From NCBI RefSeq assembly GCF_001548675.1, contig NZ_CP010834.1:2019501-2083500 (forward strand): a DNA stretch of 64,000 nucleotides, written 5' to 3'. Position numbers and translations under genes: made by a program. This DNA comes from Methanobrevibacter sp. YE315 (GTDB taxonomy: Archaea > Methanobacteriota > Methanobacteria > Methanobacteriales > Methanobacteriaceae). This document shows positions 1-64,000 of the stretch, one piece after another. How positions within the stretch are numbered: position 1 is the first letter of the stretch; each line of letters begins with the position of its first letter. The notes beneath the pieces were generated by a model. It was given only the letters and a program-made list of their open reading frames with translations. It searched no databases and was not told where the DNA came from.

Positions 1-701
1 ATCCTGAAAGGGCTGCTGAAATTGCTGAAGGTCTTGTTAAAGGAGCAATTGAATCAAAAATTGCAATTATCGGTGGAGAAACTGCTTCACTTCCAGGAAT
101 TATCAAAGACTTTGATTTAGCAGGAACTGGTATTGGATTTGTAGATATCGATAAAATCATTACCGGTGAAAATATCCAACCTGGAAATGTCTTGATTGGT
201 ATCGAAAGTAATGGTATTCACTCTAATGGATATAGTTTAGCTAGAAAAGCATTATTTGATGATGCTGGCTATACTGTTGATGATAAAATGCCTAATGGAG
301 AAACAACCCTCGGTGAAGAATTGATTAGGCCAACTGAACTTTACGTTAAACCTATTGTAGCATTATTTGAAAAAGAATATGATATTAATGGACTTGCCCA
401 TATTACTGGAGGGGGATTCACCAACCTTAGACGTTTGAAAAAAGGAGTTGGATATGATATTAACGACCTTCCAGAAGTTCCGGAAATATTTAAACTTATC
501 TACGAACAAAATGTTGACATCAAAGAAATGTACAGAGTTTTCAATATGGGTGTCGGTTTTGTCGTAATCTGTGATGAAAAAGAAGCTGAAAAAATTATGG
601 CTACTTTGAAAGAATACTGTAATTGCCAAATCATTGGTAAAGTAACTGATGATGAAAAAATTACTGTAAAAGCTTTTGAAGGGTCTGAAATTGAATACTG
701 A
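1..701 (+). CDS. purM: Phosphoribosylformylglycinamidine cyclo-ligase, 3' part
   Basis: Catalyses ATP-dependent ring closure of FGAM to AIR in purine synthesis. The reading frame is open from base 3, so the gene starts outside the window and only the last 232 or so codons are present. Family motifs are IIGGETASLPG near residue 22 of the visible part and IESNGIHSNGYSLAR near residue 64. The fold continues through the HITGGGFTNL segment, normal for the AIR-synthase C-terminal domain. The first in-frame ATG (192) is internal and not a real start. It precedes comC by 31 bases on the same strand. Confidence 0.95.
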   Translation, partial: PERAAEIAEGLVKGAIESKIAIIGGETASLPGIIKDFDLAGTGIGFVDIDKIITGENIQPGNVLIGIESNGIHSNGYSLARKALFDDAGYTVDDKMPNGETTLGEELIRPTELYVKPIVALFEKEYDINGLAHITGGGFTNLRRLKKGVGYDINDLPEVPEIFKLIYEQNVDIKEMYRVFNMGVGFVVICDEKEAEKIMATLKEYCNCQIIGKVTDDEKITVKAFEGSEIEY

Positions 702-732
702 TTTAACTGATAAATAGAAGGGGGAAAAATTA

Positions 733-1761
733 ATGAAAATAATGAAAGATAAAGAAATAGCTCTTGTAAAGGAAATATTAAAGAAACTGGGAGCTAGTGA
801 AGAAGATCAAGAATTAGTAGCGGAAGCCACTATTGATGCAGATCTAAAAGGATTTACATCTCATGGGCTTGGTAGATTCCCACAATATTTAATTAGCATT
901 AAATCAGGAACAATCAACTTAAAAGATAACATTACTATTGAAAAGGAAACACCTGCAATAGCATTAATTAATGGTAACAGCGGATTTGGACAAGCAGTAT
1001 CCTATAAAGCAATGCAAATTGCCATTAAAAAAGCTAAAGAAGTAGGTATTGCATGTGTAGGTGTTCACAATACCAATCACTTCGGAGTTACTGGATTTTA
1101 CTCCGATTTGGCATTAAGAGAAAATTGTATCGGATTAGTCCTTGCAAATACCGATCCTGCAATTGCACCATTAGGTGGTAAAGAACCATTAATTGGAACA
1201 AACCCTCTTGCATTAGGTATCCCATCTGATTCATACATTACCGTGGACATGGCAACTTCAGTTACTGCACGTGGAAAAATCATTGAATCAAAAAGAAAAG
1301 GTTTAGACTTGCCGGACGGATGGGCTTTAGATAAAGATGGAAACCCAACCAATGACCCTGAAGCTGCACTCGAAGGATCAATCTTGCCATTTGGTGGATT
1401 TAAAGGATATGCATTATCATTATTAATTGAAATCTTAACCGGACCATTAGTAAAAGCCGGATACGGTCATGGCGTAACTGGTACAGCATCTCCAGATAAA
1501 GACTGTACAAAAGGAGATTTATATGTTGTAATTGACCCTTCCAAATTTGGTGACTTTGATGAATTCAAAGCAGACACTGAAGACTTTATTTCACAAGTCA
1601 GAGCTACCGGTGAAACTGTTGCAATACCAGGTGATTTAGAAGTTAAAAGAATTGCTGAAGCTGAAGCTAATGGTGTTGCAATTGATGAAAAATTATACGA
1701 ACAATTAAAAGGAATCTGTGACGATTTGGATGTCGACCTTGATTCTTACTTAGAAGAATAA
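733..1761 (+). CDS. comC: L-sulfolactate dehydrogenase (malate/lactate dehydrogenase family)
   Basis: NAD(P)-dependent 2-hydroxyacid dehydrogenase of the LDH2/MDH2 family. In methanogens this family includes ComC, which oxidises sulfolactate to sulfopyruvate in coenzyme M synthesis. The 342 residues are full length. The typical core THFGVTGFYSDLA-like segment (here NTNHFGVTGFYSDLALREN, around residues 114-132) and TNPLALGIPS are present, as is the C-terminal PFGGFKGYALSLLIEIL helix. A purine-rich GGGGG stretch sits 8-9 bases before the ATG and supports this start. Assignment to sulfolactate rather than malate or lactate rests on the methanogen context, since the fold itself does not settle the substrate. 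Confidence 0.85.
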   Translation: MKIMKDKEIALVKEILKKLGASEEDQELVAEATIDADLKGFTSHGLGRFPQYLISIKSGTINLKDNITIEKETPAIALINGNSGFGQAVSYKAMQIAIKKAKEVGIACVGVHNTNHFGVTGFYSDLALRENCIGLVLANTDPAIAPLGGKEPLIGTNPLALGIPSDSYITVDMATSVTARGKIIESKRKGLDLPDGWALDKDGNPTNDPEAALEGSILPFGGFKGYALSLLIEILTGPLVKAGYGHGVTGTASPDKDCTKGDLYVVIDPSKFGDFDEFKADTEDFISQVRATGETVAIPGDLEVKRIAEAEANGVAIDEKLYEQLKGICDDLDVDLDSYLEE

Positions 1762-1774
1762 TTTTATTCTTCAC

Positions 1775-3562
1775 CTATTCTTTTTTTTGATATTTGGCAT
1801 AAAAACCATCAGTATCGGCATATATTGTGTAAAATCCGTATTCTTCTGCCATTTTAATAGATGATTTAATATACTGCCTTCCCCAGGAAGTAATTGCCTT
1901 TGCACATTCAAATGAATACCATCTAAATCTAGGAAAGCCATAAATCCCATACATTGTATTGGCCAGTCTTTTTATAGCTTGTTGTTGAACATCGAGCGCT
2001 TTTTTCTCAGTTTCATCGTCTGATGCTTTCATTTCACGTTTGATTCTGAAACGTTCCTGTAAAATTTTATCAATGACTGAAGGAATGAAACCTTGAGGCT
2101 CTTTTTTAAATTTGATTCCATGTTCTGGAGAAATATTATAATCTTCCTCGTTTTCAATATCACCCAAAACCATGACATCAGGAGATATATTTTTTGAAAT
2201 GATAATGCTTGGATATAGGCTTCTAAAGTCGAATTGGACTAAATTTTCATGCAGTCCCTTTTCAGGTTCCCTAACATAACCGCCTTCATTATCTTCAGCT
2301 GCCGCCCTATTTGCAAAATTAGCTCCCTGTTTATTTGGAACAACTTCATCATCAAAATAAGCTTGTTTTACTAAAAACCATTCGGCCTGCTGGCCTGTTG
2401 CCATACGGGAAACATCAAACAAGGGTTGGCCTATTATACGGGTAAGTTCTAAATTAAGAGGCAATGTTTGCTCTGCAATTTTTAATGTTGAAATAACATC
2501 ATCAAGAGAATAATCAAACAAATTGTCTAATTCTTCACCGCCATTGTCCCAGAATTCCCAAATCCTATCTCCGGGAACATCTATTTTTTCTTCGCCGAAC
2601 AATTCATAATAAACCCTTTCCAGAGTATACCTTTCAAGAGTCATGTACCTTCTCATGACCAAGTACACATCAACGTGAATTAATCCTTTAAATGATGCTG
2701 CATTTGCATATCCTCTTCTAATGAATCTAACGTCAGAGCCGTCCATTCCAATATCCAAATCAACACCCAATATTTTGGCCCTGTCTTTAAGATATGGGAA
2801 ATCAAAATTATCTGAATTGTATCCTACAATGATATCAACATTATTCTCCTTGATTATGTTTACAAATTCCTCAATCATTTCCCTTTCTGAGCTCAATTGA
2901 TTTACAAAATCATCCCTATCGGCCGAATTTGTTTTGGTGGAAATTACCTGATTAACACCGAAATTACTTGCAACACCAATCATGATGATTTCATCTTCTT
3001 CGGAGTTAGGCATCCCATGAGGATTTCTAACTTCCAAATCAAAGCTCAAAATGCGGAAATCCTGAGGATATTCCTTAACGCGTTTTAAATCTTCAGTTAA
3101 TTTAATTATTTCCACATCATGTTTTTCACAATCTAAATCCAAAAATGAATCAATCTTTTCACCGACTGCCGTTACTTCGGTCATTGGTATTACATCACGG
3201 TCCATCAGGTATCTTCTATAAAACGGAATGTCAAATTCCCTTATCTGAAGCACATTATCAAGATCCCTTAGGGCATCCCTATTTTTTGCAAGCTCCTGAG
3301 GATGTTTAAAAGTAACCTTCAAAAATTCGTTTTCGATTTGGAAATCCTTTTTGATGACTTTTTCAATACGAGTAACATCTAGATTATCCTGAATTTCATT
3401 TATACAATTATCCAAATCATCAGAGACAACATAAAGATAAGGTTCGAATGTGTCATCGATTAGAACAACATTCTTATCACCATCTTTTGAAAATAACCTT
3501 ATTACAGGCTTATCCTCATAGGTAACATAATCAATGTCTAGAATAACAACATTTCTCTTCAT
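1775..3562 (-). CDS. polB1: DNA polymerase family B, large part of a split enzyme
   Basis: Replicative-type family B DNA polymerase with 3'-5' exonuclease. Visible motifs in order: Exo I FDLEV (about residue 174), Exo II VGYNSDNFDFPYL (about 250), Exo III YSLDDV, Pol motif A DFRSLYPSI, motif B KRLANTMYGIYG and motif C YADTDG. The protein stops about nine residues after motif C, at 595 residues, whereas undivided archaeal PolB is near 780 and continues into the thumb. Methanothermobacter has the same split, with the C-terminal piece encoded elsewhere, and no such piece is in this window. Its ATG abuts the stop codon of the upstream membrane-protein gene, so the two are probably translationally coupled. 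Confidence 0.95.
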   Translation of the reverse strand: MKRNVVILDIDYVTYEDKPVIRLFSKDGDKNVVLIDDTFEPYLYVVSDDLDNCINEIQDNLDVTRIEKVIKKDFQIENEFLKVTFKHPQELAKNRDALRDLDNVLQIREFDIPFYRRYLMDRDVIPMTEVTAVGEKIDSFLDLDCEKHDVEIIKLTEDLKRVKEYPQDFRILSFDLEVRNPHGMPNSEEDEIIMIGVASNFGVNQVISTKTNSADRDDFVNQLSSEREMIEEFVNIIKENNVDIIVGYNSDNFDFPYLKDRAKILGVDLDIGMDGSDVRFIRRGYANAASFKGLIHVDVYLVMRRYMTLERYTLERVYYELFGEEKIDVPGDRIWEFWDNGGEELDNLFDYSLDDVISTLKIAEQTLPLNLELTRIIGQPLFDVSRMATGQQAEWFLVKQAYFDDEVVPNKQGANFANRAAAEDNEGGYVREPEKGLHENLVQFDFRSLYPSIIISKNISPDVMVLGDIENEEDYNISPEHGIKFKKEPQGFIPSVIDKILQERFRIKREMKASDDETEKKALDVQQQAIKRLANTMYGIYGFPRFRWYSFECAKAITSWGRQYIKSSIKMAEEYGFYTIYADTDGFYAKYQKKE

Positions 3563-4585
3563 TTATTTATCCCCAATCAAGTATTCTTTTCTGTAACTGT
3601 CCAAAACAGCGTAAGTTACTCCTAAAATTAAAGGTCCGACAATGAAACCTACAATTCCATATACTAGAGGACCTGACAAGAATCCTATAAGCAGGATTAA
3701 AGGATGTATTTCTGCATAATGGCTGGATAATGCCGGTCTAATGTACATGTCTATAGTGCTTAAGAAGAATCCGAATAGCAATACTATTATTGCACGAGGA
3801 TAATTGCCGGATACCACATCTATGAAGAATAATGCCCAATATATTGGCCAAGGCCCGAATATTGGAATCAACTGTAAGATTCCTGTAATTATCCCTAAAA
3901 ATATACCATACGGATATCCTAAAATAGAGTAACCTATACATCCAAAAATTCCAATAATTACGGATGTTAAAAAATGCCCGTAAAATATGCTTCTTAAAAC
4001 ATCCTTTACTTCTTCCATAGTGCCATCAAAGAAATCTTTTGAATCATCAGGAACAAAATCCCTAATAAAGTCCAAGCATTTGTCTCCGTCACGGACAAAG
4101 TAAAATATTGAACAGATTAGAATAAATAAGTCTAATGTAATATTGAGAAATTTACTAAAGAACTTGGCTGAATAATTCAATAAATAGGATAAACCATGTT
4201 CAAACGCTGAATGAATATATGAATCAAAAGAACCTGAATTGGATCCTATAGGCAAATAATTAATTAATCTTGTGGTAGCATCTTGAAGATCTACATAAGA
4301 ATTACTTGCCAGAAATGATGCGGTAAAGGATGAAACTTCAAAAGTGATGTATCCCACCAGCAGAATTAATGGAATTAAAACAAGGACCATCGCAAGTAAA
4401 ATGGAAACTGAAGAGTATTTAAGTTTAGATTGAATTTTAAAAGCTAGAGGCCTTATTCCATAAGCCAAAATGGCACCTAAAATAATCATGTTCAAAACAG
4501 GGAAAATAAACATGAGCGAAATCAATAACAGGAATATGATTATTAATATTTGAGGAGTCAAGTATTTTTTAATGTTTATTTCCAT
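3563..4585 (-). CDS. AI-2E family transporter (PerM-like membrane protein)
   Basis: Polytopic membrane protein of the UPF0118/AI-2E exporter family. The 340 residues contain about seven or eight hydrophobic segments: two at the N-terminus (residues 10-50), one at 60-85, and a C-terminal block from 205 onward. The segment GILQLIPIFGPWPIY carries the family's conserved PxxG..P pattern, and the end LSGPLVYGIVGFIVGPLILG is also typical. Family members export autoinducer-2 or act as Na+/H+ antiporters, and the substrate here is unknown. It ends directly against the polB start codon. Confidence 0.85.
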   Translation of the reverse strand: MEINIKKYLTPQILIIIFLLLISLMFIFPVLNMIILGAILAYGIRPLAFKIQSKLKYSSVSILLAMVLVLIPLILLVGYITFEVSSFTASFLASNSYVDLQDATTRLINYLPIGSNSGSFDSYIHSAFEHGLSYLLNYSAKFFSKFLNITLDLFILICSIFYFVRDGDKCLDFIRDFVPDDSKDFFDGTMEEVKDVLRSIFYGHFLTSVIIGIFGCIGYSILGYPYGIFLGIITGILQLIPIFGPWPIYWALFFIDVVSGNYPRAIIVLLFGFFLSTIDMYIRPALSSHYAEIHPLILLIGFLSGPLVYGIVGFIVGPLILGVTYAVLDSYRKEYLIGDK

Positions 4586-4600
4586 GCAATCACCATAAAA

Positions 4601-5401
4601 CTAAAATTTCACACCGGATGCGTCTCTTCTGTATTTTCCAAATTCAGTAATCTGATAAATCTTATCATTTTCAAAAACAGGCCCTTCAACGCAGATTCTC
4701 CAACCTTCACTATCGACGCAACATTGTCCGCATACGCCTAAAGCGCATTTCATGTATCTTTCAAGAGAATACTGTGCGGGAATATTTGCATCTTCTAGAA
4801 TGTCGAAAATTCCTTTCATCATTATTTCAGGACCGCAAACAAATGCATAATCATAAGTCGAATCTTCAAGCAAACCTTTAGTGCAGTCAGTTGCAAATCC
4901 CTTAAATCCGAAACTTCCATCATCGGTACAATAATGTATGTTTGCACCCAATTTATCCAAGGAATCGGCATACAGCAATTCATCTTTAGTAACTGCAGCG
5001 GCTACAACATCAACATTATTTCCTTTTTTAATTAAATCGCTGACTATAGAATGAATAGGAGCCATTCCGACACCCCCGCCAATAGCCAGGATATTTTTAC
5101 CCTCAAAGGAATTGTTAAAGCCATTACCATAACTGCCCCTAACGCCTATCTTATCGCCAGTTTTCAAGTCATGCAATTGTGAAGTAAATTCACCGATATT
5201 TTTTACTGTAATGGCTAATTCATTATCATTAATTTGAGCTATGGACATTGGTTTTTCATTTTTAAAGTTCCAAATCATCACAAACTCTCCAGGATTTGGC
5301 TTGCCCAATGTTTCCATGTCCCAGTCAAATTTGAAAGTTTTAATTGTAGGAGTTTCATCAATAATTTCCTTAATTTCAACAATTTTCGGTTCGTTAATCA
5401 T
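4601..5401 (-). CDS. pyrK: Dihydroorotate dehydrogenase electron-transfer subunit
   Basis: FAD and [2Fe-2S] subunit that passes electrons from dihydroorotate dehydrogenase (PyrD) to NAD+ in pyrimidine synthesis. The 266 residues show an N-terminal ferredoxin-reductase FAD barrel, an NAD-binding IGGGVGMAPIHSI loop, and a C-terminal cysteine cluster CALGVCGQCCVDSEGWRIC that ligates the 2Fe-2S centre. The gene starts 2 bases after the pyrD stop, so the pair is clearly an operon. Confidence 0.95.
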   Translation of the reverse strand: MINEPKIVEIKEIIDETPTIKTFKFDWDMETLGKPNPGEFVMIWNFKNEKPMSIAQINDNELAITVKNIGEFTSQLHDLKTGDKIGVRGSYGNGFNNSFEGKNILAIGGGVGMAPIHSIVSDLIKKGNNVDVVAAAVTKDELLYADSLDKLGANIHYCTDDGSFGFKGFATDCTKGLLEDSTYDYAFVCGPEIMMKGIFDILEDANIPAQYSLERYMKCALGVCGQCCVDSEGWRICVEGPVFENDKIYQITEFGKYRRDASGVKF

Positions 5402-5403
5402 GT

Positions 5404-6315
5404 TTACAACTCCCTATGTGCAAGCCCAACCATCTCATCAATGGATGAAAATCCTTTTTCAGCCATGAATTTTTCCAAACCTTCATTGATTTTGGCAAAA
5501 ACTTCAACACCCTCATCCATGATGGCAGTTCCTATTTGAACAGCCCTTGCACCTGCATAAATAAATTCCACAACATCTTCCCAGCTGTAAATTCCACCAA
5601 CTCCAATCAATGGAATATCAACTGCTTCATAAACTGAATAAACATTACTGATAGCTATCGGCTTTATTGCACGGCCGCTCATTCCGCCAAATTTATTTGA
5701 TAAGACAGGACGGGCAACATCAATATTGATTTTCATTCCAGGCCCCAAAGTGTTGATTAATGATAAGGCATCTGCACCTGCATCCTCACAGGTTTTTGCA
5801 ATTTCAGTGATGTCAGTCACATTAGGGGTTAATTTTGCAATAACTGGGACTTCAGCAACATCACAGGAAGCTGAAACAATGGTATTGCTTAAATCACAAC
5901 TTTGTCCGATTGAGGCACCGTAACCATCCATTGCATGAGGACATGATATATTCAATTCAATCATGTCAACGAATTCCTGAACTTCACCAACCAATTGGGA
6001 AAATTCATCAGGAGTAGCGCCATATATTGAAGCTATTACCACATTATTTTCATGGTCAATTTTTTTCAATTCTTCTTTAAAGTTATCTACACCCGGATTT
6101 GAAAGGCCGATTGCATTTATTATGCCCCCTTCAACAGCCACAGTTGTAGGATTAACATAACCTGGGTGAGGCTTTAGTGAAAATGATTTGGAAACTACCC
6201 CACCGGCACCTGACTTTAAAATCCAATTCATTGATGAAGCATTGCTTCCCATAATTCCTGCCGCCAACATCAATGGATTTCTGAATTCGACTCCACAAAC
6301 ATTTGTTTTCAACAT
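5404..6315 (-). CDS. pyrD: Dihydroorotate dehydrogenase catalytic subunit (class 1B)
   Basis: FMN enzyme oxidising dihydroorotate to orotate, with PyrK as partner. The 303-residue TIM barrel has the substrate segment NAIGLSNPGV, the class 1B catalytic cysteine in ELNISCPHAMDGYG, and the FMN phosphate loop GVGGIYSWEDV followed by AGARAVQIGTA. The cysteine, rather than the serine of class 2, together with the adjacent pyrK, places it in class 1B. It is the first gene of the two-gene operon. Confidence 0.96.
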   Translation of the reverse strand: MLKTNVCGVEFRNPLMLAAGIMGSNASSMNWILKSGAGGVVSKSFSLKPHPGYVNPTTVAVEGGIINAIGLSNPGVDNFKEELKKIDHENNVVIASIYGATPDEFSQLVGEVQEFVDMIELNISCPHAMDGYGASIGQSCDLSNTIVSASCDVAEVPVIAKLTPNVTDITEIAKTCEDAGADALSLINTLGPGMKINIDVARPVLSNKFGGMSGRAIKPIAISNVYSVYEAVDIPLIGVGGIYSWEDVVEFIYAGARAVQIGTAIMDEGVEVFAKINEGLEKFMAEKGFSSIDEMVGLAHREL

Positions 6316-6339
6316 GATATCAACTTTGTAATTAATTAT

Positions 6340-6879
6340 TTAATTAGTTTTTGTTAATTTTTCGATAATCTCTTGGTATTTTTCATTTTGTAATTTTAAG
6401 CTAATTATATTGGTTTTATTGGATTTAACGATTTCATCATTTGATTTCATTAGGTTTGCAATTTGCTCTTCCTGTTTTTCAATTATTAAATCTTTCTGTT
6501 TGAGCAAATCTTCATATGTTTTAGAAATTCTTTTAAGCTGAGCATCCAAGTTTTCTGTGTTTGCATTTAACTGATTTTTATAGTCATCAATCAGGGACCT
6601 CAAATATTTGACCTGATCCTGCTTGTCTTCAATGATTGATTCCTTTTCTTTAATTTTTTGGGACAAATCATCAAGCTCTTTTATTCTTGCCTTATCATAA
6701 TCTATTTTTGTGTCCAGTTTATCTTCTAAATTTTTGTTTTGATACTTCAATCTAGTAGAATACAATTTCAACTTGTTGATTTCTTCCTTTTTATTTTCCA
6801 ATTCCATGTTCAACTCATCAATTTCGGCATTTTTGAGTTCAAGCTCATATTCCAAATCCTTCAAACTTTGCTGTGACAT
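6340..6879 (-). CDS. Coiled-coil protein of unknown function
   Basis: A 179-residue protein that is almost entirely charged heptad-like sequence, rich in E, K, L, N and D, with no signal peptide, cysteine or membrane segment. Long uninterrupted coiled coil is predicted from about residue 5 to 175. No catalytic motif is visible. It lies 24 bases downstream from the pyrD start side and is divergent from nop5 across 114 bases. Structural or scaffolding proteins look like this, but no specific role can be named. Confidence 0.65.
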   Translation of the reverse strand: MSQQSLKDLEYELELKNAEIDELNMELENKKEEINKLKLYSTRLKYQNKNLEDKLDTKIDYDKARIKELDDLSQKIKEKESIIEDKQDQVKYLRSLIDDYKNQLNANTENLDAQLKRISKTYEDLLKQKDLIIEKQEEQIANLMKSNDEIVKSNKTNIISLKLQNEKYQEIIEKLTKTN

Positions 6880-6993
6880 AATTACAAATCCAAAAAAATA
6901 GTATAATCCTATAAAGATTATAATTTTTAAATAAATTAAATCTTTTTATAGGCATGAAAATACTTATTAAAAATAAAAAAAATATTTAACTTT

Positions 6994-8145
6994 ATGGAAT
7001 GTTATATAACTTACTGTATTAAAGGATATTTGGCTTTTAATAGTGAAAATGAATTAATTGCTGAAAAGTTATTTCCTGATGATGAAATAATTAATAGATT
7101 ATCCGAAATTGACAATAAACAGATAGTCAAGGAAGAATTGGAAATTATTGAAGAAGTTTCAAAAGATTTCGATGAAATAATTATCGAATCAAACAAGCGT
7201 TTGTCTGACTATGATAATGATAAGATAATAATTAAAAATCCGAATAAGGCTGGAGAGTATTTAAGAAACAATTATGCCAAGTTTGATTTGAATCAAGAAG
7301 ACATTACCAGAATTTATCAAAATTTGGCAATATACAGAATCAAAAAAGAATCAGCATCAGAAGATAAACACCTAATTCAGGCCATAAATTCTATTGATGA
7401 AATTGATGAAAGTATTTCAAAATTGATTGAGAGAATCAGGGAATGGTACGCGTTATATTTCCCTGAAATGGAAATCATAAAAAATAATGAGACATATATC
7501 AAACTGGTTTCTCAAAACAAAACAAAGGAAAAAATAATCGAAGCCAAACCTGACGCTTTCCCATCCGAAATTATTGATATTGATGAGGACATCAATCCTG
7601 TTGATTTGGAAATAATGAACAATTATGCCAATTCGATTTATGAACTTCAGAAATCCAGAAAAAATCTTGAAAACTATATTGATAAAAAAATGGAGTCAAT
7701 AGCTCCGAATTTAAGGCTTCTTATCGGCCCGACATTAGGTGCCAAGTTAATTTCACATGCAGGAGGGCTTAAAAGACTTGCAATGTATCCTTCAAGTACA
7801 ATACAAATAATGGGTGCTGAAAAAGCATTGTTTAGACATTTGAAAAGCGGAGACAGACCTCCAAAATATGGATTGATCTACCAACACCCCCAAGTAAGAG
7901 GCGCTAAATGGTGGAATCGTGGAAAAATCGCAAGGATGCTTGCCGGAAGAATATCCCTTGCCGTTAGAAGAGATGTTTTTACTAAAACATTTGATGAAAA
8001 TGTTGCAGATGAATTTAAATTAAAAGTAGAAGAAATTGAGAAAAATAATCCGTTTCCAACAAAGACAACTAAAAAAAGGAAAGAAGAACTGGGCAAATCC
8101 AAAAAACGTAAGAAAAAAGGTAAAAAAAGTAAAAAAAGGAGATAG
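6994..8145 (+). CDS. nop5: C/D box RNP core protein Nop5 (NOP56-related)
   Basis: Scaffold of the archaeal C/D box ribonucleoprotein that carries guide RNA and fibrillarin for 2'-O-methylation of rRNA and tRNA. The 383 residues comprise an N-terminal fibrillarin-binding domain, a central coiled coil (about 130-225), and the Nop domain with GPTLGAKLISHAGGLKRLA and QIMGAEKALFRHLKSG, which contacts L7Ae and the RNA k-turn. The last 30 residues are a lysine/arginine tail, common in this family. Fibrillarin follows 3 bases after the stop. Confidence 0.96.
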   Translation: MECYITYCIKGYLAFNSENELIAEKLFPDDEIINRLSEIDNKQIVKEELEIIEEVSKDFDEIIIESNKRLSDYDNDKIIIKNPNKAGEYLRNNYAKFDLNQEDITRIYQNLAIYRIKKESASEDKHLIQAINSIDEIDESISKLIERIREWYALYFPEMEIIKNNETYIKLVSQNKTKEKIIEAKPDAFPSEIIDIDEDINPVDLEIMNNYANSIYELQKSRKNLENYIDKKMESIAPNLRLLIGPTLGAKLISHAGGLKRLAMYPSSTIQIMGAEKALFRHLKSGDRPPKYGLIYQHPQVRGAKWWNRGKIARMLAGRISLAVRRDVFTKTFDENVADEFKLKVEEIEKNNPFPTKTTKKRKEELGKSKKRKKKGKKSKKRR

Positions 8146-8148
8146 AGC

Positions 8149-8790
8149 ATGAATGTTTATTTTAAGGATGGAAACATAGCTACTAAAAATTTAAACCCTG
8201 GAACATCAGTGTACGGTGAAGAATTAATTCAAGAGGATTGTGAATATAGAATATGGAATCCTAGACGTTCAAAATTATCTGCAGCTCTTTTAAATGGATT
8301 AGAAAATTTAGAGCTTGACGAGACTTCAAAAGTGCTATACCTTGGTGCATCAACCGGAACAACAGTTTCACACATTTCAGATATTGTAATCAATGGAAGA
8401 ATATATGCGGTTGAATTTTCACCAACAACAGCAAAAAAATTAGTTCAACTTTCCCATCAAAGACTTAATATTGCTCCGATTTTAGGTGATGCAACCAAAC
8501 CTAAAGGATATTTGAATATAGTCGAAAAAGTGGACCTAGTGTACTGTGATGTAGCCCAACCAACACAGACCGAATTGTTTATGAAAAATATGAACCTGTT
8601 TTTAAAAGATGGCGGTGTTGGAATTTTAATGATAAAAGCTAGAAGTATTGACGTGGTACAAAAGCCTAAAAAGATATTCAAGGAACAAGAGAAGAAATTG
8701 ATTGAAAAAGGTTTTAAAATTATTGAAAAAGTAAAACTGGAACCTTACGAAAAAGACCATATTGCATTGTTAGTAGAAAAAAATTTTTAA
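8149..8790 (+). CDS. flpA: Fibrillarin-like rRNA/tRNA 2'-O-methyltransferase
   Basis: SAM-dependent methyltransferase of the C/D box RNP. The 213 residues are full length for archaeal fibrillarin. Visible elements are the N-terminal VYGEELIQEDCEYRIWNPRRSKLSA-type region, the SAM-binding LGASTGTTVSHISDIV loop, the acidic VEFSP strand end and the DVAQPTQTE motif. A GGAGAT ribosome-binding site overlaps the end of nop5, and the two genes form an operon. A tRNA-Trp intron at 45.2 kb in this window encodes a likely guide RNA for this complex. Confidence 0.96.
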   Translation: MNVYFKDGNIATKNLNPGTSVYGEELIQEDCEYRIWNPRRSKLSAALLNGLENLELDETSKVLYLGASTGTTVSHISDIVINGRIYAVEFSPTTAKKLVQLSHQRLNIAPILGDATKPKGYLNIVEKVDLVYCDVAQPTQTELFMKNMNLFLKDGGVGILMIKARSIDVVQKPKKIFKEQEKKLIEKGFKIIEKVKLEPYEKDHIALLVEKNF

Positions 8791-8867
8791 AAAAAAACAA
8801 CAAATTTCAATCAAATAAACGGGAAAAAAATACCTCTGAAAACTATAAAAAATTACTACAAAAACGC

Positions 8868-8883
8868 CAAAAAAGTATTACTT
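8868..8883 (+). repeat. 16-base direct repeat, left copy
   Basis: CAAAAAAGTATTACTT occurs here and identically at 9080-9095. The two copies flank, at 47 and 54 bases, the inverted-repeat element at 8931-9025. They could be a target duplication of a decayed insertion, or chance in A/T-rich sequence. Confidence 0.5.
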
Positions 8884-8930
8884 AGATACCTTTTTATACT
8901 AGAAAATAAAATATAAAATATGCTAATGCA

Positions 8931-9025
8931 AATAAAATAAAAGTTCATTTAAGCGTCCTTTAGGTAGATTCACTCTATTAATCACTCCATTTAACTGAAA
9001 CCTAAAGGCATGAACTTATTTTATT
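8931..9025. other. Structured inverted-repeat element in a 637-base gene-free gap
   Basis: Three helices nest in register: 8931-8940 with 9016-9025 (10 bp), 8943-8948 with 9010-9015 (6 bp), and 8957-8965 with 9000-9008 (9 bp, CCTTTAGGT). The loop is about 34 bases. This makes a long stem with small asymmetric bulges, typical of a folded RNA or a small palindromic mobile element. The rest of the gap (8791-9427) is A/T-rich. It contains a local repeat AGACGATTTT at about 9040 and 9058 and a 7-bp hairpin near 9366-9390, and no convincing gene. Confidence 0.5.
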
Positions 9026-9079
9026 GAAATACTTATTTTTAGACGATTTTTTTTCAAAGACGATTTTACATAATTTATT

Positions 9080-9095
9080 CAAAAAAGTATTACTT
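9080..9095 (+). repeat. 16-base direct repeat, right copy
   Basis: Identical to 8868-8883. See the left copy. Confidence 0.5.
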
Positions 9096-9427
9096 TAATG
9101 AGCTTATATTTTCCTATAAATTTACTTATCAAATCAAAAATTCAAAAGGTTTGACTGACAAGACCAAAATTAATTTTCAATAAAATATAAATTTATAACT
9201 AAGAAATTGAATTAAAGTTAAAATCTATTAGTGAAATTAACATCATAGAAGTTAATTTAGTTTTGCCTAAATTTTTTGCATGATTTAGAATTGACTAAGA
9301 AAATAACATATCGAATAATAGAATAAACAGTCAAGGAAATAAAAAGTTGTTAGTAACCTCACTCAAATTATGAATTGATATTCCATAATTATAACAAGCA
9401 CTTCTTAAAAAATAGATAAAATACAAG

Positions 9428-10102
9428 CTAATGTACATGCATTTCCATTTTTTTAGAAATTACATCAAAAATTGTTTTTGCAATTTCTCTTTTGGAAGCA
9501 AGAGGCACAGCCAAAACATCATCATCAACAATCAGGACCTCATTGTTATCTGATCCGAAATTACATTCGCTTTTAGAAATATCATTAGCAATTACCAAAT
9601 CAGTCCCTGCAGATTCAATCTGCTTTCTTGCACAACAGATAATTTCATCTTTTGAAATATTAAACTCCGCCTTAAACCCTACAAGAAATATGTCAGGATT
9701 GATTTTTTTAACCTGACGAATGATTTTAGTAGTTGGTTTCAGGTTTAAAAATAGGGAACTGTCTGAATTGATCTTTTTATCGTCCTTTTTCTTAAATTCA
9801 AAGTCAGAAACTGCAGCGGTAGAAATGAAAATATCAAAATCAGGAACCAATCTTAAAACAACCTCATTCATTTCACTACTAGTTTCCACATGTATTACAT
9901 CAAAAACTGAAGGAATTTCAACACTGACATTTGCAACAACCAATGTTAAATCAGCACCACGGATATATGCTTCTTTTGCAAGTGCCAAACCCATTTTTCC
10001 AGAGGATTTATTGGTAATTCCCCTGACAGAATCAATAGGTTCATATGTCCCTCCAAGACTTATTAAAACTTTTTTGCCTTTAATAAAATCAATCCTTCTT
10101 AT
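9428..10102 (-). CDS. coaB: CoaB domain (phosphopantothenoylcysteine synthetase), frameshifted from CoaC
   Basis: The C-terminal half of the usual bifunctional CoaBC (Dfp), which joins 4'-phosphopantothenate to cysteine using CTP. The homologous sequence starts well before the first ATG (9994): the frame reads KGKKVLISLGGTYEPIDSVR and then GITNKSSGKMGLA, which are the standard nucleotide-binding motifs of CoaB. The open frame runs from 10102 with no ATG, GTG or TTG before the motif, so it has no evident start of its own. The frame is +1 relative to coaC and the change falls around 10089-10100. A single-base indel, a sequencing error or programmed frameshifting could explain it. Confidence 0.85.
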   Translation of the reverse strand: MRRIDFIKGKKVLISLGGTYEPIDSVRGITNKSSGKMGLALAKEAYIRGADLTLVVANVSVEIPSVFDVIHVETSSEMNEVVLRLVPDFDIFISTAAVSDFEFKKKDDKKINSDSSLFLNLKPTTKIIRQVKKINPDIFLVGFKAEFNISKDEIICCARKQIESAGTDLVIANDISKSECNFGSDNNEVLIVDDDVLAVPLASKREIAKTIFDVISKKMEMHVH

Positions 10103-10601
10103 TTAAGTTAATTGTTCTTAAAGATTCCAAAACAATGTCTTCTTTTGATGGGAATTTGGCTTTTCCCTCATCCATTCTTGGTTTAATGAATATTGCAGAA
10201 TCCTCTTTTTTGATTTTTTCAATGTTTTCCTTAATTGCCTTATACATTGAATCATGCATAGACGGAACAAAAATAATCGGAGTGTCATGGCCATATGCAG
10301 TAATCAAAAGAGTGGAAATTGCATCATCAGCAATCTTATGTGCAAATTTAGAAATCGTATTAGCGGTAGCCGGAGCAACCAAAATTAAATCCTCTTGAGA
10401 ATATTTGACGTGCTCGATTTTACCGGTCAATTTGGTTACAACTTCCTTGCCTGTTGCAAATTCCATAGCGTTAGGGTGAATTATTTCACAAGCGGCTTCA
10501 CTCATAAAACACTTAACTTCAACATCATTACGCCTAAGTTCACGAGCTAATTTAATAGATTCGGTAGCTGCAATACTGCCTGTAACACATAAAATAATCA
10601 T
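10089..10601 (-). CDS. coaC: CoaC domain (phosphopantothenoylcysteine decarboxylase), truncated by frameshift
   Basis: The flavoprotein half of CoaBC, which decarboxylates phosphopantothenoylcysteine in coenzyme A synthesis. The 170 residues show the FMN-binding VTGSIAATESIKLAREL start, the LVAPATANTISKFAHKIADD segment and the MHDSMY-type region (here PSMHDSMYKAI). It ends with a TGA at 10089-10091, exactly where the linker to CoaB should continue. In most archaea the two halves are one protein of about 400 residues, so this is most likely one gene interrupted by a frameshift. Confidence 0.88.
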   Translation of the reverse strand: MIILCVTGSIAATESIKLARELRRNDVEVKCFMSEAACEIIHPNAMEFATGKEVVTKLTGKIEHVKYSQEDLILVAPATANTISKFAHKIADDAISTLLITAYGHDTPIIFVPSMHDSMYKAIKENIEKIKKEDSAIFIKPRMDEGKAKFPSKEDIVLESLRTINLNKKD

Positions 10602-10631
10602 TTAAATCCCTCATAATAAAAAAAAGAAAAA

Positions 10632-11180
10632 TTAAGTAATTTGAATATCATTTAACATGTAATCAAATATGTATAAACTTTCTTCGAATTCATTTATAGG
10701 TGCGCTGTATAACATTACATAAGCTTGCCCACCTTTTTCGAACCAAACAGCTTTATGTTCTTTTTCAACACCATCATGGTTAGAAGTATAGATATACTCA
10801 ACAGCAGCGATATTTCCAACCATAACTCCACCAGAAGAAACCAGCTTATATGAAGAATCATATTTCATATCCTCATAAGTGCTGTTAACAAATGAATAGA
10901 ATTCACCTTCAACAGGTTTCTTTTCAATGTTAATATTAACCTGACCAACACCGGCAGAATCAATTGAATCCAATTTGGAAATCGCCATGATTGAATGTTC
11001 GGAATCTGATTCGGAATATCCCCAGCTAGAAGGATAATGAATAACTAAACCTCCTTTTGATAAAGTTAACATGGAAATATCTGAATTATCTTCATTTTCT
11101 GCACTTACACATGAAGCTGCGGAAATAATGAATAATGAAATAAGGATGATTAAAATACTCTTTTTAACATTATTTTTCAT
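10632..11180 (-). CDS. Exported PsbP-like protein
   Basis: A 182-residue protein with a clear signal peptide (KKSILIILISLFIISAASC, residues 6-24) followed by a small soluble domain. The opening of the mature domain, GLVIHYPSSWGYSE, and the regular alternation of strands resemble PsbP-related secreted proteins common in Methanobrevibacter. The cysteine after the hydrophobic core could be a lipid anchor. No catalytic motif is visible. A second protein with a similar layout lies at 51807-52325. Confidence 0.6.
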   Translation of the reverse strand: MKNNVKKSILIILISLFIISAASCVSAENEDNSDISMLTLSKGGLVIHYPSSWGYSESDSEHSIMAISKLDSIDSAGVGQVNINIEKKPVEGEFYSFVNSTYEDMKYDSSYKLVSSGGVMVGNIAAVEYIYTSNHDGVEKEHKAVWFEKGGQAYVMLYSAPINEFEESLYIFDYMLNDIQIT

Positions 11181-11204
11181 AAAATCACCTAGTTATCCTC
11201 CAAT

Positions 11205-11858
11205 TTAAGGATTTTGATTATCTCCACCACCTTGCTGGTCACCGCCACCTTGCTGGTCACCGCCACTATCCGGATTAACCGGATCAACTGAAGAATCTGG
11301 GACATAATCCTGTTGAGAAGTATCAGTAGTATTCTCGACTACATATTCATAAGTATCAACACTAGTAGTATTGGCAGTAATGTTATGTATAATATCAGGG
11401 AATGCGGTATCTTTAACGATAGCTACAGAATTGGTTTCGGAGATTGAATCGAAATCAAAACTAAAAACACCATAACCTACACCGACGGTGAAACCTAAAA
11501 CTAAGACTAATAAAAGCAATAATTTAAAGGTACCACTATCCATAGGTGCTTTTTTCTTTTTATTATATTTAGCATCGTCTTTTTTAGGATTAATAATATA
11601 TTTTTGAACTAAATCTTGTTTTTCATCCTTTCTATTTCTGGTAGGTTTTTTACTTCTTCTTTCAAGAGTACTGGCAGCTTGAGGTTTGCCTTGCATTGAT
11701 CTTATTCTTTTAGTAGCGTCTTTTGCATCAATGGCATTGAGTTTATCTTCGTATTTAGAACGGAAGTAACTGTACTTTTCTGCAGATATTTTACCTGCTT
11801 TGTAATCTGCTTCCAAACTACTCATGATTGCAAGAAGTTTATCTCTATCACTTGACAT
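11205..11858 (-). CDS. Single-pass membrane protein with N-terminal short helical domain
   Basis: The 217 residues begin at the ATG at 11858, which has an excellent GGGAGG ribosome-binding site. An in-frame start 15 codons further upstream lacks one. Order of parts: a helical N-terminus (DRDKLLAIMSSLEADYKAG, then KISAEKYSYFRSKYEDKL) resembling short oligomerisation domains; a basic linker; a membrane segment LLLLLVLVLGFTVGVGYGVF; an outer Thr/Ser-rich part; and a C-terminal run of GGDQQGG repeats. Function is unknown. It lies between the PsbP-like gene and pheA on the same strand. Confidence 0.7.
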   Translation of the reverse strand: MSSDRDKLLAIMSSLEADYKAGKISAEKYSYFRSKYEDKLNAIDAKDATKRIRSMQGKPQAASTLERRSKKPTRNRKDEKQDLVQKYIINPKKDDAKYNKKKKAPMDSGTFKLLLLLVLVLGFTVGVGYGVFSFDFDSISETNSVAIVKDTAFPDIIHNITANTTSVDTYEYVVENTTDTSQQDYVPDSSVDPVNPDSGGDQQGGGDQQGGGDNQNP

Positions 11859-11914
11859 TCCTACCCTCCCGGATATTATTATAATATTACTATATTTAAA
11901 CAATAATTTATAGT

Positions 11915-12721
11915 TTACCTAAATTCAGGGTAAGAGCCTAAAACTTTTAAAAAATAAGTATTACTTTTTATTTCTTCGATGATGTTTTTTATGACTTCAT
12001 CATCCCTATGGCCATTGAAATCTACGAAGAATAAATATTTGCCCAATCCCTTTTTGGAAGGTCTGGATTCAATTTTAGTCAGGTTAATGTTTTCTTTTTG
12101 AAATATGCCCAAGATTTTATATAACCCTCCGGGTCTATCTTCATAAATTGAAAAGATTATGGAAGTTTTGTCACAGCCTGTAGGTTCATGGTCATCTTTT
12201 GAAAGCACCACGAATCTGGTTTCATTATTGTCGTTATCCTGGATATTGCTTACAAGAATTTCCAGATTATATAACTCTGCAGCTTTTGAATTTCCTATAG
12301 CCGCCTTATTCCTATATCCAACAATATTTTTAGCGGCATTTGCCGTACTTATTGCATAATGGGGCTGAATCTTATTTTTACTAATGAATTCCTGACATTG
12401 AGCAATAGCTTGAGCATGAGAATAAACATCTTCAATATCTTCCATGCGAGTTCCGGGATTTACAATAAGATTCTGATTAATTGAAATAATGATTTCTTTA
12501 TATATTTTTAAATCGTATTTATGAGCTAGAGAATCTAAGGTAACCCCTACTGGGCCTTCAATTGAGTTTTCTATTGGAACGATTCCGTAAGTTGATTCTC
12601 CATTAGCAACGCTTTCCATTACTGCAGGAATCGTACAATAAGGAATCAGGTCATCTCCAAGCATATTAGCTACTTCGTGGGTGAAAGTTCCTTTAGGTCC
12701 TAAAAATGAAATTAATGATAT
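11915..12721 (-). CDS. pheA: Prephenate dehydratase, apparent AUA start
   Basis: Converts prephenate to phenylpyruvate in phenylalanine synthesis. Domains are a periplasmic-binding-like PDT fold with GIVPIENSIEGPVG, then TRFVVL, then a C-terminal ACT domain with RPGGLYKILGIF and the ESRPS Phe-binding segment. The first ATG (12664) would remove the conserved N-terminus SFLGPKGTFTHEVA, which is encoded in the same frame upstream. No ATG, GTG or TTG precedes that motif. An ATA at 12721 lies 7 bases after a GGGGG ribosome-binding site and is the best start, giving 268 residues. Confidence 0.85.
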   Translation of the reverse strand: MSLISFLGPKGTFTHEVANMLGDDLIPYCTIPAVMESVANGESTYGIVPIENSIEGPVGVTLDSLAHKYDLKIYKEIIISINQNLIVNPGTRMEDIEDVYSHAQAIAQCQEFISKNKIQPHYAISTANAAKNIVGYRNKAAIGNSKAAELYNLEILVSNIQDNDNNETRFVVLSKDDHEPTGCDKTSIIFSIYEDRPGGLYKILGIFQKENINLTKIESRPSKKGLGKYLFFVDFNGHRDDEVIKNIIEEIKSNTYFLKVLGSYPEFR

Positions 12722-12762
12722 GTTAATACCCCCGAAAAGTAAAAAAAATAAAAAAAAGAATA

Positions 12763-13563
12763 TTAAGATTCTAATTTTTCAATTAGTCTTAATATATCAG
12801 TTTGTGTTATAATGCCTATGACATCACCATCTTCAACAACAGGCAATCCGTTGTATCCTGTATCCATCATGATTTTAGAAACTTCAGATATTGACATATC
12901 TTTTGAAACAAAACATGGATTGGTTGACATGATTTCTTCAACAAAAACCTCTTTGATTTGAGATTTTTGGTGTTTTTCCGGGACATTTTTTCTAAAATCA
13001 ATGAATGCTCTCATCAAATCTTTAGAAGTGATCATTCCTACAAGTTTTCCATCGTCAACAACAGGTAATCTTCCAATATTGGCTTCAATCATTTGTCTTC
13101 TTGCATGAACGAGCCTGTCATTGGAAGAAACGGCAACCAACTCTTTTGACATTATCTCTTTTACAGCAATCTTATCAAATGCAATTCCAACAGCAAGTGT
13201 TACAAAATCTGCTTTTGATACAATTCCAACCATTTTATCTTCACACATAACTGGAACGGAACCAATACCATTTTCAAGCATGATACTTGCAACTTCACCT
13301 AATTGCATTGTTTCAGGAACTGTAATTACATCTTTAACCATTACAGATGAAATATGAAGTCTTGATGCAGGCATACTTTCATATTTTGAAGAACCTAGCT
13401 TGTTTGCAATATCCCTTTCGGAAATAATGCCGACTAGCTCTTTATGATTAGTTACAGGTAAACGAGAAACATTGTGTTTACGGAACAATTTTAAAGCATC
13501 AGAAAGATTTTGATCTTTGTCTACAGTGATAACCTCTTCAGACATCAAATTCTTAATTTGCAT
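12763..13563 (-). CDS. Protein with four CBS domains
   Basis: A 266-residue protein made of four tandem CBS repeats (two Bateman modules), beginning about residues 1, 70, 130 and 205. Each shows the pattern of an IMS/VMV/IMT segment, then RLPVVDDGKLVGMITSKDL-like strands. CBS pairs bind adenine nucleotides or SAM and act as energy or ligand sensors. No fused enzymatic domain is present, so it is probably a regulator of an unidentified partner. It is a neighbour and probable paralogue of 13586-14521. Confidence 0.88.
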   Translation of the reverse strand: MQIKNLMSEEVITVDKDQNLSDALKLFRKHNVSRLPVTNHKELVGIISERDIANKLGSSKYESMPASRLHISSVMVKDVITVPETMQLGEVASIMLENGIGSVPVMCEDKMVGIVSKADFVTLAVGIAFDKIAVKEIMSKELVAVSSNDRLVHARRQMIEANIGRLPVVDDGKLVGMITSKDLMRAFIDFRKNVPEKHQKSQIKEVFVEEIMSTNPCFVSKDMSISEVSKIMMDTGYNGLPVVEDGDVIGIITQTDILRLIEKLES

Positions 13564-13585
13564 ATTATCATCTCCTATTTTCTAT

Positions 13586-14521
13586 TTATGCTCTTTTAAC
13601 AGCGTTTAAAATATCTCTTTCAGTAATAATACCCATTACTTTATCATCTTTAACAATTGGAACTCCACCAATATTTTTTTCAGCAAACAGTTCGCACAAT
13701 TCACCGATTGTCATTGTTGGTTCAACTGTAATAGGTTCTTTAGCCATTATTTCAGAGATATTTGTCTGCAATACGTCAGTTGCTAAGTTTGAGTTTAAAT
13801 TATCAAATAATTCTTTAGCATTTAAAAATCTTATTACATCGGTAGAAGTTAATATACCTAATAATTTTTTAGCAGCTTTAGAAATATCTGCTTCCCCACC
13901 GACAATAGGAATTCTTCTTAAACCATTCCTAACCATGATTTTACATGCGCTTTCAAGAGGAGTACCTGGGGTTGTTGTAAATACTTTAGGGCTCATATAA
14001 TCTTGTACTGTTTCTTTACCAGCCATTCCTGCTAAAGATAAAGCAATATCCCTTTCTGTTACAATACCTACAAGTTTGTCATCAGCATCAACAAGAGGAA
14101 TAGCTCCTAATTGGTTGTCTAACATGGTTTGAATAGTTTCACCAATGGAAGCTTTATTAGATAAAGTAATCAAATCACGGGTCATAATTTCTTTAACCGG
14201 TTCATTAATTGCAGCTAAGAAGTTGTCCTCATATTTTTTTTCAATAATGTTGAATTTTTTTCCTCCACCAAAGAAATCTAATATATCCATTACGGTTACA
14301 ATACCTAACAATTTGCCAGAACCAGGATCAGAGATTGGTAATCTCCTAAATTCATGTTCCATCATTACTTTAGCAGTGTCTTTGATAGATTTAGTAGGTG
14401 GAATTGAAATAACATCTTTGGTTGCAATAGCCATTATGTCTCCTTCTCTATCGTGAACTTTTGTTTCATGTTCAACTGCGCCTGTATTTGATTTTCTATT
14501 AATGGATGTTTTATCTTTCAT
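13586..14521 (-). CDS. Protein with four CBS domains, second copy
   Basis: A 311-residue protein with a polar N-terminal tail of about 30 residues followed by four CBS repeats. Repeats are visible at DVISIPPTKSIKDTAKVMME, MTRDLITLSNKASIGETI, MSPKVFTTTPGTPLE and MAKEPITVEPTMTIGEL. It is 22 bases upstream of the other four-CBS gene and the pair is likely cotranscribed. Function is unknown beyond ligand sensing. Confidence 0.88.
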   Translation of the reverse strand: MKDKTSINRKSNTGAVEHETKVHDREGDIMAIATKDVISIPPTKSIKDTAKVMMEHEFRRLPISDPGSGKLLGIVTVMDILDFFGGGKKFNIIEKKYEDNFLAAINEPVKEIMTRDLITLSNKASIGETIQTMLDNQLGAIPLVDADDKLVGIVTERDIALSLAGMAGKETVQDYMSPKVFTTTPGTPLESACKIMVRNGLRRIPIVGGEADISKAAKKLLGILTSTDVIRFLNAKELFDNLNSNLATDVLQTNISEIMAKEPITVEPTMTIGELCELFAEKNIGGVPIVKDDKVMGIITERDILNAVKRA

Positions 14522-14586
14522 TTATACACCTCAATTCACAATCACACATCATAAAAATAAAACCAAAATATTAAAAACAAAAAAAT

Positions 14587-15285
14587 TCACTCAATATCCA
14601 ATATCTTATGGATTTGAGGAATGGTGGAAACTTCAAAATATTGCCCAACAACTTCGGAAAATTCAAATAATTTAAAATTAATGTCTTTCCATTCTCCTAA
14701 CGGACTAGAAGGTTGGATAATTATTTTAAGGTTGCTTTTGCTTGAAATATTTTCAGATAATTTTTCAACTACCCCTTTAAATGACTTTATTTTTGTTGAT
14801 GGCAATATAACTACTTTACAATATACATTTATGGATTTCTCTATTAATAAATTTAGTGATTTAATCTCATTTAGAAAAATTTGTTCATCAAAATCACCGT
14901 CAAAATGTTCGGGTAATTTGATATCGAGTGAAACAATGTCTAACTTTTTAATTAAATCAATATTATCCGGCAAAGTCCCATTTGTCTCAAGCATGATATC
15001 CATATCCACAAGGGTTGAAACCTCTGAAATGAATTCGGGATACAAGCTAGGTTCACCGCCAGTAAAAGAAACAGTATTGCAATCGGCAGTCCTGATTTCC
15101 TTGATTTTAGCAGCAACCTCTTCAGGAGTCATCAATTCGCCTGATTTTTCAGATTTGCTATCTCCAGTATCGCAATAATTGCAATTAAGATTGCAACCTG
15201 CAAATCTAACGAATATCTGCCTTTGACCTATTAAAAGACCTTCGCCTTGGAAACTTGAAAATATTTCTATAATTGGAGCTTTCAT
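14587..15285 (-). CDS. queE: 7-carboxy-7-deazaguanine synthase (radical SAM)
   Basis: Radical SAM enzyme that contracts the ring of 6-carboxytetrahydropterin to 7-carboxy-7-deazaguanine, the precursor of archaeosine in tRNA. The 232 residues carry the cluster motif CNLNCNYCD (CX3CX2C) after FVRFAG, plus the SFTGGEPSLY and LETNGT SAM-binding segments. The ATG overlaps the queD stop by one base, so they are translationally coupled. Confidence 0.93.
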   Translation of the reverse strand: MKAPIIEIFSSFQGEGLLIGQRQIFVRFAGCNLNCNYCDTGDSKSEKSGELMTPEEVAAKIKEIRTADCNTVSFTGGEPSLYPEFISEVSTLVDMDIMLETNGTLPDNIDLIKKLDIVSLDIKLPEHFDGDFDEQIFLNEIKSLNLLIEKSINVYCKVVILPSTKIKSFKGVVEKLSENISSKSNLKIIIQPSSPLGEWKDINFKLFEFSEVVGQYFEVSTIPQIHKILDIE

Positions 15286-15800
15286 TATAAATCTTTCCTA
15301 TACGCCGCTCCCTGACCAATTCCTTCATTAACACAAACAGAAACATATTCCAAATTGTCATAAGTTTCGGAAAGCTTTTTAGCTAAAGTTTCAGCAAAGA
15401 ATTTTGATAGCTCTTCAGCTGAAGTGTAGGGAAGTGGTAAGAATACACAATCGACACTTGGTACAGAATATCCTTTTCCATCAATTTTAAAGCGAACTGA
15501 ATTCTGCTTTTGCAAATCAAATATTGAATCTGTCTTTTTATCAAAATCTTTAAAATCGATTAGTTTATTGTATACTGGAATCAATAATCTGTGGTCAAGT
15601 TCATCACAAATTGCTTTAGTATATCCTTTAACATCTTTAAAATCAACTACAAATTCAAATTCGCCTGCCCTTACACCTTCAATTTCAACATCCACAAAGT
15701 AGGAATGTCCATGAATAAATCCACAAGATTCATGGCCCGGAATTACATGAGCAGATGAAAATCTTAAATTTGATTGGATACCATTAACTAAAATTTTCAT
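15285..15800 (-). CDS. queD: 6-carboxytetrahydropterin synthase
   Basis: Zinc enzyme of the 6-pyruvoyltetrahydropterin synthase family that supplies the substrate of QueE. The 171 residues contain [20 protein letters not shown] with the zinc histidines and the catalytic cysteine, then [19 protein letters not shown] and a late SVCVNEG. Its start overlaps the upstream DUF366 gene by 4 bases. Confidence 0.93.
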
Positions 15801-16393
15801 AATAACACCTTAGTTTTACTAATATCTTTTTCAATTGTTTCTATCTCATCAATGAACCTATCAACTGTCTTATTAATTAAATCAACTAAATTATCTTCAT
15901 TAAATATTTGATTATTGTTATTATCTTTAATATCATACAAACCAATTGTATCAACATCATCAGGAGTTCCTTTATCCTCCAGATTAAGGGCGAAATGTAT
16001 TTTTGCAGAGCTTAATGAGACGCTGGCTATTGAGATTGATAGCTTTCTTTCATCTACAAAAATATCATCACCTTCTCTTTTTGTAGCGATACCATATTCT
16101 GAAAGAATCTCTCTAAAAATCATTACAAGAAGCCTTTGTCTTAAATAAGCAACCCTCATATTTGGTGGCTGTTGGTCAAAAAACTCGCAAATGAAATTAG
16201 CCATATAATTGGATTTAATTTCCAAACCAACATCCGCAAAATCCTTCAAATTGTCGGGAGTTATATTGACTGGCCCAATCCAAGTTATAATTGAGGATCC
16301 ATAAATTCCAAACTCCTGGAAAGCCCATGACGGATTGATTTGGCTACCATCATATTCAAATATTTCATCAACATGTTTGTGAGTAATAGTCAT
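15797..16393 (-). CDS. DUF366 family protein
   Basis: A 198-residue protein resembling the archaeal DUF366 family, with [18 protein letters not shown] near residue 13 and the [19 protein letters not shown] strand pair. It is first in a tightly overlapping operon with queD and queE, which suggests a role in deazaguanine or pterin metabolism, but this is inference from position. No catalytic motif can be named from the sequence. Confidence 0.75.
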
Positions 16394-16722
16394 GATAAAA
16401 CCTATATGTAATTTAAATCAAAATTTTGCAATATTTTTCTAGTGTTTTCGTTTCACTAAAAATTCCTTACAAATACTTATTTATATTTAGTTAAAGGTAT
16501 TAAAAAAATTATCGTATGCCCTAAAGTGAAGTAATCAAATCTCAACAAAAATTTCCAATAAAAATCAAAAGATTATACTGCCCACTAATAAAATAATGTT
16601 AAACTTCCATCACCGCGAGTGATAGCCATAAATTACCAGGCCATATTTTTATATAAATATCAGGTTCAAATCAAAAACTAATTTAAGATGTAAATTAAAT
16701 AAATATTCAAGGAGATAATACT
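16394..16722 (+). promoter_or_regulatory. Divergent intergenic region with TATA box for the nucleotidyltransferase gene
   Basis: No gene is seen. A strong TATA-like TTTATATAA at 16648-16656 points at the downstream gene, and an AAGGAGAT ribosome-binding site precedes its ATG. A G/C-rich short palindrome TCAC-CGCGA-GTGA at 16610-16622 stands out in AT-rich sequence about 25 bases before the TATA box and could bind a regulator. A TATA-like AT-rich patch near 16471-16480 may serve the opposite gene. Confidence 0.5.
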
Positions 16723-17796
16723 ATGGAACAAGTAAGAACAAGAGATTTTATTTACACAAGCGATGATTTATATTTTGCATCAACCAATTACATTCACCCT
16801 GAAAACAGAGTGATTTCATTTTTAAGATATGTGCCGGACCCTGAAGGGGACAGGGAAAAAGACGGCAAAAGATACAGGAAAGTGGGATCTGAAGAAGCTT
16901 ATTCATATTTAAGAGAAAATTATCCTGATTATTTATATTTCAGTGATGTCACTAATGTTGAAATGATGGGCGTGCCATTAGATAAAGTTGTAAGAGTAAT
17001 TAAACCTGAAATGAGATTATTGGGTTTGAAAAAGACTTTTGAAAGTGGTGGAGAAGTTAAAAATCCAGAATTGATTGCGAAATTGATGGATGTTGCTGAC
17101 TTTTTCCATTTCATGGCAGACATTCCATATGACCATCTTGGAATTTCAGGTTCAATCTTGCCTGGCCTTCAGAAAAGCGATGTAAGCGATTTGGACTTTG
17201 TAGTATATGGCCTTGACAACCACAGAAGAGCAATAGCTGCATTTAAAGAACATCGCGGAAAAGAGGTTTACATTGAAGAAGTGGACAAGCACATTACCGT
17301 TGAAGGCATCACAAATGACTACTGGGATTTCGTATACGATAAAAGAATGTTTGATGAAAGCCTGACAAAAGAAGAATTCAGATGGTATGAAAATAGAAAA
17401 GCAAATAGGGGAACAATAAATGGAACCTTATTTGATATTTTAGCTACCAAAGACTATGATGAAATTGAAGGAACCTGGGGAGATACCGTTTATGAACCTC
17501 AAGGAATCGCTCAAATTGAAGCAGATATTGTAAGTGCACTCGGAGCATTCGACAATCCTTCATTATACACAATTGAAAACGTAAAGGTATTAGATGGCGT
17601 TGAAGCACCTTTAGTTGAAATCGTGTCTTTCACACACACTTATGCTGGTGAAGTAATTGACGGCGAGCATGTAATAGCTAAGGGAAAAGTAGAAAAAGTC
17701 ATTATTAATGGCGTGGAAGACCATTACAGGCTTGTTGTTGGAACTACCCGTGAAGCAATTGACGAGTATTTAAAACTTAAGGAAAGCCCTGCTTAA
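16723..17796 (+). CDS. Predicted nucleotidyltransferase
   Basis: A 357-residue archaeal protein with a central nucleotidyltransferase signature: ISGSILPGLQKSDVSDLDFV (about residues 141-160). This is the GS-loop followed by the DxD metal ligands of the polymerase beta superfamily. The N-terminal 110 residues and the C-terminal region (about 265-355) are not otherwise recognisable to me. The ATG is supported by AAGGAGAT. The gene stands alone with its own promoter and the substrate is unknown. Confidence 0.7.
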   Translation: MEQVRTRDFIYTSDDLYFASTNYIHPENRVISFLRYVPDPEGDREKDGKRYRKVGSEEAYSYLRENYPDYLYFSDVTNVEMMGVPLDKVVRVIKPEMRLLGLKKTFESGGEVKNPELIAKLMDVADFFHFMADIPYDHLGISGSILPGLQKSDVSDLDFVVYGLDNHRRAIAAFKEHRGKEVYIEEVDKHITVEGITNDYWDFVYDKRMFDESLTKEEFRWYENRKANRGTINGTLFDILATKDYDEIEGTWGDTVYEPQGIAQIEADIVSALGAFDNPSLYTIENVKVLDGVEAPLVEIVSFTHTYAGEVIDGEHVIAKGKVEKVIINGVEDHYRLVVGTTREAIDEYLKLKESPA

Positions 17797-17834
17797 AAAA
17801 TATATAATTTTTAAAAAAAAAGAAGTAGTGTGAT

Positions 17835-17874
17835 ATGTTAATGAGAAAATAATTGCTTATAATCTCATTAACAT
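17835..17874 (+). other. 12-bp stem-loop after the nucleotidyltransferase gene
   Basis: ATGTTAATGAGA (17835-17846) is perfectly complementary to 17863-17874, with a 16-base loop, 38 bases after the stop codon. There is no strong T-run after it, so it may be a processing or stability hairpin, or part of the regulatory region, rather than a classical terminator. Confidence 0.5.
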
Positions 17875-17956
17875 CATTTGTTCAAGATAGGTTATTTTTT
17901 GTATCGGTCAACTATGGCAGAGTTTTTTCATCATGAATCTGTGAATTGAAATTTAA

Positions 17957-18043
17957 TTAAATCGACCAATACTTATTTAAATAAACATAACTATCATTCA
18001 TTTTGCCAAAAACGTTTTTTCCAAAGATTTTTCGAATTTTCAT
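17957..18043 (-). CDS. Possible 28-residue small protein
   Basis: A short frame, MKIRKIFGKNVFGKMN followed by DSYVYLNKYWSI, begins 5 bases after a strong GAGGTG ribosome-binding site. A TATA-like TTATAAAAA lies about 25-30 bases upstream of the ATG. The peptide is basic at its N-terminus and aromatic at its C-terminus. It may be a real small protein or the 5' remnant of a lost gene, and only the initiation signals support it. The remaining bases of this 567-base gap hold a hairpin at 17835 and a palindrome at 18154. Confidence 0.3.
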   Translation of the reverse strand: MKIRKIFGKNVFGKMNDSYVYLNKYWSI

Positions 18044-18134
18044 GTTTTCACCTCATATATTTTTTATAATTATGAATCGTGCTTTAAAATTTTTTTAAAT
18101 TATATCAGACTTAGTTATTAATTTATCAGAGTCG

Positions 18135-18174
18135 TTATAAATAGTTTTGCGACTGTAAGTGCTCACTTACATCG
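18135..18174 (+). promoter_or_regulatory. Candidate promoter with palindromic operator
   Basis: A TATA-like TTATAAATA at 18135-18143 is followed by a near-perfect palindrome TGTAAGTG-CT-CACTTACA at 18154-18171, with CGA/TCG extending both sides. The palindrome sits where transcription would begin for a promoter reading toward the transporter gene, 190 bases ahead of its ATG. A two-base centre suits a dimeric DNA-binding protein better than an RNA hairpin. Confidence 0.4.
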
Positions 18175-18363
18175 TTAAAATATAAAAAAATGATTAATTA
18201 AAGATTATTTTAAAAATAACAAATGAAGAAAGCTTAATTTTAAAATTTAATACTCTAAATATCAAATGTTTTAGAACAAGTTATCTGAAGCAATATGCAT
18301 TTGTGAAAAATAGTATATACTAACCCGTAACATAAATTATACTATTCAAATTTATGTGATAAA

Positions 18364-19839
18364 ATGACAGAAGTAAAATCAGAATGGAATAGTAATCTTG
18401 CCTTTGTGCTGGCAATGATTGGTTCTGCTGTTGGTCTTGGAAATATTTGGCGTTTCCCTAATGTTTTATACTCCAATGGTGGAGGATCATTTATGATTCC
18501 TTATATCGTTTCAATATTCCTGCTTGGAATTTCATTCGTCTTAGTGGAATATGCTGTTGGATATAAGTTTAAAAAGTCATTAGCAAGAATATTATTCACG
18601 GTTAGTAAAAAACTAGAACCAGTGGCCTGGTTTATATTATTAGTAGTATTTTTAATAACAACATATTACGTTTGTGTTGTTGGATGGGATTTAATTTATG
18701 TGGTTTTAAGCTTTACGAAAGGTTGGGGTGCAAACCCGGATTTATACTTTGCAAATAATGTTTTGCATGCAACAGATTCCGTTTCCGGAATATTCACAAT
18801 CGTTCCAAATGTACTCATATCAATATTTGTCATCTGGTTTATAGCATGGCTTATTAATAAAAGAGATTTGAATGAGGGAATCGGTAAAGTAAGTAAAATT
18901 TTACTCCCCCTACTTTGTATAATGGTTTTAGCTATAGTTGCATTCTCTCTAACATTGCCTGGAGCATCAATCGGATATAGCCAAATTTTTAAACCGGATT
19001 GGAGCGCATTAGGAAATTCAGAGGTTTGGCTAGCTGCTTTTGGACAAATAGTATTTTCATTGAGTTTAGGTATGGCAATTGCCATGACCTACGCAAGTTA
19101 CCTTCCAGAAGGTTCGAAATTAGTGGATAATGCAGTAATTGTTGCATTTTCAAATTCCGGTTTTGAAGTATTTAACTCAATTGGAATATTTTCAATTTTA
19201 GGATTTATGGCATTAACAAGCGGAATTCCTTTCAATGAACTTGTAACTGAAGGAACTGGTCTTGCATTCGTTGTTTTTCCACAAGTATTTAATACTATGG
19301 GATCTGTCTCATATATTATCGGACCATTATTCTTTTTATGCATATTATTTGCTGGAATCACATCAGTAATAGCTCTTCTTGAAGGAGTTTGTTATTCAAT
19401 TTCCGAAAAATTCCTCATTGAACGTAAAAAAACAGCTACAGCAGTTTGTATTGTAGGATTTTGTATTTCAACAATATTTGCAACAGGTCTTGGAAGCACA
19501 ATACTCGGAGTATTCGATTCCTATTTGAATAATTTCGCATTATTATTAGGAATACTTCTTGAATGTTTAATCTTTGGTTGGATTTACAAATTTGATGATT
19601 TGATTGAAACATTAAATGAAAATTCAACAATTAAAGTGGGCAAATTATGGAAAACAGTTATCAAATTCATTTTACCGATTTGTATATTCTGTCTTTGGGC
19701 ACAAGGAATATACTACACTGTAACTGACATCAATCCTATAAGCACAACAATCATAACAATATTAACAGTAACATTGATTGTGGTTCCATTTATTCTTTCA
19801 AAATTGCCTGCAATCAACAAAGATTACTATAATGTGTAA
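18364..19839 (+). CDS. Sodium-dependent transporter of the SNF (NSS) family
   Basis: Na+-coupled amino-acid or amine symporter of the LeuT/MhsT type. The 491 residues hold about 11-12 membrane segments. The signature in TM1, AMIGSAVGLGNIWRFPNV (residues 18-35), forms the substrate and sodium site, and GGGSFMIPYI of TM2 follows. TM6 GQIVFSLSLGMAIAMTYASY and TM8 FAGITSVIALLEG are also recognisable. The substrate cannot be read from sequence. A hairpin terminator follows at 19850. Confidence 0.93.
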   Translation: MTEVKSEWNSNLAFVLAMIGSAVGLGNIWRFPNVLYSNGGGSFMIPYIVSIFLLGISFVLVEYAVGYKFKKSLARILFTVSKKLEPVAWFILLVVFLITTYYVCVVGWDLIYVVLSFTKGWGANPDLYFANNVLHATDSVSGIFTIVPNVLISIFVIWFIAWLINKRDLNEGIGKVSKILLPLLCIMVLAIVAFSLTLPGASIGYSQIFKPDWSALGNSEVWLAAFGQIVFSLSLGMAIAMTYASYLPEGSKLVDNAVIVAFSNSGFEVFNSIGIFSILGFMALTSGIPFNELVTEGTGLAFVVFPQVFNTMGSVSYIIGPLFFLCILFAGITSVIALLEGVCYSISEKFLIERKKTATAVCIVGFCISTIFATGLGSTILGVFDSYLNNFALLLGILLECLIFGWIYKFDDLIETLNENSTIKVGKLWKTVIKFILPICIFCLWAQGIYYTVTDINPISTTIITILTVTLIVVPFILSKLPAINKDYYNV

Positions 19840-19849
19840 AATTGAATTA

Positions 19850-19890
19850 AAATAGCTATATTAATAGCTATTTACTTTTTTTACTTTTTT
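19850..19890 (+). terminator. Hairpin-plus-T terminator of the SNF transporter gene
   Basis: AAATAGCTAT (19850-19859), loop ATTA, and ATAGCTATTT (19864-19873) form a perfect 10-bp stem followed by T-rich sequence to 19890, 11 bases after the stop codon. Confidence 0.75.
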
Positions 19891-19974
19891 AAAACAAATT
19901 ATAGTCAAAAATAACTTCTTATTATTTATATTACTAAAATCTAAGTATTATTACACAATTCAAGAGGTTAATAA

Positions 19975-20769
19975 ATGATTACTATATCTTCAATAAAAAC
20001 GCATATGTACTGTCCGATGAAACTATATATCCAAAATCATGTCGATATGAATCCAAGTGATGACTATCAGCTTGCAATCGAAATAAAAAAATTAAAAATT
20101 GACATACAGGACTTAATTCAAAAAAATATGCGCAAAATAAAAAAAGAAATGAATCTGATTGAAATTGAAAACATTTTATCTGAAAATATCAATTCATATA
20201 TTGAAAATACAACAAATGCCATAAAATCCATGGATTTGCTTATTGAACCCAAACAAATAGAAGAGATAATTGACGATTCCTATTTTAATATAAAAATTAA
20301 GGCTTTAAAAATAAAACAGGCAATGAACATACTTGACAAACACGCATTTGAAATAATAGACATGTTTTTCCCAAACTGCATGTATTCCTATCTATTGAAA
20401 GACCCACAACTTGAATTGATAGGAATGTGCGATAAAATAGAAATAATCGACGGCAAATATTATCCCATAAGTATTAAAAGTTCAAATCCTCCAATAAAGG
20501 GAGTATGGGACCAGGATGCAATAGAATTGGTCGCCCATGCAATACTTCTAGAGGAAGAATTCGACACGGATGTTTATGTAGGATTTATTGATTATGAAAA
20601 AATTGGAGATCGGCGTCCTGTGGTGATGGACGTTAACCTTAGAAAAGCATTGTTCGAAGTGATACGGGAAGTTAAGGAAATAAAGGATAATAAAAAAAAC
20701 CCAAATGTTAAAAAAAACTCAAAAAAATGTGGAAAATGCGAATACAAAAATATCTGTATGAAAAAATAA
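19975..20769 (+). CDS. Stand-alone Cas4-like PD-(D/E)XK nuclease
   Basis: A 264-residue protein of the Cas4/DUF83 RecB-like family. It starts ISSIKTHMYCPMKLYIQNH, with the first cluster cysteine at residue 13. The nuclease core follows at IGMCDKIEIIDGKYYPISIK, supplying the metal-binding D and the D/E-x-K-type lysine. The end CGKCEYKNIC provides the other three cysteines of the 4Fe-4S site. About 90 helical residues are inserted between the first cysteine and the nuclease core. No CRISPR repeats or other cas genes are in the window, so a role in general DNA repair is as likely as one in adaptation. GAGGT precedes the ATG. Confidence 0.78.
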   Translation: MITISSIKTHMYCPMKLYIQNHVDMNPSDDYQLAIEIKKLKIDIQDLIQKNMRKIKKEMNLIEIENILSENINSYIENTTNAIKSMDLLIEPKQIEEIIDDSYFNIKIKALKIKQAMNILDKHAFEIIDMFFPNCMYSYLLKDPQLELIGMCDKIEIIDGKYYPISIKSSNPPIKGVWDQDAIELVAHAILLEEEFDTDVYVGFIDYEKIGDRRPVVMDVNLRKALFEVIREVKEIKDNKKNPNVKKNSKKCGKCEYKNICMKK

Positions 20770-20773
20770 AATC

Positions 20774-20801
20774 AAAAAAGGGAGTTATAAAAATAACTCC
20801 C
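20774..20801 (-). terminator. Terminator at the end of the ehb operon
   Basis: Reading leftward, the perfect 9-bp stem GGGAGTTAT/ATAACTCCC (20780-20801, loop of four A/T) is followed by six T residues. This is the intrinsic terminator pattern for the ehb transcript. It lies 20 bases after the ehbQ stop and can also stop the convergent cas4-like gene. Confidence 0.75.
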
Positions 20802-20821
20802 CTATATGTCCATAAATATGA

Positions 20822-21481
20822 TTAAAACTTAATATTGCCACCTAAACGCTCAATACTAAATGCAGCAGTATCTGCTATTGACATTACAGCTAAAACACCA
20901 GCTTGAATCGGATCAGTGATGATTAAATCAGCATGCTGTGTGACACTACCCGGCATATTCAGTGAAATTACAATCAAATTACTTTCATCCTTTACCTTCT
21001 TAACGGCTTTAGTTATCTCACCGCCCATAAGGGATCCTGCAAGAACTAATGCTCTAACACGAGGCAATCTTGAAATAGCTTCAATAGCTTCCGCTAGATT
21101 TTTTTCACCTACCAATGGAATAGTATCGATACTTATACGTTCCCCACGTATATTATGCCTATCTGCTTCTGTAATAGCACCCATAGCTACTTGAGCCACT
21201 TGAGCTCCACCACCAACGATGATTATACGTTTTCCATATATGTCCAACTGTGAACCATGCAATTCAACAGATTCTACTTCAGGAATGCTTTTTAAATCTG
21301 ACACTAACTTATCAATATCTTTAACATGCTCCAATTCTAAATTGATGGAACCCATATTATTATTTTCAACGAAAAGATTGACATAGCTAATATTAGCACC
21401 ATGGTCCGTGATAACATCAGTAATGTCATCCAATACGCCTTTTCTTTCTTGAGATTTAATAGTTAATGTATAATCACTCAT
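20822..21481 (-). CDS. ehbQ: Ehb operon protein Q (ACT domain, DUF5612)
   Basis: Last gene of the hydrogenase operon. The 219 residues consist of an N-terminal ACT-like domain ([20 protein letters not shown]) and a larger domain with [18 protein letters not shown], a Gly-rich nucleotide-binding-like loop. ACT domains bind amino acids or other small ligands, so it may be regulatory rather than part of the membrane complex. It overlaps ehbP by 8 bases. Naming follows its position. Confidence 0.75.
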
Positions 21482-21737
21482 TTTTTGGCCTTACTTTATC
21501 TAATTCAGCATGCGCTCTTTTCCACATGCTCAAATAATTATCCTCTTTATTAACCGGAATTACATCAAGACCCAAATCCTTATGTTCTTGAATCCATTCT
21601 TCATGGAAAACCGGTATTTCGATTTTTATTGGTTCGGAGGTTTTATTTACCACTATTAAATTTCTGTAAGGAAAATCCCATTCAACAATGTATCCTCCAA
21701 GACTTACCATATGATATGGCCTCATAACAAATTTCAT
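21474..21737 (-). CDS. ehbP: Energy-converting hydrogenase B subunit P
   Basis: A small 87-residue soluble protein, [20 protein letters not shown] at its start, with no membrane segment or metal motif. It is identified by its place between ehbO and ehbQ. It has no known catalytic role. Confidence 0.75.
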
Positions 21738-21749
21738 AAATAATTCCTC

Positions 21750-22748
21750 CTATAATAATCCAAGCACAATAGCCAATACTCCAAGTAAAGTTGCTCCCAA
21801 TATTGTTGGTAACAATTGCCTATTTGTAAATACTGGGCTGAATGCAGATAAAATTCCCATCATAAATACAAATATTAAAGCTACAGCAATATTTACTAAA
21901 ATTCCCCATGAGAATATTGTTGGTGGAATTCCAATAAACAATACTGAAAAGATACATCCAAGAACAAACATGAAGAATCCTCTTGTTAGATAAACAATTG
22001 ATCTGTATTTAGCAGCATATTCCATGTATGGTCCTTCAATAACATCTGATTTGGCTTTAATTATTGAAAATGGATATTCATTCAATATAATCATGTATCC
22101 AATGAAAAATACTATGGCTGCAATCCCACCGGCAACAGTGAATAAGAATGGTCCATGCAATTGTTGATAAGCCACAATATCTTTTAAGAAAATACTTCTA
22201 GCGGCAGTTACTGGAGCGAATAAAGATAAATACAATGGGAAAGACCCATAAGTAATCATTCTAAGAGATCTTTTTGCACTGATATCTTCAACAAATGACC
22301 TTTGAACATTAAGATGTGCTCCCCCTTTTACAATATCTGGGAAAGGCATTCTAAGAGACATTACAGATTTGGACAATGCTCCCATCAATACATAACATAT
22401 TTCCTCTACTTTTAAAAATCCAACAATAGCCACTAAACTTGAAAGTGCCGGAATTTGATAAGCTTGTGGAGTTAATGTAATAAATACACATAAAACCACG
22501 ATAAAGCAGATTATCGGCAATGCTTTGTATAGTCTAGGAACAGGGGATGAAATCTCCACATTTTCCTTGAACATGAATTTCAATGGTGCCATAATTCCTG
22601 GAGCAATTACAAGTGGCCCTATTCTTTGCTGAATTCTTGCATGAATATATTTTCTCTCAATTCCCGGAAGTAATGTTGAAATTACAAAACAAACTAGTAC
22701 TGTAAGAACTACTGCAAGAACTGAATTTATTACTGTACTTTCAAACAT
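21750..22748 (-). CDS. ehbO: Energy-converting hydrogenase B subunit O (NuoH-like)
   Basis: Membrane anchor that links the hydrogenase module to ion translocation, homologous to NuoH of complex I. The 332 residues contain about eight membrane segments. The quinone-site-like loop RIQQRIGPLVIAPGI follows TM1, and EYPFSIIKAKSDVIEGPYME carries the acidic loop residues conserved in NuoH-type proteins. Three bases separate it from ehbN. Confidence 0.93.
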   Translation of the reverse strand: MFESTVINSVLAVVLTVLVCFVISTLLPGIERKYIHARIQQRIGPLVIAPGIMAPLKFMFKENVEISSPVPRLYKALPIICFIVVLCVFITLTPQAYQIPALSSLVAIVGFLKVEEICYVLMGALSKSVMSLRMPFPDIVKGGAHLNVQRSFVEDISAKRSLRMITYGSFPLYLSLFAPVTAARSIFLKDIVAYQQLHGPFLFTVAGGIAAIVFFIGYMIILNEYPFSIIKAKSDVIEGPYMEYAAKYRSIVYLTRGFFMFVLGCIFSVLFIGIPPTIFSWGILVNIAVALIFVFMMGILSAFSPVFTNRQLLPTILGATLLGVLAIVLGLL

Positions 22749-22751
22749 GGT

Positions 22752-23879
22752 CTACCTCCTGATTATTTCAATTGCTCTATCTGTACAAGTGAAACAAGGG
22801 TCACATTGTACAATACATAATTGGGCATCTGTGATTTGGTCTCCAATACATGCATATTGCATTGCACCAATGTTTGCCATTGATGGAGTTCTAATCACGC
22901 AGTGCCTTACTCTTCCACTTTCAAGTGCATAAGAATGATATAAAGTTCCTCTTGGAACTTCAATGTAACTTTCAGTTAAGTCTGTGTCGACCATTTCCCA
23001 ATCATGATTAACTAATTTGCCTTCAGGGATATTTGCAATAGCTTGCCTTATGATTTTTATTGATTCAAAAGACTCCAATGCTCTCATTAACAGATTAGAT
23101 TTTACATCACCATCAGGTTGGGTGACTACATTAAAGTCAAAATTATCGTATTCGAACATGGTTGTTCTTAAATCTCTTGCAACACCAGTAGCTCTTAAGG
23201 TCGGTCCGGTAACTGCTAACTCAATAGCTTGCTTTTGTGGCAAGACTCCGATTCCCTCAATCCTTGACATTACGATTGGATCGGCAGTGAATCTTTTAGC
23301 AAAATCTGTAAGGCCTTCTTCCACTTTATCCATGTCTTCTTTAAGCCTTAATATTTTTGCTTCATCTAATTCACATCTTGGCCTTACTCCTCCTAAAACA
23401 GAACAGCCGTATTGAACTCTGTTTCCACCAATCATTGCAAGCAATTCCATGATAATTTCCCTTAAATAGAATACTCTCATGGAAAATGTTTCATGAGAAA
23501 GTACTTCACAACCGTGAGCCAGATACAAGAAATGTGAATGCAAACGTTCAAGTTCGCTCATAATTACACGAATATATTCTGCCCTTTCAGGAATTTCAAT
23601 GCCTAAACCAATTTCAGCTGTTCTGCATGAATTCCATATATGTGAATTAGAACAAATTCCACAGATTTTTTCTGTAAGTGCATTTGCTTTTTGAACAGGC
23701 AGCCCTTCCATGATTCTTTCGATACCCCTATGATTAACACCAATAGTTATTTCGGCTTCTTGAACTATCTCATCTTCTACAAAAAACCTTACTCTATATG
23801 GTTCCAATGCAGCGGGGTGAACTGTACCCATTGGAATTTCAGTTTCAATTATATTACTTCTTGGTACTTTTTTATCCAT
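22752..23879 (-). CDS. ehbN: Energy-converting [NiFe] hydrogenase B large subunit
   Basis: Catalytic subunit that oxidises H2 to reduce ferredoxin at the expense of the ion gradient. The 375 residues contain both nickel-binding motifs: [11 protein letters not shown] near residue 68 and DPCFTCTDR near the end. The protein ends only seven residues after the second motif, so there is no C-terminal extension to be cleaved. That is the pattern in several Ech-type enzymes. HypF (56.3 kb) would make the CN ligands of its iron. Confidence 0.96.
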
Positions 23880-23890
23880 TTAATCCCCTC

Positions 23891-24337
23891 TCAGTCCGCA
23901 TCTAATAATATAGGTAAAAGTGATACGACACCAGCTAAAACATCTTGAGGCCTTACGGCACATCCCGGAATTTTTGCACTCACAGGAATAACGTTTTCAA
24001 CTGGTCCTTCAATTTCTTCAGATTGGATATCACCATAACAATTCTTATAAACACCACCCATTAGAGCACAACTTCCTGCAGCTACAACCAATTTTGGATT
24101 AGGTATAGCTTCATAGATTTTCTCTAATGGTTTCCTATTCAAGTGTGTAACAGGTCCTGTAACAACAAGCACATCTGCTTCACGAGGATTCCAAGTTAAG
24201 AACACATTGTATTGCTCAGCATCAAATCTAGGTGATAATATGGAGTTTACAATTTCAATATCGCATCCATTACATCCACCAGTATAAACCAACATGACAT
24301 GTATTGCTCTTGCTCTTGAAAATGATTTAATTCCCAT
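23891..24337 (-). CDS. ehbM: Energy-converting hydrogenase B small subunit
   Basis: Carries the proximal 4Fe-4S cluster next to the NiFe site. The 148 residues show [10 protein letters not shown] (two ligands), the VTGPVTH strand, [10 protein letters not shown] (third) and KIPGCAVRP (fourth), as in NuoB-like subunits. It abuts ehbL with no gap and precedes ehbN by 11 bases. Confidence 0.95.
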
Positions 24338-24829
24338 CTAATCACCTTCCTCCCTGTTTCTTAATACAGTATTATCTGACAAATACTGTGCAATAACATT
24401 AAGCTTATCTTCAGATATTTTGAATGGTTGTTCAAGACAATTTTCGATGTCAACTTCTTGATCACCAACACAACTCGGATGTACGGTTCCTTTTTGTCCA
24501 TATAATGAAAATATTGGACAGAAATCATGACAATAATAACATACCACACATTTTTCAAGATTAATTTCAGGTACTTTATTTTTTGTCCAATCATCAGTTA
24601 ATTTAACAGGATTTGCTAAGGGTTTCATTTCAATTGCACCTGTTGGACAAACATTAGCACAACCAGAACATCCAATACAAGCTTTTTCATCAACTCTATC
24701 ATCTACTTCAACTGAAAGTGTAGATATCTGTCTTCTTAACTCCATATCCGTAACTCTATCAGCTGCAAAAAAGATTCTTTTAAAGTTGGTAAAAGCCCCT
24801 TCAAAAGCTATTCTAATTAAATTTCTCAT
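24338..24829 (-). CDS. ehbL: Energy-converting hydrogenase B ferredoxin subunit
   Basis: NuoI-like protein with two 4Fe-4S motifs, CIGCSGCANVCPTG and CVVCYYCHDFCP, in 163 residues. The N-terminal 45 residues form an amphipathic anchor region. It passes electrons between the small subunit and the polyferredoxin. There are no gaps to either neighbour. Confidence 0.93.
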   Translation of the reverse strand: MRNLIRIAFEGAFTNFKRIFFAADRVTDMELRRQISTLSVEVDDRVDEKACIGCSGCANVCPTGAIEMKPLANPVKLTDDWTKNKVPEINLEKCVVCYYCHDFCPIFSLYGQKGTVHPSCVGDQEVDIENCLEQPFKISEDKLNVIAQYLSDNTVLRNREEGD

Positions 24830-26236
24830 TTAAATACCCTCTATTGAATCTTTAAAATTTCTTTCGAACAAGAATGCTCTTGCAGGACATGCATTTTTAC
24901 ATGCGCCGCAATAAGTACATTTCTCATCATTTACTACAAAGTTACCGTCAATTTCCTCAATTGCGTCATATGAACAAATCTTATGACATAATCCACAATG
25001 CATACATAATTTTTGCTCAATGAAGTTAAATCCATTTTTAATTTCATTCTTATACATTGTAGATTTTGGAATAGCATCAACCGGACAGTGAACGGCACAA
25101 TTTTCACATAATATACATTTGTCTAAGTTAACTGAAATTGAGCCCCTGTTTAAAGTAATTGCGTCTTCTTGGCATACTTCAACACAGATTCCACAGGAGA
25201 TGCAATCTTGTGAAACACTTCCATCCCATGTGTGTGTCATGTATTGACGTGCGCCAGCTTCATCACAAACTTGCACACATTTACCACAGGATACACAGAA
25301 TCCAGCCAATGTCGGCAGCTCTTCATCATTAAACTCATCATAAATGAACATTTCTTCATCTTCATGCAATGTGTGAATCGGACATGCCTCAATTGCAATT
25401 TCATGAGTTACATTTTCCGTATCCATAGTCGGGTCATATCTTAATTTGCCGTCTTCAAACTTATGAGATTCATTTTCACATAAATCAGCACATAATCCGC
25501 AGTTAAGACAGGATATGATGGAACCGGACGGTTTTTGATTTATCTTATTAACGACAATCTTGGATTCGTCAACAGAAATCGCATTGTTAGGACAGGATTT
25601 CATACAATTAAGACAAAGTGTACAAGATGAGTTGCTAACAATCTGATGTTTATTCATTGAATCATTTGGACAAACATCTGCACAAAGCCTACATTCTCTA
25701 CAAATTCCCTCATCTCTATCAATTTTAACATGAATGGCTCCAGTTGGACAATATTCCTGACATCTTCCGCATAAGATACATTTTTCTGTGTCTGTGCCAA
25801 AGTAGCTTCTTGAAACTTCTTTGGCTTTTGATTCGACTTTTTCAGGAACATCCTCCAATGAAGGATATAATATTTTTAATGACTCTATGAAATTAAGTTG
25901 CTTTTCTTTTTCAAGTTCAAATCCATCAACACGATTGCAGCAGACCTCTTGACATACGCCACAGCGTGAACAGATTCCATATACAATTCCATCCTCAATA
26001 GTAATATTGTTTGTAGGACAATTGTACATGCACATTCCACAACCATTACATTTGGCTCTGTCTACAACATATCCTCCATAGCTGTTTTGGAATATTGCTC
26101 CATTTGGACAGTTTTTATAACATATTCCACAAGTAAGACAACTGAAAGCTCTGCCGTTAATGAATTTAATAGCTTTTGTAGGACATTGATTAATACAATC
26201 TCTTTTTCCTTCACATGTATTAGTTGTTAAAAACAT
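24830..26236 (-). CDS. ehbK: Energy-converting hydrogenase B polyferredoxin
   Basis: Large electron wire of 468 residues. I count twelve complete CX2CX2CX3C motifs, for example CLTCGICYKNCP, CNGCGMCMYNCP and CTYCGACKNACP, plus a degenerate first motif CEGKRDCINQCP. Several motifs lack the usual final proline (CEN, CDE, CQE). It likely shuttles electrons between EhbL and soluble ferredoxin partners. The gene starts 12 bases after ehbJ. Confidence 0.95.
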   Translation of the reverse strand: MFLTTNTCEGKRDCINQCPTKAIKFINGRAFSCLTCGICYKNCPNGAIFQNSYGGYVVDRAKCNGCGMCMYNCPTNNITIEDGIVYGICSRCGVCQEVCCNRVDGFELEKEKQLNFIESLKILYPSLEDVPEKVESKAKEVSRSYFGTDTEKCILCGRCQEYCPTGAIHVKIDRDEGICRECRLCADVCPNDSMNKHQIVSNSSCTLCLNCMKSCPNNAISVDESKIVVNKINQKPSGSIISCLNCGLCADLCENESHKFEDGKLRYDPTMDTENVTHEIAIEACPIHTLHEDEEMFIYDEFNDEELPTLAGFCVSCGKCVQVCDEAGARQYMTHTWDGSVSQDCISCGICVEVCQEDAITLNRGSISVNLDKCILCENCAVHCPVDAIPKSTMYKNEIKNGFNFIEQKLCMHCGLCHKICSYDAIEEIDGNFVVNDEKCTYCGACKNACPARAFLFERNFKDSIEGI

Positions 26237-26248
26237 TATAAAAACTCC

Positions 26249-26500
26249 TTATTTACTCCTTGCAAATAGTAGTCTACCTACAAACATTCCTATTAAAGCA
26301 GCTAAAAATGCAGTTGAAATCGGTAAATCTGTGTAAAACGGAAAATTACCTGATTGCCATGCTACACCAATTCCTGCAATAAGTATCACGGCAAATGATG
26401 CTTTAGTGAATTGTGCATCACTAACATTAAGCTTAATTTGAGATCCAATAATTAAACCTAATAGCAATCCAAATATTATTGGTCCTAAACTTAACATCAT
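26249..26500 (-). CDS. ehbJ: Energy-converting hydrogenase B subunit J
   Basis: Small membrane protein of 83 residues with two or three hydrophobic segments (IIFGLLLGLIIGSQI at the start). It overlaps ehbI by 4 bases. It is identified mainly by operon position. Confidence 0.8.
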   Translation of the reverse strand: MMLSLGPIIFGLLLGLIIGSQIKLNVSDAQFTKASFAVILIAGIGVAWQSGNFPFYTDLPISTAFLAALIGMFVGRLLFARSK

Positions 26501-26973
26501 TCACCCTCCTCTACAAACTTCTTAAATCCTGCAAATGCAATAACAATTGCTGATAGACCTGCAAATACTTTCAAACCTACAAATATATTGAGATATGGAA
26601 TGATACCAGCATTAGTCACATCAGGATAGTGGAATATGGCTTGAGTGGCTGCTGGAACTACATTAAGCAAATCAGTTCCAAAGTTGTATAAGTAAAATCC
26701 ACCAAGTAACAATCCAATCAGACCAAAGATAACAAATCCTAATGCGCCGATAGATTCTAAAACTTCAATATATGTGTGTGACAATTCTATTGGAGAATTG
26801 CCTATGCCATAAACCAGGACAGATAATATGATTCCACTAGCAATCATTGCACCACCTTGGAAACCACCACCAGGAGTGATGTGCCCTCCGAGAATGGTCA
26901 TTATACCTAAACAAATTAATATGATTGAAATTGGCAAAGATATTATTTTTAAAATGACACTACTTTGACTCAT
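26497..26973 (-). CDS. ehbI: Energy-converting hydrogenase B subunit I (MnhB-like)
   Basis: The 158-residue membrane protein has the motif HITPGGGFQGGAMIASGIIL, diagnostic of the MnhB/MrpB family of multisubunit Na+/H+ antiporters. About four membrane segments. It overlaps both neighbours by 4 bases. Confidence 0.88.
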   Translation of the reverse strand: MSQSSVILKIISLPISIILICLGIMTILGGHITPGGGFQGGAMIASGIILSVLVYGIGNSPIELSHTYIEVLESIGALGFVIFGLIGLLLGGFYLYNFGTDLLNVVPAATQAIFHYPDVTNAGIIPYLNIFVGLKVFAGLSAIVIAFAGFKKFVEEGE

Positions 26974-27248
26974 CGTTTATCCCCCAATAATCCTTTACCA
27001 AATATAAGCAATACCACAAGACCCGCAGTAAGCAATATAATTGATTCTCCTAATGTATCGTAAGCTCTAAAATCAAATATAACAACAGTTACAAGGTTTG
27101 GTGCTATTTGAGTTCCTAAAGCGTTGTAAATATTACTTACACCAGGGTTAATCATGTTACTTAAGTGGAATACTGCATCAAATAATGTAACAGAAAGTAC
27201 TGCTGTCATTACTGCTGCGATTAAATTACGAACTGTTGTTTTAGACAA
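26970..27248 (-). CDS. ehbH: Energy-converting hydrogenase B subunit H
   Basis: Membrane protein resembling the N-terminal part of MnhB-type subunits, with FDFRAYDTLGESIILLTA, the conserved acidic DTxGE motif. I prefer the TTG at 27248 as start, because a GGGGTGG ribosome-binding site sits just before it. That gives 92 residues and an 8-base overlap with ehbG. A start 10 codons upstream is open but lies deeper inside ehbG. Confidence 0.82.
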   Translation of the reverse strand: MSKTTVRNLIAAVMTAVLSVTLFDAVFHLSNMINPGVSNIYNALGTQIAPNLVTVVIFDFRAYDTLGESIILLTAGLVVLLIFGKGLLGDKR

Positions 27249-27576
27249 AATTACCACCCCAGTACATACATACGACAATAATTGAAAGTGTTATTATTGC
27301 ATAGAATATCATCTTCTCTAGAGAATCATCTTGCTCGATTTTAAACTTAGGAATAAGCGGAATATTTGAAATCAATACAAAGGCCAGTAATAATGTAACT
27401 ATACCTGCAAGCAAAACATTTACATGCCTTAACAATATTGCTGACAATAACAATGAAACAATTAAGAATATTTCTGCTGTTAAACTTCCAGAAACATCTG
27501 CATTAGTTACAGGGCCTGGTGAAAACAATTTTTTGAATTGCTTTACAACATCAAATATTTGATCATATAGTTTCAT
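27241..27576 (-). CDS. ehbG: Energy-converting hydrogenase B subunit G
   Basis: A 111-residue membrane protein with three hydrophobic segments after a polar N-terminus, and the segment EIFLIVSLLLSAILL. No known motif. The name follows its position between ehbF and ehbH, with a 4-base overlap with ehbF. Confidence 0.8.
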   Translation of the reverse strand: MKLYDQIFDVVKQFKKLFSPGPVTNADVSGSLTAEIFLIVSLLLSAILLRHVNVLLAGIVTLLLAFVLISNIPLIPKFKIEQDDSLEKMIFYAIITLSIIVVCMYWGGNFV

Positions 27577-29027
27577 AATATCCCTCCTACAAAGTTAGAA
27601 ATTCCATTGACAACAACATCAGGGAAGAAACCTAATGCAATAATGATTATTAATAATATTCCCATTGCAAACACCATTGTGCGTGGAACTTCCTTATTTT
27701 CAACTTCTAATTCAGCTGGTTTTGGTCTTAAAAACATCACATAATATGTTTTTACAAATACTACAAATGTGGCTATACTTACCATAATAGCTAAAATAGA
27801 TATCTCAGGGAATCCGCAACTTAAAGAAGCCTGAACCAGCATTAATTTAGATTGGAAACCGCTTAAAGGAGGTACGCCCGCCATTGCTAAACCACCGATT
27901 AAAAGCATTAAGCTTACTTTTGGATGGTATGCCAGAAGCCCTCCGAGTTTACGAGTATCTACCTCATTTGTTGCATTGACAATTGCGCCAAATCCTATGA
28001 ATAATAATGCAGTAATAATAATTTCGTTTAAAGCCTGGAACAAACCTGCAGTAATTGCATAATTAGTTCCAAGACCAATACCTAATCCAATGAAACCAAG
28101 TTCACCTACAGCCAAAAATCCAATCATTCTTCTGAAGTCCGTTTGGGTAAGCGCAAGAGAGACGCCCAATATCATAGCTAAGATAGAGAAGAACACTATG
28201 AGAACTTCAAAGATTGGTAATGTGGAATAGATTCTATGCATGATTAAGACAATTGAAATCATTGAAATAACTGTAAATGATTGAAGCAATGCTGCTCCAT
28301 GAGGTTCTGCTTTTGAATAAATTCCAGATTTTATAGTATGGAATGGTGGTAAACCGGATGCGTATAACCAACCAAAGAAGATTAATCCGAGTGAGGATAA
28401 AAATACTGGAGAAGTAGCATCAACTAAACCTTTATGAACAGCTGCTGCAATATCTGTAACATTTACACTACCTGTCATTGCTAGCAGGAATCCAATTCCT
28501 AAAAGCATTATTGGACTTCCAATTGATCCTAAAATCATATACTTTAAAGCCATTTCGTAACTGTAGTCAATTGAAGATGCTGCAACAATACCCACCTGTG
28601 CAAGTGCTAGTATTTCAAAGAATACAAACATGTGGAAAATATCATCTGTCAACAACATTGCTGTAACTGCTGCAGTACCTAAGAATAATAAGAATAAATA
28701 AGGTCCTGAGACTTTCCTATAATTAGCTAGGTAAATGAAAACAACCAAGAATGTTAAGATTCCTATCATTGCAATGAATATCTGTTGCAAGAAAGTGAAT
28801 GAATATGTGATTGCTGGATGATATACTACATTTGTCACATTATCTAAAATCGGTGAATAACCTCCAAAGTAATGCAATCCATAATTAGACAACAATGGAA
28901 TCAGAGGAAGACAAATCGCAACAATGAATGCAAAAATCTTAGTGGCCTTATTGAATTTTGAAAAAGCACTAATAATTAATGCAGCCATCAAAGGAACAAT
29001 AACCATAAGTGGGATTAATTCATTCAT
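27573..29027 (-). CDS. ehbF: Energy-converting hydrogenase B subunit F (NuoN/MnhD-like ion pump)
   Basis: Proton- or sodium-translocating subunit of 484 residues with about 13-14 membrane helices, homologous to NuoN/NuoM and MrpD. Key polar residues within helices are visible: the glutamate in [13 protein letters not shown], the histidines and lysines in [20 protein letters not shown], and the lysine in [10 protein letters not shown]. It overlaps ehbE by 8 bases. Confidence 0.93.
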
Positions 29028-29406
29028 TGTATTCCTCCTGTTTTGATGTGTCAGCCAACATTACTTTTGTGCTTAAAGTACCATATTTCCTATAAAGAAC
29101 CATTACTAAAGCCAACATTACGGCCAAGGTACTTGCACCGATTACAATACTGGTAAGTACTAAACCAAAAGGCAATGGATAAGCAGCATTAGATGCAAAC
29201 CATGATGTATCCATTCCAGGCATCAAAATAGGTACAACACCACCTGCTTTATAACCAATAGCAACAATAAACAGATTAGCACCTTCTTCAATAAAACTAA
29301 TACCAATTATCTTTTTTATGATATTATCAATGAAAATTGCTGAGTAAAGTCCGACAACAATCAAAGCAATTGATGTTAATAATATCGCAAGTTGAGTCTG
29401 TGCCAT
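29020..29406 (-). CDS. ehbE: Energy-converting hydrogenase B subunit E (NuoK/MnhC-like)
   Basis: A 128-residue protein with three membrane segments and the buried glutamate region [18 protein letters not shown]. The second half [23 protein letters not shown] is the standard NuoK/MrpC C-terminal segment. It overlaps ehbD by one base. Confidence 0.9.
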
Positions 29407-29657
29407 TAGCTATCCTCCCTTTGAGTTTTTTTAACAGCCAAAGCAATAAATACAGGAATAATCGCTGCGCCCACAATTGCTTGAGTTAAAGCAACATCAG
29501 GTGCCAATAAAATTTGGAAAAGAACTGCAAGAGCCCCTCCTGAAAATCCTGTTAGAATTGCTGCTTTCAATAAATCTTCCTGAATAAGAGCAAGGATTGC
29601 ACTTAAAACAATAATAATACATAATACAAACTCTAACATCTTACTCATCCTCTTCAA
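29406..29657 (-). CDS. ehbD: Energy-converting hydrogenase B subunit D (MbhD-like)
   Basis: An 83-residue membrane protein with three hydrophobic segments and the family pattern [20 protein letters not shown] (DUF4040/MbhD). It overlaps ehbC by 17 bases. Confidence 0.88.
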
Positions 29658-30063
29658 TTTCTAATGTAGTAACAGAAAATCTATCATCAGCTTTAAGTTT
29701 CTCTGAATTTTCACTCTCTAAAGCTTGCATTTTTTCTTTAGGATGGAAAAATGGATGATTTTCATCTACTTCAACTTCAACATTCTGTAAATCTACGTTA
29801 TTTTCTCTATCTTCTTTTTTCCAATAAGCATTAGCTATTGCATGTGCTATAAATGGCGCTAGAATAAAGTAGATTCCAGCAAGCAAATATTGGCCAATGG
29901 CAATCATGGCAATGATACATGCAACATCAAAAATACCTATAATGTGAATTCTTGCATAAACAACATTCTTTGTATTTTTGCCTAAACTAAGAAAGCCCAC
30001 AGCAGATATTATAATTAAAACTGCCGCTATAACAAGAAGGACTGATTGAATATATTCTATCAT
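29641..30063 (-). CDS. ehbC: Energy-converting hydrogenase B subunit C (MnhG-like)
   Basis: A 140-residue protein. The first 85 residues hold three membrane segments of the MnhG/PhaG type. The remaining 55 are a polar acidic cytoplasmic tail not found in typical MnhG. It overlaps ehbB by 4 bases. Confidence 0.87.
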
Positions 30064-30326
30064 TCATCATCACCTCCCAAAACTACAGCGAAGGCAACAG
30101 TACCTACAAAACCAAAGAATATTAAAGCTAATGATATATCTCTAAAGAAACCAAGATTATATAAATCACCAACAATGAGTAAAGCTACTGCAAAGGCATT
30201 AACCACAACAGAACTTCCAAGAAGACCCATTGAAGTGGATTTATAAGCACTTGCTCTTAAAGCGGCAAACATCATTATAATTAATGCAATAACCACAATA
30301 TATTTTGAAATAAATAATATATCCAT
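30060..30326 (-). CDS. ehbB: Energy-converting hydrogenase B subunit B (MnhF-like)
   Basis: An 88-residue protein with three hydrophobic helices and the core DISLALIFFGFVGTVAFAVV, matching MnhF/PhaF antiporter subunits. Confidence 0.87.
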   Translation of the reverse strand: MDILFISKYIVVIALIIMMFAALRASAYKSTSMGLLGSSVVVNAFAVALLIVGDLYNLGFFRDISLALIFFGFVGTVAFAVVLGGDDE

Positions 30327-30363
30327 ACTATCTCACTCGTTTCTTTAATAAGAAAATGTCCTT

Positions 30364-30678
30364 TTATTCCAACATTTTCTTTATATATGGTTCAAAAGGA
30401 ATGATATCCTCTTTTTTTCTTGGAGAAATAGTAGCTACTTTGATAATGTTATTTTCACTGTCTAAATCAACAGACAAAGTACCAGGAGTCAAAGAAATAC
30501 TATTTGCTAAAATTGTCTGGGAAACAGGTCTCTCCAAAACTGTTTCTACATCGACAATTACAGGATCAATATTCCTCCTTAAAATTCCATTAAACGCAAC
30601 ATCTATTGTTGATTTAATGATTTCATAAATAAGGTCTAAGAAATAAATAATTCCATAACCAATTCTAGTCAAAAACAT
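30364..30678 (-). CDS. ehbA: Energy-converting hydrogenase B subunit A (MnhE-like)
   Basis: First gene of the operon. The 104-residue MnhE/PhaE-like protein has one N-terminal membrane helix and the conserved core ILANSISLTPGTLSVDL. It is followed by 16 more genes on the same strand with minimal gaps, in A-to-Q order. The promoter lies at 30710-30768. Confidence 0.9.
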   Translation of the reverse strand: MFLTRIGYGIIYFLDLIYEIIKSTIDVAFNGILRRNIDPVIVDVETVLERPVSQTILANSISLTPGTLSVDLDSENNIIKVATISPRKKEDIIPFEPYIKKMLE

Positions 30679-30709
30679 TAAACAAGCTCCATTTCATTAT
30701 ATGATAAAA

Positions 30710-30768
30710 GTCAATAAATTGACATTAATTAATAATATTATTATTTATCATGATTATTTATTATAAAT
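30710..30768 (-). promoter_or_regulatory. ehb operon promoter with palindromic elements
   Basis: Reading leftward, a TATA-like TTTATAATA (about 30758-30767) would place the transcript start near 30735. A palindrome GTCAAT-N2-ATTGAC (30710-30723) lies immediately downstream of that point, and a perfect AT palindrome of 14 bases (30730-30743) overlaps it. The position suits a repressor operator. The rest of the gap up to 31047 is very A/T-rich, with two imperfect direct repeats and no convincing gene. Confidence 0.45.
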
Positions 30769-31002
30769 GTATGCTTTTTACAAAAAATCCATTTAAAAAA
30801 TGAATAACATGTGTAATAAATTTATTAAAAAATTAAATGAACAACATATGTATTAAATTGAAAAAATAAGAAAAAAATCCCACTCAAAATCAAAATTAAG
30901 AAAAAATGTCAATAAATAAAAAAATTATATACCTCCATATACAATTTAACTATGACTAAAGTAAAATAATAAGGATTTCAACTTTACATAATTACCCTCC
31001 GA

Positions 31003-31047
31003 TTTGCATAAAAAGCAAAAATATGCTATTTTTAAAAAATAATCGGC
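31003..31047 (-). terminator. Possible hairpin after the DUF457-type gene
   Basis: Just downstream of the stop at 31048, CCGATT and AATCGG pair across an A/T-rich interval that contains an inner GCATA/TATGC hairpin. It lacks a strong terminal T-run, so the assignment is weak. Confidence 0.3.
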
Positions 31048-31752
31048 TTAATTGATAACATACATCTCAAAAAGTCTAAACAAAACAGGTGCATGATACA
31101 ATAAAGAGAGTACTGCCAATATAAAAATACTAATTAATCCGAAATTTCTGTAAACCTTTTTTGAAGATAATGGTGCAAATAATTTAATTCCAGCCGGAGT
31201 GAAAGAATCAAGAACCACATGGGAAAATATCCCCAATAGCAAACCTAAGACAATTTCTATATATGAAACTTCCCCATCTGGAATAATGAATAAACTCAAA
31301 AAGAACAAGGGTAAAAATATCATTAAAAGTTTTTTATTTAAAAACAAAAAGCTTAAAAGTGCAATTAAAACACCCAAAATCAAATAATGATTATTGAGAG
31401 GTGTTACTTTAATAACTAACTCCAATGCCGAAATCAGTATCAGACTAACGGCCGAAGTTAACGTTAAAACCCCAAAAAGTGAATGTGTGAAACTGCGATG
31501 TTCCGAAAAATAAAATGTAACACCTACAAATACAATAATCAATCCCAAGAGAACAGGCAATTTAAGCATGTAAAGTGAAATAAATACTACTAATCCCAAA
31601 ATAATCATCTTATAGACATTTTCCTTTTTGAATTTATGATCAAAGTCAGGAATATTTGCACCAATGAATGTTAAAGCAATTAACAGAGGACTGTGAAAAA
31701 ACATACATGCGAGTATAACTGCAAATATTGAATGTCCCTTATAAGAAGACAC
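31048..31752 (-). CDS. Membrane-bound metal-dependent hydrolase (YdjM/DUF457 family)
   Basis: A 234-residue polytopic protein with the family's conserved metal-ligand pattern: FHSPLL, NIPDFDHKF, EHRSFTHSLFG and FSHVVLDSFTPAGIKLF. About six to eight hydrophobic segments surround these polar motifs. The family includes E. coli YdjM. The substrate is unknown. Confidence 0.82.
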   Translation of the reverse strand: MSSYKGHSIFAVILACMFFHSPLLIALTFIGANIPDFDHKFKKENVYKMIILGLVVFISLYMLKLPVLLGLIIVFVGVTFYFSEHRSFTHSLFGVLTLTSAVSLILISALELVIKVTPLNNHYLILGVLIALLSFLFLNKKLLMIFLPLFFLSLFIIPDGEVSYIEIVLGLLLGIFSHVVLDSFTPAGIKLFAPLSSKKVYRNFGLISIFILAVLSLLYHAPVLFRLFEMYVIN

Positions 31753-31878
31753 TTAAATCACCTTAGTTAAACATTATACCCTATTATTAAAAATAGGTAA
31801 TCCAAGAGCATTTGAAAAGTAATCCTCGAAAAATATTGATGAAACTTAACCATAATATTGTAAATGCCCTGCTTAAAA

Positions 31879-32619
31879 CTAAATTCCAAAATAAGACAAA
31901 AAGCTTTTCATTTGAGATAAAGACTTTTCAACACTGCCACCAACCACATTACCGAATGGGCATAACACCTCACCCGTTATGGCGGGGATTTTTTTCAGAT
32001 TACAGACATCCTCAACAGCCCCCTTATAAGATGATCCCGCATAATCAAAGGATATCATGTCAGAGCCCACATCCTGTGAGATATAATTTGCAATTAAAAA
32101 GCTTTCAGGACTTGGGGATTTTGATGAAAAAATTGATTCGAATCCCGGATTTGAATTATAACTAGTAGAGTGAAAATCCCCCACAAAATCAATTCCCTCT
32201 TCAACAATTGCCTTGATAATTAAATTGCTTAAAGAGTTGTTAATGTGAGATGACCTATTTAAATCCATAGAATTAAATGTCCGTTCATTATACATTGTTG
32301 ATTTTGGAGATGCAAATGGAATAAAATATAAAGTGTGATTCAAATCGTTGTTAATAAATTCATTCAATAGCTTGACATTAGCAATCTGGGGAGGCAATTC
32401 ATTTCCATGAATGCCTGATAAAACCAATATCTTATTTCCGCCATCCCCCAATTTAAAGATTGGTGTTCCATAAACAGATTTTTCTAAAATAAATTGAGTC
32501 AAGGGAGTCCATGTTAAACGTTCAAGCAAATTTTTATTTCTTGAAATAAATCCTCTTGAAAAGTTTGAAATATAGCACATTTCCAAATTTTCAAACCCCT
32601 CAATTTTTCTAAAATCCAT
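31879..32619 (-). CDS. Zinc carboxypeptidase-like (AstE/aspartoacylase type) hydrolase
   Basis: A 246-residue M14-type amidohydrolase-like protein. Zinc ligands are visible as SGIHGNELP (H and E) and the later GDFHSTSYN. A further MDLNRS segment matches the substrate-binding arginine region of succinylglutamate desuccinylases. It is smaller than typical AstE (about 320). The substrate is unknown. It is divergent from the helicase gene. Confidence 0.75.
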   Translation of the reverse strand: MDFRKIEGFENLEMCYISNFSRGFISRNKNLLERLTWTPLTQFILEKSVYGTPIFKLGDGGNKILVLSGIHGNELPPQIANVKLLNEFINNDLNHTLYFIPFASPKSTMYNERTFNSMDLNRSSHINNSLSNLIIKAIVEEGIDFVGDFHSTSYNSNPGFESIFSSKSPSPESFLIANYISQDVGSDMISFDYAGSSYKGAVEDVCNLKKIPAITGEVLCPFGNVVGGSVEKSLSQMKSFLSYFGI

Positions 32620-32657
32620 AATTAATTATAGATTAAAACTCTTATTTAAAAATAAGT

Positions 32658-34586
32658 ATGAAAATCAAGAAATATATCAAAAATTTAATAAGGCTCGTAA
32701 ATTATGAAAGAGATGCTGAAATAGACTTAATGACCCATGAAATCAGCACCATGTCCGGAGCTAAACGAGAAGAGTTAGGAAGAGCAGTCAATAAGGTAAA
32801 GGGAAAATATTTAGGAAAAGAACTTGGTCTGCAGATAGTCCAGTTTGGAAGATCCGAACCTATTGATACTGAAATAGCTGTTGGAGACATGGTTTTAGTA
32901 AGTACAGATAACCCTTTGCGAAGTGATTTGACAGGTACAGTTACAGAAAAAGGAGCTAGGTTTATTAAAGTGGCTTTTGATAAAAGAATCCCAAAATGGG
33001 CCTTGAAAAAGAAAGTTCGCCTTGATTTATATGCAAACGACGTTACATTTAGAAGAATGGAGGACAATCTTAACCATTTAAGTTTAAAAGGAAAAAATGC
33101 ACTGGAATATATTTTAAATCAGAGAAAGCCAAAAAAGAATAGGGCAGTGCCTTATATTAATTATATCGACAAGTCATTGAATAAATCTCAAAAATCAGCT
33201 ATTGAAAATGCACTATCATGTGAAAACTTCTTTTTGATACATGGTCCTTTTGGAACAGGAAAAACAAGAACTCTAGTGGAACTGATTTCACAAGAAACCA
33301 GGCAAAACCACAAGGTATTAGCTACAGCTGAAAGCAATGCCGCTGTAGACAACATCCTAGAAAGACTAATGGAAAATAAAAAACTTGAATTAACAAGATT
33401 AGGTCATCCTCAAAGAGTTTCGAAACACAATATCACCCAAACATTGGCATATAAAGTTGAAAATCACGATTTAAACAAAAAAATTAAAAAAATCCACAAA
33501 AAAATCGATAAACTGATTGGTAAGAGAAGCAATTTTACAAAACCTACTCCACAATATCGCAGAGGCTATGGAGACTATGATATCCTGCATAACGCTTCAA
33601 AGGGGAAAGGGGGAAGAGGCATCAGTCCCGATAAAATGAAATCAATGGCACAGTGGATTGAAATAAATCAGGAAATTGATGAAGCTCATGATGAAATAAA
33701 AAGAATTGAAAATAAAATGATTAAAGACATTATTGAAAAGAGCAATGTCATTCTTGCCACAAATTCATCAGCGGCACTGGAATCAATAGCGCGGACCAAA
33801 TTCGATGTTGCCATCATTGATGAAGCTTCACAGGCAACAATTCCAAGCATTCTAATCCCAATTGCCAAAGCCCATAGATTTATCCTGGCGGGAGACCATA
33901 AACAGTTGCCTCCAACAATCATTAGTGAAAAAGCAGGGGAGTTGGAAAAAACCCTGTTTGAAGAGCTAATCAGAATGTATCCTTTCAAATCACAGCTTTT
34001 GAATGTTCAATACAGAATGAATAGCTTGCTGATGAAATTTCCAAATAGTGAATTTTACAACAATGGCTTAAAAAGTGATTCGAGCGTTGACGATATTACA
34101 ATTAATGATATCCTGGATTCAGGCTATGATGAAGAAGCCCTATTATTCATTGATACATCAAACATTGAAGAAAATAAAGAAAAACACTTGAAAGACTCAA
34201 AATCAATTGTAAACATGTTGGAAGGAGACATTGCTGTGAGCATAGCTAATGATTATTTGAATGCTGGAATTGATGTGGAGGATATAGGGATTATAAGCCC
34301 TTATGCAGACCAGGTGAAAACAATTCAGGACAAGACCCCTGTTGAAGTGAAAACGGTTGACGGATTTCAAGGAAGAGAAAAGGAAATCATCATCATTTCT
34401 ACAGTCCGAAGCAATGATTTTGGGAATATAGGATTTTTGAGTGATTTAAGAAGATTGAATGTTGCAATAACAAGAGCTAAACGAAAACTGATAATTATTG
34501 GAAATAAAAATACGTTAAAATCCAATCCGACATATTATAGGCTAATCAAATTTATAGAAGATGAAAATTTATTAATAGAAATTTAG
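32658..34586 (+). CDS. SF1B DNA/RNA helicase (IGHMBP2/UPF1-like)
   Basis: A 642-residue helicase. The N-terminal beta-barrel domain (about residues 45-125) precedes motif I HGPFGTGKTRTL, motif Ia ATAESNAAVD, motif II IDEASQA, motif III LAGDHKQLPPT, motif V KTVDGFQGREKEIIIIS and motif VI NVAITRAKRKL. A charged helical insertion of about 100 residues sits between Ia and II. The family acts on DNA or on RNP complexes. A TATA-like box directly follows the gene and may drive the RNA described at 34630. Confidence 0.92.
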   Translation: MKIKKYIKNLIRLVNYERDAEIDLMTHEISTMSGAKREELGRAVNKVKGKYLGKELGLQIVQFGRSEPIDTEIAVGDMVLVSTDNPLRSDLTGTVTEKGARFIKVAFDKRIPKWALKKKVRLDLYANDVTFRRMEDNLNHLSLKGKNALEYILNQRKPKKNRAVPYINYIDKSLNKSQKSAIENALSCENFFLIHGPFGTGKTRTLVELISQETRQNHKVLATAESNAAVDNILERLMENKKLELTRLGHPQRVSKHNITQTLAYKVENHDLNKKIKKIHKKIDKLIGKRSNFTKPTPQYRRGYGDYDILHNASKGKGGRGISPDKMKSMAQWIEINQEIDEAHDEIKRIENKMIKDIIEKSNVILATNSSAALESIARTKFDVAIIDEASQATIPSILIPIAKAHRFILAGDHKQLPPTIISEKAGELEKTLFEELIRMYPFKSQLLNVQYRMNSLLMKFPNSEFYNNGLKSDSSVDDITINDILDSGYDEEALLFIDTSNIEENKEKHLKDSKSIVNMLEGDIAVSIANDYLNAGIDVEDIGIISPYADQVKTIQDKTPVEVKTVDGFQGREKEIIIISTVRSNDFGNIGFLSDLRRLNVAITRAKRKLIIIGNKNTLKSNPTYYRLIKFIEDENLLIEI

Positions 34587-34594
34587 GTAAACCT

Positions 34595-34611
34595 AAACTT
34601 TTATATATCAT
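34595..34611 (+). promoter_or_regulatory. Candidate promoter for a small RNA upstream of argG
   Basis: AAACTTTTATATATC contains a strong archaeal TATA box with a purine-rich BRE-like lead. Transcription would begin about 25 bases on, near 34630. Confidence 0.45.
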
Positions 34612-34629
34612 TACATATTAATATCATAT

Positions 34630-34750
34630 CAAGGGATAGGAAGTTTTTAAAAAAACTTCTTTTACCATAACTCTTAATTGAGGTTACACATTTCAAAAGC
34701 GCATATAACTTTTCAACCTCAATTTAACCCTCAATTAAGAGTTTTTCTTC
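34630..34750 (+). ncRNA. Candidate structured small RNA or attenuator-like leader before argG
   Basis: Two hairpins follow the promoter. The first pairs 34640-34648 with 34651-34659. In the second, 34669-34682 (AACTCTTAATTGAG) is perfectly complementary to 34730-34743 and is followed by TTTTTCTTCT, a terminator-like end. Within it, AATTGAGGTT (34676-34685) can instead pair perfectly with 34715-34724, so two exclusive folds exist. The T-run ends about 95 bases before the argG ATG. It may be a free RNA, or a leader controlling argG. Confidence 0.45.
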
Positions 34751-34844
34751 TGTCATCTATTTTTAAAAATTATTAAATACTATTAATAATAAAACTATTT
34801 ACTGAATACTTATTCTTTTTAAGATTATTTAACGGTGATTGATT

Positions 34845-36023
34845 ATGACTGAAAAAGTAGTTTTAGCATTTAGTGGAGGGCTTGATACCTCTGTTTGTGT
34901 TAAATTATTAGAAGAAAAATATGATGTAGAAGTTATTACTGCATGTGTGGATGTTGGACAAGGCGAAGAAGAAATGGAAAAAGCAAAAACAATGGCTGCT
35001 AAAATTGGTGGATTAAAACATTACAACATTGATGCCAAAGAAGAGTTTGCCAACGAATACATCTCACGTGGAATTAAAGCAAATGCCGAATATGAAGGAT
35101 ATCCATTAAGTACTGCACTTGCAAGACCATTAATCGCACAAAAAATCATTGAAGTAGCTGAAAAAGAAGGAGCAACAGCTATTGCACACGGTTGTACTGG
35201 AAAAGGAAATGATCAATTTAGATTTGAAGCGGTTATCCTTGCAATGTCCGACTTAGACATTATCGCACCAATCAGAGAAATGAATCTAACAAGAACCGAA
35301 GAAAAAGCATATGCCGAATCTAAAGGTATTGAATTAAGCTACGATAAAATTTACAGTATTGATGAAAACCTCTGGGGAAGAGCAATTGAAGGAGACGTAT
35401 TAGAAGACCCTGCAAACGAACCTCCAGAAGACATTTATGAATGGACCAAATCATGGCAAGATGCAAATGATGAACCGGAAAAAGTATCTATTGAATTTGA
35501 AGAAGGTGTTCCAGTAGCTATAAATGGCGAAATGATGCCATTAACCGAATTAATTAAAAAAGCAAATGAAATTGCTGGAAACAACGCTATCGGTAGAGTA
35601 GATACCATCGAAAACAGAATGATTGGTCTTAAAAGTAGGGAAATCTATGAAACCCCTGGTGCAAAATTATTAATCGCTGCCCACCAAGCTTTAGAGGAAT
35701 TGGTCTTAACCACCGACGAGTTAAGATTTGCCGAATACATGTCAACACTTTATGCTGACTTAGTATACAGAGCACTCTGGCAAGAACCTTTAAGAGAAGA
35801 CCTTGACCAAGCAATTGATAAAATGCAAGAAAGAGTAAGTGGAGAAGTTGTAATGAAACTTTTCAAAGGTTCAATACAACCAATCATCAGAAAATCTCCA
35901 TTCAGCTTACACAGCATTGAACAAATTACCTTTGAAGACAAAGAAACCGAACAAAGCGAAGTTGAAGGTATGATTAAATACCACGGTCTTCAAGCAGCAA
36001 ATTACCAAAAACTAAACAGATAG
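34845..36023 (+). CDS. argG: Argininosuccinate synthase
   Basis: Condenses citrulline and aspartate using ATP in arginine synthesis. The 392 residues begin with the PP-loop [15 protein letters not shown], then [13 protein letters not shown] and [14 protein letters not shown] choose the ATG at 34845, supported by GGTGAT just upstream, over an in-frame TTG two codons earlier. It is full length and probably monocistronic, with cobB 27 bases after. Confidence 0.97.
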
Positions 36024-36050
36024 CTTTAACGCTATCATTTTCTTATTTTT

Positions 36051-36776
36051 ATGACAAAAATTAAACAACTACAAGAAATAATTGACTCTTCAGACAATAT
36101 CGTATTTTTTGGAGGGGCTGGAGTATCAACAGAAAGCGGCATTCCAGATTTCAGATCTGAAAGTGGAATTTTTAAAAGTTTAGAAAAATATGGGGATACA
36201 CCTGAAAATCTGGTTTCACATAGTTATTATTTAGATCACACAGAAGAATTTTTCAATTATTACAAAGAAAACCTTGTTTTTAAAGATGCGCAACCCAATC
36301 CCGCTCATTTAAAGCTCGCCGAGCTTGAAAAATCTGGGAAACTAAAAGCAGTCATTACTCAAAATATCGACGGATTACATCAAAAAGCAGGAAGCAAAAA
36401 CGTATTGGAACTTCACGGCAGCATTCATAGAAATTATTGTCAGATTTGCTCAAAAGAATATGATTTAAATTATATTTTAGAAAGTGATGGAATTCCGAGA
36501 TGTGAATGTGGAGGCATTGTTAAACCGGATGTTGTTTTATACGAAGAACCCCTGAACAATGCGGTTTTAAATTTTTCAGTGGATTACATCTCACATGCAG
36601 ATACCTTAATAATTGGAGGAACATCTCTTGTGGTTTATCCTGCAGCAGGACTTATAAACTACTTTAACGGCAAAAATCTTGTATTAATCAATAAAAGTGA
36701 AACACCATATGACAATCTTGCATCACTTGTCATTAACGATGCCATTGGAGAGGTTCTGTCCCAAATCAAAATCTAA
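36051..36776 (+). CDS. cobB: NAD-dependent protein deacylase (Sir2/CobB)
   Basis: Sirtuin of 241 residues. NAD-binding FFGGAGVSTESGIPDFRSE, catalytic histidine in QNIDGLHQKAGSKNVLELHGS, zinc cysteines CQIC and CEC, and the GGTSLVVYPAAG loop are all present. Archaeal targets include chromatin protein Alba. Its last 54 bases overlap the convergent sfsA 3' end. Confidence 0.95.
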   Translation: MTKIKQLQEIIDSSDNIVFFGGAGVSTESGIPDFRSESGIFKSLEKYGDTPENLVSHSYYLDHTEEFFNYYKENLVFKDAQPNPAHLKLAELEKSGKLKAVITQNIDGLHQKAGSKNVLELHGSIHRNYCQICSKEYDLNYILESDGIPRCECGGIVKPDVVLYEEPLNNAVLNFSVDYISHADTLIIGGTSLVVYPAAGLINYFNGKNLVLINKSETPYDNLASLVINDAIGEVLSQIKI

Positions 36777-37469
36777 TGATTCCGGAATTAATGTAATCCC
36801 ATCCAACTGATTATCACATTTATAAACAAGGATTTCAACACCTTCAGCATAAGCTTCATTTAAAGTTTGTGAAAATATTGGATCATTATCCCAATTTGGC
36901 CTAAAGGAATTACCGGCAGGATGTTGAATCAAAAAGAATACAACACAACGATTACCCTCTTTTTTAAGTTTTATTAATTCCTTTAGATGCTTTGCACCGC
37001 GTTCGGTTGGGGCATCGGGAAATCTGGCTTCACCGTCTACAATCAAGGTGACGCCCTTCACTTCAACAAAACAGGGCTCAGTTAAAAAACTCATTCCACA
37101 ACAGTCATCTTCCTCATTAGCCAAATATATGTCTATTCTTGAATTATCGACTGTTTTTTCCCTCTGATGATAAGAATAACCAGAAAGTTCTATTATTTTA
37201 TTGTTTGCAATTGCATCAAATACAATACTGTTCGCTTGCTGTGAATAGAGAGATACTAAGAAACCTTTGTTTTCTACGAAATGAAGTGAATATTTGGTTT
37301 TCCTATTTGGATTGTCTGAAGGTTTAAGCCATACGATTGCACCATCAACTAAAAGTTCTTTACACCTTCCAGTATTTGGCACGTGAGCTATTTCCAATTT
37401 TCCATCGACTTCAACTTCGGCAATGAATCTGTTAGGACGGTTTTTAAAAATTCCCTTAACATAACCCAT
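36723..37469 (-). CDS. sfsA: SfsA family nuclease-like protein
   Basis: A 248-residue SfsA protein: an N-terminal OB-like domain (RFIAEVEVDGKLEIAHVPNTGR) and a nuclease-like core with FVEVKGVTL and FPDAPTERGAKHL, the D/E-x-K arrangement. E. coli SfsA was named for sugar fermentation stimulation and is related to PD-(D/E)XK nucleases. It overlaps nnr by 14 bases upstream and cobB by 54 bases at its 3' end. Confidence 0.93.
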   Translation of the reverse strand: MGYVKGIFKNRPNRFIAEVEVDGKLEIAHVPNTGRCKELLVDGAIVWLKPSDNPNRKTKYSLHFVENKGFLVSLYSQQANSIVFDAIANNKIIELSGYSYHQREKTVDNSRIDIYLANEEDDCCGMSFLTEPCFVEVKGVTLIVDGEARFPDAPTERGAKHLKELIKLKKEGNRCVVFFLIQHPAGNSFRPNWDNDPIFSQTLNEAYAEGVEILVYKCDNQLDGITLIPESLDFDLGQNLSNGIVNDK

Positions 37470-39006
37470 TTTTAATCACACTACCAATATATGAAACCAA
37501 ATCTGATGCAGAAAATCCGTTTCCTTTATTTTTAAATGCTTCGTCGCCTGCAAGGCCATTGATAAAGACCGCCAGTGATGCACAATCAAAACCATTTAAA
37601 TCCTGAGCAAATAAACTGGCGGCAATACCTGAGAGTGCATCGCCAGTTCCACCAACAGTCATTCCAGCATTTCCTGTTCTGTTAATTTTAAATTTGGTTT
37701 CGGATAAAATTAAATCGTATTGCCCTTTAACAATTACTGTTCCTTTTATTTGACGAGTGATTTTTTGGAATTCCGTGATGTTCTCATCGACCTTTTTAAA
37801 ATCATATGAATCTATATCAAGCCTTAAATCATCATTGATATTGAAAAATGACTTGAATTCAGAAATATGAGGCGTTAATATAATATCTTCACGATTCTTA
37901 ATTAAATTAAGTTCAACCTGTTTTAAAGCATCGGCATCCAAAACTATTGGCTTTTTAATTTTTGAAACTAGAACATTGAATAATTTAGAAATGTCTTCAT
38001 CAATTCCTGCACCAGGACCAATCAATACAGCATCAACATTTTCAACAATTTCCAGAATCTCTTCAGCATGGTTTAAAGATAGCTTATCTCCATCCAATGA
38101 CTTTACAATTAAATCGGGGGATGTTGACTTAATGGCTTCAGCGGCTTTTGAAGGTGCTGCAACATGAACCAAATCCGCACCTGCCCCAATAGCTGCCATG
38201 CCCGCAATTGCCGGAGCTCCCGAATAGTCTTTTGAACCTCCGATTACAAGCAATTTTCCATTATTTCCCTTATGTGATTTTGGATTCCTATTTTTAAGTC
38301 TTAAAAAGTCTCCATAATTTACAAAATATTCTGCTTCAAGTGGAATGCCTATGTCTGCTATAACAAGACCCCCAACCACTTCCTCTTCAGCATTTCTAAC
38401 TCCGATTTTGATTTTATGAAAACTGATTGTATAATCAGGTATAACTGCCAAATCATCAATATCTCCAGTTAACGGATCCATTCCTGAAGGCACATCAACA
38501 CTTATTTTGATTCCTTTTGATTCATTGATTATTTCAATGGCTCTTTTAATATTTGTCTGTAATTTTCCTTTTATTCCAGTACCCAAAAGCCCATCGACAA
38601 TGATGTATTCTGAGTCCTTGCTTTTTGCAACTTCACAAGCGTTGATATCATCTAGCGTTTTTAAGTTGAATATTTTCAATCGAGACAATCTCGGTTTCAT
38701 ATTTTTCAATATCTTAAAATTAGTTTCCGCGTCTTTTGAGTGAATATTCTCCTTTAACATATAAATATCAACATTATATCCTCGATTTAACAAGTACCTT
38801 GCAGCAACAAAACCGTCACCACCATTTCCACCAGAACCTGTAAAAATAACAACTTTAACTGGTTTAGAAAATGTATAAACTGCAATTTTACCTATTTCTT
38901 CAGCTAAGGACTTTCCCGCCGATTCCATCAAACATAATCTAGACAAACCCAAATATTCACAATTATAGTCTGTTACCATCATATCAATAGGATTCAAAAA
39001 AATCAC
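37456..39006 (-). CDS. nnr: Bifunctional NAD(P)H-hydrate repair enzyme
   Basis: Repairs damaged NAD(P)H hydrates. The 516 residues comprise an N-terminal epimerase domain (FTGSGGNGGDGFVAARYLL about residue 57, VDVPSGMDP) and a C-terminal ADP/ATP-dependent dehydratase (VIGGSKDYSGAPAIAG, LIGPGAG, TGNAGMTVGGTGDALSGI). Cotranscribed with sfsA. It is divergent from the K+ channel gene. Confidence 0.95.
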   Translation of the reverse strand: MIFLNPIDMMVTDYNCEYLGLSRLCLMESAGKSLAEEIGKIAVYTFSKPVKVVIFTGSGGNGGDGFVAARYLLNRGYNVDIYMLKENIHSKDAETNFKILKNMKPRLSRLKIFNLKTLDDINACEVAKSKDSEYIIVDGLLGTGIKGKLQTNIKRAIEIINESKGIKISVDVPSGMDPLTGDIDDLAVIPDYTISFHKIKIGVRNAEEEVVGGLVIADIGIPLEAEYFVNYGDFLRLKNRNPKSHKGNNGKLLVIGGSKDYSGAPAIAGMAAIGAGADLVHVAAPSKAAEAIKSTSPDLIVKSLDGDKLSLNHAEEILEIVENVDAVLIGPGAGIDEDISKLFNVLVSKIKKPIVLDADALKQVELNLIKNREDIILTPHISEFKSFFNINDDLRLDIDSYDFKKVDENITEFQKITRQIKGTVIVKGQYDLILSETKFKINRTGNAGMTVGGTGDALSGIAASLFAQDLNGFDCASLAVFINGLAGDEAFKNKGNGFSASDLVSYIGSVIKNGLC

Positions 39007-39068
39007 CTTAAATTAAAATATAACTATTTAATATAAATATAATTATCTTAATATTAAGGAAACATTCT

Positions 39069-40199
39069 ATGAGAAAGATTACATTTAAAATTTTAACAAG
39101 ATTGCCATCAAAATATGCAACAACAGGACTGATATTAATTGTTGCATTATTTATTTATGGAATTGTCGGTTCCTATTTTATAATGGGGCTAAATTTAATT
39201 GATTCTATTTATTATGCAGTTATTACAATGTCAACTGTAGGTTATGGAGATTATTTCCCTCATACTGGAATTCAAAAGATTTTTGCAACAACCCTAGCTC
39301 TTGCAGGTGTTGCATTGCTCGCTTATGTTTTCAACACATTGTTAACAAGTTTCCAAGAAAAAATGAGTAAATATTCAAAGGGGGCCAGAAAAATGAAAGC
39401 GATTAATGATATGGATGATTATTATATTCTTTGCGGATACGGAAGGGTTGGAAAGGTCGTATTCAACGAATTAAGACAAAGAAATCAAAATGTTATTGTA
39501 ATTGAAAAAAATGAAGACATATATGAAAGCATTGAAGAAAACGAATCTGTAGTTTCAATCCACAAAGATGCGACTGAAGATGATTTTATAGCAAAATTGG
39601 CCGGAGATAAATGTAATAGCGTTATAATCAGTACCGGTGATGATGTAAGCAACCTCTTTATTGTTTTGACAATACGTGAAACAAATCCGGACGCATGGAT
39701 TGTTACAAGGGCAAGTAAAATTGAAAACATTTCCCGCCTTAAAAAAGCAGGTGCTGATAAAATCGTGTCACCGGAAATAATCGGTGGAAAAGATTTGTAT
39801 TTCGAATCTACAAAACCACATCTATTAAGAATAACTGTTAGACATGCCACTGATGAAATCTATGATGAATTTGAAATAATTGCAAAACATGGATGCACAT
39901 TGGAAAGTATTGATTACCACCTTCCAGGAATCGAAGCGCCGCTTACCCGTGAAATAAAAACAATGAATCTGTTAGACGGTAAAAAATTCCAAAACTATCT
40001 AAACACACATGATGACCAAAAACGTGCCTTAAATAATTTATATAAAATCACCAACAACACCCATTCACACTTAATTTCAGGGCAAGACAGGGCTGCCTTT
40101 GACAAATTAGTTGAAGATTTAGGAAAAATTGAAGAAGTCATTGGAATAAATTTAACAAATGAAAAAATAGCTAAAATTACTGAAAAAGAAATTGAATAA
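39069..40199 (+). CDS. Two-TM potassium channel with RCK domain
   Basis: A 376-residue ion channel. TM1 is about 15-38, the pore helix and selectivity filter are ITMSTVGYGDYFP (about 53-65), and TM2 is about 70-92. The cytoplasmic RCK/TrkA-N domain follows with YYILCGYGRVGKVVFNEL and conserved EKNED and DATED acidic sites. It has the overall design of MthK, but I did not identify a separate internal start that would make free RCK subunits. An AAGGA motif precedes the ATG. Confidence 0.93.
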   Translation: MRKITFKILTRLPSKYATTGLILIVALFIYGIVGSYFIMGLNLIDSIYYAVITMSTVGYGDYFPHTGIQKIFATTLALAGVALLAYVFNTLLTSFQEKMSKYSKGARKMKAINDMDDYYILCGYGRVGKVVFNELRQRNQNVIVIEKNEDIYESIEENESVVSIHKDATEDDFIAKLAGDKCNSVIISTGDDVSNLFIVLTIRETNPDAWIVTRASKIENISRLKKAGADKIVSPEIIGGKDLYFESTKPHLLRITVRHATDEIYDEFEIIAKHGCTLESIDYHLPGIEAPLTREIKTMNLLDGKKFQNYLNTHDDQKRALNNLYKITNNTHSHLISGQDRAAFDKLVEDLGKIEEVIGINLTNEKIAKITEKEIE

Positions 40200-40253
40200 T
40201 TAGAATTCTACTAAAGAATTTAAAATAATAAAAAAAGAAGAGAGTAAAACTCT

Positions 40254-41141
40254 CTAGAATAAGTCGTGTAAGTTCATGATGTAAGAACCTAATTTACCGT
40301 CGAAGTTACCTGCTGAAATTTCAAGTACTCCATCAACAGCACAAGCTGCTTGAATACCTGCTTTCATAGCTGCTTTAACAGATTCTTCGTCTACACCATC
40401 AATAACAATTTCAAATACACCGTCAGCATCTTCTCTAATGTCAGAGTCAACTTCATTTTTTAAAGTTACACACATTTTTTCATTAGTGGATGCAGGCAAG
40501 AATGAATATTCGTTGGAACCTACTTTAGAACCAGATGCAACCATACCACCAGGGAATGGGGTGATTGTACCTTCAACATTTGAAATAGCTGCTACAGCTA
40601 ATTGAGCTGCTTTAACACCAGTGATTTGGTCTTTTGCTAAAATAAAGAAGTTTCCTCCAGCTACACCATCTTTAAATCCAAATGTTGATTCTACTAAGAA
40701 GTCACCAGACATAATAGGGATAGAGTGTACAGTTCTGCCATCAATGCAACAATCTTTTTCAAAACCGTCACCGAAGTATTTAAGTTTGAAACCAGTTTTT
40801 AAAACATCTTCTGATTCAAGTAAGTTAAATGCTGCTGCAGTAGGGGATGTTAAGATACACATTCCGATTCTTTCCATTAATTCATGATCAAGTGCTTTTT
40901 TACCAGCGTGACAAATCATAATTGCATAACCTGGTCTTCCATCAGGAGTGTCTTCTGCTGGTACAAAGCAATCAATACCTGCTTCAGCAGGACATCCGAT
41001 AACAGAAGTTCCGTAACCAGTTGCTTCAGTTGCTGCGATTTTTGCTAATTCTTGAGTTAATGCGGTAACTAAAATTCTAGTTACTTTAATTCCAAAACCT
41101 TCTGCATAAGTTTCTTTAATTTCTACGCCATTTATTTCCAT
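40254..41141 (-). CDS. ftr: Formylmethanofuran:tetrahydromethanopterin N-formyltransferase
   Basis: Second step of methanogenesis from CO2: moves the formyl group from methanofuran to tetrahydromethanopterin. The 295 residues are full length for Ftr, with [15 protein letters not shown], the glycine-rich [19 protein letters not shown] and the C-terminal end [14 protein letters not shown] all typical. It is single, without other methanogenesis genes beside it. Confidence 0.96.
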
Positions 41142-41222
41142 AATTTCACCAAAATTTTTTTTAAAAAATAATTTTTTGTGATAATAAAATTTATGATTAT
41201 AAATTAAAATAAAGTTTTCTAT

Positions 41223-42293
41223 TTAATCATCTGTTTCATTTTCAATAGCTTCTTCAATCTCATCAGGAGAAGATGAAAATGAAATTTTATCCAAAACAGA
41301 TGATCCATAATACGGCAAAATAACCATACCCAATATTGTAGCCATCCAAAATGAAATCAACCTTTCAATAACGGTTGCAGCTGCACTAACTGATGTAGAT
41401 ACTCCTGCTGCTGAGTAAAAGAGAATCATTAACCCATCAACCGCTCCCAAACCACCTGGAAGCAGAGGAATCATACCTACCAAACAGGCCACGATAAATA
41501 CTTCACCGACAATAATCAAATTCACATTTGCTCCAAATGCTAAAAATACAAGATATACTCTTATAATTTCAAAAATCCAAATTATGAATGATAATGTAAT
41601 AGTATAAACCAAACCTTTCTTATTTGAAATTAACATTCTCATAGTGCCTTGAAAACCAACAATTGCATTATGAATTTTATTTTCCAAATCTTCGGAATTT
41701 TTCTTATAAAATCTCCTTACAAGCCCAATAATCCAATTATCAACTCTTTCTCCAAAGACTGGATTGATACACATATAGATAAGAACTATCAATATTGTAA
41801 GAATGACTATTACAGACAAAACCATTACAACAAGCAGCCATACATCAAAATCGAAAAACAGGGCCATTGACGCAATTGTAATTGCAGCCAATATGACAAA
41901 CGGAAATGTGTCCAATGCCCTGTCTGCAACAACAGTGGCTAATGTCTCATCGAATGTATATTCCTTATTATCCCTATATAAAAGATATGCCCTTACCGGT
42001 TCTCCGCCACCACGTCCTGATGGAGTGATATTGTTGATGGCAAGCCCAACAAGAACCATTGGAAGCAGTTTCTTTATACTCACGTCCATGTCTGCAATTT
42101 TATTAAGAATTTGCCAACGGAGCGTATATAAAAAATAAGTAAAAACTTGAGTAACAATAGCTAAACCTATCAAACTCAAATTTGCTACCTTTAAAGCAGA
42201 TATAACCTTATCGATCCCTACAAACCACAACATTATGAGCAATATAAGGACACTAATTACCATTAATAAAATTGTTTTCTTATCCATATCCAT
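41223..42293 (-). CDS. Flippase-like membrane protein (UPF0104, LPG-synthase TM domain)
   Basis: A 356-residue protein with about eight membrane segments. It has the motif NITPSGRGGGEPVRAYLL, typical of the lysylphosphatidylglycerol synthase/flippase-like membrane domain (Pfam PF03706). The end GGLGAVDGLMILFYSAAGV and ERLISFW are also family features. No soluble transferase domain is attached. It may transport a lipid-linked precursor, but this is unproven. Confidence 0.85.
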   Translation of the reverse strand: MDMDKKTILLMVISVLILLIMLWFVGIDKVISALKVANLSLIGLAIVTQVFTYFLYTLRWQILNKIADMDVSIKKLLPMVLVGLAINNITPSGRGGGEPVRAYLLYRDNKEYTFDETLATVVADRALDTFPFVILAAITIASMALFFDFDVWLLVVMVLSVIVILTILIVLIYMCINPVFGERVDNWIIGLVRRFYKKNSEDLENKIHNAIVGFQGTMRMLISNKKGLVYTITLSFIIWIFEIIRVYLVFLAFGANVNLIIVGEVFIVACLVGMIPLLPGGLGAVDGLMILFYSAAGVSTSVSAAATVIERLISFWMATILGMVILPYYGSSVLDKISFSSSPDEIEEAIENETDD

Positions 42294-42355
42294 TATAGAT
42301 TTTTATTTTCCATACTTATAAATTTATATAGAAATTTATTCAAATTATTAGAATA

Positions 42356-43789
42356 ATGAGATATATTAACAAAACCGACTTACTTATTGTTGCTAGGAAT
42401 CTAAGCAGAATCATGATAGGAATAGGAGTGATGTGCTTAATTCCAATTATCATTGATTTAATATATCTCGAATTTAATTTAATCGGTTTTTTAATCCCAA
42501 GTTTAATTTCAATTGGATTAGGGTTTACATTCAGCTATTTGCTTAAAGATTACACCCATAAACGAATGCACCTTAAACATGGGATGATTATTTCAGCTCT
42601 TGCATGGCTATGGGCAGCCATTATTTGTGGATGTGTAATGTTCCTGATTACCCAACATAGCTTTATTGATGGGACATTTGAGAGCATGTCTGCATTAACA
42701 GGCAGTGGAATAACCTTATATTCTGATGTGGAAATATTACCTCACAGCATACTATTTTTTAGAGCATTTCAACAATGGATTGGCGGTTTAGGAATTATTG
42801 TTATGATTATCGCTATTTTAACAAGACCCGGAACAATCTCTTCAAGATTATACCAATCTGAAGCCCGTGAAGAAAAATTAAAACCAAGTGTAAAAGCCAC
42901 ATTAGAGCAAACTATAAAAATATATCTGATTTATACTATTTTTGGAATTGTTTTATATCTGATTGCAGGAATGCCCCTTTTCGATGCAATATGCAACACA
43001 TTCAGCATCATATCCACTGGAGGAATGAGCATCAAAAATGCAAATATTGGATATTACCAAAATGATGTAATCTATTTCATTACAATCATATTGATGATTC
43101 TGGGAGCAACAAGCTTTTTAGTCCACTATAAAGTTATAAAAACCAGAGGAAAATCATTACTTCAAGATTTGCAATTCAAAGTAATGATCAGTATAATAGC
43201 TATTGTTACCCTAATACTTTATTTTGCATCCAATATCGTACCGATTGAAATACTGTTTACCGTTGTCTCAGCAATTACAACCACAGGAGCGAGTGTTCAA
43301 AGTTCAGCAGCACTGGCAGGATACCCTTCCTTTGTACTCATATGTTTGATGTGCCTAATGTTAATCGGTGGGTCTAGCGGGTCAACTGTAGGTGCAATCA
43401 AGTTAACAAGAGTCATAATATTCTTCAAAGGAATCTATAAACATATCCGAGAAATCATGTCTCCAAAAGGCCGTGTTGTGCCAATAAAAATAGCAAATAC
43501 AAGAATCTCTGAAAAAGCCGTTTCAGATAGCGGAAGTTATATTACCCTTTACTTAATTTGCATAATGATAACCTGGGCATTATTCTGTTTATATGGCCAT
43601 GACCCATTCAATAGCCTTTTTGATACCATTTCAATTCAAAGTAATGTAGGTTTTTCAACTGGAGTTATCACCTCCAATCTGGAAATGCCTTTAAAACTGG
43701 TAGGCATATTCAATATGTGGACTGGAAGACTAGAAATATATCCTGTGTTAATTACATTAAGAGCAATGTTTGAGATTTTCAAAAGATAA
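42356..43789 (+). CDS. trkH: Potassium uptake protein, TrkH family
   Basis: K+ pore-forming subunit of 477 residues. Four pore-loop repeats are visible: SMSALTGSGITL, NTFSIISTGGMS, SAITTTGASV and ISIQSNVGFSTG. About 10-12 membrane segments. A TATA-like TTTATATAG about 30 bases upstream of the ATG suggests a leaderless or very short-leader mRNA. trkA follows 56 bases later. Confidence 0.95.
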   Translation: MRYINKTDLLIVARNLSRIMIGIGVMCLIPIIIDLIYLEFNLIGFLIPSLISIGLGFTFSYLLKDYTHKRMHLKHGMIISALAWLWAAIICGCVMFLITQHSFIDGTFESMSALTGSGITLYSDVEILPHSILFFRAFQQWIGGLGIIVMIIAILTRPGTISSRLYQSEAREEKLKPSVKATLEQTIKIYLIYTIFGIVLYLIAGMPLFDAICNTFSIISTGGMSIKNANIGYYQNDVIYFITIILMILGATSFLVHYKVIKTRGKSLLQDLQFKVMISIIAIVTLILYFASNIVPIEILFTVVSAITTTGASVQSSAALAGYPSFVLICLMCLMLIGGSSGSTVGAIKLTRVIIFFKGIYKHIREIMSPKGRVVPIKIANTRISEKAVSDSGSYITLYLICIMITWALFCLYGHDPFNSLFDTISIQSNVGFSTGVITSNLEMPLKLVGIFNMWTGRLEIYPVLITLRAMFEIFKR

Positions 43790-43845
43790 CCTTTATAATA
43801 TATTAAACTAAATATTGATTATCTAATGTTTAAAGAGGGGATTTA

Positions 43846-44496
43846 ATGTATGTAATTATTATGGGCGGAGGTCGTGTTGGACTTTCCCTTGCAAATTTGT
43901 TAATTGATGACGGTGAAGACATTACTTTAATCGAAAATGATGAAGCATTATGTGCAGAAGTTGCAGCAGAACTTGATGCATTAGTTATTTATGGAAATGG
44001 TACAAGCTCTAAATTGCTTGAAGAAGTAAACATTGAAGAAGCAGAATATTTCATTGCAACAACCGGAAGTGATGAAGCAAACCTTCTTTCATGCATATTG
44101 GTTAGAAAATACAATGTTCCCCATATTATTGCTCGTGTAAGTAACCCTGAACACGAAGAAGCATTTAAAGAAGTAGGAATAGAACAAGTAATTTCACCTG
44201 AAAGGGCAGCGGCAGCACAATTGCAAAAAGTAGTCACAAGACCAAACGCCGCTGAATTAATGACTCTCGGTGAAGGAGATGCCGAAATTCTCGATATGAC
44301 AATAACCAATGATAAAATAATCGGAAAAAGATTTAAAGACATATCTCCGACAAAAGATTACATCATCATAGCTACATACCACAATGGAAATTTGGTTATC
44401 CCTCAACCAGACAGTACCGTATCCCGTGGCGAAAAAGTTTCTGTCCTTGTTAGGAGAGGAACCTTTAATAAAGTAGCTAAAAAATTAGAAAATTAA
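43846..44496 (+). CDS. trkA: Trk potassium uptake regulatory subunit
   Basis: A 216-residue RCK protein: Rossmann fold with VIIMGGGRVGLSLANLLID and IENDEALC (NAD(H)-binding acidic residue), then a TrkA-C domain from about 140. GAGGGG precedes the ATG. It gates TrkH encoded just upstream. Its stop abuts the end of the convergent MBL gene with no spacer. Confidence 0.95.
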   Translation: MYVIIMGGGRVGLSLANLLIDDGEDITLIENDEALCAEVAAELDALVIYGNGTSSKLLEEVNIEEAEYFIATTGSDEANLLSCILVRKYNVPHIIARVSNPEHEEAFKEVGIEQVISPERAAAAQLQKVVTRPNAAELMTLGEGDAEILDMTITNDKIIGKRFKDISPTKDYIIIATYHNGNLVIPQPDSTVSRGEKVSVLVRRGTFNKVAKKLEN

Positions 44497-45108
44497 TTAT
44501 AAATAGGAATAAGACAATCTAATATGTTCTTTCCCATTTTTTTCTACAATTGGCCCATGACCCGGATAGATGTTAACAACATCTAATTCCATTAATCTTT
44601 CCACACTATTTTTCATGTCATGGTAATCTCCACCAATATCCATTCTGCCAACACCACCACCGGCAAATATTGTATCACCTGATATCAAATTTTCACCATC
44701 CCACAGGCAAATTCCGCCTTTAGTGTGGCCAGGAGTATGAATTACTTTAAAACCGGCAATTTCATCGCCTTCTTCAAGTTCAATATCCACCCTTGAATTA
44801 TTTACCCCATCAAATCCAAAAGCAGAACCTGCTGTACCTAAGGTATCCTCATTTCTAATAGGAATCGCATCCAGTTTGTGAACGGCAATTTTGGCGTTTG
44901 GGAAGAAATGATTTCCACCAATATGGTCAAAATGGCAGTGAGTGTTGATTACTAATTCTATATCATCAGGCTCAACACCATTTTCACGAAGTTTTGAGAA
45001 CAAATAATCCTTATTTTGACCGGCACCAGTATCAACTAAAGTATTTTCATCAATCAAATAACAATTTGAATCATAGTTGAATCCTAAAATAAACACAATA
45101 TCTGACAT
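44497..45108 (-). CDS. Metallo-beta-lactamase fold hydrolase
   Basis: A 203-residue glyoxalase II-like MBL protein with the two-metal motif NTHCHFDHIGGNHFF, the later TPGHTKGGICLW, SGDTIFAGG and the final PGHGP histidine. The active-site pattern matches thioesterases such as glyoxalase II, but the substrate is not identifiable. Convergent with trkA. Confidence 0.9.
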   Translation of the reverse strand: MSDIVFILGFNYDSNCYLIDENTLVDTGAGQNKDYLFSKLRENGVEPDDIELVINTHCHFDHIGGNHFFPNAKIAVHKLDAIPIRNEDTLGTAGSAFGFDGVNNSRVDIELEEGDEIAGFKVIHTPGHTKGGICLWDGENLISGDTIFAGGGVGRMDIGGDYHDMKNSVERLMELDVVNIYPGHGPIVEKNGKEHIRLSYSYL

Positions 45109-45166
45109 GAAAAATAATATAAATACAAAAGTAATTAAAAGTTTTGAAAAAAAGTTTTATAGAAAA

Positions 45167-45314
45167 TGGGGTCACAGGGATTTGAACCCCGATCCTGGGA
45201 TTTCTCTTGCCTCAGTACTCCAATTGATCATCACAACGGATACTGTTCAGTTACGCGTATATTTCTTCAAAGACAACTGGAGTCCCAGATGATGCCAGGT
45301 TACACCATAACCCC
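45167..45314 (-). tRNA. tRNA-Trp (CCA) with a 75-base intron
   Basis: Exon 1 is 45277-45314 and exon 2 is 45167-45201, 73 bases in total. Acceptor GGGGTTA pairs with TGACCCC, the T arm is CGGGG-TTCAAAT-CCCTG, and the anticodon stem is TGGGA/TCCCA. The anticodon is at 45278-45280. The intron (45202-45276) lies between positions 37 and 38, the usual archaeal site. CCA is not encoded. The exact splice points could shift by a base. Confidence 0.93.
45202..45276 (-). ncRNA. C/D box guide RNA within the tRNA-Trp intron
   Basis: The intron carries GTGATGA (C or C' box, 45228-45234) and CTGA (D box, 45212-45215), with a second CTGA at 45247-45250. The 12 bases between C and D are complementary to the tRNA around its anticodon. 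By the D+5 rule the guide targets C34, matching the known cis or trans methylation of archaeal pre-tRNA-Trp. The other half-guide, ending ACGCGTAA before the second CTGA, does not match the tRNA. Confidence 0.75.
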
Positions 45315-45369
45315 ATACATAACATACAATAATAAATTTATTTTAATAATATATAAACATTGCCATTTA

Positions 45370-45777
45370 CTAAAATTTCATTTGCTTATCGATACCTGCA
45401 ATTTCATCTAATTCCAAGCCTTTTTCCAGCAGATTATCCTTTTCAACCTTATAATTTCCGTTTTTAGTTCTAGGAGTATTTTGAGGTTCTAAAAAAAGCC
45501 ATTTGGTATATTTGAATTTGACTCCAATATAGGGTTTTGCACCAAATATTTTTGAAAATTCACATAGCGCTTCGATTTGGGGAGCTTCAATATAAACCTT
45601 ATCTTTTGTAGTGGTTTTCACTTCAATAGCCAAATACAATTTGCCATTTCCTGCAACAACATCAGGCAATGGATTTTTTGTAGCCCCACCAGAAGCAGGT
45701 GCTCTCATAGCGGCAAAATTCCTTTCCCAAAGCTTATGCACCAAATCCCTTTCTTCAGCTGATCCTTTCTTAGCCAT
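45370..45777 (-). CDS. hjc: Holliday junction resolvase Hjc
   Basis: Archaeal resolvase of 135 residues from the ATG at 45777; an in-frame TTG six codons upstream is less likely. The core is KKGSAEERDLVHKLWERNFA (Glu of the active site), LPDVVAGNGKLYLAIEVKTT (D, E-x-K catalytic set), then APQIEALCEFS. A TATA-like TATAATAAATAAT about 30-40 bases upstream suggests a short leader. It lies between tRNA-Trp and the other tRNAs. Confidence 0.94.
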   Translation of the reverse strand: MAKKGSAEERDLVHKLWERNFAAMRAPASGGATKNPLPDVVAGNGKLYLAIEVKTTTKDKVYIEAPQIEALCEFSKIFGAKPYIGVKFKYTKWLFLEPQNTPRTKNGNYKVEKDNLLEKGLELDEIAGIDKQMKF

Positions 45778-45889
45778 AATAACACACAAAATCAAAAAAT
45801 ATTTCTATAATAAATAATATTGTTCCAACAAGTATATAATAAAAATGCGAGAGCAGTTGAAAAGTAATCTAAAAAAAATAGTTTTATAA

Positions 45890-45966
<77 letters not shown>

Positions 45967-45995
45967 AGAAAAATCCAATGAAAAAAATGTTAAAA

Positions 45996-46078
45996 TGCGG
46001 GAGCAGGGATTTGAACCCTGGTAGACCTGCGTCAACAGGTCCTAAGCCTGTCCCCTTTGGCCTCTCGGGCACCCCCGC
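45996..46078 (-). tRNA. tRNA-Leu (TAG)
   Basis: Class II tRNA of 83 bases with a long variable arm. Acceptor GCGGGGG with CTCCCGC, T loop TTCAAAT, anticodon TAG at 46042-46044. CCA not encoded. Confidence 0.93.
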
Positions 46079-46128
46079 TTATAAAAAACAAAGGATACAT
46101 AGAAACCATTAAAAATCTTAACAAATTT

Positions 46129-46209
<81 letters not shown>

Positions 46210-46239
46210 ATACTTATACAAACAAAGTTTTATTTAACA

Positions 46240-46313
46240 TGGGCCCAATGGGGTTCGAACCCATGGCCTTCCGGTTATGAGCCGGACGCTCTACCTGGCT
46301 AAGCTATGGGCCC
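46240..46313 (-). tRNA. tRNA with CAT anticodon (elongator Met or Ile2)
   Basis: A 74-base gene with acceptor GGGCCCA/TGGGCCC, T loop TTCGAAC, anticodon CAT at 46277-46279. It is not the initiator by overall look. Whether it is elongator Met or the Ile2 tRNA modified at C34 to agmatidine cannot be settled from this copy alone. Confidence 0.85.
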
Positions 46314-46316
46314 TAG

Positions 46317-46389
<73 letters not shown>

Positions 46390-46547
46390 ATATGACACCC
46401 ATCTCACTTAACCAAATAAAACCCATGTTTAAAAATCAAAAGACTTTAAACAGTAATAATAACTTTTATCTCTATACTATATAAAGGTTTTGGTAATTTG
46501 TGATTTTAATGGAAAAATACGCAAATCCATAAAATAATTAATTGTAT

Positions 46548-46560
46548 CTACTATATAAAG
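46548..46560 (+). promoter_or_regulatory. TATA box of the radical SAM gene
   Basis: CTACTATATAAAG is centred about 27 bases before the ATG at 46582, so the mRNA is probably leaderless. A near copy, TACTATATAAAGG, occurs about 75 bases upstream at 46476-46488. Confidence 0.5.
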
Positions 46561-46581
46561 CTTAAACACAAATATAAATAC

Positions 46582-47562
46582 ATGGACTCTAACATTTTTG
46601 ACTTAATACAAAAAGCAAATGACATCACATTGAAAAAACATGGTGATTTAATAACTCTTGAAAGGGCCATATTTTTGTCATGGTGGTGTGATAAGGGAGA
46701 CTGTGCTTTCTGTTATATGTCTACACAAAAACAGAAAATTAAAGATCCAAAAAAGGCCAGGAGAAATATCAATAACATATATGCTGAAGCTGAAATGTGT
46801 AAGCGACTGGATTGGAATATTGAATTTTTATCAGGAGGATACGAATCATTCACCACCCAAGAAATTAAGCAGATAGCCACCACAATCAAGGACATAACCG
46901 GTGATGGCGTCTGGCTAAACACTGGAATTACTGATGAACTGGAAGAATATGGTTCCGAAATCAAAGGAATTACTGGAGCTGTTGAAGTAGCAAACCCAAG
47001 AATTCATGAAAAGGTATGTCCTTCAAAAAAATTAGAAGATATAAGTCACATGTTAGACGTTTCCGGAGATTTAGGATTTAAAAAGGCCATAACAATAATA
47101 TTGGGGCTTGGAGAAACATTGTCCGATGTTGATTATATAATTGACTACATAAAGGACCATAAGATTGATAGAGTTATCTTTTATTCACTGAATCCTCATA
47201 AAGAGACAATCTATGCAAATTCCTCACAACCGGCATCCCTTTATTATGCCCAGGTTGTTGCACAAGTCAGATTGGCATTTCCAGATATTGAAATTATTTG
47301 CGGAACATGGATCGATAACCTGGCAAACATCGGAATATTGATTCTAAGCGGAGCAAATGGAATTACCAAATTCCCATTATTCAAAATGTTTGGAACAAAA
47401 TACGGAAAACGTGTCGAAGAAGAGGTTAAATGGGCGGGACGCCAACTCAAAGGAACTTTCACAGATAAAAATCAATTAGGACAAAAACAAAGCGAAATCA
47501 ATCCCGAACTAGATAAGTTTATTAAAAGATACGTTAATGAATCTTTAAAAAATAAATATTAA
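46582..47562 (+). CDS. Radical SAM protein (BioB/HmdB-like)
   Basis: A 326-residue radical SAM enzyme. The cluster motif is CDKGDCAFCY (CX4CX2C, about residues 37-46), one residue wider than the canonical CX3CX2C. The segments FLSGGYESF, LNTGITDEL, GAVEVANPRIHE and the C-terminal half with ICGTWIDNLANIGILILSGANGITKFP resemble the BATS-containing BioB/HydE/HmdB group. The product is unknown. It lies between a tRNA cluster and gatB, and stands alone. Confidence 0.75.
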   Translation: MDSNIFDLIQKANDITLKKHGDLITLERAIFLSWWCDKGDCAFCYMSTQKQKIKDPKKARRNINNIYAEAEMCKRLDWNIEFLSGGYESFTTQEIKQIATTIKDITGDGVWLNTGITDELEEYGSEIKGITGAVEVANPRIHEKVCPSKKLEDISHMLDVSGDLGFKKAITIILGLGETLSDVDYIIDYIKDHKIDRVIFYSLNPHKETIYANSSQPASLYYAQVVAQVRLAFPDIEIICGTWIDNLANIGILILSGANGITKFPLFKMFGTKYGKRVEEEVKWAGRQLKGTFTDKNQLGQKQSEINPELDKFIKRYVNESLKNKY

Positions 47563-47697
47563 TTTTAAGAAAATAAAGTCCTAAAATAATGCTATTTTTA
47601 ACAATCTTTATAAATCTAATGTAATAAATATAAATATAATATAAATTATTAAAAAATTATCCTAAATGGAGGAATTATTATTAGTGATGATGTCGAT

Positions 47698-49050
47698 ATG
47701 ATGTGTGGACTTGAAATCCACGTACAACTGGAAACCGAATCAAAATTATTCTGTGATTGCCCTACAAATTATCAAGAGGCACCTATTAATTCAAACATCT
47801 GCCCAGTTTGTTTAAACCAACCAGGTGCAAAACCACATCCAACCAATGAAAAAGCATTGGAAAACGCATTAATGATTTCTTTAATGCTCAACTGTGAGAT
47901 TGATCAAGGCGTCACATACTTTATGAGAAAACATTATGATTATCCGGATTTACCATCCGGTTATCAAAGAACTTCCGTACCTATTGGATTTAATGGAGAA
48001 TTAAACGGAATCCGAATTAGGGAAATTCACGTTGAAGAAGACCCAGGCCAATTTAAACCTGACAGAGGTACTGTAAACTTCAACCGTTCTGGAATTCCAT
48101 TAGTGGAAATCGTTACAGAACCGGACATCAAATCCCCTGAAGAAGCAAGAAACTTCCTAAAAGAATTAATCCGTGTTATACAATATAGTGGAGGAGGCCG
48201 TGGTGAAGGAACCATGAGAGCTGACGTAAACATTTCTATCAATGGTGGTAACAGGGTAGAAATGAAAAACATAAACTCCATTAAAGGTGCATACAAAGCA
48301 TTGAAATTTGAACTTGTAAGACAGAAAAACCTTATGAAAAGAGGAGTTGAAGTTAAACAGGAAACTCGTGCATACCTCGAATCTCAAATGATTACTGTTG
48401 GAATGAGATTAAAAGAAGATGCTGATGATTACAGATTCATTACCGACCCTGATTTGCCTCCAATGCAAATTAGCGATGAATTTATCCAAAGAGTTTTAGA
48501 CACTATGCCTGAAGCACCTCACAATAAGGTAAAAAGATTCGTTGAGGATTATGGCATTGATGAAGAATCCGCAAAAGTTTTAACTTCAGAACTTGATTTG
48601 GCTATCGCATATGAAGAAGTTGCAAAAGAAATTGATCCTAAATTTGCAGCCAAATGGATGAGAGATGAACTTAAAAGAGTCTTATCTTACAATAAATTAG
48701 ATTACGCAGATAGTGGAATCACTGTTGAAAATTTAGTTGAATTATTCAATATGCTTCAAGATAAAGAAATTACAACAAAAGCAGGCCAAAGAATTATTGA
48801 ACAAATGCCAAACAACGATAAATCACCTAAAGCTATTGCAGAAGAATTAGGATTGCTTGGTGTTGTTAAAGATGATGAAGTATTGGCTGCTGTTAAACAA
48901 GCTATTGAAGAAAATCCAAAAGCTGTAGACGATTATTTAGCTGGTCAAAAAGCTTCCCTTAACTTCTTAGTTGGTCAAGTAATGAGAATAACCCGCGGAA
49001 AAGCAGACCCTGGAGAAACCGTAAAATTATTAAAAGAAAATATTGAATGA
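47698..49050 (+). CDS. gatB: Asp-tRNA(Asn)/Glu-tRNA(Gln) amidotransferase subunit B
   Basis: GatB of the transamidation complex forming Gln- or Asn-tRNA. The 450 residues begin MMCGLEIHVQLETESKLFCDC, with CXXCLNQPG zinc-binding region, YPDLPSGYQRTS, HVEEDPG and SGIPLVEIVTEPD, then the YqeY-like tail. The best ribosome-binding site, GGAGG at 47668-47672, is 25 bases from the first in-frame ATG. Between lie in-frame ATT codons, one (47680) at ideal spacing, and an out-of-frame start giving MMSI and a stop that overlaps the ATG. The true start is therefore uncertain. Confidence 0.95.
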   Translation: MMCGLEIHVQLETESKLFCDCPTNYQEAPINSNICPVCLNQPGAKPHPTNEKALENALMISLMLNCEIDQGVTYFMRKHYDYPDLPSGYQRTSVPIGFNGELNGIRIREIHVEEDPGQFKPDRGTVNFNRSGIPLVEIVTEPDIKSPEEARNFLKELIRVIQYSGGGRGEGTMRADVNISINGGNRVEMKNINSIKGAYKALKFELVRQKNLMKRGVEVKQETRAYLESQMITVGMRLKEDADDYRFITDPDLPPMQISDEFIQRVLDTMPEAPHNKVKRFVEDYGIDEESAKVLTSELDLAIAYEEVAKEIDPKFAAKWMRDELKRVLSYNKLDYADSGITVENLVELFNMLQDKEITTKAGQRIIEQMPNNDKSPKAIAEELGLLGVVKDDEVLAAVKQAIEENPKAVDDYLAGQKASLNFLVGQVMRITRGKADPGETVKLLKENIE

Positions 49051-49064
49051 TGGGGGAAACTGAA

Positions 49065-49874
49065 ATGACAGAAAAAAAATCTTTTGTAAAAGATTACATG
49101 ACAAAAAATGTTATTAATGTTTCTCCAGAAACTCAAACTGAAGATCTTATTGAATTAATGAGAGAAAGTCACCACAACAGTTATCCTGTTGTTGAAAATG
49201 ACAAGCTTGTTGGAATGGTGACTGCATTCGATATTATAGTTAAAGAATGGGCAGATACCGTTAGAGGCATAATGAGTACAAAACTGGTTGTTGCAAACCA
49301 AAATTTATCTATCAATGATGCTTCTAGAGTAATGTTTAGACGAGGAATATCAAGAATGCCTGTTGTTGACGAAAAGGGAAAGCTGGTTGGAATTATTACC
49401 AATACTGATATGGTCAGATCCCATATTGAAAGATCAACACCAAATAAAGTCGAATACTTTAAAAGTACATTAGAACAATTATATGGCATTAAAACTACCT
49501 TAAGGCATATGAAAGTTGATACACACAAATTACGCCCAACACAAGACAGGGTTTACGCAGACGAACTTGAAGGAAGAACATATGAACTAAAACGAGGATT
49601 AGCAGAACCTGCAATTGTTGTCAAGACAGGCGATAGGTGGATTTTAGTTGATGGACACCACAGGGCAGTTGCTTCAGTACAACAAGGTTATGAAACTGTT
49701 GATTCATATGTTATCGATTTGGGCCAGGACATCAAATTAGGTATGGAAAAAACAGCAGACAATGCCGGAATTTACAATTTCAGTGATATCGAGATTATCG
49801 ATTATGATAAACACCCACTAATAGCACTTACAGAAAGCATGCAAGATCAAGCTTCCAAAGGTGATTTCAAATGA
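49065..49874 (+). CDS. CBS pair fused to a ParB-like nuclease domain
   Basis: The 269 residues start at 49065, eight bases after GGGGG. Two CBS repeats (about 8-125: [20 protein letters not shown] and [19 protein letters not shown]) precede a ParB/sulfiredoxin-like domain with [19 protein letters not shown]. The fusion suggests ligand-controlled DNA binding or kinase-like activity of the ParB fold. It follows gatB by 14 bases and overlaps hisE by 4. Confidence 0.85.
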
Positions 49875-50158
49875 ATGACGAAATCATTAGGGAAGTTTAT
49901 TCCGTTTTAGAATCCAGACGTGATAATCCTATTGATTCATACACATCAAACATCATGCAGGATAATGATAAAAAAGCAGAAGACAAGATTCTTGAAAAAA
50001 TAGCTGAAGAGGCGGGAGAAGTAATTATTGCTTCTAAAAATGATGAAAATTTAGTATATGAATCTGTTGATTTGATTTTCCACACATTGCTAATATTGGC
50101 ATATAAGGGAGTGGAAATCGATGAAGTTTTCGAAGAGTTCGCAAGAAGGAGAAAATAG
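49871..50158 (+). CDS. hisE: Phosphoribosyl-ATP pyrophosphatase
   Basis: Second step of histidine synthesis. The 95 residues show the MazG-like metal-binding EEAGEVIIA and [14 protein letters not shown] motifs. No other his gene is near; it is coupled by a 4-base overlap to the CBS-ParB gene. Confidence 0.93.
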
Positions 50159-50203
50159 CTTCATTAAATTAATTTAATAAATAATCAAAAATTGGTTGGA
50201 AAA

Positions 50204-50971
50204 ATGTTTGATACATTCTCAGAAAAAAAGTTTCTATTAAAACAATTGGTTAAAAGGGATTTAACCTCAAAATACAAAGATTCAGTTTTAGGAATACTTT
50301 GGAGTTTCTTTAATCCTCTTTTAATCATGCTGGTTTTTACTGCAATTTTTTCCATGTTGTTTGGTCGACAAATTGAGAATTATCCTGTTTACTTCTTATC
50401 AGGAAGATTAATTTATGATTTTTATAATGCTGGGACCAAAGGAGCTATGAGGTCTATAAAACGGAACGCAGCATTACTTAAAAAGATTTATGTTCCAAAG
50501 CATATGTTCTCAATTAGTGCCATATGCTATGAATTCGTTAATTTTTTAATATCTTTCGTAATCCTATTTGGAGTTATGTTAATTACCGGCGCAAAATTCC
50601 ATCCTACAATAATATTTGCAATCATACCAATAATGTTTTTAGTTTGCTTAATATTCGGAATAGGATTGATATTGGCTGTTTGCAACACATATTTCTCCGA
50701 TATAGGTCATTTATACAATGTTTTCACTTTAGTATTGATGTATGCTTCAGCATTATTTTATCCGATGGAAATCGTCCCAGCGCTTGTTCAAAAAATATTT
50801 ACATTAAATCCTGTTTATTCAGCAATCACCTGCTTTAGGGAATGTGTAGTTTATGGAATAACACCTAACTTAAGCACATTATCCTATTTAGCGGCATTTT
50901 CATTAACAGTACTGGGAATTGGAATTCTATTATTTAATATTTATGATAAAAAATTAGCATTAGAGATATAA
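50204..50971 (+). CDS. ABC-2 type glycopolymer export permease
   Basis: A 255-residue permease of the TagG/Wzm type with six membrane segments, and SKYKDSVLGILWSFFNPLL at the start, diagnostic of polysaccharide and teichoic acid exporters. I choose ATG 50204 with GGTTGG upstream, over a TTG four codons earlier. Its ATPase partner follows 11 bases later. Confidence 0.88.
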   Translation: MFDTFSEKKFLLKQLVKRDLTSKYKDSVLGILWSFFNPLLIMLVFTAIFSMLFGRQIENYPVYFLSGRLIYDFYNAGTKGAMRSIKRNAALLKKIYVPKHMFSISAICYEFVNFLISFVILFGVMLITGAKFHPTIIFAIIPIMFLVCLIFGIGLILAVCNTYFSDIGHLYNVFTLVLMYASALFYPMEIVPALVQKIFTLNPVYSAITCFRECVVYGITPNLSTLSYLAAFSLTVLGIGILLFNIYDKKLALEI

Positions 50972-50982
50972 GGGTAATAATC

Positions 50983-51792
50983 ATGAGTTTAACAGAAAAA
51001 TTAGGCAATATTCGTGGGAAAAAAGATGTTCCCGAATTAAGTAATGGTGATTCGGATATTGCAATTGAAATTGAAGATTTAGTAATGGAATTCAAGGTTA
51101 CTAAAGATAAAATTGATACTCTTAAAGAATATGTTATTAGAACCTTAAAAAGAAACAAAAAAGAAAAAAGAAAAATAAGAGTTTTAGACGGAGTTTCTTT
51201 TAAGGTGCACAGAGGAGAAAGGGTTGGCCTTCTTGGATTTAATGGTGCTGGGAAAAGTACATTGTTAAGAATTATCTCCGGTATCTATGAGCCTACAGAA
51301 GGTAAAGTTACAATAAACGGCAAACTCGCTCCTTTATTAGCAATCAGTGCGGGTTTTGATAAAAATTACACTGGAAAGAATAACATTTACCTGAATGGTG
51401 CTTTTTTAAGTATGGAAGAGGACTTCATCGATGAAAAATATGATGAAATCGTTGAATTTTCAGAACTTGGAGAATACATCAATTACCCTGTTAAAAATTA
51501 TTCAAGAGGTATGTCTGCCAAATTAGGTTTTTCAATAGCTACACTCGTAAAACCGGATATACTGATTATTGATGAAATCTTATCTGTTGGAGATATTAAA
51601 TTCAGAAAGAAAAGTTCAGATAAAATCTATTCCATGATGGAAGAAGGCGTTACCGTATTGCTAGTTTCACATTCAATAGCACAAGTCAAAAAGATTTGTG
51701 ATAGGTGTGTATGGCTTGAAAACGGTAAAATCGTAATGGAAGGGCCGACTGAAGAAGTATGTAATGCCTACGTAGAAAGTTCAAAAAAATAA
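50983..51792 (+). CDS. ABC-type glycopolymer export ATPase
   Basis: TagH/Wzt-like ATPase of 269 residues. Walker A GFNGAGKSTLLR, signature YSRGMSAKLGFS, Walker B DILIIDEIL and the switch histidine in LLVSHS are all present. The Q-loop region is modified to APLLAISAGFDKNYTGKNN, typical of polysaccharide exporters. There is no C-terminal glycan-binding domain. It pairs with the permease at 50204. Confidence 0.9.
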   Translation: MSLTEKLGNIRGKKDVPELSNGDSDIAIEIEDLVMEFKVTKDKIDTLKEYVIRTLKRNKKEKRKIRVLDGVSFKVHRGERVGLLGFNGAGKSTLLRIISGIYEPTEGKVTINGKLAPLLAISAGFDKNYTGKNNIYLNGAFLSMEEDFIDEKYDEIVEFSELGEYINYPVKNYSRGMSAKLGFSIATLVKPDILIIDEILSVGDIKFRKKSSDKIYSMMEEGVTVLLVSHSIAQVKKICDRCVWLENGKIVMEGPTEEVCNAYVESSKK

Positions 51793-51806
51793 TTTAAGGT
51801 TTTAAT

Positions 51807-52325
51807 ATGGATAAACGATGGATATTGATTATAATAATAATGATTATTGGAATAAGCTGCATGTATTTAATTGTTGATTCGTCAAACACTGTAGGCAGTG
51901 CAATTGCAGATGTTAACACTTCTATTGTAACATTGCCGGACGGTTTTTCAAAAGCTGAATCCGATAGTTCAAGCCTTGAATTGGTTAATGAAAATACTAA
52001 TGAAGATATTTATATAAAAGATTTGGGCAAAGTAAACTCTTCATATGAGCAATTCACCAGCAAACTTAAAAGTTTGAAAGCCAGCGGAGAAATAGAAATA
52101 ATCAAAAATTCAAGCAACATTACCAAAGACAAGAGTTTATATACCATCTATTATCAAAATGCAAGTGATGAAACTGTAAGTAACAGGTCAATTTCTTATC
52201 TATACTCACATAACCACACATTTTACATAAAAATGTCAGGATATGAAAACATTAATGAATTAGATAAAGATTTAACTTTCATTGTAAATACACTAGTGCC
52301 TGATTATAAGAAATCACAAGATTAA
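51807..52325 (+). CDS. Membrane-anchored PsbP-like protein
   Basis: A 172-residue protein with one N-terminal membrane helix (RWILIIIIMIIGISCMYLIV) and an extracellular domain rich in Ser/Asn, starting LPDGFSKAESD. The layout and size resemble the exported protein at 10632-11180. It sits between the exporter ATPase and the TagF-like gene, so it may belong to the glycopolymer machinery. No enzyme motif. Confidence 0.6.
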   Translation: MDKRWILIIIIMIIGISCMYLIVDSSNTVGSAIADVNTSIVTLPDGFSKAESDSSSLELVNENTNEDIYIKDLGKVNSSYEQFTSKLKSLKASGEIEIIKNSSNITKDKSLYTIYYQNASDETVSNRSISYLYSHNHTFYIKMSGYENINELDKDLTFIVNTLVPDYKKSQD

Positions 52326-52339
52326 CAAGGGGATGCCTT

Positions 52340-54886
52340 TTGGAATTTTCAGTGATAATTACAACATACAATTCTGAAAAATGGATAAAAAATACTATTG
52401 ATTCAATTATTAACCAGGAATTGAATTTTGAAGAAAATGTTGAAATTATAATTGTCGACCATTACAGTAATGACAATACCCGCCAAATTTGCATTGAATA
52501 CACTAGGAAGTACCCTTATAATTTTAAATTGCTCAGTAATAATGCTGAAAACATTTCTGATGCGAGAAATATCGCCCTTAAATATGTTGAGGGAAAATAT
52601 GTTAACATATTGATGAGTGAAAGTTCACTATCCAGAAAAACATTAGGATCCATTTCACTTTTTTTTAAAAAAAATCCCCATGTGGATGTTGCATCAGTGC
52701 CTATATACTTTGTTAATAAAAAAAATAAAGACCATTGGTCCAATGCTAGATTTGAAAAAAATCAGATTGCAAACCTGATTAAGAATCCTGAGTATTATCA
52801 AATTTTTACATCATCTAGCTTTATTAGAAAATCTGCACTGCAAAACATTGAATATCAGAACCTTATATTTTCGGAAAATACTGTTTTTATAAATGAAGTA
52901 TTGATTAACAACCCTCAAATTGGACTTTGCAATAATGGATACTGCAATTCAGAAATAGACTTGGAAAAAAACATATATCTCGATGATGCCGTATTGACAA
53001 AAGAGTACTATTTGGGATTATGCGAAAGAAATTTCAAACGTCTGATTAAAAAGAGTCTAGATAAATTTAACTATGTTCCGAGATTTGTCCAAAATGCAAT
53101 AATGTACCATCTGGCCATAATGTTAAATGTAGATGATACCAAAAAGATTCTGAATGCGGAAGAAATTCAGACACTAAAATCCGATTTGAATTACGTTTTA
53201 AATTTCATTGATGATGATATTATCATAAATTATCCGATTATTGAAGAAACTGTCAAATTGAATGCATTCATATTAAAATATGGAAAATTGGATCCAATAT
53301 TCCTTACGCTTTTTGATTTAAATACCGTTTATATCGACAATTATGATATAATAAATAATACATTATATGTAATGGCGAATATTGCAAAAATAAACAACCG
53401 GGACATTGAAATATTTGTCAATGGTTATCCCCTTCAAAAAACCGTGCTGAACTTCCCTCAAAGAAATAAAACTTATTTCGATTACACATATTATACAGAT
53501 TATACATTTGAATTTGCGCTACCCCTATTACCTGGTGGAAAATATGAAATTGAATTCAGAGCCGACGGAGAAAAATTAGGCATCGATTTCTCAAGACCAT
53601 GTAATTTTTCAAAGACAGTCGGTTATGCAAAAACAAGAAAGTATATCAGTATCTTGAAAGATGACAAAATCTTAATTAAAAGGAAAACCAAATTAAACTG
53701 GATTAAACAAGAAATAAAATCACTTATTCATATGTTAAAAGAACGTGAACCAGGCTATAAAGTGGGAATACCATTCAGAATAGCCTATATGATTGGATAT
53801 CCGTTTTTAAAAGATAAACACATATGGCTCTTTATGGACAGGCCAGATTCCGGTGATGATAATGCGTCACATATGTTTAAATATGCAATGGGAAAAGATG
53901 ATGGCATTGATAAATACTTTATTTTAGAGAAAAACGGGAACGGATATTCTGAAATCAAAAGAATTGGTGAAATATTGCCTTACAAATCTCTTAGACACCG
54001 ATATTTGGGATTATTTGCAGAACACATCATAACTTCCCATCCTGATAATCAGATTATTTACCCATTTTGGGGAAGTTACCCTCATTTAGCAGGTTTATTG
54101 AAATCCAACACAACATTCCTGCAGCATGGGATAATTAAAGATGACATTTCAGGTTGGTTAAATAGGTTCAACATGAATTTATCCTTATTCGTTGTAAGTT
54201 CCACCAAAGAACGTGAATCAGTATTCGAAAATCCTTATAACTACCCTAAAGACATCATTAAATTACTTGGGTTGCCTAGATTCGATGGCCTCGAAAACAT
54301 AGACAATAAAAAACAAATCCTCATTATGCCTTCATGGAGACGATATTTTGACAACAACTCCAAGCAATTCATCGCCAAAACAGAATACTTCCAAAGATTC
54401 AATTCATTAATCAACAATGAAAAACTAATCAATACAGCCAAGGAATACGGTTATGAAATAATATTCAGACCACACCCCAATATCTACAAATACATTGACT
54501 TGTTCAATAGGAATGATTTCGTTGAAATAGACTTAAAACAGGTTAAATACCAAACCTTATTCAATGAAGGATCATTATTAATAACAGACTATTCATCAGT
54601 AGCATTCGATTTTGCATATCTCCACAAACCGGTAATGTATTATCAATATGGTGACGATTATCATTTTGATGTCAAAAACGCTTACTTCAAATATGAAACC
54701 ATGGGTTTCGGTGAAGTTTGCAGAGATGAAGAGGAATTGGTTGACTTGATTGTCGGATATATCAAAAACGATTGTAAGATGAAAGATGAATACTCCAAAA
54801 GAGTTGATGACTTCTTTATATATATCGATAAGAACAACTGTAAAAGAGTTTATGAAGCCATTAAGGAGATTCCTTTAAAGGATTAA
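52340..54886 (+). CDS. GT2-like/TagF-like glycerophosphotransferase fusion
   Basis: An 848-residue protein. The first 250 residues are a GT-A fold: VIITTYNSEKWIKNTIDSI, IIIVDHYSNDNT and DARNIAL. About residues 465-845 form a TagB/TagF CDP-glycerol glycerophosphotransferase: TTFLQHGIIKDD, FRPHPNIYKY and LLITDYSSVAFDFAYLHKPV. The middle (about 330-430) is beta-rich, possibly sugar-binding. The start is TTG at 52340, supported by AGGGG 7-8 bases upstream. The GT-A part reads ILMSES where DxD is expected, so its own activity is doubtful. Confidence 0.85.
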   Translation: MEFSVIITTYNSEKWIKNTIDSIINQELNFEENVEIIIVDHYSNDNTRQICIEYTRKYPYNFKLLSNNAENISDARNIALKYVEGKYVNILMSESSLSRKTLGSISLFFKKNPHVDVASVPIYFVNKKNKDHWSNARFEKNQIANLIKNPEYYQIFTSSSFIRKSALQNIEYQNLIFSENTVFINEVLINNPQIGLCNNGYCNSEIDLEKNIYLDDAVLTKEYYLGLCERNFKRLIKKSLDKFNYVPRFVQNAIMYHLAIMLNVDDTKKILNAEEIQTLKSDLNYVLNFIDDDIIINYPIIEETVKLNAFILKYGKLDPIFLTLFDLNTVYIDNYDIINNTLYVMANIAKINNRDIEIFVNGYPLQKTVLNFPQRNKTYFDYTYYTDYTFEFALPLLPGGKYEIEFRADGEKLGIDFSRPCNFSKTVGYAKTRKYISILKDDKILIKRKTKLNWIKQEIKSLIHMLKEREPGYKVGIPFRIAYMIGYPFLKDKHIWLFMDRPDSGDDNASHMFKYAMGKDDGIDKYFILEKNGNGYSEIKRIGEILPYKSLRHRYLGLFAEHIITSHPDNQIIYPFWGSYPHLAGLLKSNTTFLQHGIIKDDISGWLNRFNMNLSLFVVSSTKERESVFENPYNYPKDIIKLLGLPRFDGLENIDNKKQILIMPSWRRYFDNNSKQFIAKTEYFQRFNSLINNEKLINTAKEYGYEIIFRPHPNIYKYIDLFNRNDFVEIDLKQVKYQTLFNEGSLLITDYSSVAFDFAYLHKPVMYYQYGDDYHFDVKNAYFKYETMGFGEVCRDEEELVDLIVGYIKNDCKMKDEYSKRVDDFFIYIDKNNCKRVYEAIKEIPLKD

Positions 54887-55453
54887 TTCCATATTGTACA
54901 TTCCCCTTTCAAAATTTCCAAATTTAAGCCTTTTTTTATTGAATACCTTAAATCCCATTTTCTCATAAAGATGTTTTGCACCAGCATTTCTGAAATCAGC
55001 GTCTAAAATTATGCGATTCAATTTTTTAGATTGAGCATAAGCTATTACATCATTTAAAACTTGTTCACCCAAACCATTTCCCCTTAAAGATGAATCGATG
55101 GCTATTTCTGCAAGGTATAAATCATCTTTTTTAATATCGCATAAAACAAAATAATCTAAAATATCAACGACAATTAACTTTAATGATTTGACTCTTAAAT
55201 CACGAGGCATTTTAGAGACATATGCCACCAGCATCCCAATCACTTCATTATTATCATCTAAAATTACTTTAAAAGAACTGGTAGGTTCATGCTTTTTTAA
55301 ATCATTTTCAATAGTTGAAATGGCTTTTGATTGATTTTTAAATAGCAAATCAAAAGTTCTAAAGTCAACATCATAAACCAATTTGGCTACTTTATGTGCA
55401 TCATGAATTTTCGGATTGAAATTCTCATAAATCAATCTAATCACTTTTAACAA
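54875..55453 (-). CDS. GNAT family N-acetyltransferase
   Basis: A 192-residue acyltransferase. The acetyl-CoA loop is [16 protein letters not shown] and the last strand includes [12 protein letters not shown]. The N-terminal 60 residues are variable. The substrate is unknown. It overlaps larB by 17 bases at its start and the TagF-like gene by 12 at its end. Confidence 0.85.
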
Positions 55454-56198
55454 TAGTTAATGCAAATACGCCTGCGCCAAATCCATTATCAATATTCACG
55501 ACAGCAATCCCCGGAGCACAGGATTGTAACATGGCATCCAAAGCCACCCTTCCTCCTTCACCAACTCCATAGCCAACTGAAGTCGGAACACCGATTACGG
55601 GCACGTCAACAAGACCTGCAACAACTGAAGGCAGAGCCCCTTCCATTCCTGCACAAACAATGAATGCCCTTACGCCTTCACTTACCATATGTGCAATCTG
55701 AGGAAACAGCCTATGAATTCCGGCAACACCAATGTCATAGGAAGTAATTGCTTCACAACCACCTTCTTCAACAATTACGCGAGCTTCTTCAGCAATGTTG
55801 ATATCGGATGTTCCTGCAGTAATAATTCCAATTTTGGCAATCGAGTCTGTTTTTTCAATTTTTTGTCTTATAATCAATATTCGAGCTCTTTTATTATAAT
55901 CAAAAATCGCTGAAATATTTTCCAAATCATTTAGTAATCTTTCATATCTATCTTCGGATAATTTAGTTATAATTAGGTTATCATTATTATTTTCAATGTA
56001 TCTTTTAATTATTAAAAGCAGATCTTCATAATCTTTGCTGGGTGCAAAAACTGCCTCTGGAAAGCCTGTTCTCTGGTTTCTTTCCATATCCATTTTTGCA
56101 ATTTCATCAAATTCTAAAATGTTATTTGAATTAATGAGATTTTCAGCTTCCTCTATACTGATTTGCCCATTAACCAATCTTTCAAGAATATCTTTCAT
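55437..56198 (-). CDS. larB: Nickel pincer cofactor biosynthesis protein LarB
   Basis: Carboxylase/hydrolase that starts nickel-pincer-nucleotide synthesis from nicotinate adenine dinucleotide. The 253 residues have an N-terminal linker region with [13 protein letters not shown], then the PurE-like core [51 protein letters not shown] and the C-terminal [12 protein letters not shown]. LarC and LarE are not in the window. It is divergent from hypF across 55 bases. Confidence 0.94.
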
Positions 56199-56253
56199 AA
56201 TATAATATTTAGGATAAAATTATATAAAATTTAACTTACAATATTATAACTTA

Positions 56254-58494
56254 ATGAAAGCTTTAAAGATTTTAACTCAAGGAATAGTCCAGGGTGTAGG
56301 ATTTAGACCATATGTTTATAGATTAGCCTGTGATTTAAACCTAAAAGGATATGTCAGAAACCTTGGAAATGTAGTTGAAATCATTATCGAAGGTGAAAAT
56401 ACTGAATTGTTTACTGAAAGGCTTCCAAAAGAGCTGCCTCCAATAGCCAAAATCAATTCCATGGAAGTTGAAGCTATTGAAAGCAGCAATTATGCTGATT
56501 TTGATATAATTGAAAGTGACAGTTCCTACTCAGGAATTAGTGTAATTCCGCCAGACATAGCAATCTGCGACAAATGTCTTGAAGAAATCAGAAATCCAAA
56601 TGACAGGCGTTACAAATATGCATTTAATGCGTGTACCGATTGCGGACCTAGATTTACTGTAATTGAAAGCGTCCCCTATGACCGGATTCGAACATCAATG
56701 GATGAGTTTCCGCTATGCGATGAATGTCTTGTTGAATACAAGGACCCTTTGAACAGACGCTACCATGGAGAAGCCATTTGCTGCAGCGAATGCGGACCTC
56801 AAATGGAAATCTATAAAGATGAAAATAGAATAGACACTGAAAATCCTATAAAACTGGGTGCTGAAACATTAAAAGAAGGAAAAATATTGGCCATCAAGGG
56901 AATTGGCGGAACCCATTTGGTTGTTGATGCATATAATGACAGGGCAATCAAAGAACTTAGAAAACGTTTGAATAGACCAAATCAGGCTTTTGCTGTAATG
57001 TGCAAGGATTTGGAAAGTCTTCAAAACTATGCTCAATTGTCAGAAAAAGAAATCAAAACAATCACCTCAAACAAAAGGCCGATTGTCATTTTAAAGAAAA
57101 AGGATAATTATCCATTCCCGGATAGTCTATCTCCAGGACTTCACAATATTGGGGTTATGCTGCCATATTCACCAATGCATTACCTGCTTTTTGATGAAGG
57201 AGACATAGACACCTATGTAATGACTTCGGCAAACATTCCCGGTGAACCAATGATGATTACAAATGAAGAAATAATCAATGGCATCAATGACTATTCGCTG
57301 GTTCATAACCGTCAGATTCTAAATCGATGCGATGATTCCGTAATCAGGTTTAGAAACAATGAACTGTCATTCATCAGAAGGTCAAGAGGCTATACTCCCG
57401 AACCGTATACAATAAATTACGATGTAAATGACCTGAATGTGCTTGCATTGGGTCCGGAACTTGATGTAACCTTTTCCATCGCAAAAGACAACATCGTATA
57501 TCCATCACAGCACATCGGAAATACAAATAAGCCAAAAACATTGAAGTTTTTACGGGAAGCAATCAAGAACATGGAAAGAATTACAAAAATTGATGAATTT
57601 GATGTGATTGCATGTGATATGCACCCTCACTTTTTCACAACAAGACTCGCCTATGAACTGGCTGAAAAATATGGCGCTGAAGTAATGCCAGTACAACACC
57701 ATCATGCGCACTCCATTGCTCTTGCAAATGACAGTTCAATCGATGAGATGATTGTTATTGCAGCTGATGGAGTGGGATATGGAAGTGATGGAACTAGTTG
57801 GGGAGGAGAAATCCTCTATACTGATGTTAAAAACTTCGAAAGAATGGGGCATTTGGAAAGCCAGCTAATGCCTGGAGGAGACGTTGCAACAAGATATCCT
57901 GCAAGAATGCTTGCAAGCATCCTGAAAGATGAAGACTTGATTAAAAACTATGCGGATTACTTCAAATATGGTGAAATTGAAATAAAAAATATCTTCAAAC
58001 AGATTGAAGCCGGAATAAATGTTGGGAAAACAACAAGTACTGGCAGAGTTCTTGATTCGATGGCTGTTGCTTTGGAAATCTGTCATGAAAGAACATATGA
58101 AGGGGAATGTTCCATGAAGCTTGAATCTTCCGCTTATTATTCAACTAAACAGTTGGAACTTCCAGTGATTGTTGAAAATGATGTATTGAACACCACAGAA
58201 ATATTACGGGAAGTTGTAAAGCTTTATCAAAATGGTGAAAAGAAATCGGATGTTGCTGCTGCAGGTCAAATTGCTGTGGCAAGTGGTTTAAGTGAACTTG
58301 CCTTAAGAGCGGCCGATAAAAAAGGATTATCTAACATAGGGGCAACAGGCGGAGTATTCTACAACGAAGCCATTACGGATACCGTTAAGAATTATATCGA
58401 AAATGCTGGATTTAACTTTATACAGCACAAAAACACCTGCGCTGGAGACGGATCAGTATCTCTTGGACAGGCTATTGTAGTAAAAAAAAAGTGA
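56254..58494 (+). CDS. hypF: Carbamoyltransferase HypF
   Basis: Makes the CN ligands of [NiFe] hydrogenases with HypE. The 746 residues contain an acylphosphatase domain (QGIVQGVGFRPYVYRLA, residues 9-25), two zinc-finger pairs (CDKCLEE..CTDCGP and CDECLVE..CSECGP), a YrdC-like domain, and a Kae1-like carbamoyltransferase domain with VQHHHAHSIAL and ADGVGYGSDGTSWGG. Full length. Its target in this window is EhbN. Confidence 0.96.
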   Translation: MKALKILTQGIVQGVGFRPYVYRLACDLNLKGYVRNLGNVVEIIIEGENTELFTERLPKELPPIAKINSMEVEAIESSNYADFDIIESDSSYSGISVIPPDIAICDKCLEEIRNPNDRRYKYAFNACTDCGPRFTVIESVPYDRIRTSMDEFPLCDECLVEYKDPLNRRYHGEAICCSECGPQMEIYKDENRIDTENPIKLGAETLKEGKILAIKGIGGTHLVVDAYNDRAIKELRKRLNRPNQAFAVMCKDLESLQNYAQLSEKEIKTITSNKRPIVILKKKDNYPFPDSLSPGLHNIGVMLPYSPMHYLLFDEGDIDTYVMTSANIPGEPMMITNEEIINGINDYSLVHNRQILNRCDDSVIRFRNNELSFIRRSRGYTPEPYTINYDVNDLNVLALGPELDVTFSIAKDNIVYPSQHIGNTNKPKTLKFLREAIKNMERITKIDEFDVIACDMHPHFFTTRLAYELAEKYGAEVMPVQHHHAHSIALANDSSIDEMIVIAADGVGYGSDGTSWGGEILYTDVKNFERMGHLESQLMPGGDVATRYPARMLASILKDEDLIKNYADYFKYGEIEIKNIFKQIEAGINVGKTTSTGRVLDSMAVALEICHERTYEGECSMKLESSAYYSTKQLELPVIVENDVLNTTEILREVVKLYQNGEKKSDVAAAGQIAVASGLSELALRAADKKGLSNIGATGGVFYNEAITDTVKNYIENAGFNFIQHKNTCAGDGSVSLGQAIVVKKK

Positions 58495-58529
58495 AAAAGA
58501 ATAGTTTGAATTAAATTCAAACATGATGG

Positions 58530-59105
58530 CTATCTATTTTTAAGAGTTCTTTCAAGAATATATTCTGCTCTTTCTAAAAGATTTCCATACAATCTTATTT
58601 GATTTTTCAACTCATCAATTGCTTCAAGTTGACCATCATCAATTCTTTTTTCAATATCTAAAAGTTTTGACCATTCATCCCCTGATGGTAATTGCAATGT
58701 ATTGAGCATGTCGTCTGTGAACTGAACATCAAAATTATTCCTGTTAATAGTAATATGGATATTCACTTCATTCTGCAAATCATAGTATTTACGTGGACGA
58801 CCTCTTAAAATCTTTTTATAAGAAGAATTTAGAATACCTATATCTTCCATAGCACGTAAATGAGCAATAATTGCTTTTTGACCAATATCCAGCTCATTTG
58901 AAATTTCACTTACAAACATAGGTTCTTCCCTTAAAAGATTTATTATATCTCTTCTAGTCTTACAACCCATTACATCAAGGATATCTTCCACATCAATGTC
59001 ATCAGCAGGGTTATTATAATCAGTACGAAGTTCTATATGTCCCTTAGGCATATTAACATTTCTGTGTGGTTTTTCATTTTTCTCAATGTCGTTTGTATCA
59101 TTCAT
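58530..59105 (-). CDS. Winged-helix regulator, candidate heat-shock repressor (HSR1-like)
   Basis: A 191-residue ArsR-type DNA-binding protein. An acidic 40-residue N-terminus precedes the winged helix: MGCKTRRDIINLLREEPMFV, EISNELDIGQKAIIAHLRAM and the basic wing KILRGRPRKYYDL. The C-terminal region (about 145-190) is helical and may dimerise. It is divergent from grpE-dnaK, with two TAAC-N5-GTTA sites between. In Archaeoglobus, the comparable regulator HSR1 binds CTAAC-N5-GTTAG. The role is therefore inferred as autoregulated repressor of the chaperone genes. Confidence 0.8.
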   Translation of the reverse strand: MNDTNDIEKNEKPHRNVNMPKGHIELRTDYNNPADDIDVEDILDVMGCKTRRDIINLLREEPMFVSEISNELDIGQKAIIAHLRAMEDIGILNSSYKKILRGRPRKYYDLQNEVNIHITINRNNFDVQFTDDMLNTLQLPSGDEWSKLLDIEKRIDDGQLEAIDELKNQIRLYGNLLERAEYILERTLKNR

Positions 59106-59133
59106 GATTATACATTATATCGAAACCTTTATA

Positions 59134-59153
59134 TAACTTTTTGTTACTATAAT
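59134..59153. promoter_or_regulatory. Heat-shock operator-like site 1 (regulator side)
   Basis: TAACTTTTTGTTAC has the form TAAC-N5-GTTA. It touches a TATA-like TTATATAAAG (59128-59137, reading leftward) about 30 bases before the regulator's ATG, so binding would block that promoter. It is a direct repeat of site 2, starting 35 bases away. Confidence 0.6.
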
Positions 59154-59168
59154 AATGTAGGAGAAAGA

Positions 59169-59188
59169 TAACTTTTGGTTACTTTAAT
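59169..59188. promoter_or_regulatory. Heat-shock operator-like site 2 (grpE side)
   Basis: TAACTTTTGGTTAC again matches TAAC-N5-GTTA. Twenty aligned bases differ from site 1 at only two or three positions. It overlaps a TATA-like TTTAATAT (59183-59190) that would start grpE transcription near 59212-59216. Confidence 0.6.
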
Positions 59189-59210
59189 ATTCGGTTAAGA
59201 AAAACTTAAA

Positions 59211-59343
59211 GTAATAACTCTTAATTGATGAACCATTTTCCTATATGTCCATAAATTCCCAAAAACCTATATTAAACACTCAAAAGTTTTGATTCTCTGC
59301 CGAGAGTTATTACAAAAGTTTTTCAAAAAACCTAAAAAAGGTG
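59211..59343 (+). promoter_or_regulatory. Structured 5' leader of grpE-dnaK
   Basis: GTAATAACTCT (59211-59221) is perfectly complementary to 59303-59313, closing an 81-base interval that starts at the predicted transcript start. Further on, ACCT (59330-59333) pairs with AGGT (59339-59342), which is part of the ribosome-binding site AGGTG. Such a weak hairpin over the site could act as a temperature-sensitive switch. Both are seen by eye and not energy-calculated. Confidence 0.35.
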
Positions 59344-59348
59344 CAAAT

Positions 59349-59900
59349 ATGACTGATGAAAATAAGAGCGAAACTGAAGTTGAAACTCAAGAAATTCAAG
59401 AAAAGTATGATGAACTTCTCGAAGAGTTAGCTCTAAAAGATGAAGAATTAGCAAAAGTTAAAGAAGATCTTGAAAAACAAGAAAGTGAAACTCAAGAATA
59501 CATTTCATTATCACAAAGACTTCAAGCAGATTTCGAAAATTTCAAAAAAATAACCGATAAAAGAAACAAGGAACTTGTCAAATTTGCTAATGAAAATCTT
59601 ATAAAAGAGTTTTTAGATTGTTATGAAGACTTTGGCAGGGCTTTAGAAATCGAAAATGATGAAGATTTAAGAGAAGGTGTAGAACTCATCTATAATAAAT
59701 TCAAAGATGTTTTAACCAAAGAAGGTATTGAAGAAATTCCTGCAAAAGGAGAAAAATTTGATTTGAACAAACATGAAGCATTAATGGTTCAGGAATCAGA
59801 TGATGTTGAAAACGGGTATATTATAGAAGAGTTGATGAAAGGTTACATGTACAAAGATAAAGTCCTTAAATACTCAAAAGTTATAGTTTGTAAAAAATAA
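59349..59900 (+). CDS. grpE: Nucleotide exchange factor GrpE
   Basis: Exchange factor for DnaK. The 183 residues start at 59349 (AGGTG five bases before), not at the in-frame upstream start at 59289. A long N-terminal coiled coil (about 10-60) is followed by LQADFENFKKITDKR and the C-terminal beta domain FDLNKHEALMVQES, GYIIEELMKGYMYKDKVLKYSKVIV. First gene of the chaperone locus. Confidence 0.95.
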   Translation: MTDENKSETEVETQEIQEKYDELLEELALKDEELAKVKEDLEKQESETQEYISLSQRLQADFENFKKITDKRNKELVKFANENLIKEFLDCYEDFGRALEIENDEDLREGVELIYNKFKDVLTKEGIEEIPAKGEKFDLNKHEALMVQESDDVENGYIIEELMKGYMYKDKVLKYSKVIVCKK

Positions 59901-59939
59901 TGTTTATTAAATAATTTATTAAAAAAATAGGTGATAATT

Positions 59940-61817
59940 ATGTCTGATACTAAAAAAGAAAAAATTATTGGAATTGACTTAGGAACAAGTAACTCCGCAG
60001 CATCCGTACTTGTCGGAGGTAAACCAACCACAATTCCATCTGCAGAAGGAGCAAGCCAATATGGTAAATCCTTCCCAAGTTACGTTGCATTTACCGACGA
60101 TGGTCAAATGTTAGTAGGTGAACCAGCAAGAAGACAAGCAGTAACCAACCCAGAAAACACTATCAGTGCAATCAAAAGAAGCATGGGTACCAATCACAAA
60201 GTTACTGTAAACGGAAAACAATATTCCCCACAAGAAATTTCCGCATTTATCTTACAAAAAATTAAAAAAGATGCTGAAAGCTTCTTAGGTGAACCAATTG
60301 AAAAAGCAGTAATCACCGTGCCTGCTTACTTTGACGACAACCAAAGGACTGCAACCAAAGACGCAGGAACCATTGCTGGACTTGATGTTGTAAGACTTGT
60401 AAACGAACCAACCGCAGCAAGCCTCGCATATGGTCTTGATAAAGCTGATGAAGACGACATGAACATTATGGTTTACGATTTAGGTGGAGGTACCTTAGAT
60501 GTAACCATTATGGAATTCGGTGGTGGAGTATTTGAAGTAAGATCTACCAGTGGAGACACCCAACTTGGTGGTACCGATATGGACAACGTATTAATCAAAT
60601 ACTTGGCTGATGAATTCAAAGCAAAAGAAGGCGTAGATTTAATGGATAACGATCAAGCAGTTCAAAGATTAAGAGAAGCTGCTGAAAAAGCAAAAATCGA
60701 ATTATCCACAACCACAACAACCGAAGTTAACTTACCATTTATCGCAATGGGCAGTGATGGAACCCCTAAAAACTTAATCCAAACACTTACCAGGGCAAAA
60801 TTAGAAGAATTAGTTGATTCAATTGTAGAAAAATCCGGTAAACCAATGCAACAAGCATTAGATGATGCTAAAATGAGTAAATCTGAAATTGACAAAATCA
60901 TCTTAGTCGGTGGACCTACCAGAATGCCAATCGTACAACAATTCGTTGAAAAATTCATAGGAAAACCTGTTGAACGTGGTATCGACCCAATGGAATGTGT
61001 ATCCATGGGTGCTGCTATTCAAGGAGGAGTATTAGCTGGTGAAATTAAAGACATCGTTCTTTTAGATGTAACTCCATTATCATTAGGTATCGAAACATTA
61101 GGTGGAGTATCAACTACCTTAATCGAAAGAAACACTACTATCCCTACCAAGAAAAGCCAAATATTCTCCACAGCTGCAGATAACCAACCATCTGTAGACA
61201 TTAATGTTTTACAAGGGGAAAGAAAAATGGCTGCAGACAACACCTCATTAGGTCGTTTCCAACTTGTAGGTATCCCACCTGCTCCTAGAGGCGTTCCACA
61301 AATTGAAGTAACCTTCGATATTGACGCTAACGGTATTATTAATGTAACTGCTAAAGATAAAGGAACCGGTAAAGAACAAGCAATTACCATTACTTCCTCA
61401 ACTAAGTTATCTGATGAAGAGATTGAACAAAAAATCAAAGAAGCAGAAATGAATGCTGAAGCAGATGCAAAAAGACAAGAAGAAATAGAAATCAGAAACA
61501 ACGCAGACTCCTTAATTTACACTTCAGAAAAAACCTTAGATGAACTCAAAGATCAAGTATCTGAAGATGAAAAAACAAAAGTCGAAGGACTTGTAGCTGA
61601 ATTAAGAGAACTTATAGCTGGCGATGATGTTGCTGCCATTAAAGAAAAGTCTGATGAATTATCTAACGTAATTCAAGAGATTGGTGCTAAAATTTACCAA
61701 CAAGCACAAGCTGAAGCTCAAGCTCAACAACAAGCTGGAGCTGACCCAAATGCTGGTGCACAAGACAACAACGATGATGACACAATTGATGCAGACTATG
61801 AAGTAAAAGACGATTAG
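59940..61817 (+). CDS. dnaK: Chaperone DnaK (Hsp70)
   Basis: ATP-driven chaperone. The 625 residues begin at the ATG at 59940, preceded by AGGTGAT; an in-frame GTG lies three codons upstream. Signatures [38 protein letters not shown] and [19 protein letters not shown] are present, then the substrate-binding [16 protein letters not shown] and the lid. Bacterial-type DnaK is thought to have entered archaea by transfer. It has the same strand as grpE, 39 bases after. Confidence 0.97.
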
Positions 61818-61955
61818 ATTAAATAATAAAGTTTTATTATATTGTTAGGTTAAAACAAAATCAGAATCAGAATCAAAAAGCATATAAACTGACAATAATA
61901 TAAAACTATTATTTTTTCTATCTATTTTTTTAAAATTATTTATTAAGGTGAATAA

Positions 61956-63098
61956 ATGGCAGACAAGCGAGATTATTATGAAGTTCTTGGAGTAGATAAA
62001 TCTGCTGATGAAAAGACAATTAAAAAAGCTTATCGTAACTTAGCTAGAAAATACCATCCAGATGTTTGTGATGAACCAGATGCGGAAGAAAAGTTCAAAG
62101 AGGTTAGTGAAGCTTATGCCGTCTTGTCTGATGATGAAAAACGTCAAAGATACGATAAATTTGGTCATGCCGGAATGGATGGATTCACTGCAGAAGACTT
62201 CTATCAAAACGTAAACTTTGAAGACATATTCCAAGGATTCGATATAGGAAACATCTTTGATATATTCGGTTTTGGTGGAGGAAGCCGTAGCAGAGGCAGA
62301 ACCGGGCCTCAAAGAGGTTCAGACATTTATACTGAAGTTCCAATTACATTGGAAGAAGCATTTAACGGATGTGAAAAAGAAATTAAAATCACAAGAAGCG
62401 AGCTATGCCCTGTATGTAAAGGATCCAAATCAAAACCGGGCGTCGAACCTGAAACATGTAGGACATGTGGAGGTACTGGCCAAATCAAAGAAGTCAGCAA
62501 TACATTCTTAGGCCAAATGGTTAATGTAAGAGCATGTAGAGAATGTGGCGGTACCGGTAAAATCATTACTGATCCATGTGATAACTGTCATGGCAGAGGT
62601 AGTGTAAGAAAAACAAAAACCATTAAGATTGAAATTCCGGAAGGAGTTAATGAAGGCAACCACCTAAGAGTTTCAGGTGAAGGAAACTGTGGAGATGCGG
62701 CTGGACTTGAAGGTGATTTAATTGTTACAGTCCATATCAAAAAACACAAGAGGTTCGTGCGTGAAGGAGATCATTTGTATTTAGATCAGCAAATTAGTTT
62801 CCCTCAAGCAGCGCTAGGAGACTTAATCAGTATTCCAACCATTGAAGGAAAAGAGGTTGAATTTAAAATTGCTCCTGGAACACAAAGCGAAACTGTTTAC
62901 AAATTAAGAGGACAAGGTATGAACTCTGTTAGACATAACGGCAGAGGAAATATGTATGTAACCGTTAAAGTTGTCGTTCCTAAAAAATTAAATACAAAAC
63001 AAAAAGATTTACTTAAACAGTTCGCTGAAATCAGCGGCGATGAAATCAAACATGTTGAAAAAGGACTTTTCGACAGGGTAAAAGATGCGATGAAGTAG
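61956..63098 (+). CDS. dnaJ: Chaperone DnaJ (Hsp40)
   Basis: Co-chaperone of 380 residues: J domain with the HPD in RNLARKYHPDVCDE, a Gly/Phe region, four zinc-finger repeats CPVCKGSK, CRTCGGTG, CRECGGTG and CDNCHGRG, and the C-terminal domain. In the first repeat the final G is replaced by K. A GAAT-rich spacer of 138 bases with two T-rich hairpin-like stretches separates it from dnaK, so it may have its own promoter. AAGGTGAAT precedes the ATG. Confidence 0.96.
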   Translation: MADKRDYYEVLGVDKSADEKTIKKAYRNLARKYHPDVCDEPDAEEKFKEVSEAYAVLSDDEKRQRYDKFGHAGMDGFTAEDFYQNVNFEDIFQGFDIGNIFDIFGFGGGSRSRGRTGPQRGSDIYTEVPITLEEAFNGCEKEIKITRSELCPVCKGSKSKPGVEPETCRTCGGTGQIKEVSNTFLGQMVNVRACRECGGTGKIITDPCDNCHGRGSVRKTKTIKIEIPEGVNEGNHLRVSGEGNCGDAAGLEGDLIVTVHIKKHKRFVREGDHLYLDQQISFPQAALGDLISIPTIEGKEVEFKIAPGTQSETVYKLRGQGMNSVRHNGRGNMYVTVKVVVPKKLNTKQKDLLKQFAEISGDEIKHVEKGLFDRVKDAMK

Positions 63099-63324
63099 AT
63101 TAGTTGAAATACTAATTTACTTTCCAACTTATTTTTTGAAATAAACACTATTTTTTACAGGGCAAATACCCTATCAAATAATTGAAAGATGCATAAATTA
63201 AATTGTACTTGTTTTGGTGAAACATTATAATAAATAAAGTAACTTTGATTATAGTTAATGGATATTTTAAAAATAAGATAAATGGATTTGATTATCTACA
63301 TCAGATGATATTAATTATAAATTT

Positions 63325-63369
63325 TTTAAAAAAAAGAAGTTAATAAAAGGATAAAAATACCCTTTTATT
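63325..63369 (-). terminator. Terminator of the adhesin-like gene
   Basis: Reading leftward, the stem AATAAAAGG(G)/CC(C)TTTTATT, 63342-63350 with 63360-63369, is followed by a run of T residues. It lies 20 bases after the stop codon. Otherwise the 292-base gap after dnaJ is AT-rich, with no gene seen. Confidence 0.65.
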
Positions 63370-63390
63370 GTTTTAAATAATATTTTATGC

Positions 63391-64000
63391 TTATTTTACA
63401 ACCTTAAGTGTTGTGGTAGCAGTGTAGTTCTTGTATTTTGCATCTCCACTGTATGCAACATCCAATGAGTAACTACCAGCAGGCAATTTAGAAATAGTAA
63501 TTGAAGCACTTCCACCTACAATATTAGCCTTGTAATTATTGCCATTCACTGAAGTAGAAACTGTACCTGTTGCATCATCAGATAAGGTTACACTGACAAT
63601 TGAGTAATCTTTATCTGAGTAGTATTTAGCTGTTGCTTTCATTCTGACGTTGTACTTGTTGACGTTGAATTTTACAGTTGTGGATTGGTTTTTGTACTTG
63701 TCGTCACCACTGTATTTTACAGCAAATGAATATTGACCAGCAGGCAAGTCAGGAATAACAATACTTGCAACACCATCAACAACAATACCAGAGTAATCAA
63801 CACCATCAATAGTAATAACAACTTCACCAGAAGCATCACTTGCTAAAACAACATTGACAGTTGCATCATCACCGACTTTAACAGTACGAGCAGTCGCCTT
63901 CATAGTTGTGGATTGTTTGTTTACATTAAATGTTACTGTAGTGGTTCTGGTTTTATACTTGTCATCTCCACTATATACAACATCAAACTCATAACTACCA
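63391..64000 (-). CDS. Adhesin-like protein with Ig-like repeats, 3' part
   Basis: The frame is open to the window edge, so at least 203 C-terminal residues are seen and the start is outside. Ig-like repeats of about 85-90 residues end with LPAGQYSFAVKYSGDDKYKN and LPAGSYSLDVAYSGDAKYKN, with a third beginning at the edge (GSYEFDVVYSGDDKYK). There is no membrane anchor at the C-terminus; the protein ends TTTLKVVK. Methanobrevibacter species encode many such surface proteins, thought to bind partners or host polysaccharide. Convergent with dnaJ. Confidence 0.85.
   Translation of the reverse strand, partial: GSYEFDVVYSGDDKYKTRTTTVTFNVNKQSTTMKATARTVKVGDDATVNVVLASDASGEVVITIDGVDYSGIVVDGVASIVIPDLPAGQYSFAVKYSGDDKYKNQSTTVKFNVNKYNVRMKATAKYYSDKDYSIVSVTLSDDATGTVSTSVNGNNYKANIVGGSASITISKLPAGSYSLDVAYSGDAKYKNYTATTTLKVVK

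Follow-up and report, generated by a model that had tools for sequence, protein, structure and literature searches.

A Phr/HSR1-Family Repressor Predicted to Control Itself and the Bacterial-Type grpE-dnaK-dnaJ Operon of Methanobrevibacter through Two Conserved Sites

Introduction

In Methanobrevibacter sp. YE315, a repressor of the Phr/HSR1 family very probably controls both its own gene and the divergent chaperone operon grpE-dnaK-dnaJ through two conserved palindromic sites. We put the probability of this reading at roughly 0.83; binding, repression, release by heat and the assignment of the promoters are predicted from sequence comparison. The locus lies in a window of 64,000 nucleotides, which is the whole stretch of DNA that was analysed, and comprises the following genes:

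56254–58494, + strand: hypF, convergent neighbour of the regulator gene, conserved even where dnaK is absent
58530–59105, − strand: Phr/HSR1-family (arCOG01684-type) ArsR winged-helix regulator, 191 aa, assigned from Pfam HTH_5, NCBIfam, PDB and Foldseek matches
59349–59900, + strand: grpE (Pfam GrpE, 4.8e-40)
59940–61817, + strand: dnaK (HSP70), an open reading frame with a PF00012 match at the corresponding place in genome G000
61956–63098, + strand: dnaJ, from its open reading frame and sequence

The bacterial-type chaperone genes that an earlier, sequence-only reading had placed beside the regulator are thus where it put them, grpE by its Pfam match and dnaK and dnaJ as open reading frames. 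Elsewhere in the window, a tRNA match of 148 nt (45167–45314), probably an intron-bearing tRNA gene, sits in a cluster of six tRNAs at 45–46 kb.

Paired Operator Sites in a Probably Shared Promoter

The intergenic region between the regulator gene and grpE contains these elements:

59121–59135, + strand: BRE (CGAAA) and TATA box (TTTATATA), read from the sequence, with a presumed promoter role
59134–59153, + strand: operator op1, core TAACTTTTTGTTA at 59134–59146, kept in nearly every locus of the genus (g1) and in other genera and families
59157 (± a few bp), + strand: predicted grpE transcription start, placed by its spacing from the TATA box; the short leader of family f3 leaves no alternative
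59169–59188, + strand: operator op2, core TAACTTTTGGTTA at 59169–59181, 35 bp from op1

Together with their 3' flanks, the two cores form the direct repeats TAACTTTTTGTTACTATAAT and TAACTTTTGGTTACTTTAAT, which agree at 18 of 20 positions and are spaced 35 bp apart, just as the sequence-only reading had described them. Its match to the HSR1 motif, reported in a review as CTAAC-N5-GTTAG (PMC9133787), also holds for the core: TAAC-N5-GTTA is present in both sites, and the outer bases (ATAAC..GTTAC) depart from the full HSR1 operator. A palindrome with eight fixed bases is common genome-wide, so that single sites are weak evidence; the bare 13-mer occurs three times in the window against 1.1 expected, and 31 times in the 2.27-Mb genome. 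In its extended form TAACYTTTKGTWACTWTAA, the only exact matches in the genome are op1 and op2. The pair is real and lies far above chance.

Conservation bears this out. At least two TWAC-N5-GTWA sites lie between regulator and grpE in 54 of the 55 loci of the genus, compared with 0.3% of Markov shuffles, and op1 and op2 are spaced by 35 in 46 of the loci and by 34–37 in the rest. Paired sites are kept between regulator and grpE-dnaK across the Methanobacteriales, with a spacing that is nearly always 33–39 bp. Other genera and families f2 and f3 retain the two operators, with close variants that include TAACCTTTTGTAACTATAA and TAACCTTTTGTAACTTTAA, and a Methanosphaera-like group (g57; L171, L172 and L174) has up to four copies between the two genes. 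The search of orthologous promoters in the order, by which the sequence-only reading had proposed to be judged, therefore came out in its favour: the motif is there, and its position and spacing are conserved. Of 78 high-quality genomes in the family, 77 encode the regulator, which also occurs in the sister families f2–f4, nearly always beside or near grpE-dnaK.

In one locus (L034, genome G021) the divergent promoters have been split, so that a single operator and a separate TATA box stand at the regulator gene and two operators at grpE. This arrangement suggests that the operator pair belongs to grpE and that a single site is enough for the regulator. Separately, insertions of a few kilobases part the regulator and op1 from the grpE leader in L033 (genome G014) and in genome G046; in the latter, the regulator frame also contains a stop codon.

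The first operator overlaps the BRE-TATA element (CGAAA..TTTATATA), which is conserved across families, through the order, as CGAAA-N2-TTTATATAA. Read on the minus strand, the TATA box is TTATATAAA and lies about 26 bp upstream of the regulator ATG (59105). No obvious Shine-Dalgarno sequence is found at the regulator start, and the regulator transcript is likely to be leaderless and to arise from this same element. The short leaders of family f3, in which only about 20 nt separate op2 from the grpE ATG, leave no place for op2 except downstream of the transcription start. Given a shared TATA element, op1 would reach into the TATA box region of either gene, and op2 would block grpE only. Of the idea that each operator overlaps one of two divergent TATA boxes, the part concerning op1 stands, with the TATA box being shared; op2 has no second TATA box and falls inside the predicted grpE transcript.

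Identity of the Regulator

The regulator carries an ArsR-type helix-turn-helix (Pfam HTH_5, 9.5e-14). Its best NCBIfam match is Phr_regulator (NF053602; 1e-24, 87.2 bits, under the curated cutoff of 320 bits), a model on which the Thermococcal protein L069 scores 342 bits. Pyrococcus Phr (2p4w) is both its best PDB match by sequence (3.8e-21) and the best Foldseek match (7e-10) of its structure model, which is modest overall (mean pLDDT 71.7) and confident over the HTH. Identity over the HTH is 44% to Thermococcal Phr and 36% (97 aa) to the presumed HSR1 of Archaeoglobus fulgidus (L112), taken as such from its coordinate, the downstream cdc48 and a neighbouring TFB. In the phylogenetic tree, the proteins form three separate clades (support 94/97 for Methanobacteria, 97/96 for Thermococci and 99/99 for Archaeoglobi), and the regulator does not group with the Archaeoglobi proteins. 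Sequence comparison thus supports its placement as the Methanobacteriales branch of the Phr/HSR1 family, a third clade that is closer to Phr than to HSR1. Both characterized proteins belong to arCOG01684, which has been inferred to be ancestral in archaea (PMC5852551).

The earlier description of the neighbour as a winged-helix protein of compatible type is accordingly confirmed by sequence and fold, and the label "HSR1-type" has to be narrowed. Family and operator core agree with it, but Phr is the closer relative, and the regulator falls into a clade of its own. The comparison of structure models proposed alongside that label points the same way, since a best fold match to Phr 2p4w favours the Phr/HSR1 family and speaks against HSR1 as the closest relative.

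The operator, too, is shared more widely. At the genes that encode family members, the palindrome stands immediately downstream of the TATA box, in Archaeoglobi perfect in all 29 parsed loci and in Thermococci perfect in 17 of 29 and with at most one mismatch in all 29. A perfect match at own-gene promoters is expected in 0.2–0.4% of shuffles. CTAAC-N5-GTTAG or its core stands upstream of all Archaeoglobi HSR1-family genes examined. Its presence at the promoters of both Phr and HSR1 genes indicates an operator common to the whole family rather than one specific to HSR1. The Methanobrevibacter protein shows two traits of the family, an ArsR-type winged helix akin to those of Phr and HSR1 and the cognate TAAC-N5-GTTA palindrome at its own core promoter. 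A more distant regulator (L073, genome G087) heads a regulator-hsp20-cdc48 operon that is without the palindrome.

Probable Recruitment of the Chaperone Operon

hypF and the regulator gene are convergent neighbours in genomes ranging from that of the window to the Methanothermus-like G072, where no full DnaK was found. As the regulator lies beside hypF even without DnaK, grpE-dnaK probably joined a resident archaeal repressor. No HSP70 match was obtained in the Archaeoglobi and Thermococci tested, and the DnaK of Methanobacteriales has been attributed to horizontal transfer (PMC3564930). The simplest reading of this gene order is that grpE-dnaK-dnaJ probably came to adjoin the resident repressor; the alternative would be an earlier arrival of grpE-dnaK followed by its loss in G072. 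The proposal that an archaeal repressor was recruited to chaperones of bacterial origin hence gains support from the hypF synteny and from the absence of DnaK in relatives that bear Phr or HSR1.

Candidate Regulon and a Rival Circuit

With 31 matches in the genome, the bare 8-base palindrome is useless for defining a regulon, and a motif matrix was used instead. It was built without genome G221, which belongs to another genus, and scanned over 1.6 Mb of that genome. Four of the eight best matches fall in the genome's own regulator/grpE locus, one before the proteasome beta gene (psmB), two before cdc48 and one, at 982796, inside an ABC-transporter gene; the last was set aside as chance. The best non-self promoter matches are therefore psmB and cdc48, with proteasome alpha (psmA) ranking lower.

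Upstream of cdc48, the 11 genomes of the genus that are closest have GTTACAAAAAGTAAC or a close variant near position −73, with the form CTTACAAAAAGTTAA in the window genome. The g57 group has two TTACAAAAAGTAA-type sites there and families f2–f4 have TATTATAGTWAC..TTTACTAAAA; part of the genus has no such site. The window genome shows sites with two or three mismatches before cdc48, PAN, psmA and hsp20, of which those before PAN, psmA and hsp20, seen in this genome alone, are suggestive only as operators. No operator-like site was found at hsp20 of G221, and thermosome genes were discarded as targets because their promoters are without the motif. Both cdc48 and hsp20 are known targets of Phr/HSR1 (PMC10653856, PMC5852551, PMC10746257), the two regulators having a small heat-shock protein and an AAA+ ATPase as common targets (PMC10653856, PMC10746257). 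The proteasome of P. furiosus is not heat-induced (PMC10746257), which counts against the proteasome genes. Looking for the motif at other heat-shock genes, as had been recommended, thus yielded operator-like sites before further protein-quality-control genes, namely cdc48 and those of the proteasome.

These distant matches also bear on a different account of the promoter, in which the sites belong to another regulator, or to an autoregulated circuit independent of stress, such as that of a metal- or redox-sensing ArsR protein, and grpE-dnaK is controlled by adjacency only. An ArsR-type HTH would suit such a circuit. However, the best match of the protein by sequence and fold is a heat-shock regulator, its cognate motif is common to the Phr and HSR1 genes, and matches recur before cdc48 and proteasome genes, so we regard this account as very improbable and retain the Phr/HSR1-family repressor.

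A Structured Leader RNA before grpE

The stretch separating op2 from the grpE start contains a leader whose parts, together with a distant candidate partner, are as follows:

59182–59324, + strand: structured RNA leader of the grpE-dnaK mRNA, 143 nt (covariance model, stem covariation, G.U versus A.C asymmetry)
59182–59196, + strand: pairing P, 5' strand (CTTTAATATTCGGTT) (shuffle-controlled duplex test; pair types by position)
59199–59207 and 59211–59221, + strand: stem S, 5' strands (duplex test, covariation)
59232–59257, + strand: near-invariant loop ACCATTTTCCTATATGTCCATAAATT (family genome comparison; exact-match search)
59264–59276, + strand: pairing P, 3' strand (AACCTATATTAAA), within the S loop
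59303–59313 and 59316–59324, + strand: stem S, 3' strands (duplex test, covariation)
20779–20822, − strand: candidate, unproven antisense partner (17-nt exact loop complement and terminator-like hairpin)

A covariance model (R1) detects the leader in 63 g1 genomes and in one genome of a sister genus, at a single place per genome in nearly all of them and always at the grpE locus where this was checked. Over 50 sequences, 96.2% of the cells of stem S are paired and 14 of its 20 pairs show double changes (59 cells), a covariation that none of 500 shuffles matched and that lies far above slid controls. The underlying alignment was fitted to the structure; the same stems emerge from a duplex test that uses no model, among them completely replaced ones (AATAGTCGTTGT/ACAACGACTATT). 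G.U pairs outnumber A.C pairs by 25 to 5, which points to the + strand as the RNA. In the duplex test, pairing P exceeds its shuffled controls in almost every sequence. Analysis of pair types by position shows changed pairs at the 3' positions of P; as P pairs into the loop of S, the predicted topology is that of a pseudoknot.

The loop (ACCATTTTCCTATATRTCCATAAATT) is almost invariant, being present with at most three mismatches, mostly exactly, in 64 of 139 family genomes. Among 84,980 species genomes, 43 exact matches were found, all in Methanobrevibacter. An upstream open reading frame was rejected as the cause of this conservation because the ATG of the loop is ATA in some genomes, and a box C/D RNA because divergent leaders do not retain the TGATGA that precedes the loop. 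Two loci of genus g51 (L163 and L166) have a divergent leader hairpin with the loop TGTCCTATATATTCATATTT, below detection by the covariance model. No family of Rfam 15 reaches its gathering score on the leader, and, judged by these comparisons, it is a previously undescribed structured RNA.

Its position directly before a chaperone gene could point to an RNA thermometer masking the ribosome-binding site of grpE at low temperature, and in many g1 genomes a small ACCU/AGGU hairpin can indeed pair the Shine-Dalgarno sequence. This hairpin is, however, not kept in all members, the covarying stem lies upstream of the Shine-Dalgarno sequence, and the strongest constraint falls on an unpaired 25-nt loop for which a thermometer has no need. 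Folded without the pseudoknot, the predicted opening of the Shine-Dalgarno sequence is nearly flat, rising from 0.18 to 0.23 over 25–50 °C. Folding thus gives no support to a plain thermometer, which we consider improbable. An invariant unpaired loop instead suggests recognition in trans, and there is a little under an even chance that the leader is a binding platform whose loop an RNA-binding protein or small RNA recognizes, thereby adjusting how the dnaK operon mRNA is translated or degraded. In favour of this are the near-invariance of the loop in 64 genomes, between covarying helices, and the single further exact copy of its 17-mer in the window (20801–20817). On the minus strand this copy is a 17-nt antisense to the loop, extended to 22 pairs with G.U; it sits between convergent genes, in the 3' region of the gene at 20822–21481, beside the terminator-like hairpin. 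The candidate duplex is predicted at −28.9 kcal/mol versus −7.0 for shuffles, and by our own estimate an exact 17-mer match in 64 kb has a chance of about 1e-4 to 1e-5. On the other side, the antisense match may be chance or a copied fragment. No complement of the loop occurs on + strand transcripts of the window. Thus, 20779–20822 is a possible small RNA partner of the grpE leader, to be taken only as a lead. Such a binding platform would complement the repressor and concerns the leader only.

Proposed Mechanism

At normal temperature, a dimer of the regulator would bind the palindrome TAAC-N5-GTTA. Bound at op1, it would cover the BRE/TATA region that serves grpE-dnaK-dnaJ; the palindromic op1/TATA region very probably serves the leaderless regulator transcript as well. 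A dimer at op2, just downstream of the grpE start, would hinder recruitment of RNA polymerase, as Phr does. Heat or misfolded protein would release the repressor, both transcripts would rise, and autorepression would bring the level back. The regulator probably also represses cdc48, proteasome genes and hsp20, and in Methanobrevibacter the structured mRNA leader probably adds a second, post-transcriptional layer. The fullest version can be advanced only tentatively and is rather unlikely to hold in every part: the Methanobrevibacter dnaK operon would be under two layers, an ancient Phr/HSR1-family repressor that took over the acquired bacterial operon, and a pseudoknotted leader with a loop read in trans by a small RNA or protein, possibly from 20779–20822.

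Comparison with Known Systems

To our knowledge, only two archaeal heat-shock regulators have been characterized, both in hyperthermophiles without DnaK. With the present case, mesophilic methanogens of gut and rumen join the known range of the Phr/HSR1 family, of its operator and of part of its regulon, and the locus would show concretely how a chaperone operon imported from bacteria became part of an archaeal stress circuit. The regulator adds a new branch to a known family, and its target is of a new kind; the predicted proteostasis regulon comprises the DnaK system, Cdc48 and the proteasome, and the leader adds an unclassified structured RNA as a possible second layer of control.

Phr of Pyrococcus and Thermococcus (2p4w; NF053602) shares with the regulator an ArsR-type winged helix followed by C-terminal helices, an autoregulatory palindrome beside the TATA box, and cdc48/VAT and hsp20 among its targets, which are candidate ones here. 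In contrast, the identity of 44% extends over the winged helix only, the score stays under the NCBIfam cutoff for Phr and the clade is separate; the Methanobacteriales locus, moreover, has paired operators and an adjacent bacterial-type dnaK operon as target. With HSR1, the regulator has in common the operator core TAAC-N5-GTTA, a homologous HTH (36% over 97 aa) and a cdc48 target, again a candidate one. HSR1, however, is encoded by the first gene of an operon that includes cdc48, its C-terminal region is longer, and it lacks the RGRPRKYY wing sequence common to Phr and this regulator. The leader resembles the structured leaders of Rfam in being a covarying 5' leader of a stress operon, but it matches no Rfam 15 family and is restricted to Methanobrevibacter and close kin. 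In bacteria, the repressor HrcA and its inverted-repeat operator CIRCE control grpE-dnaK and the repressor itself; there, protein family and operator are unrelated to those described here, where the repressor is archaeal.
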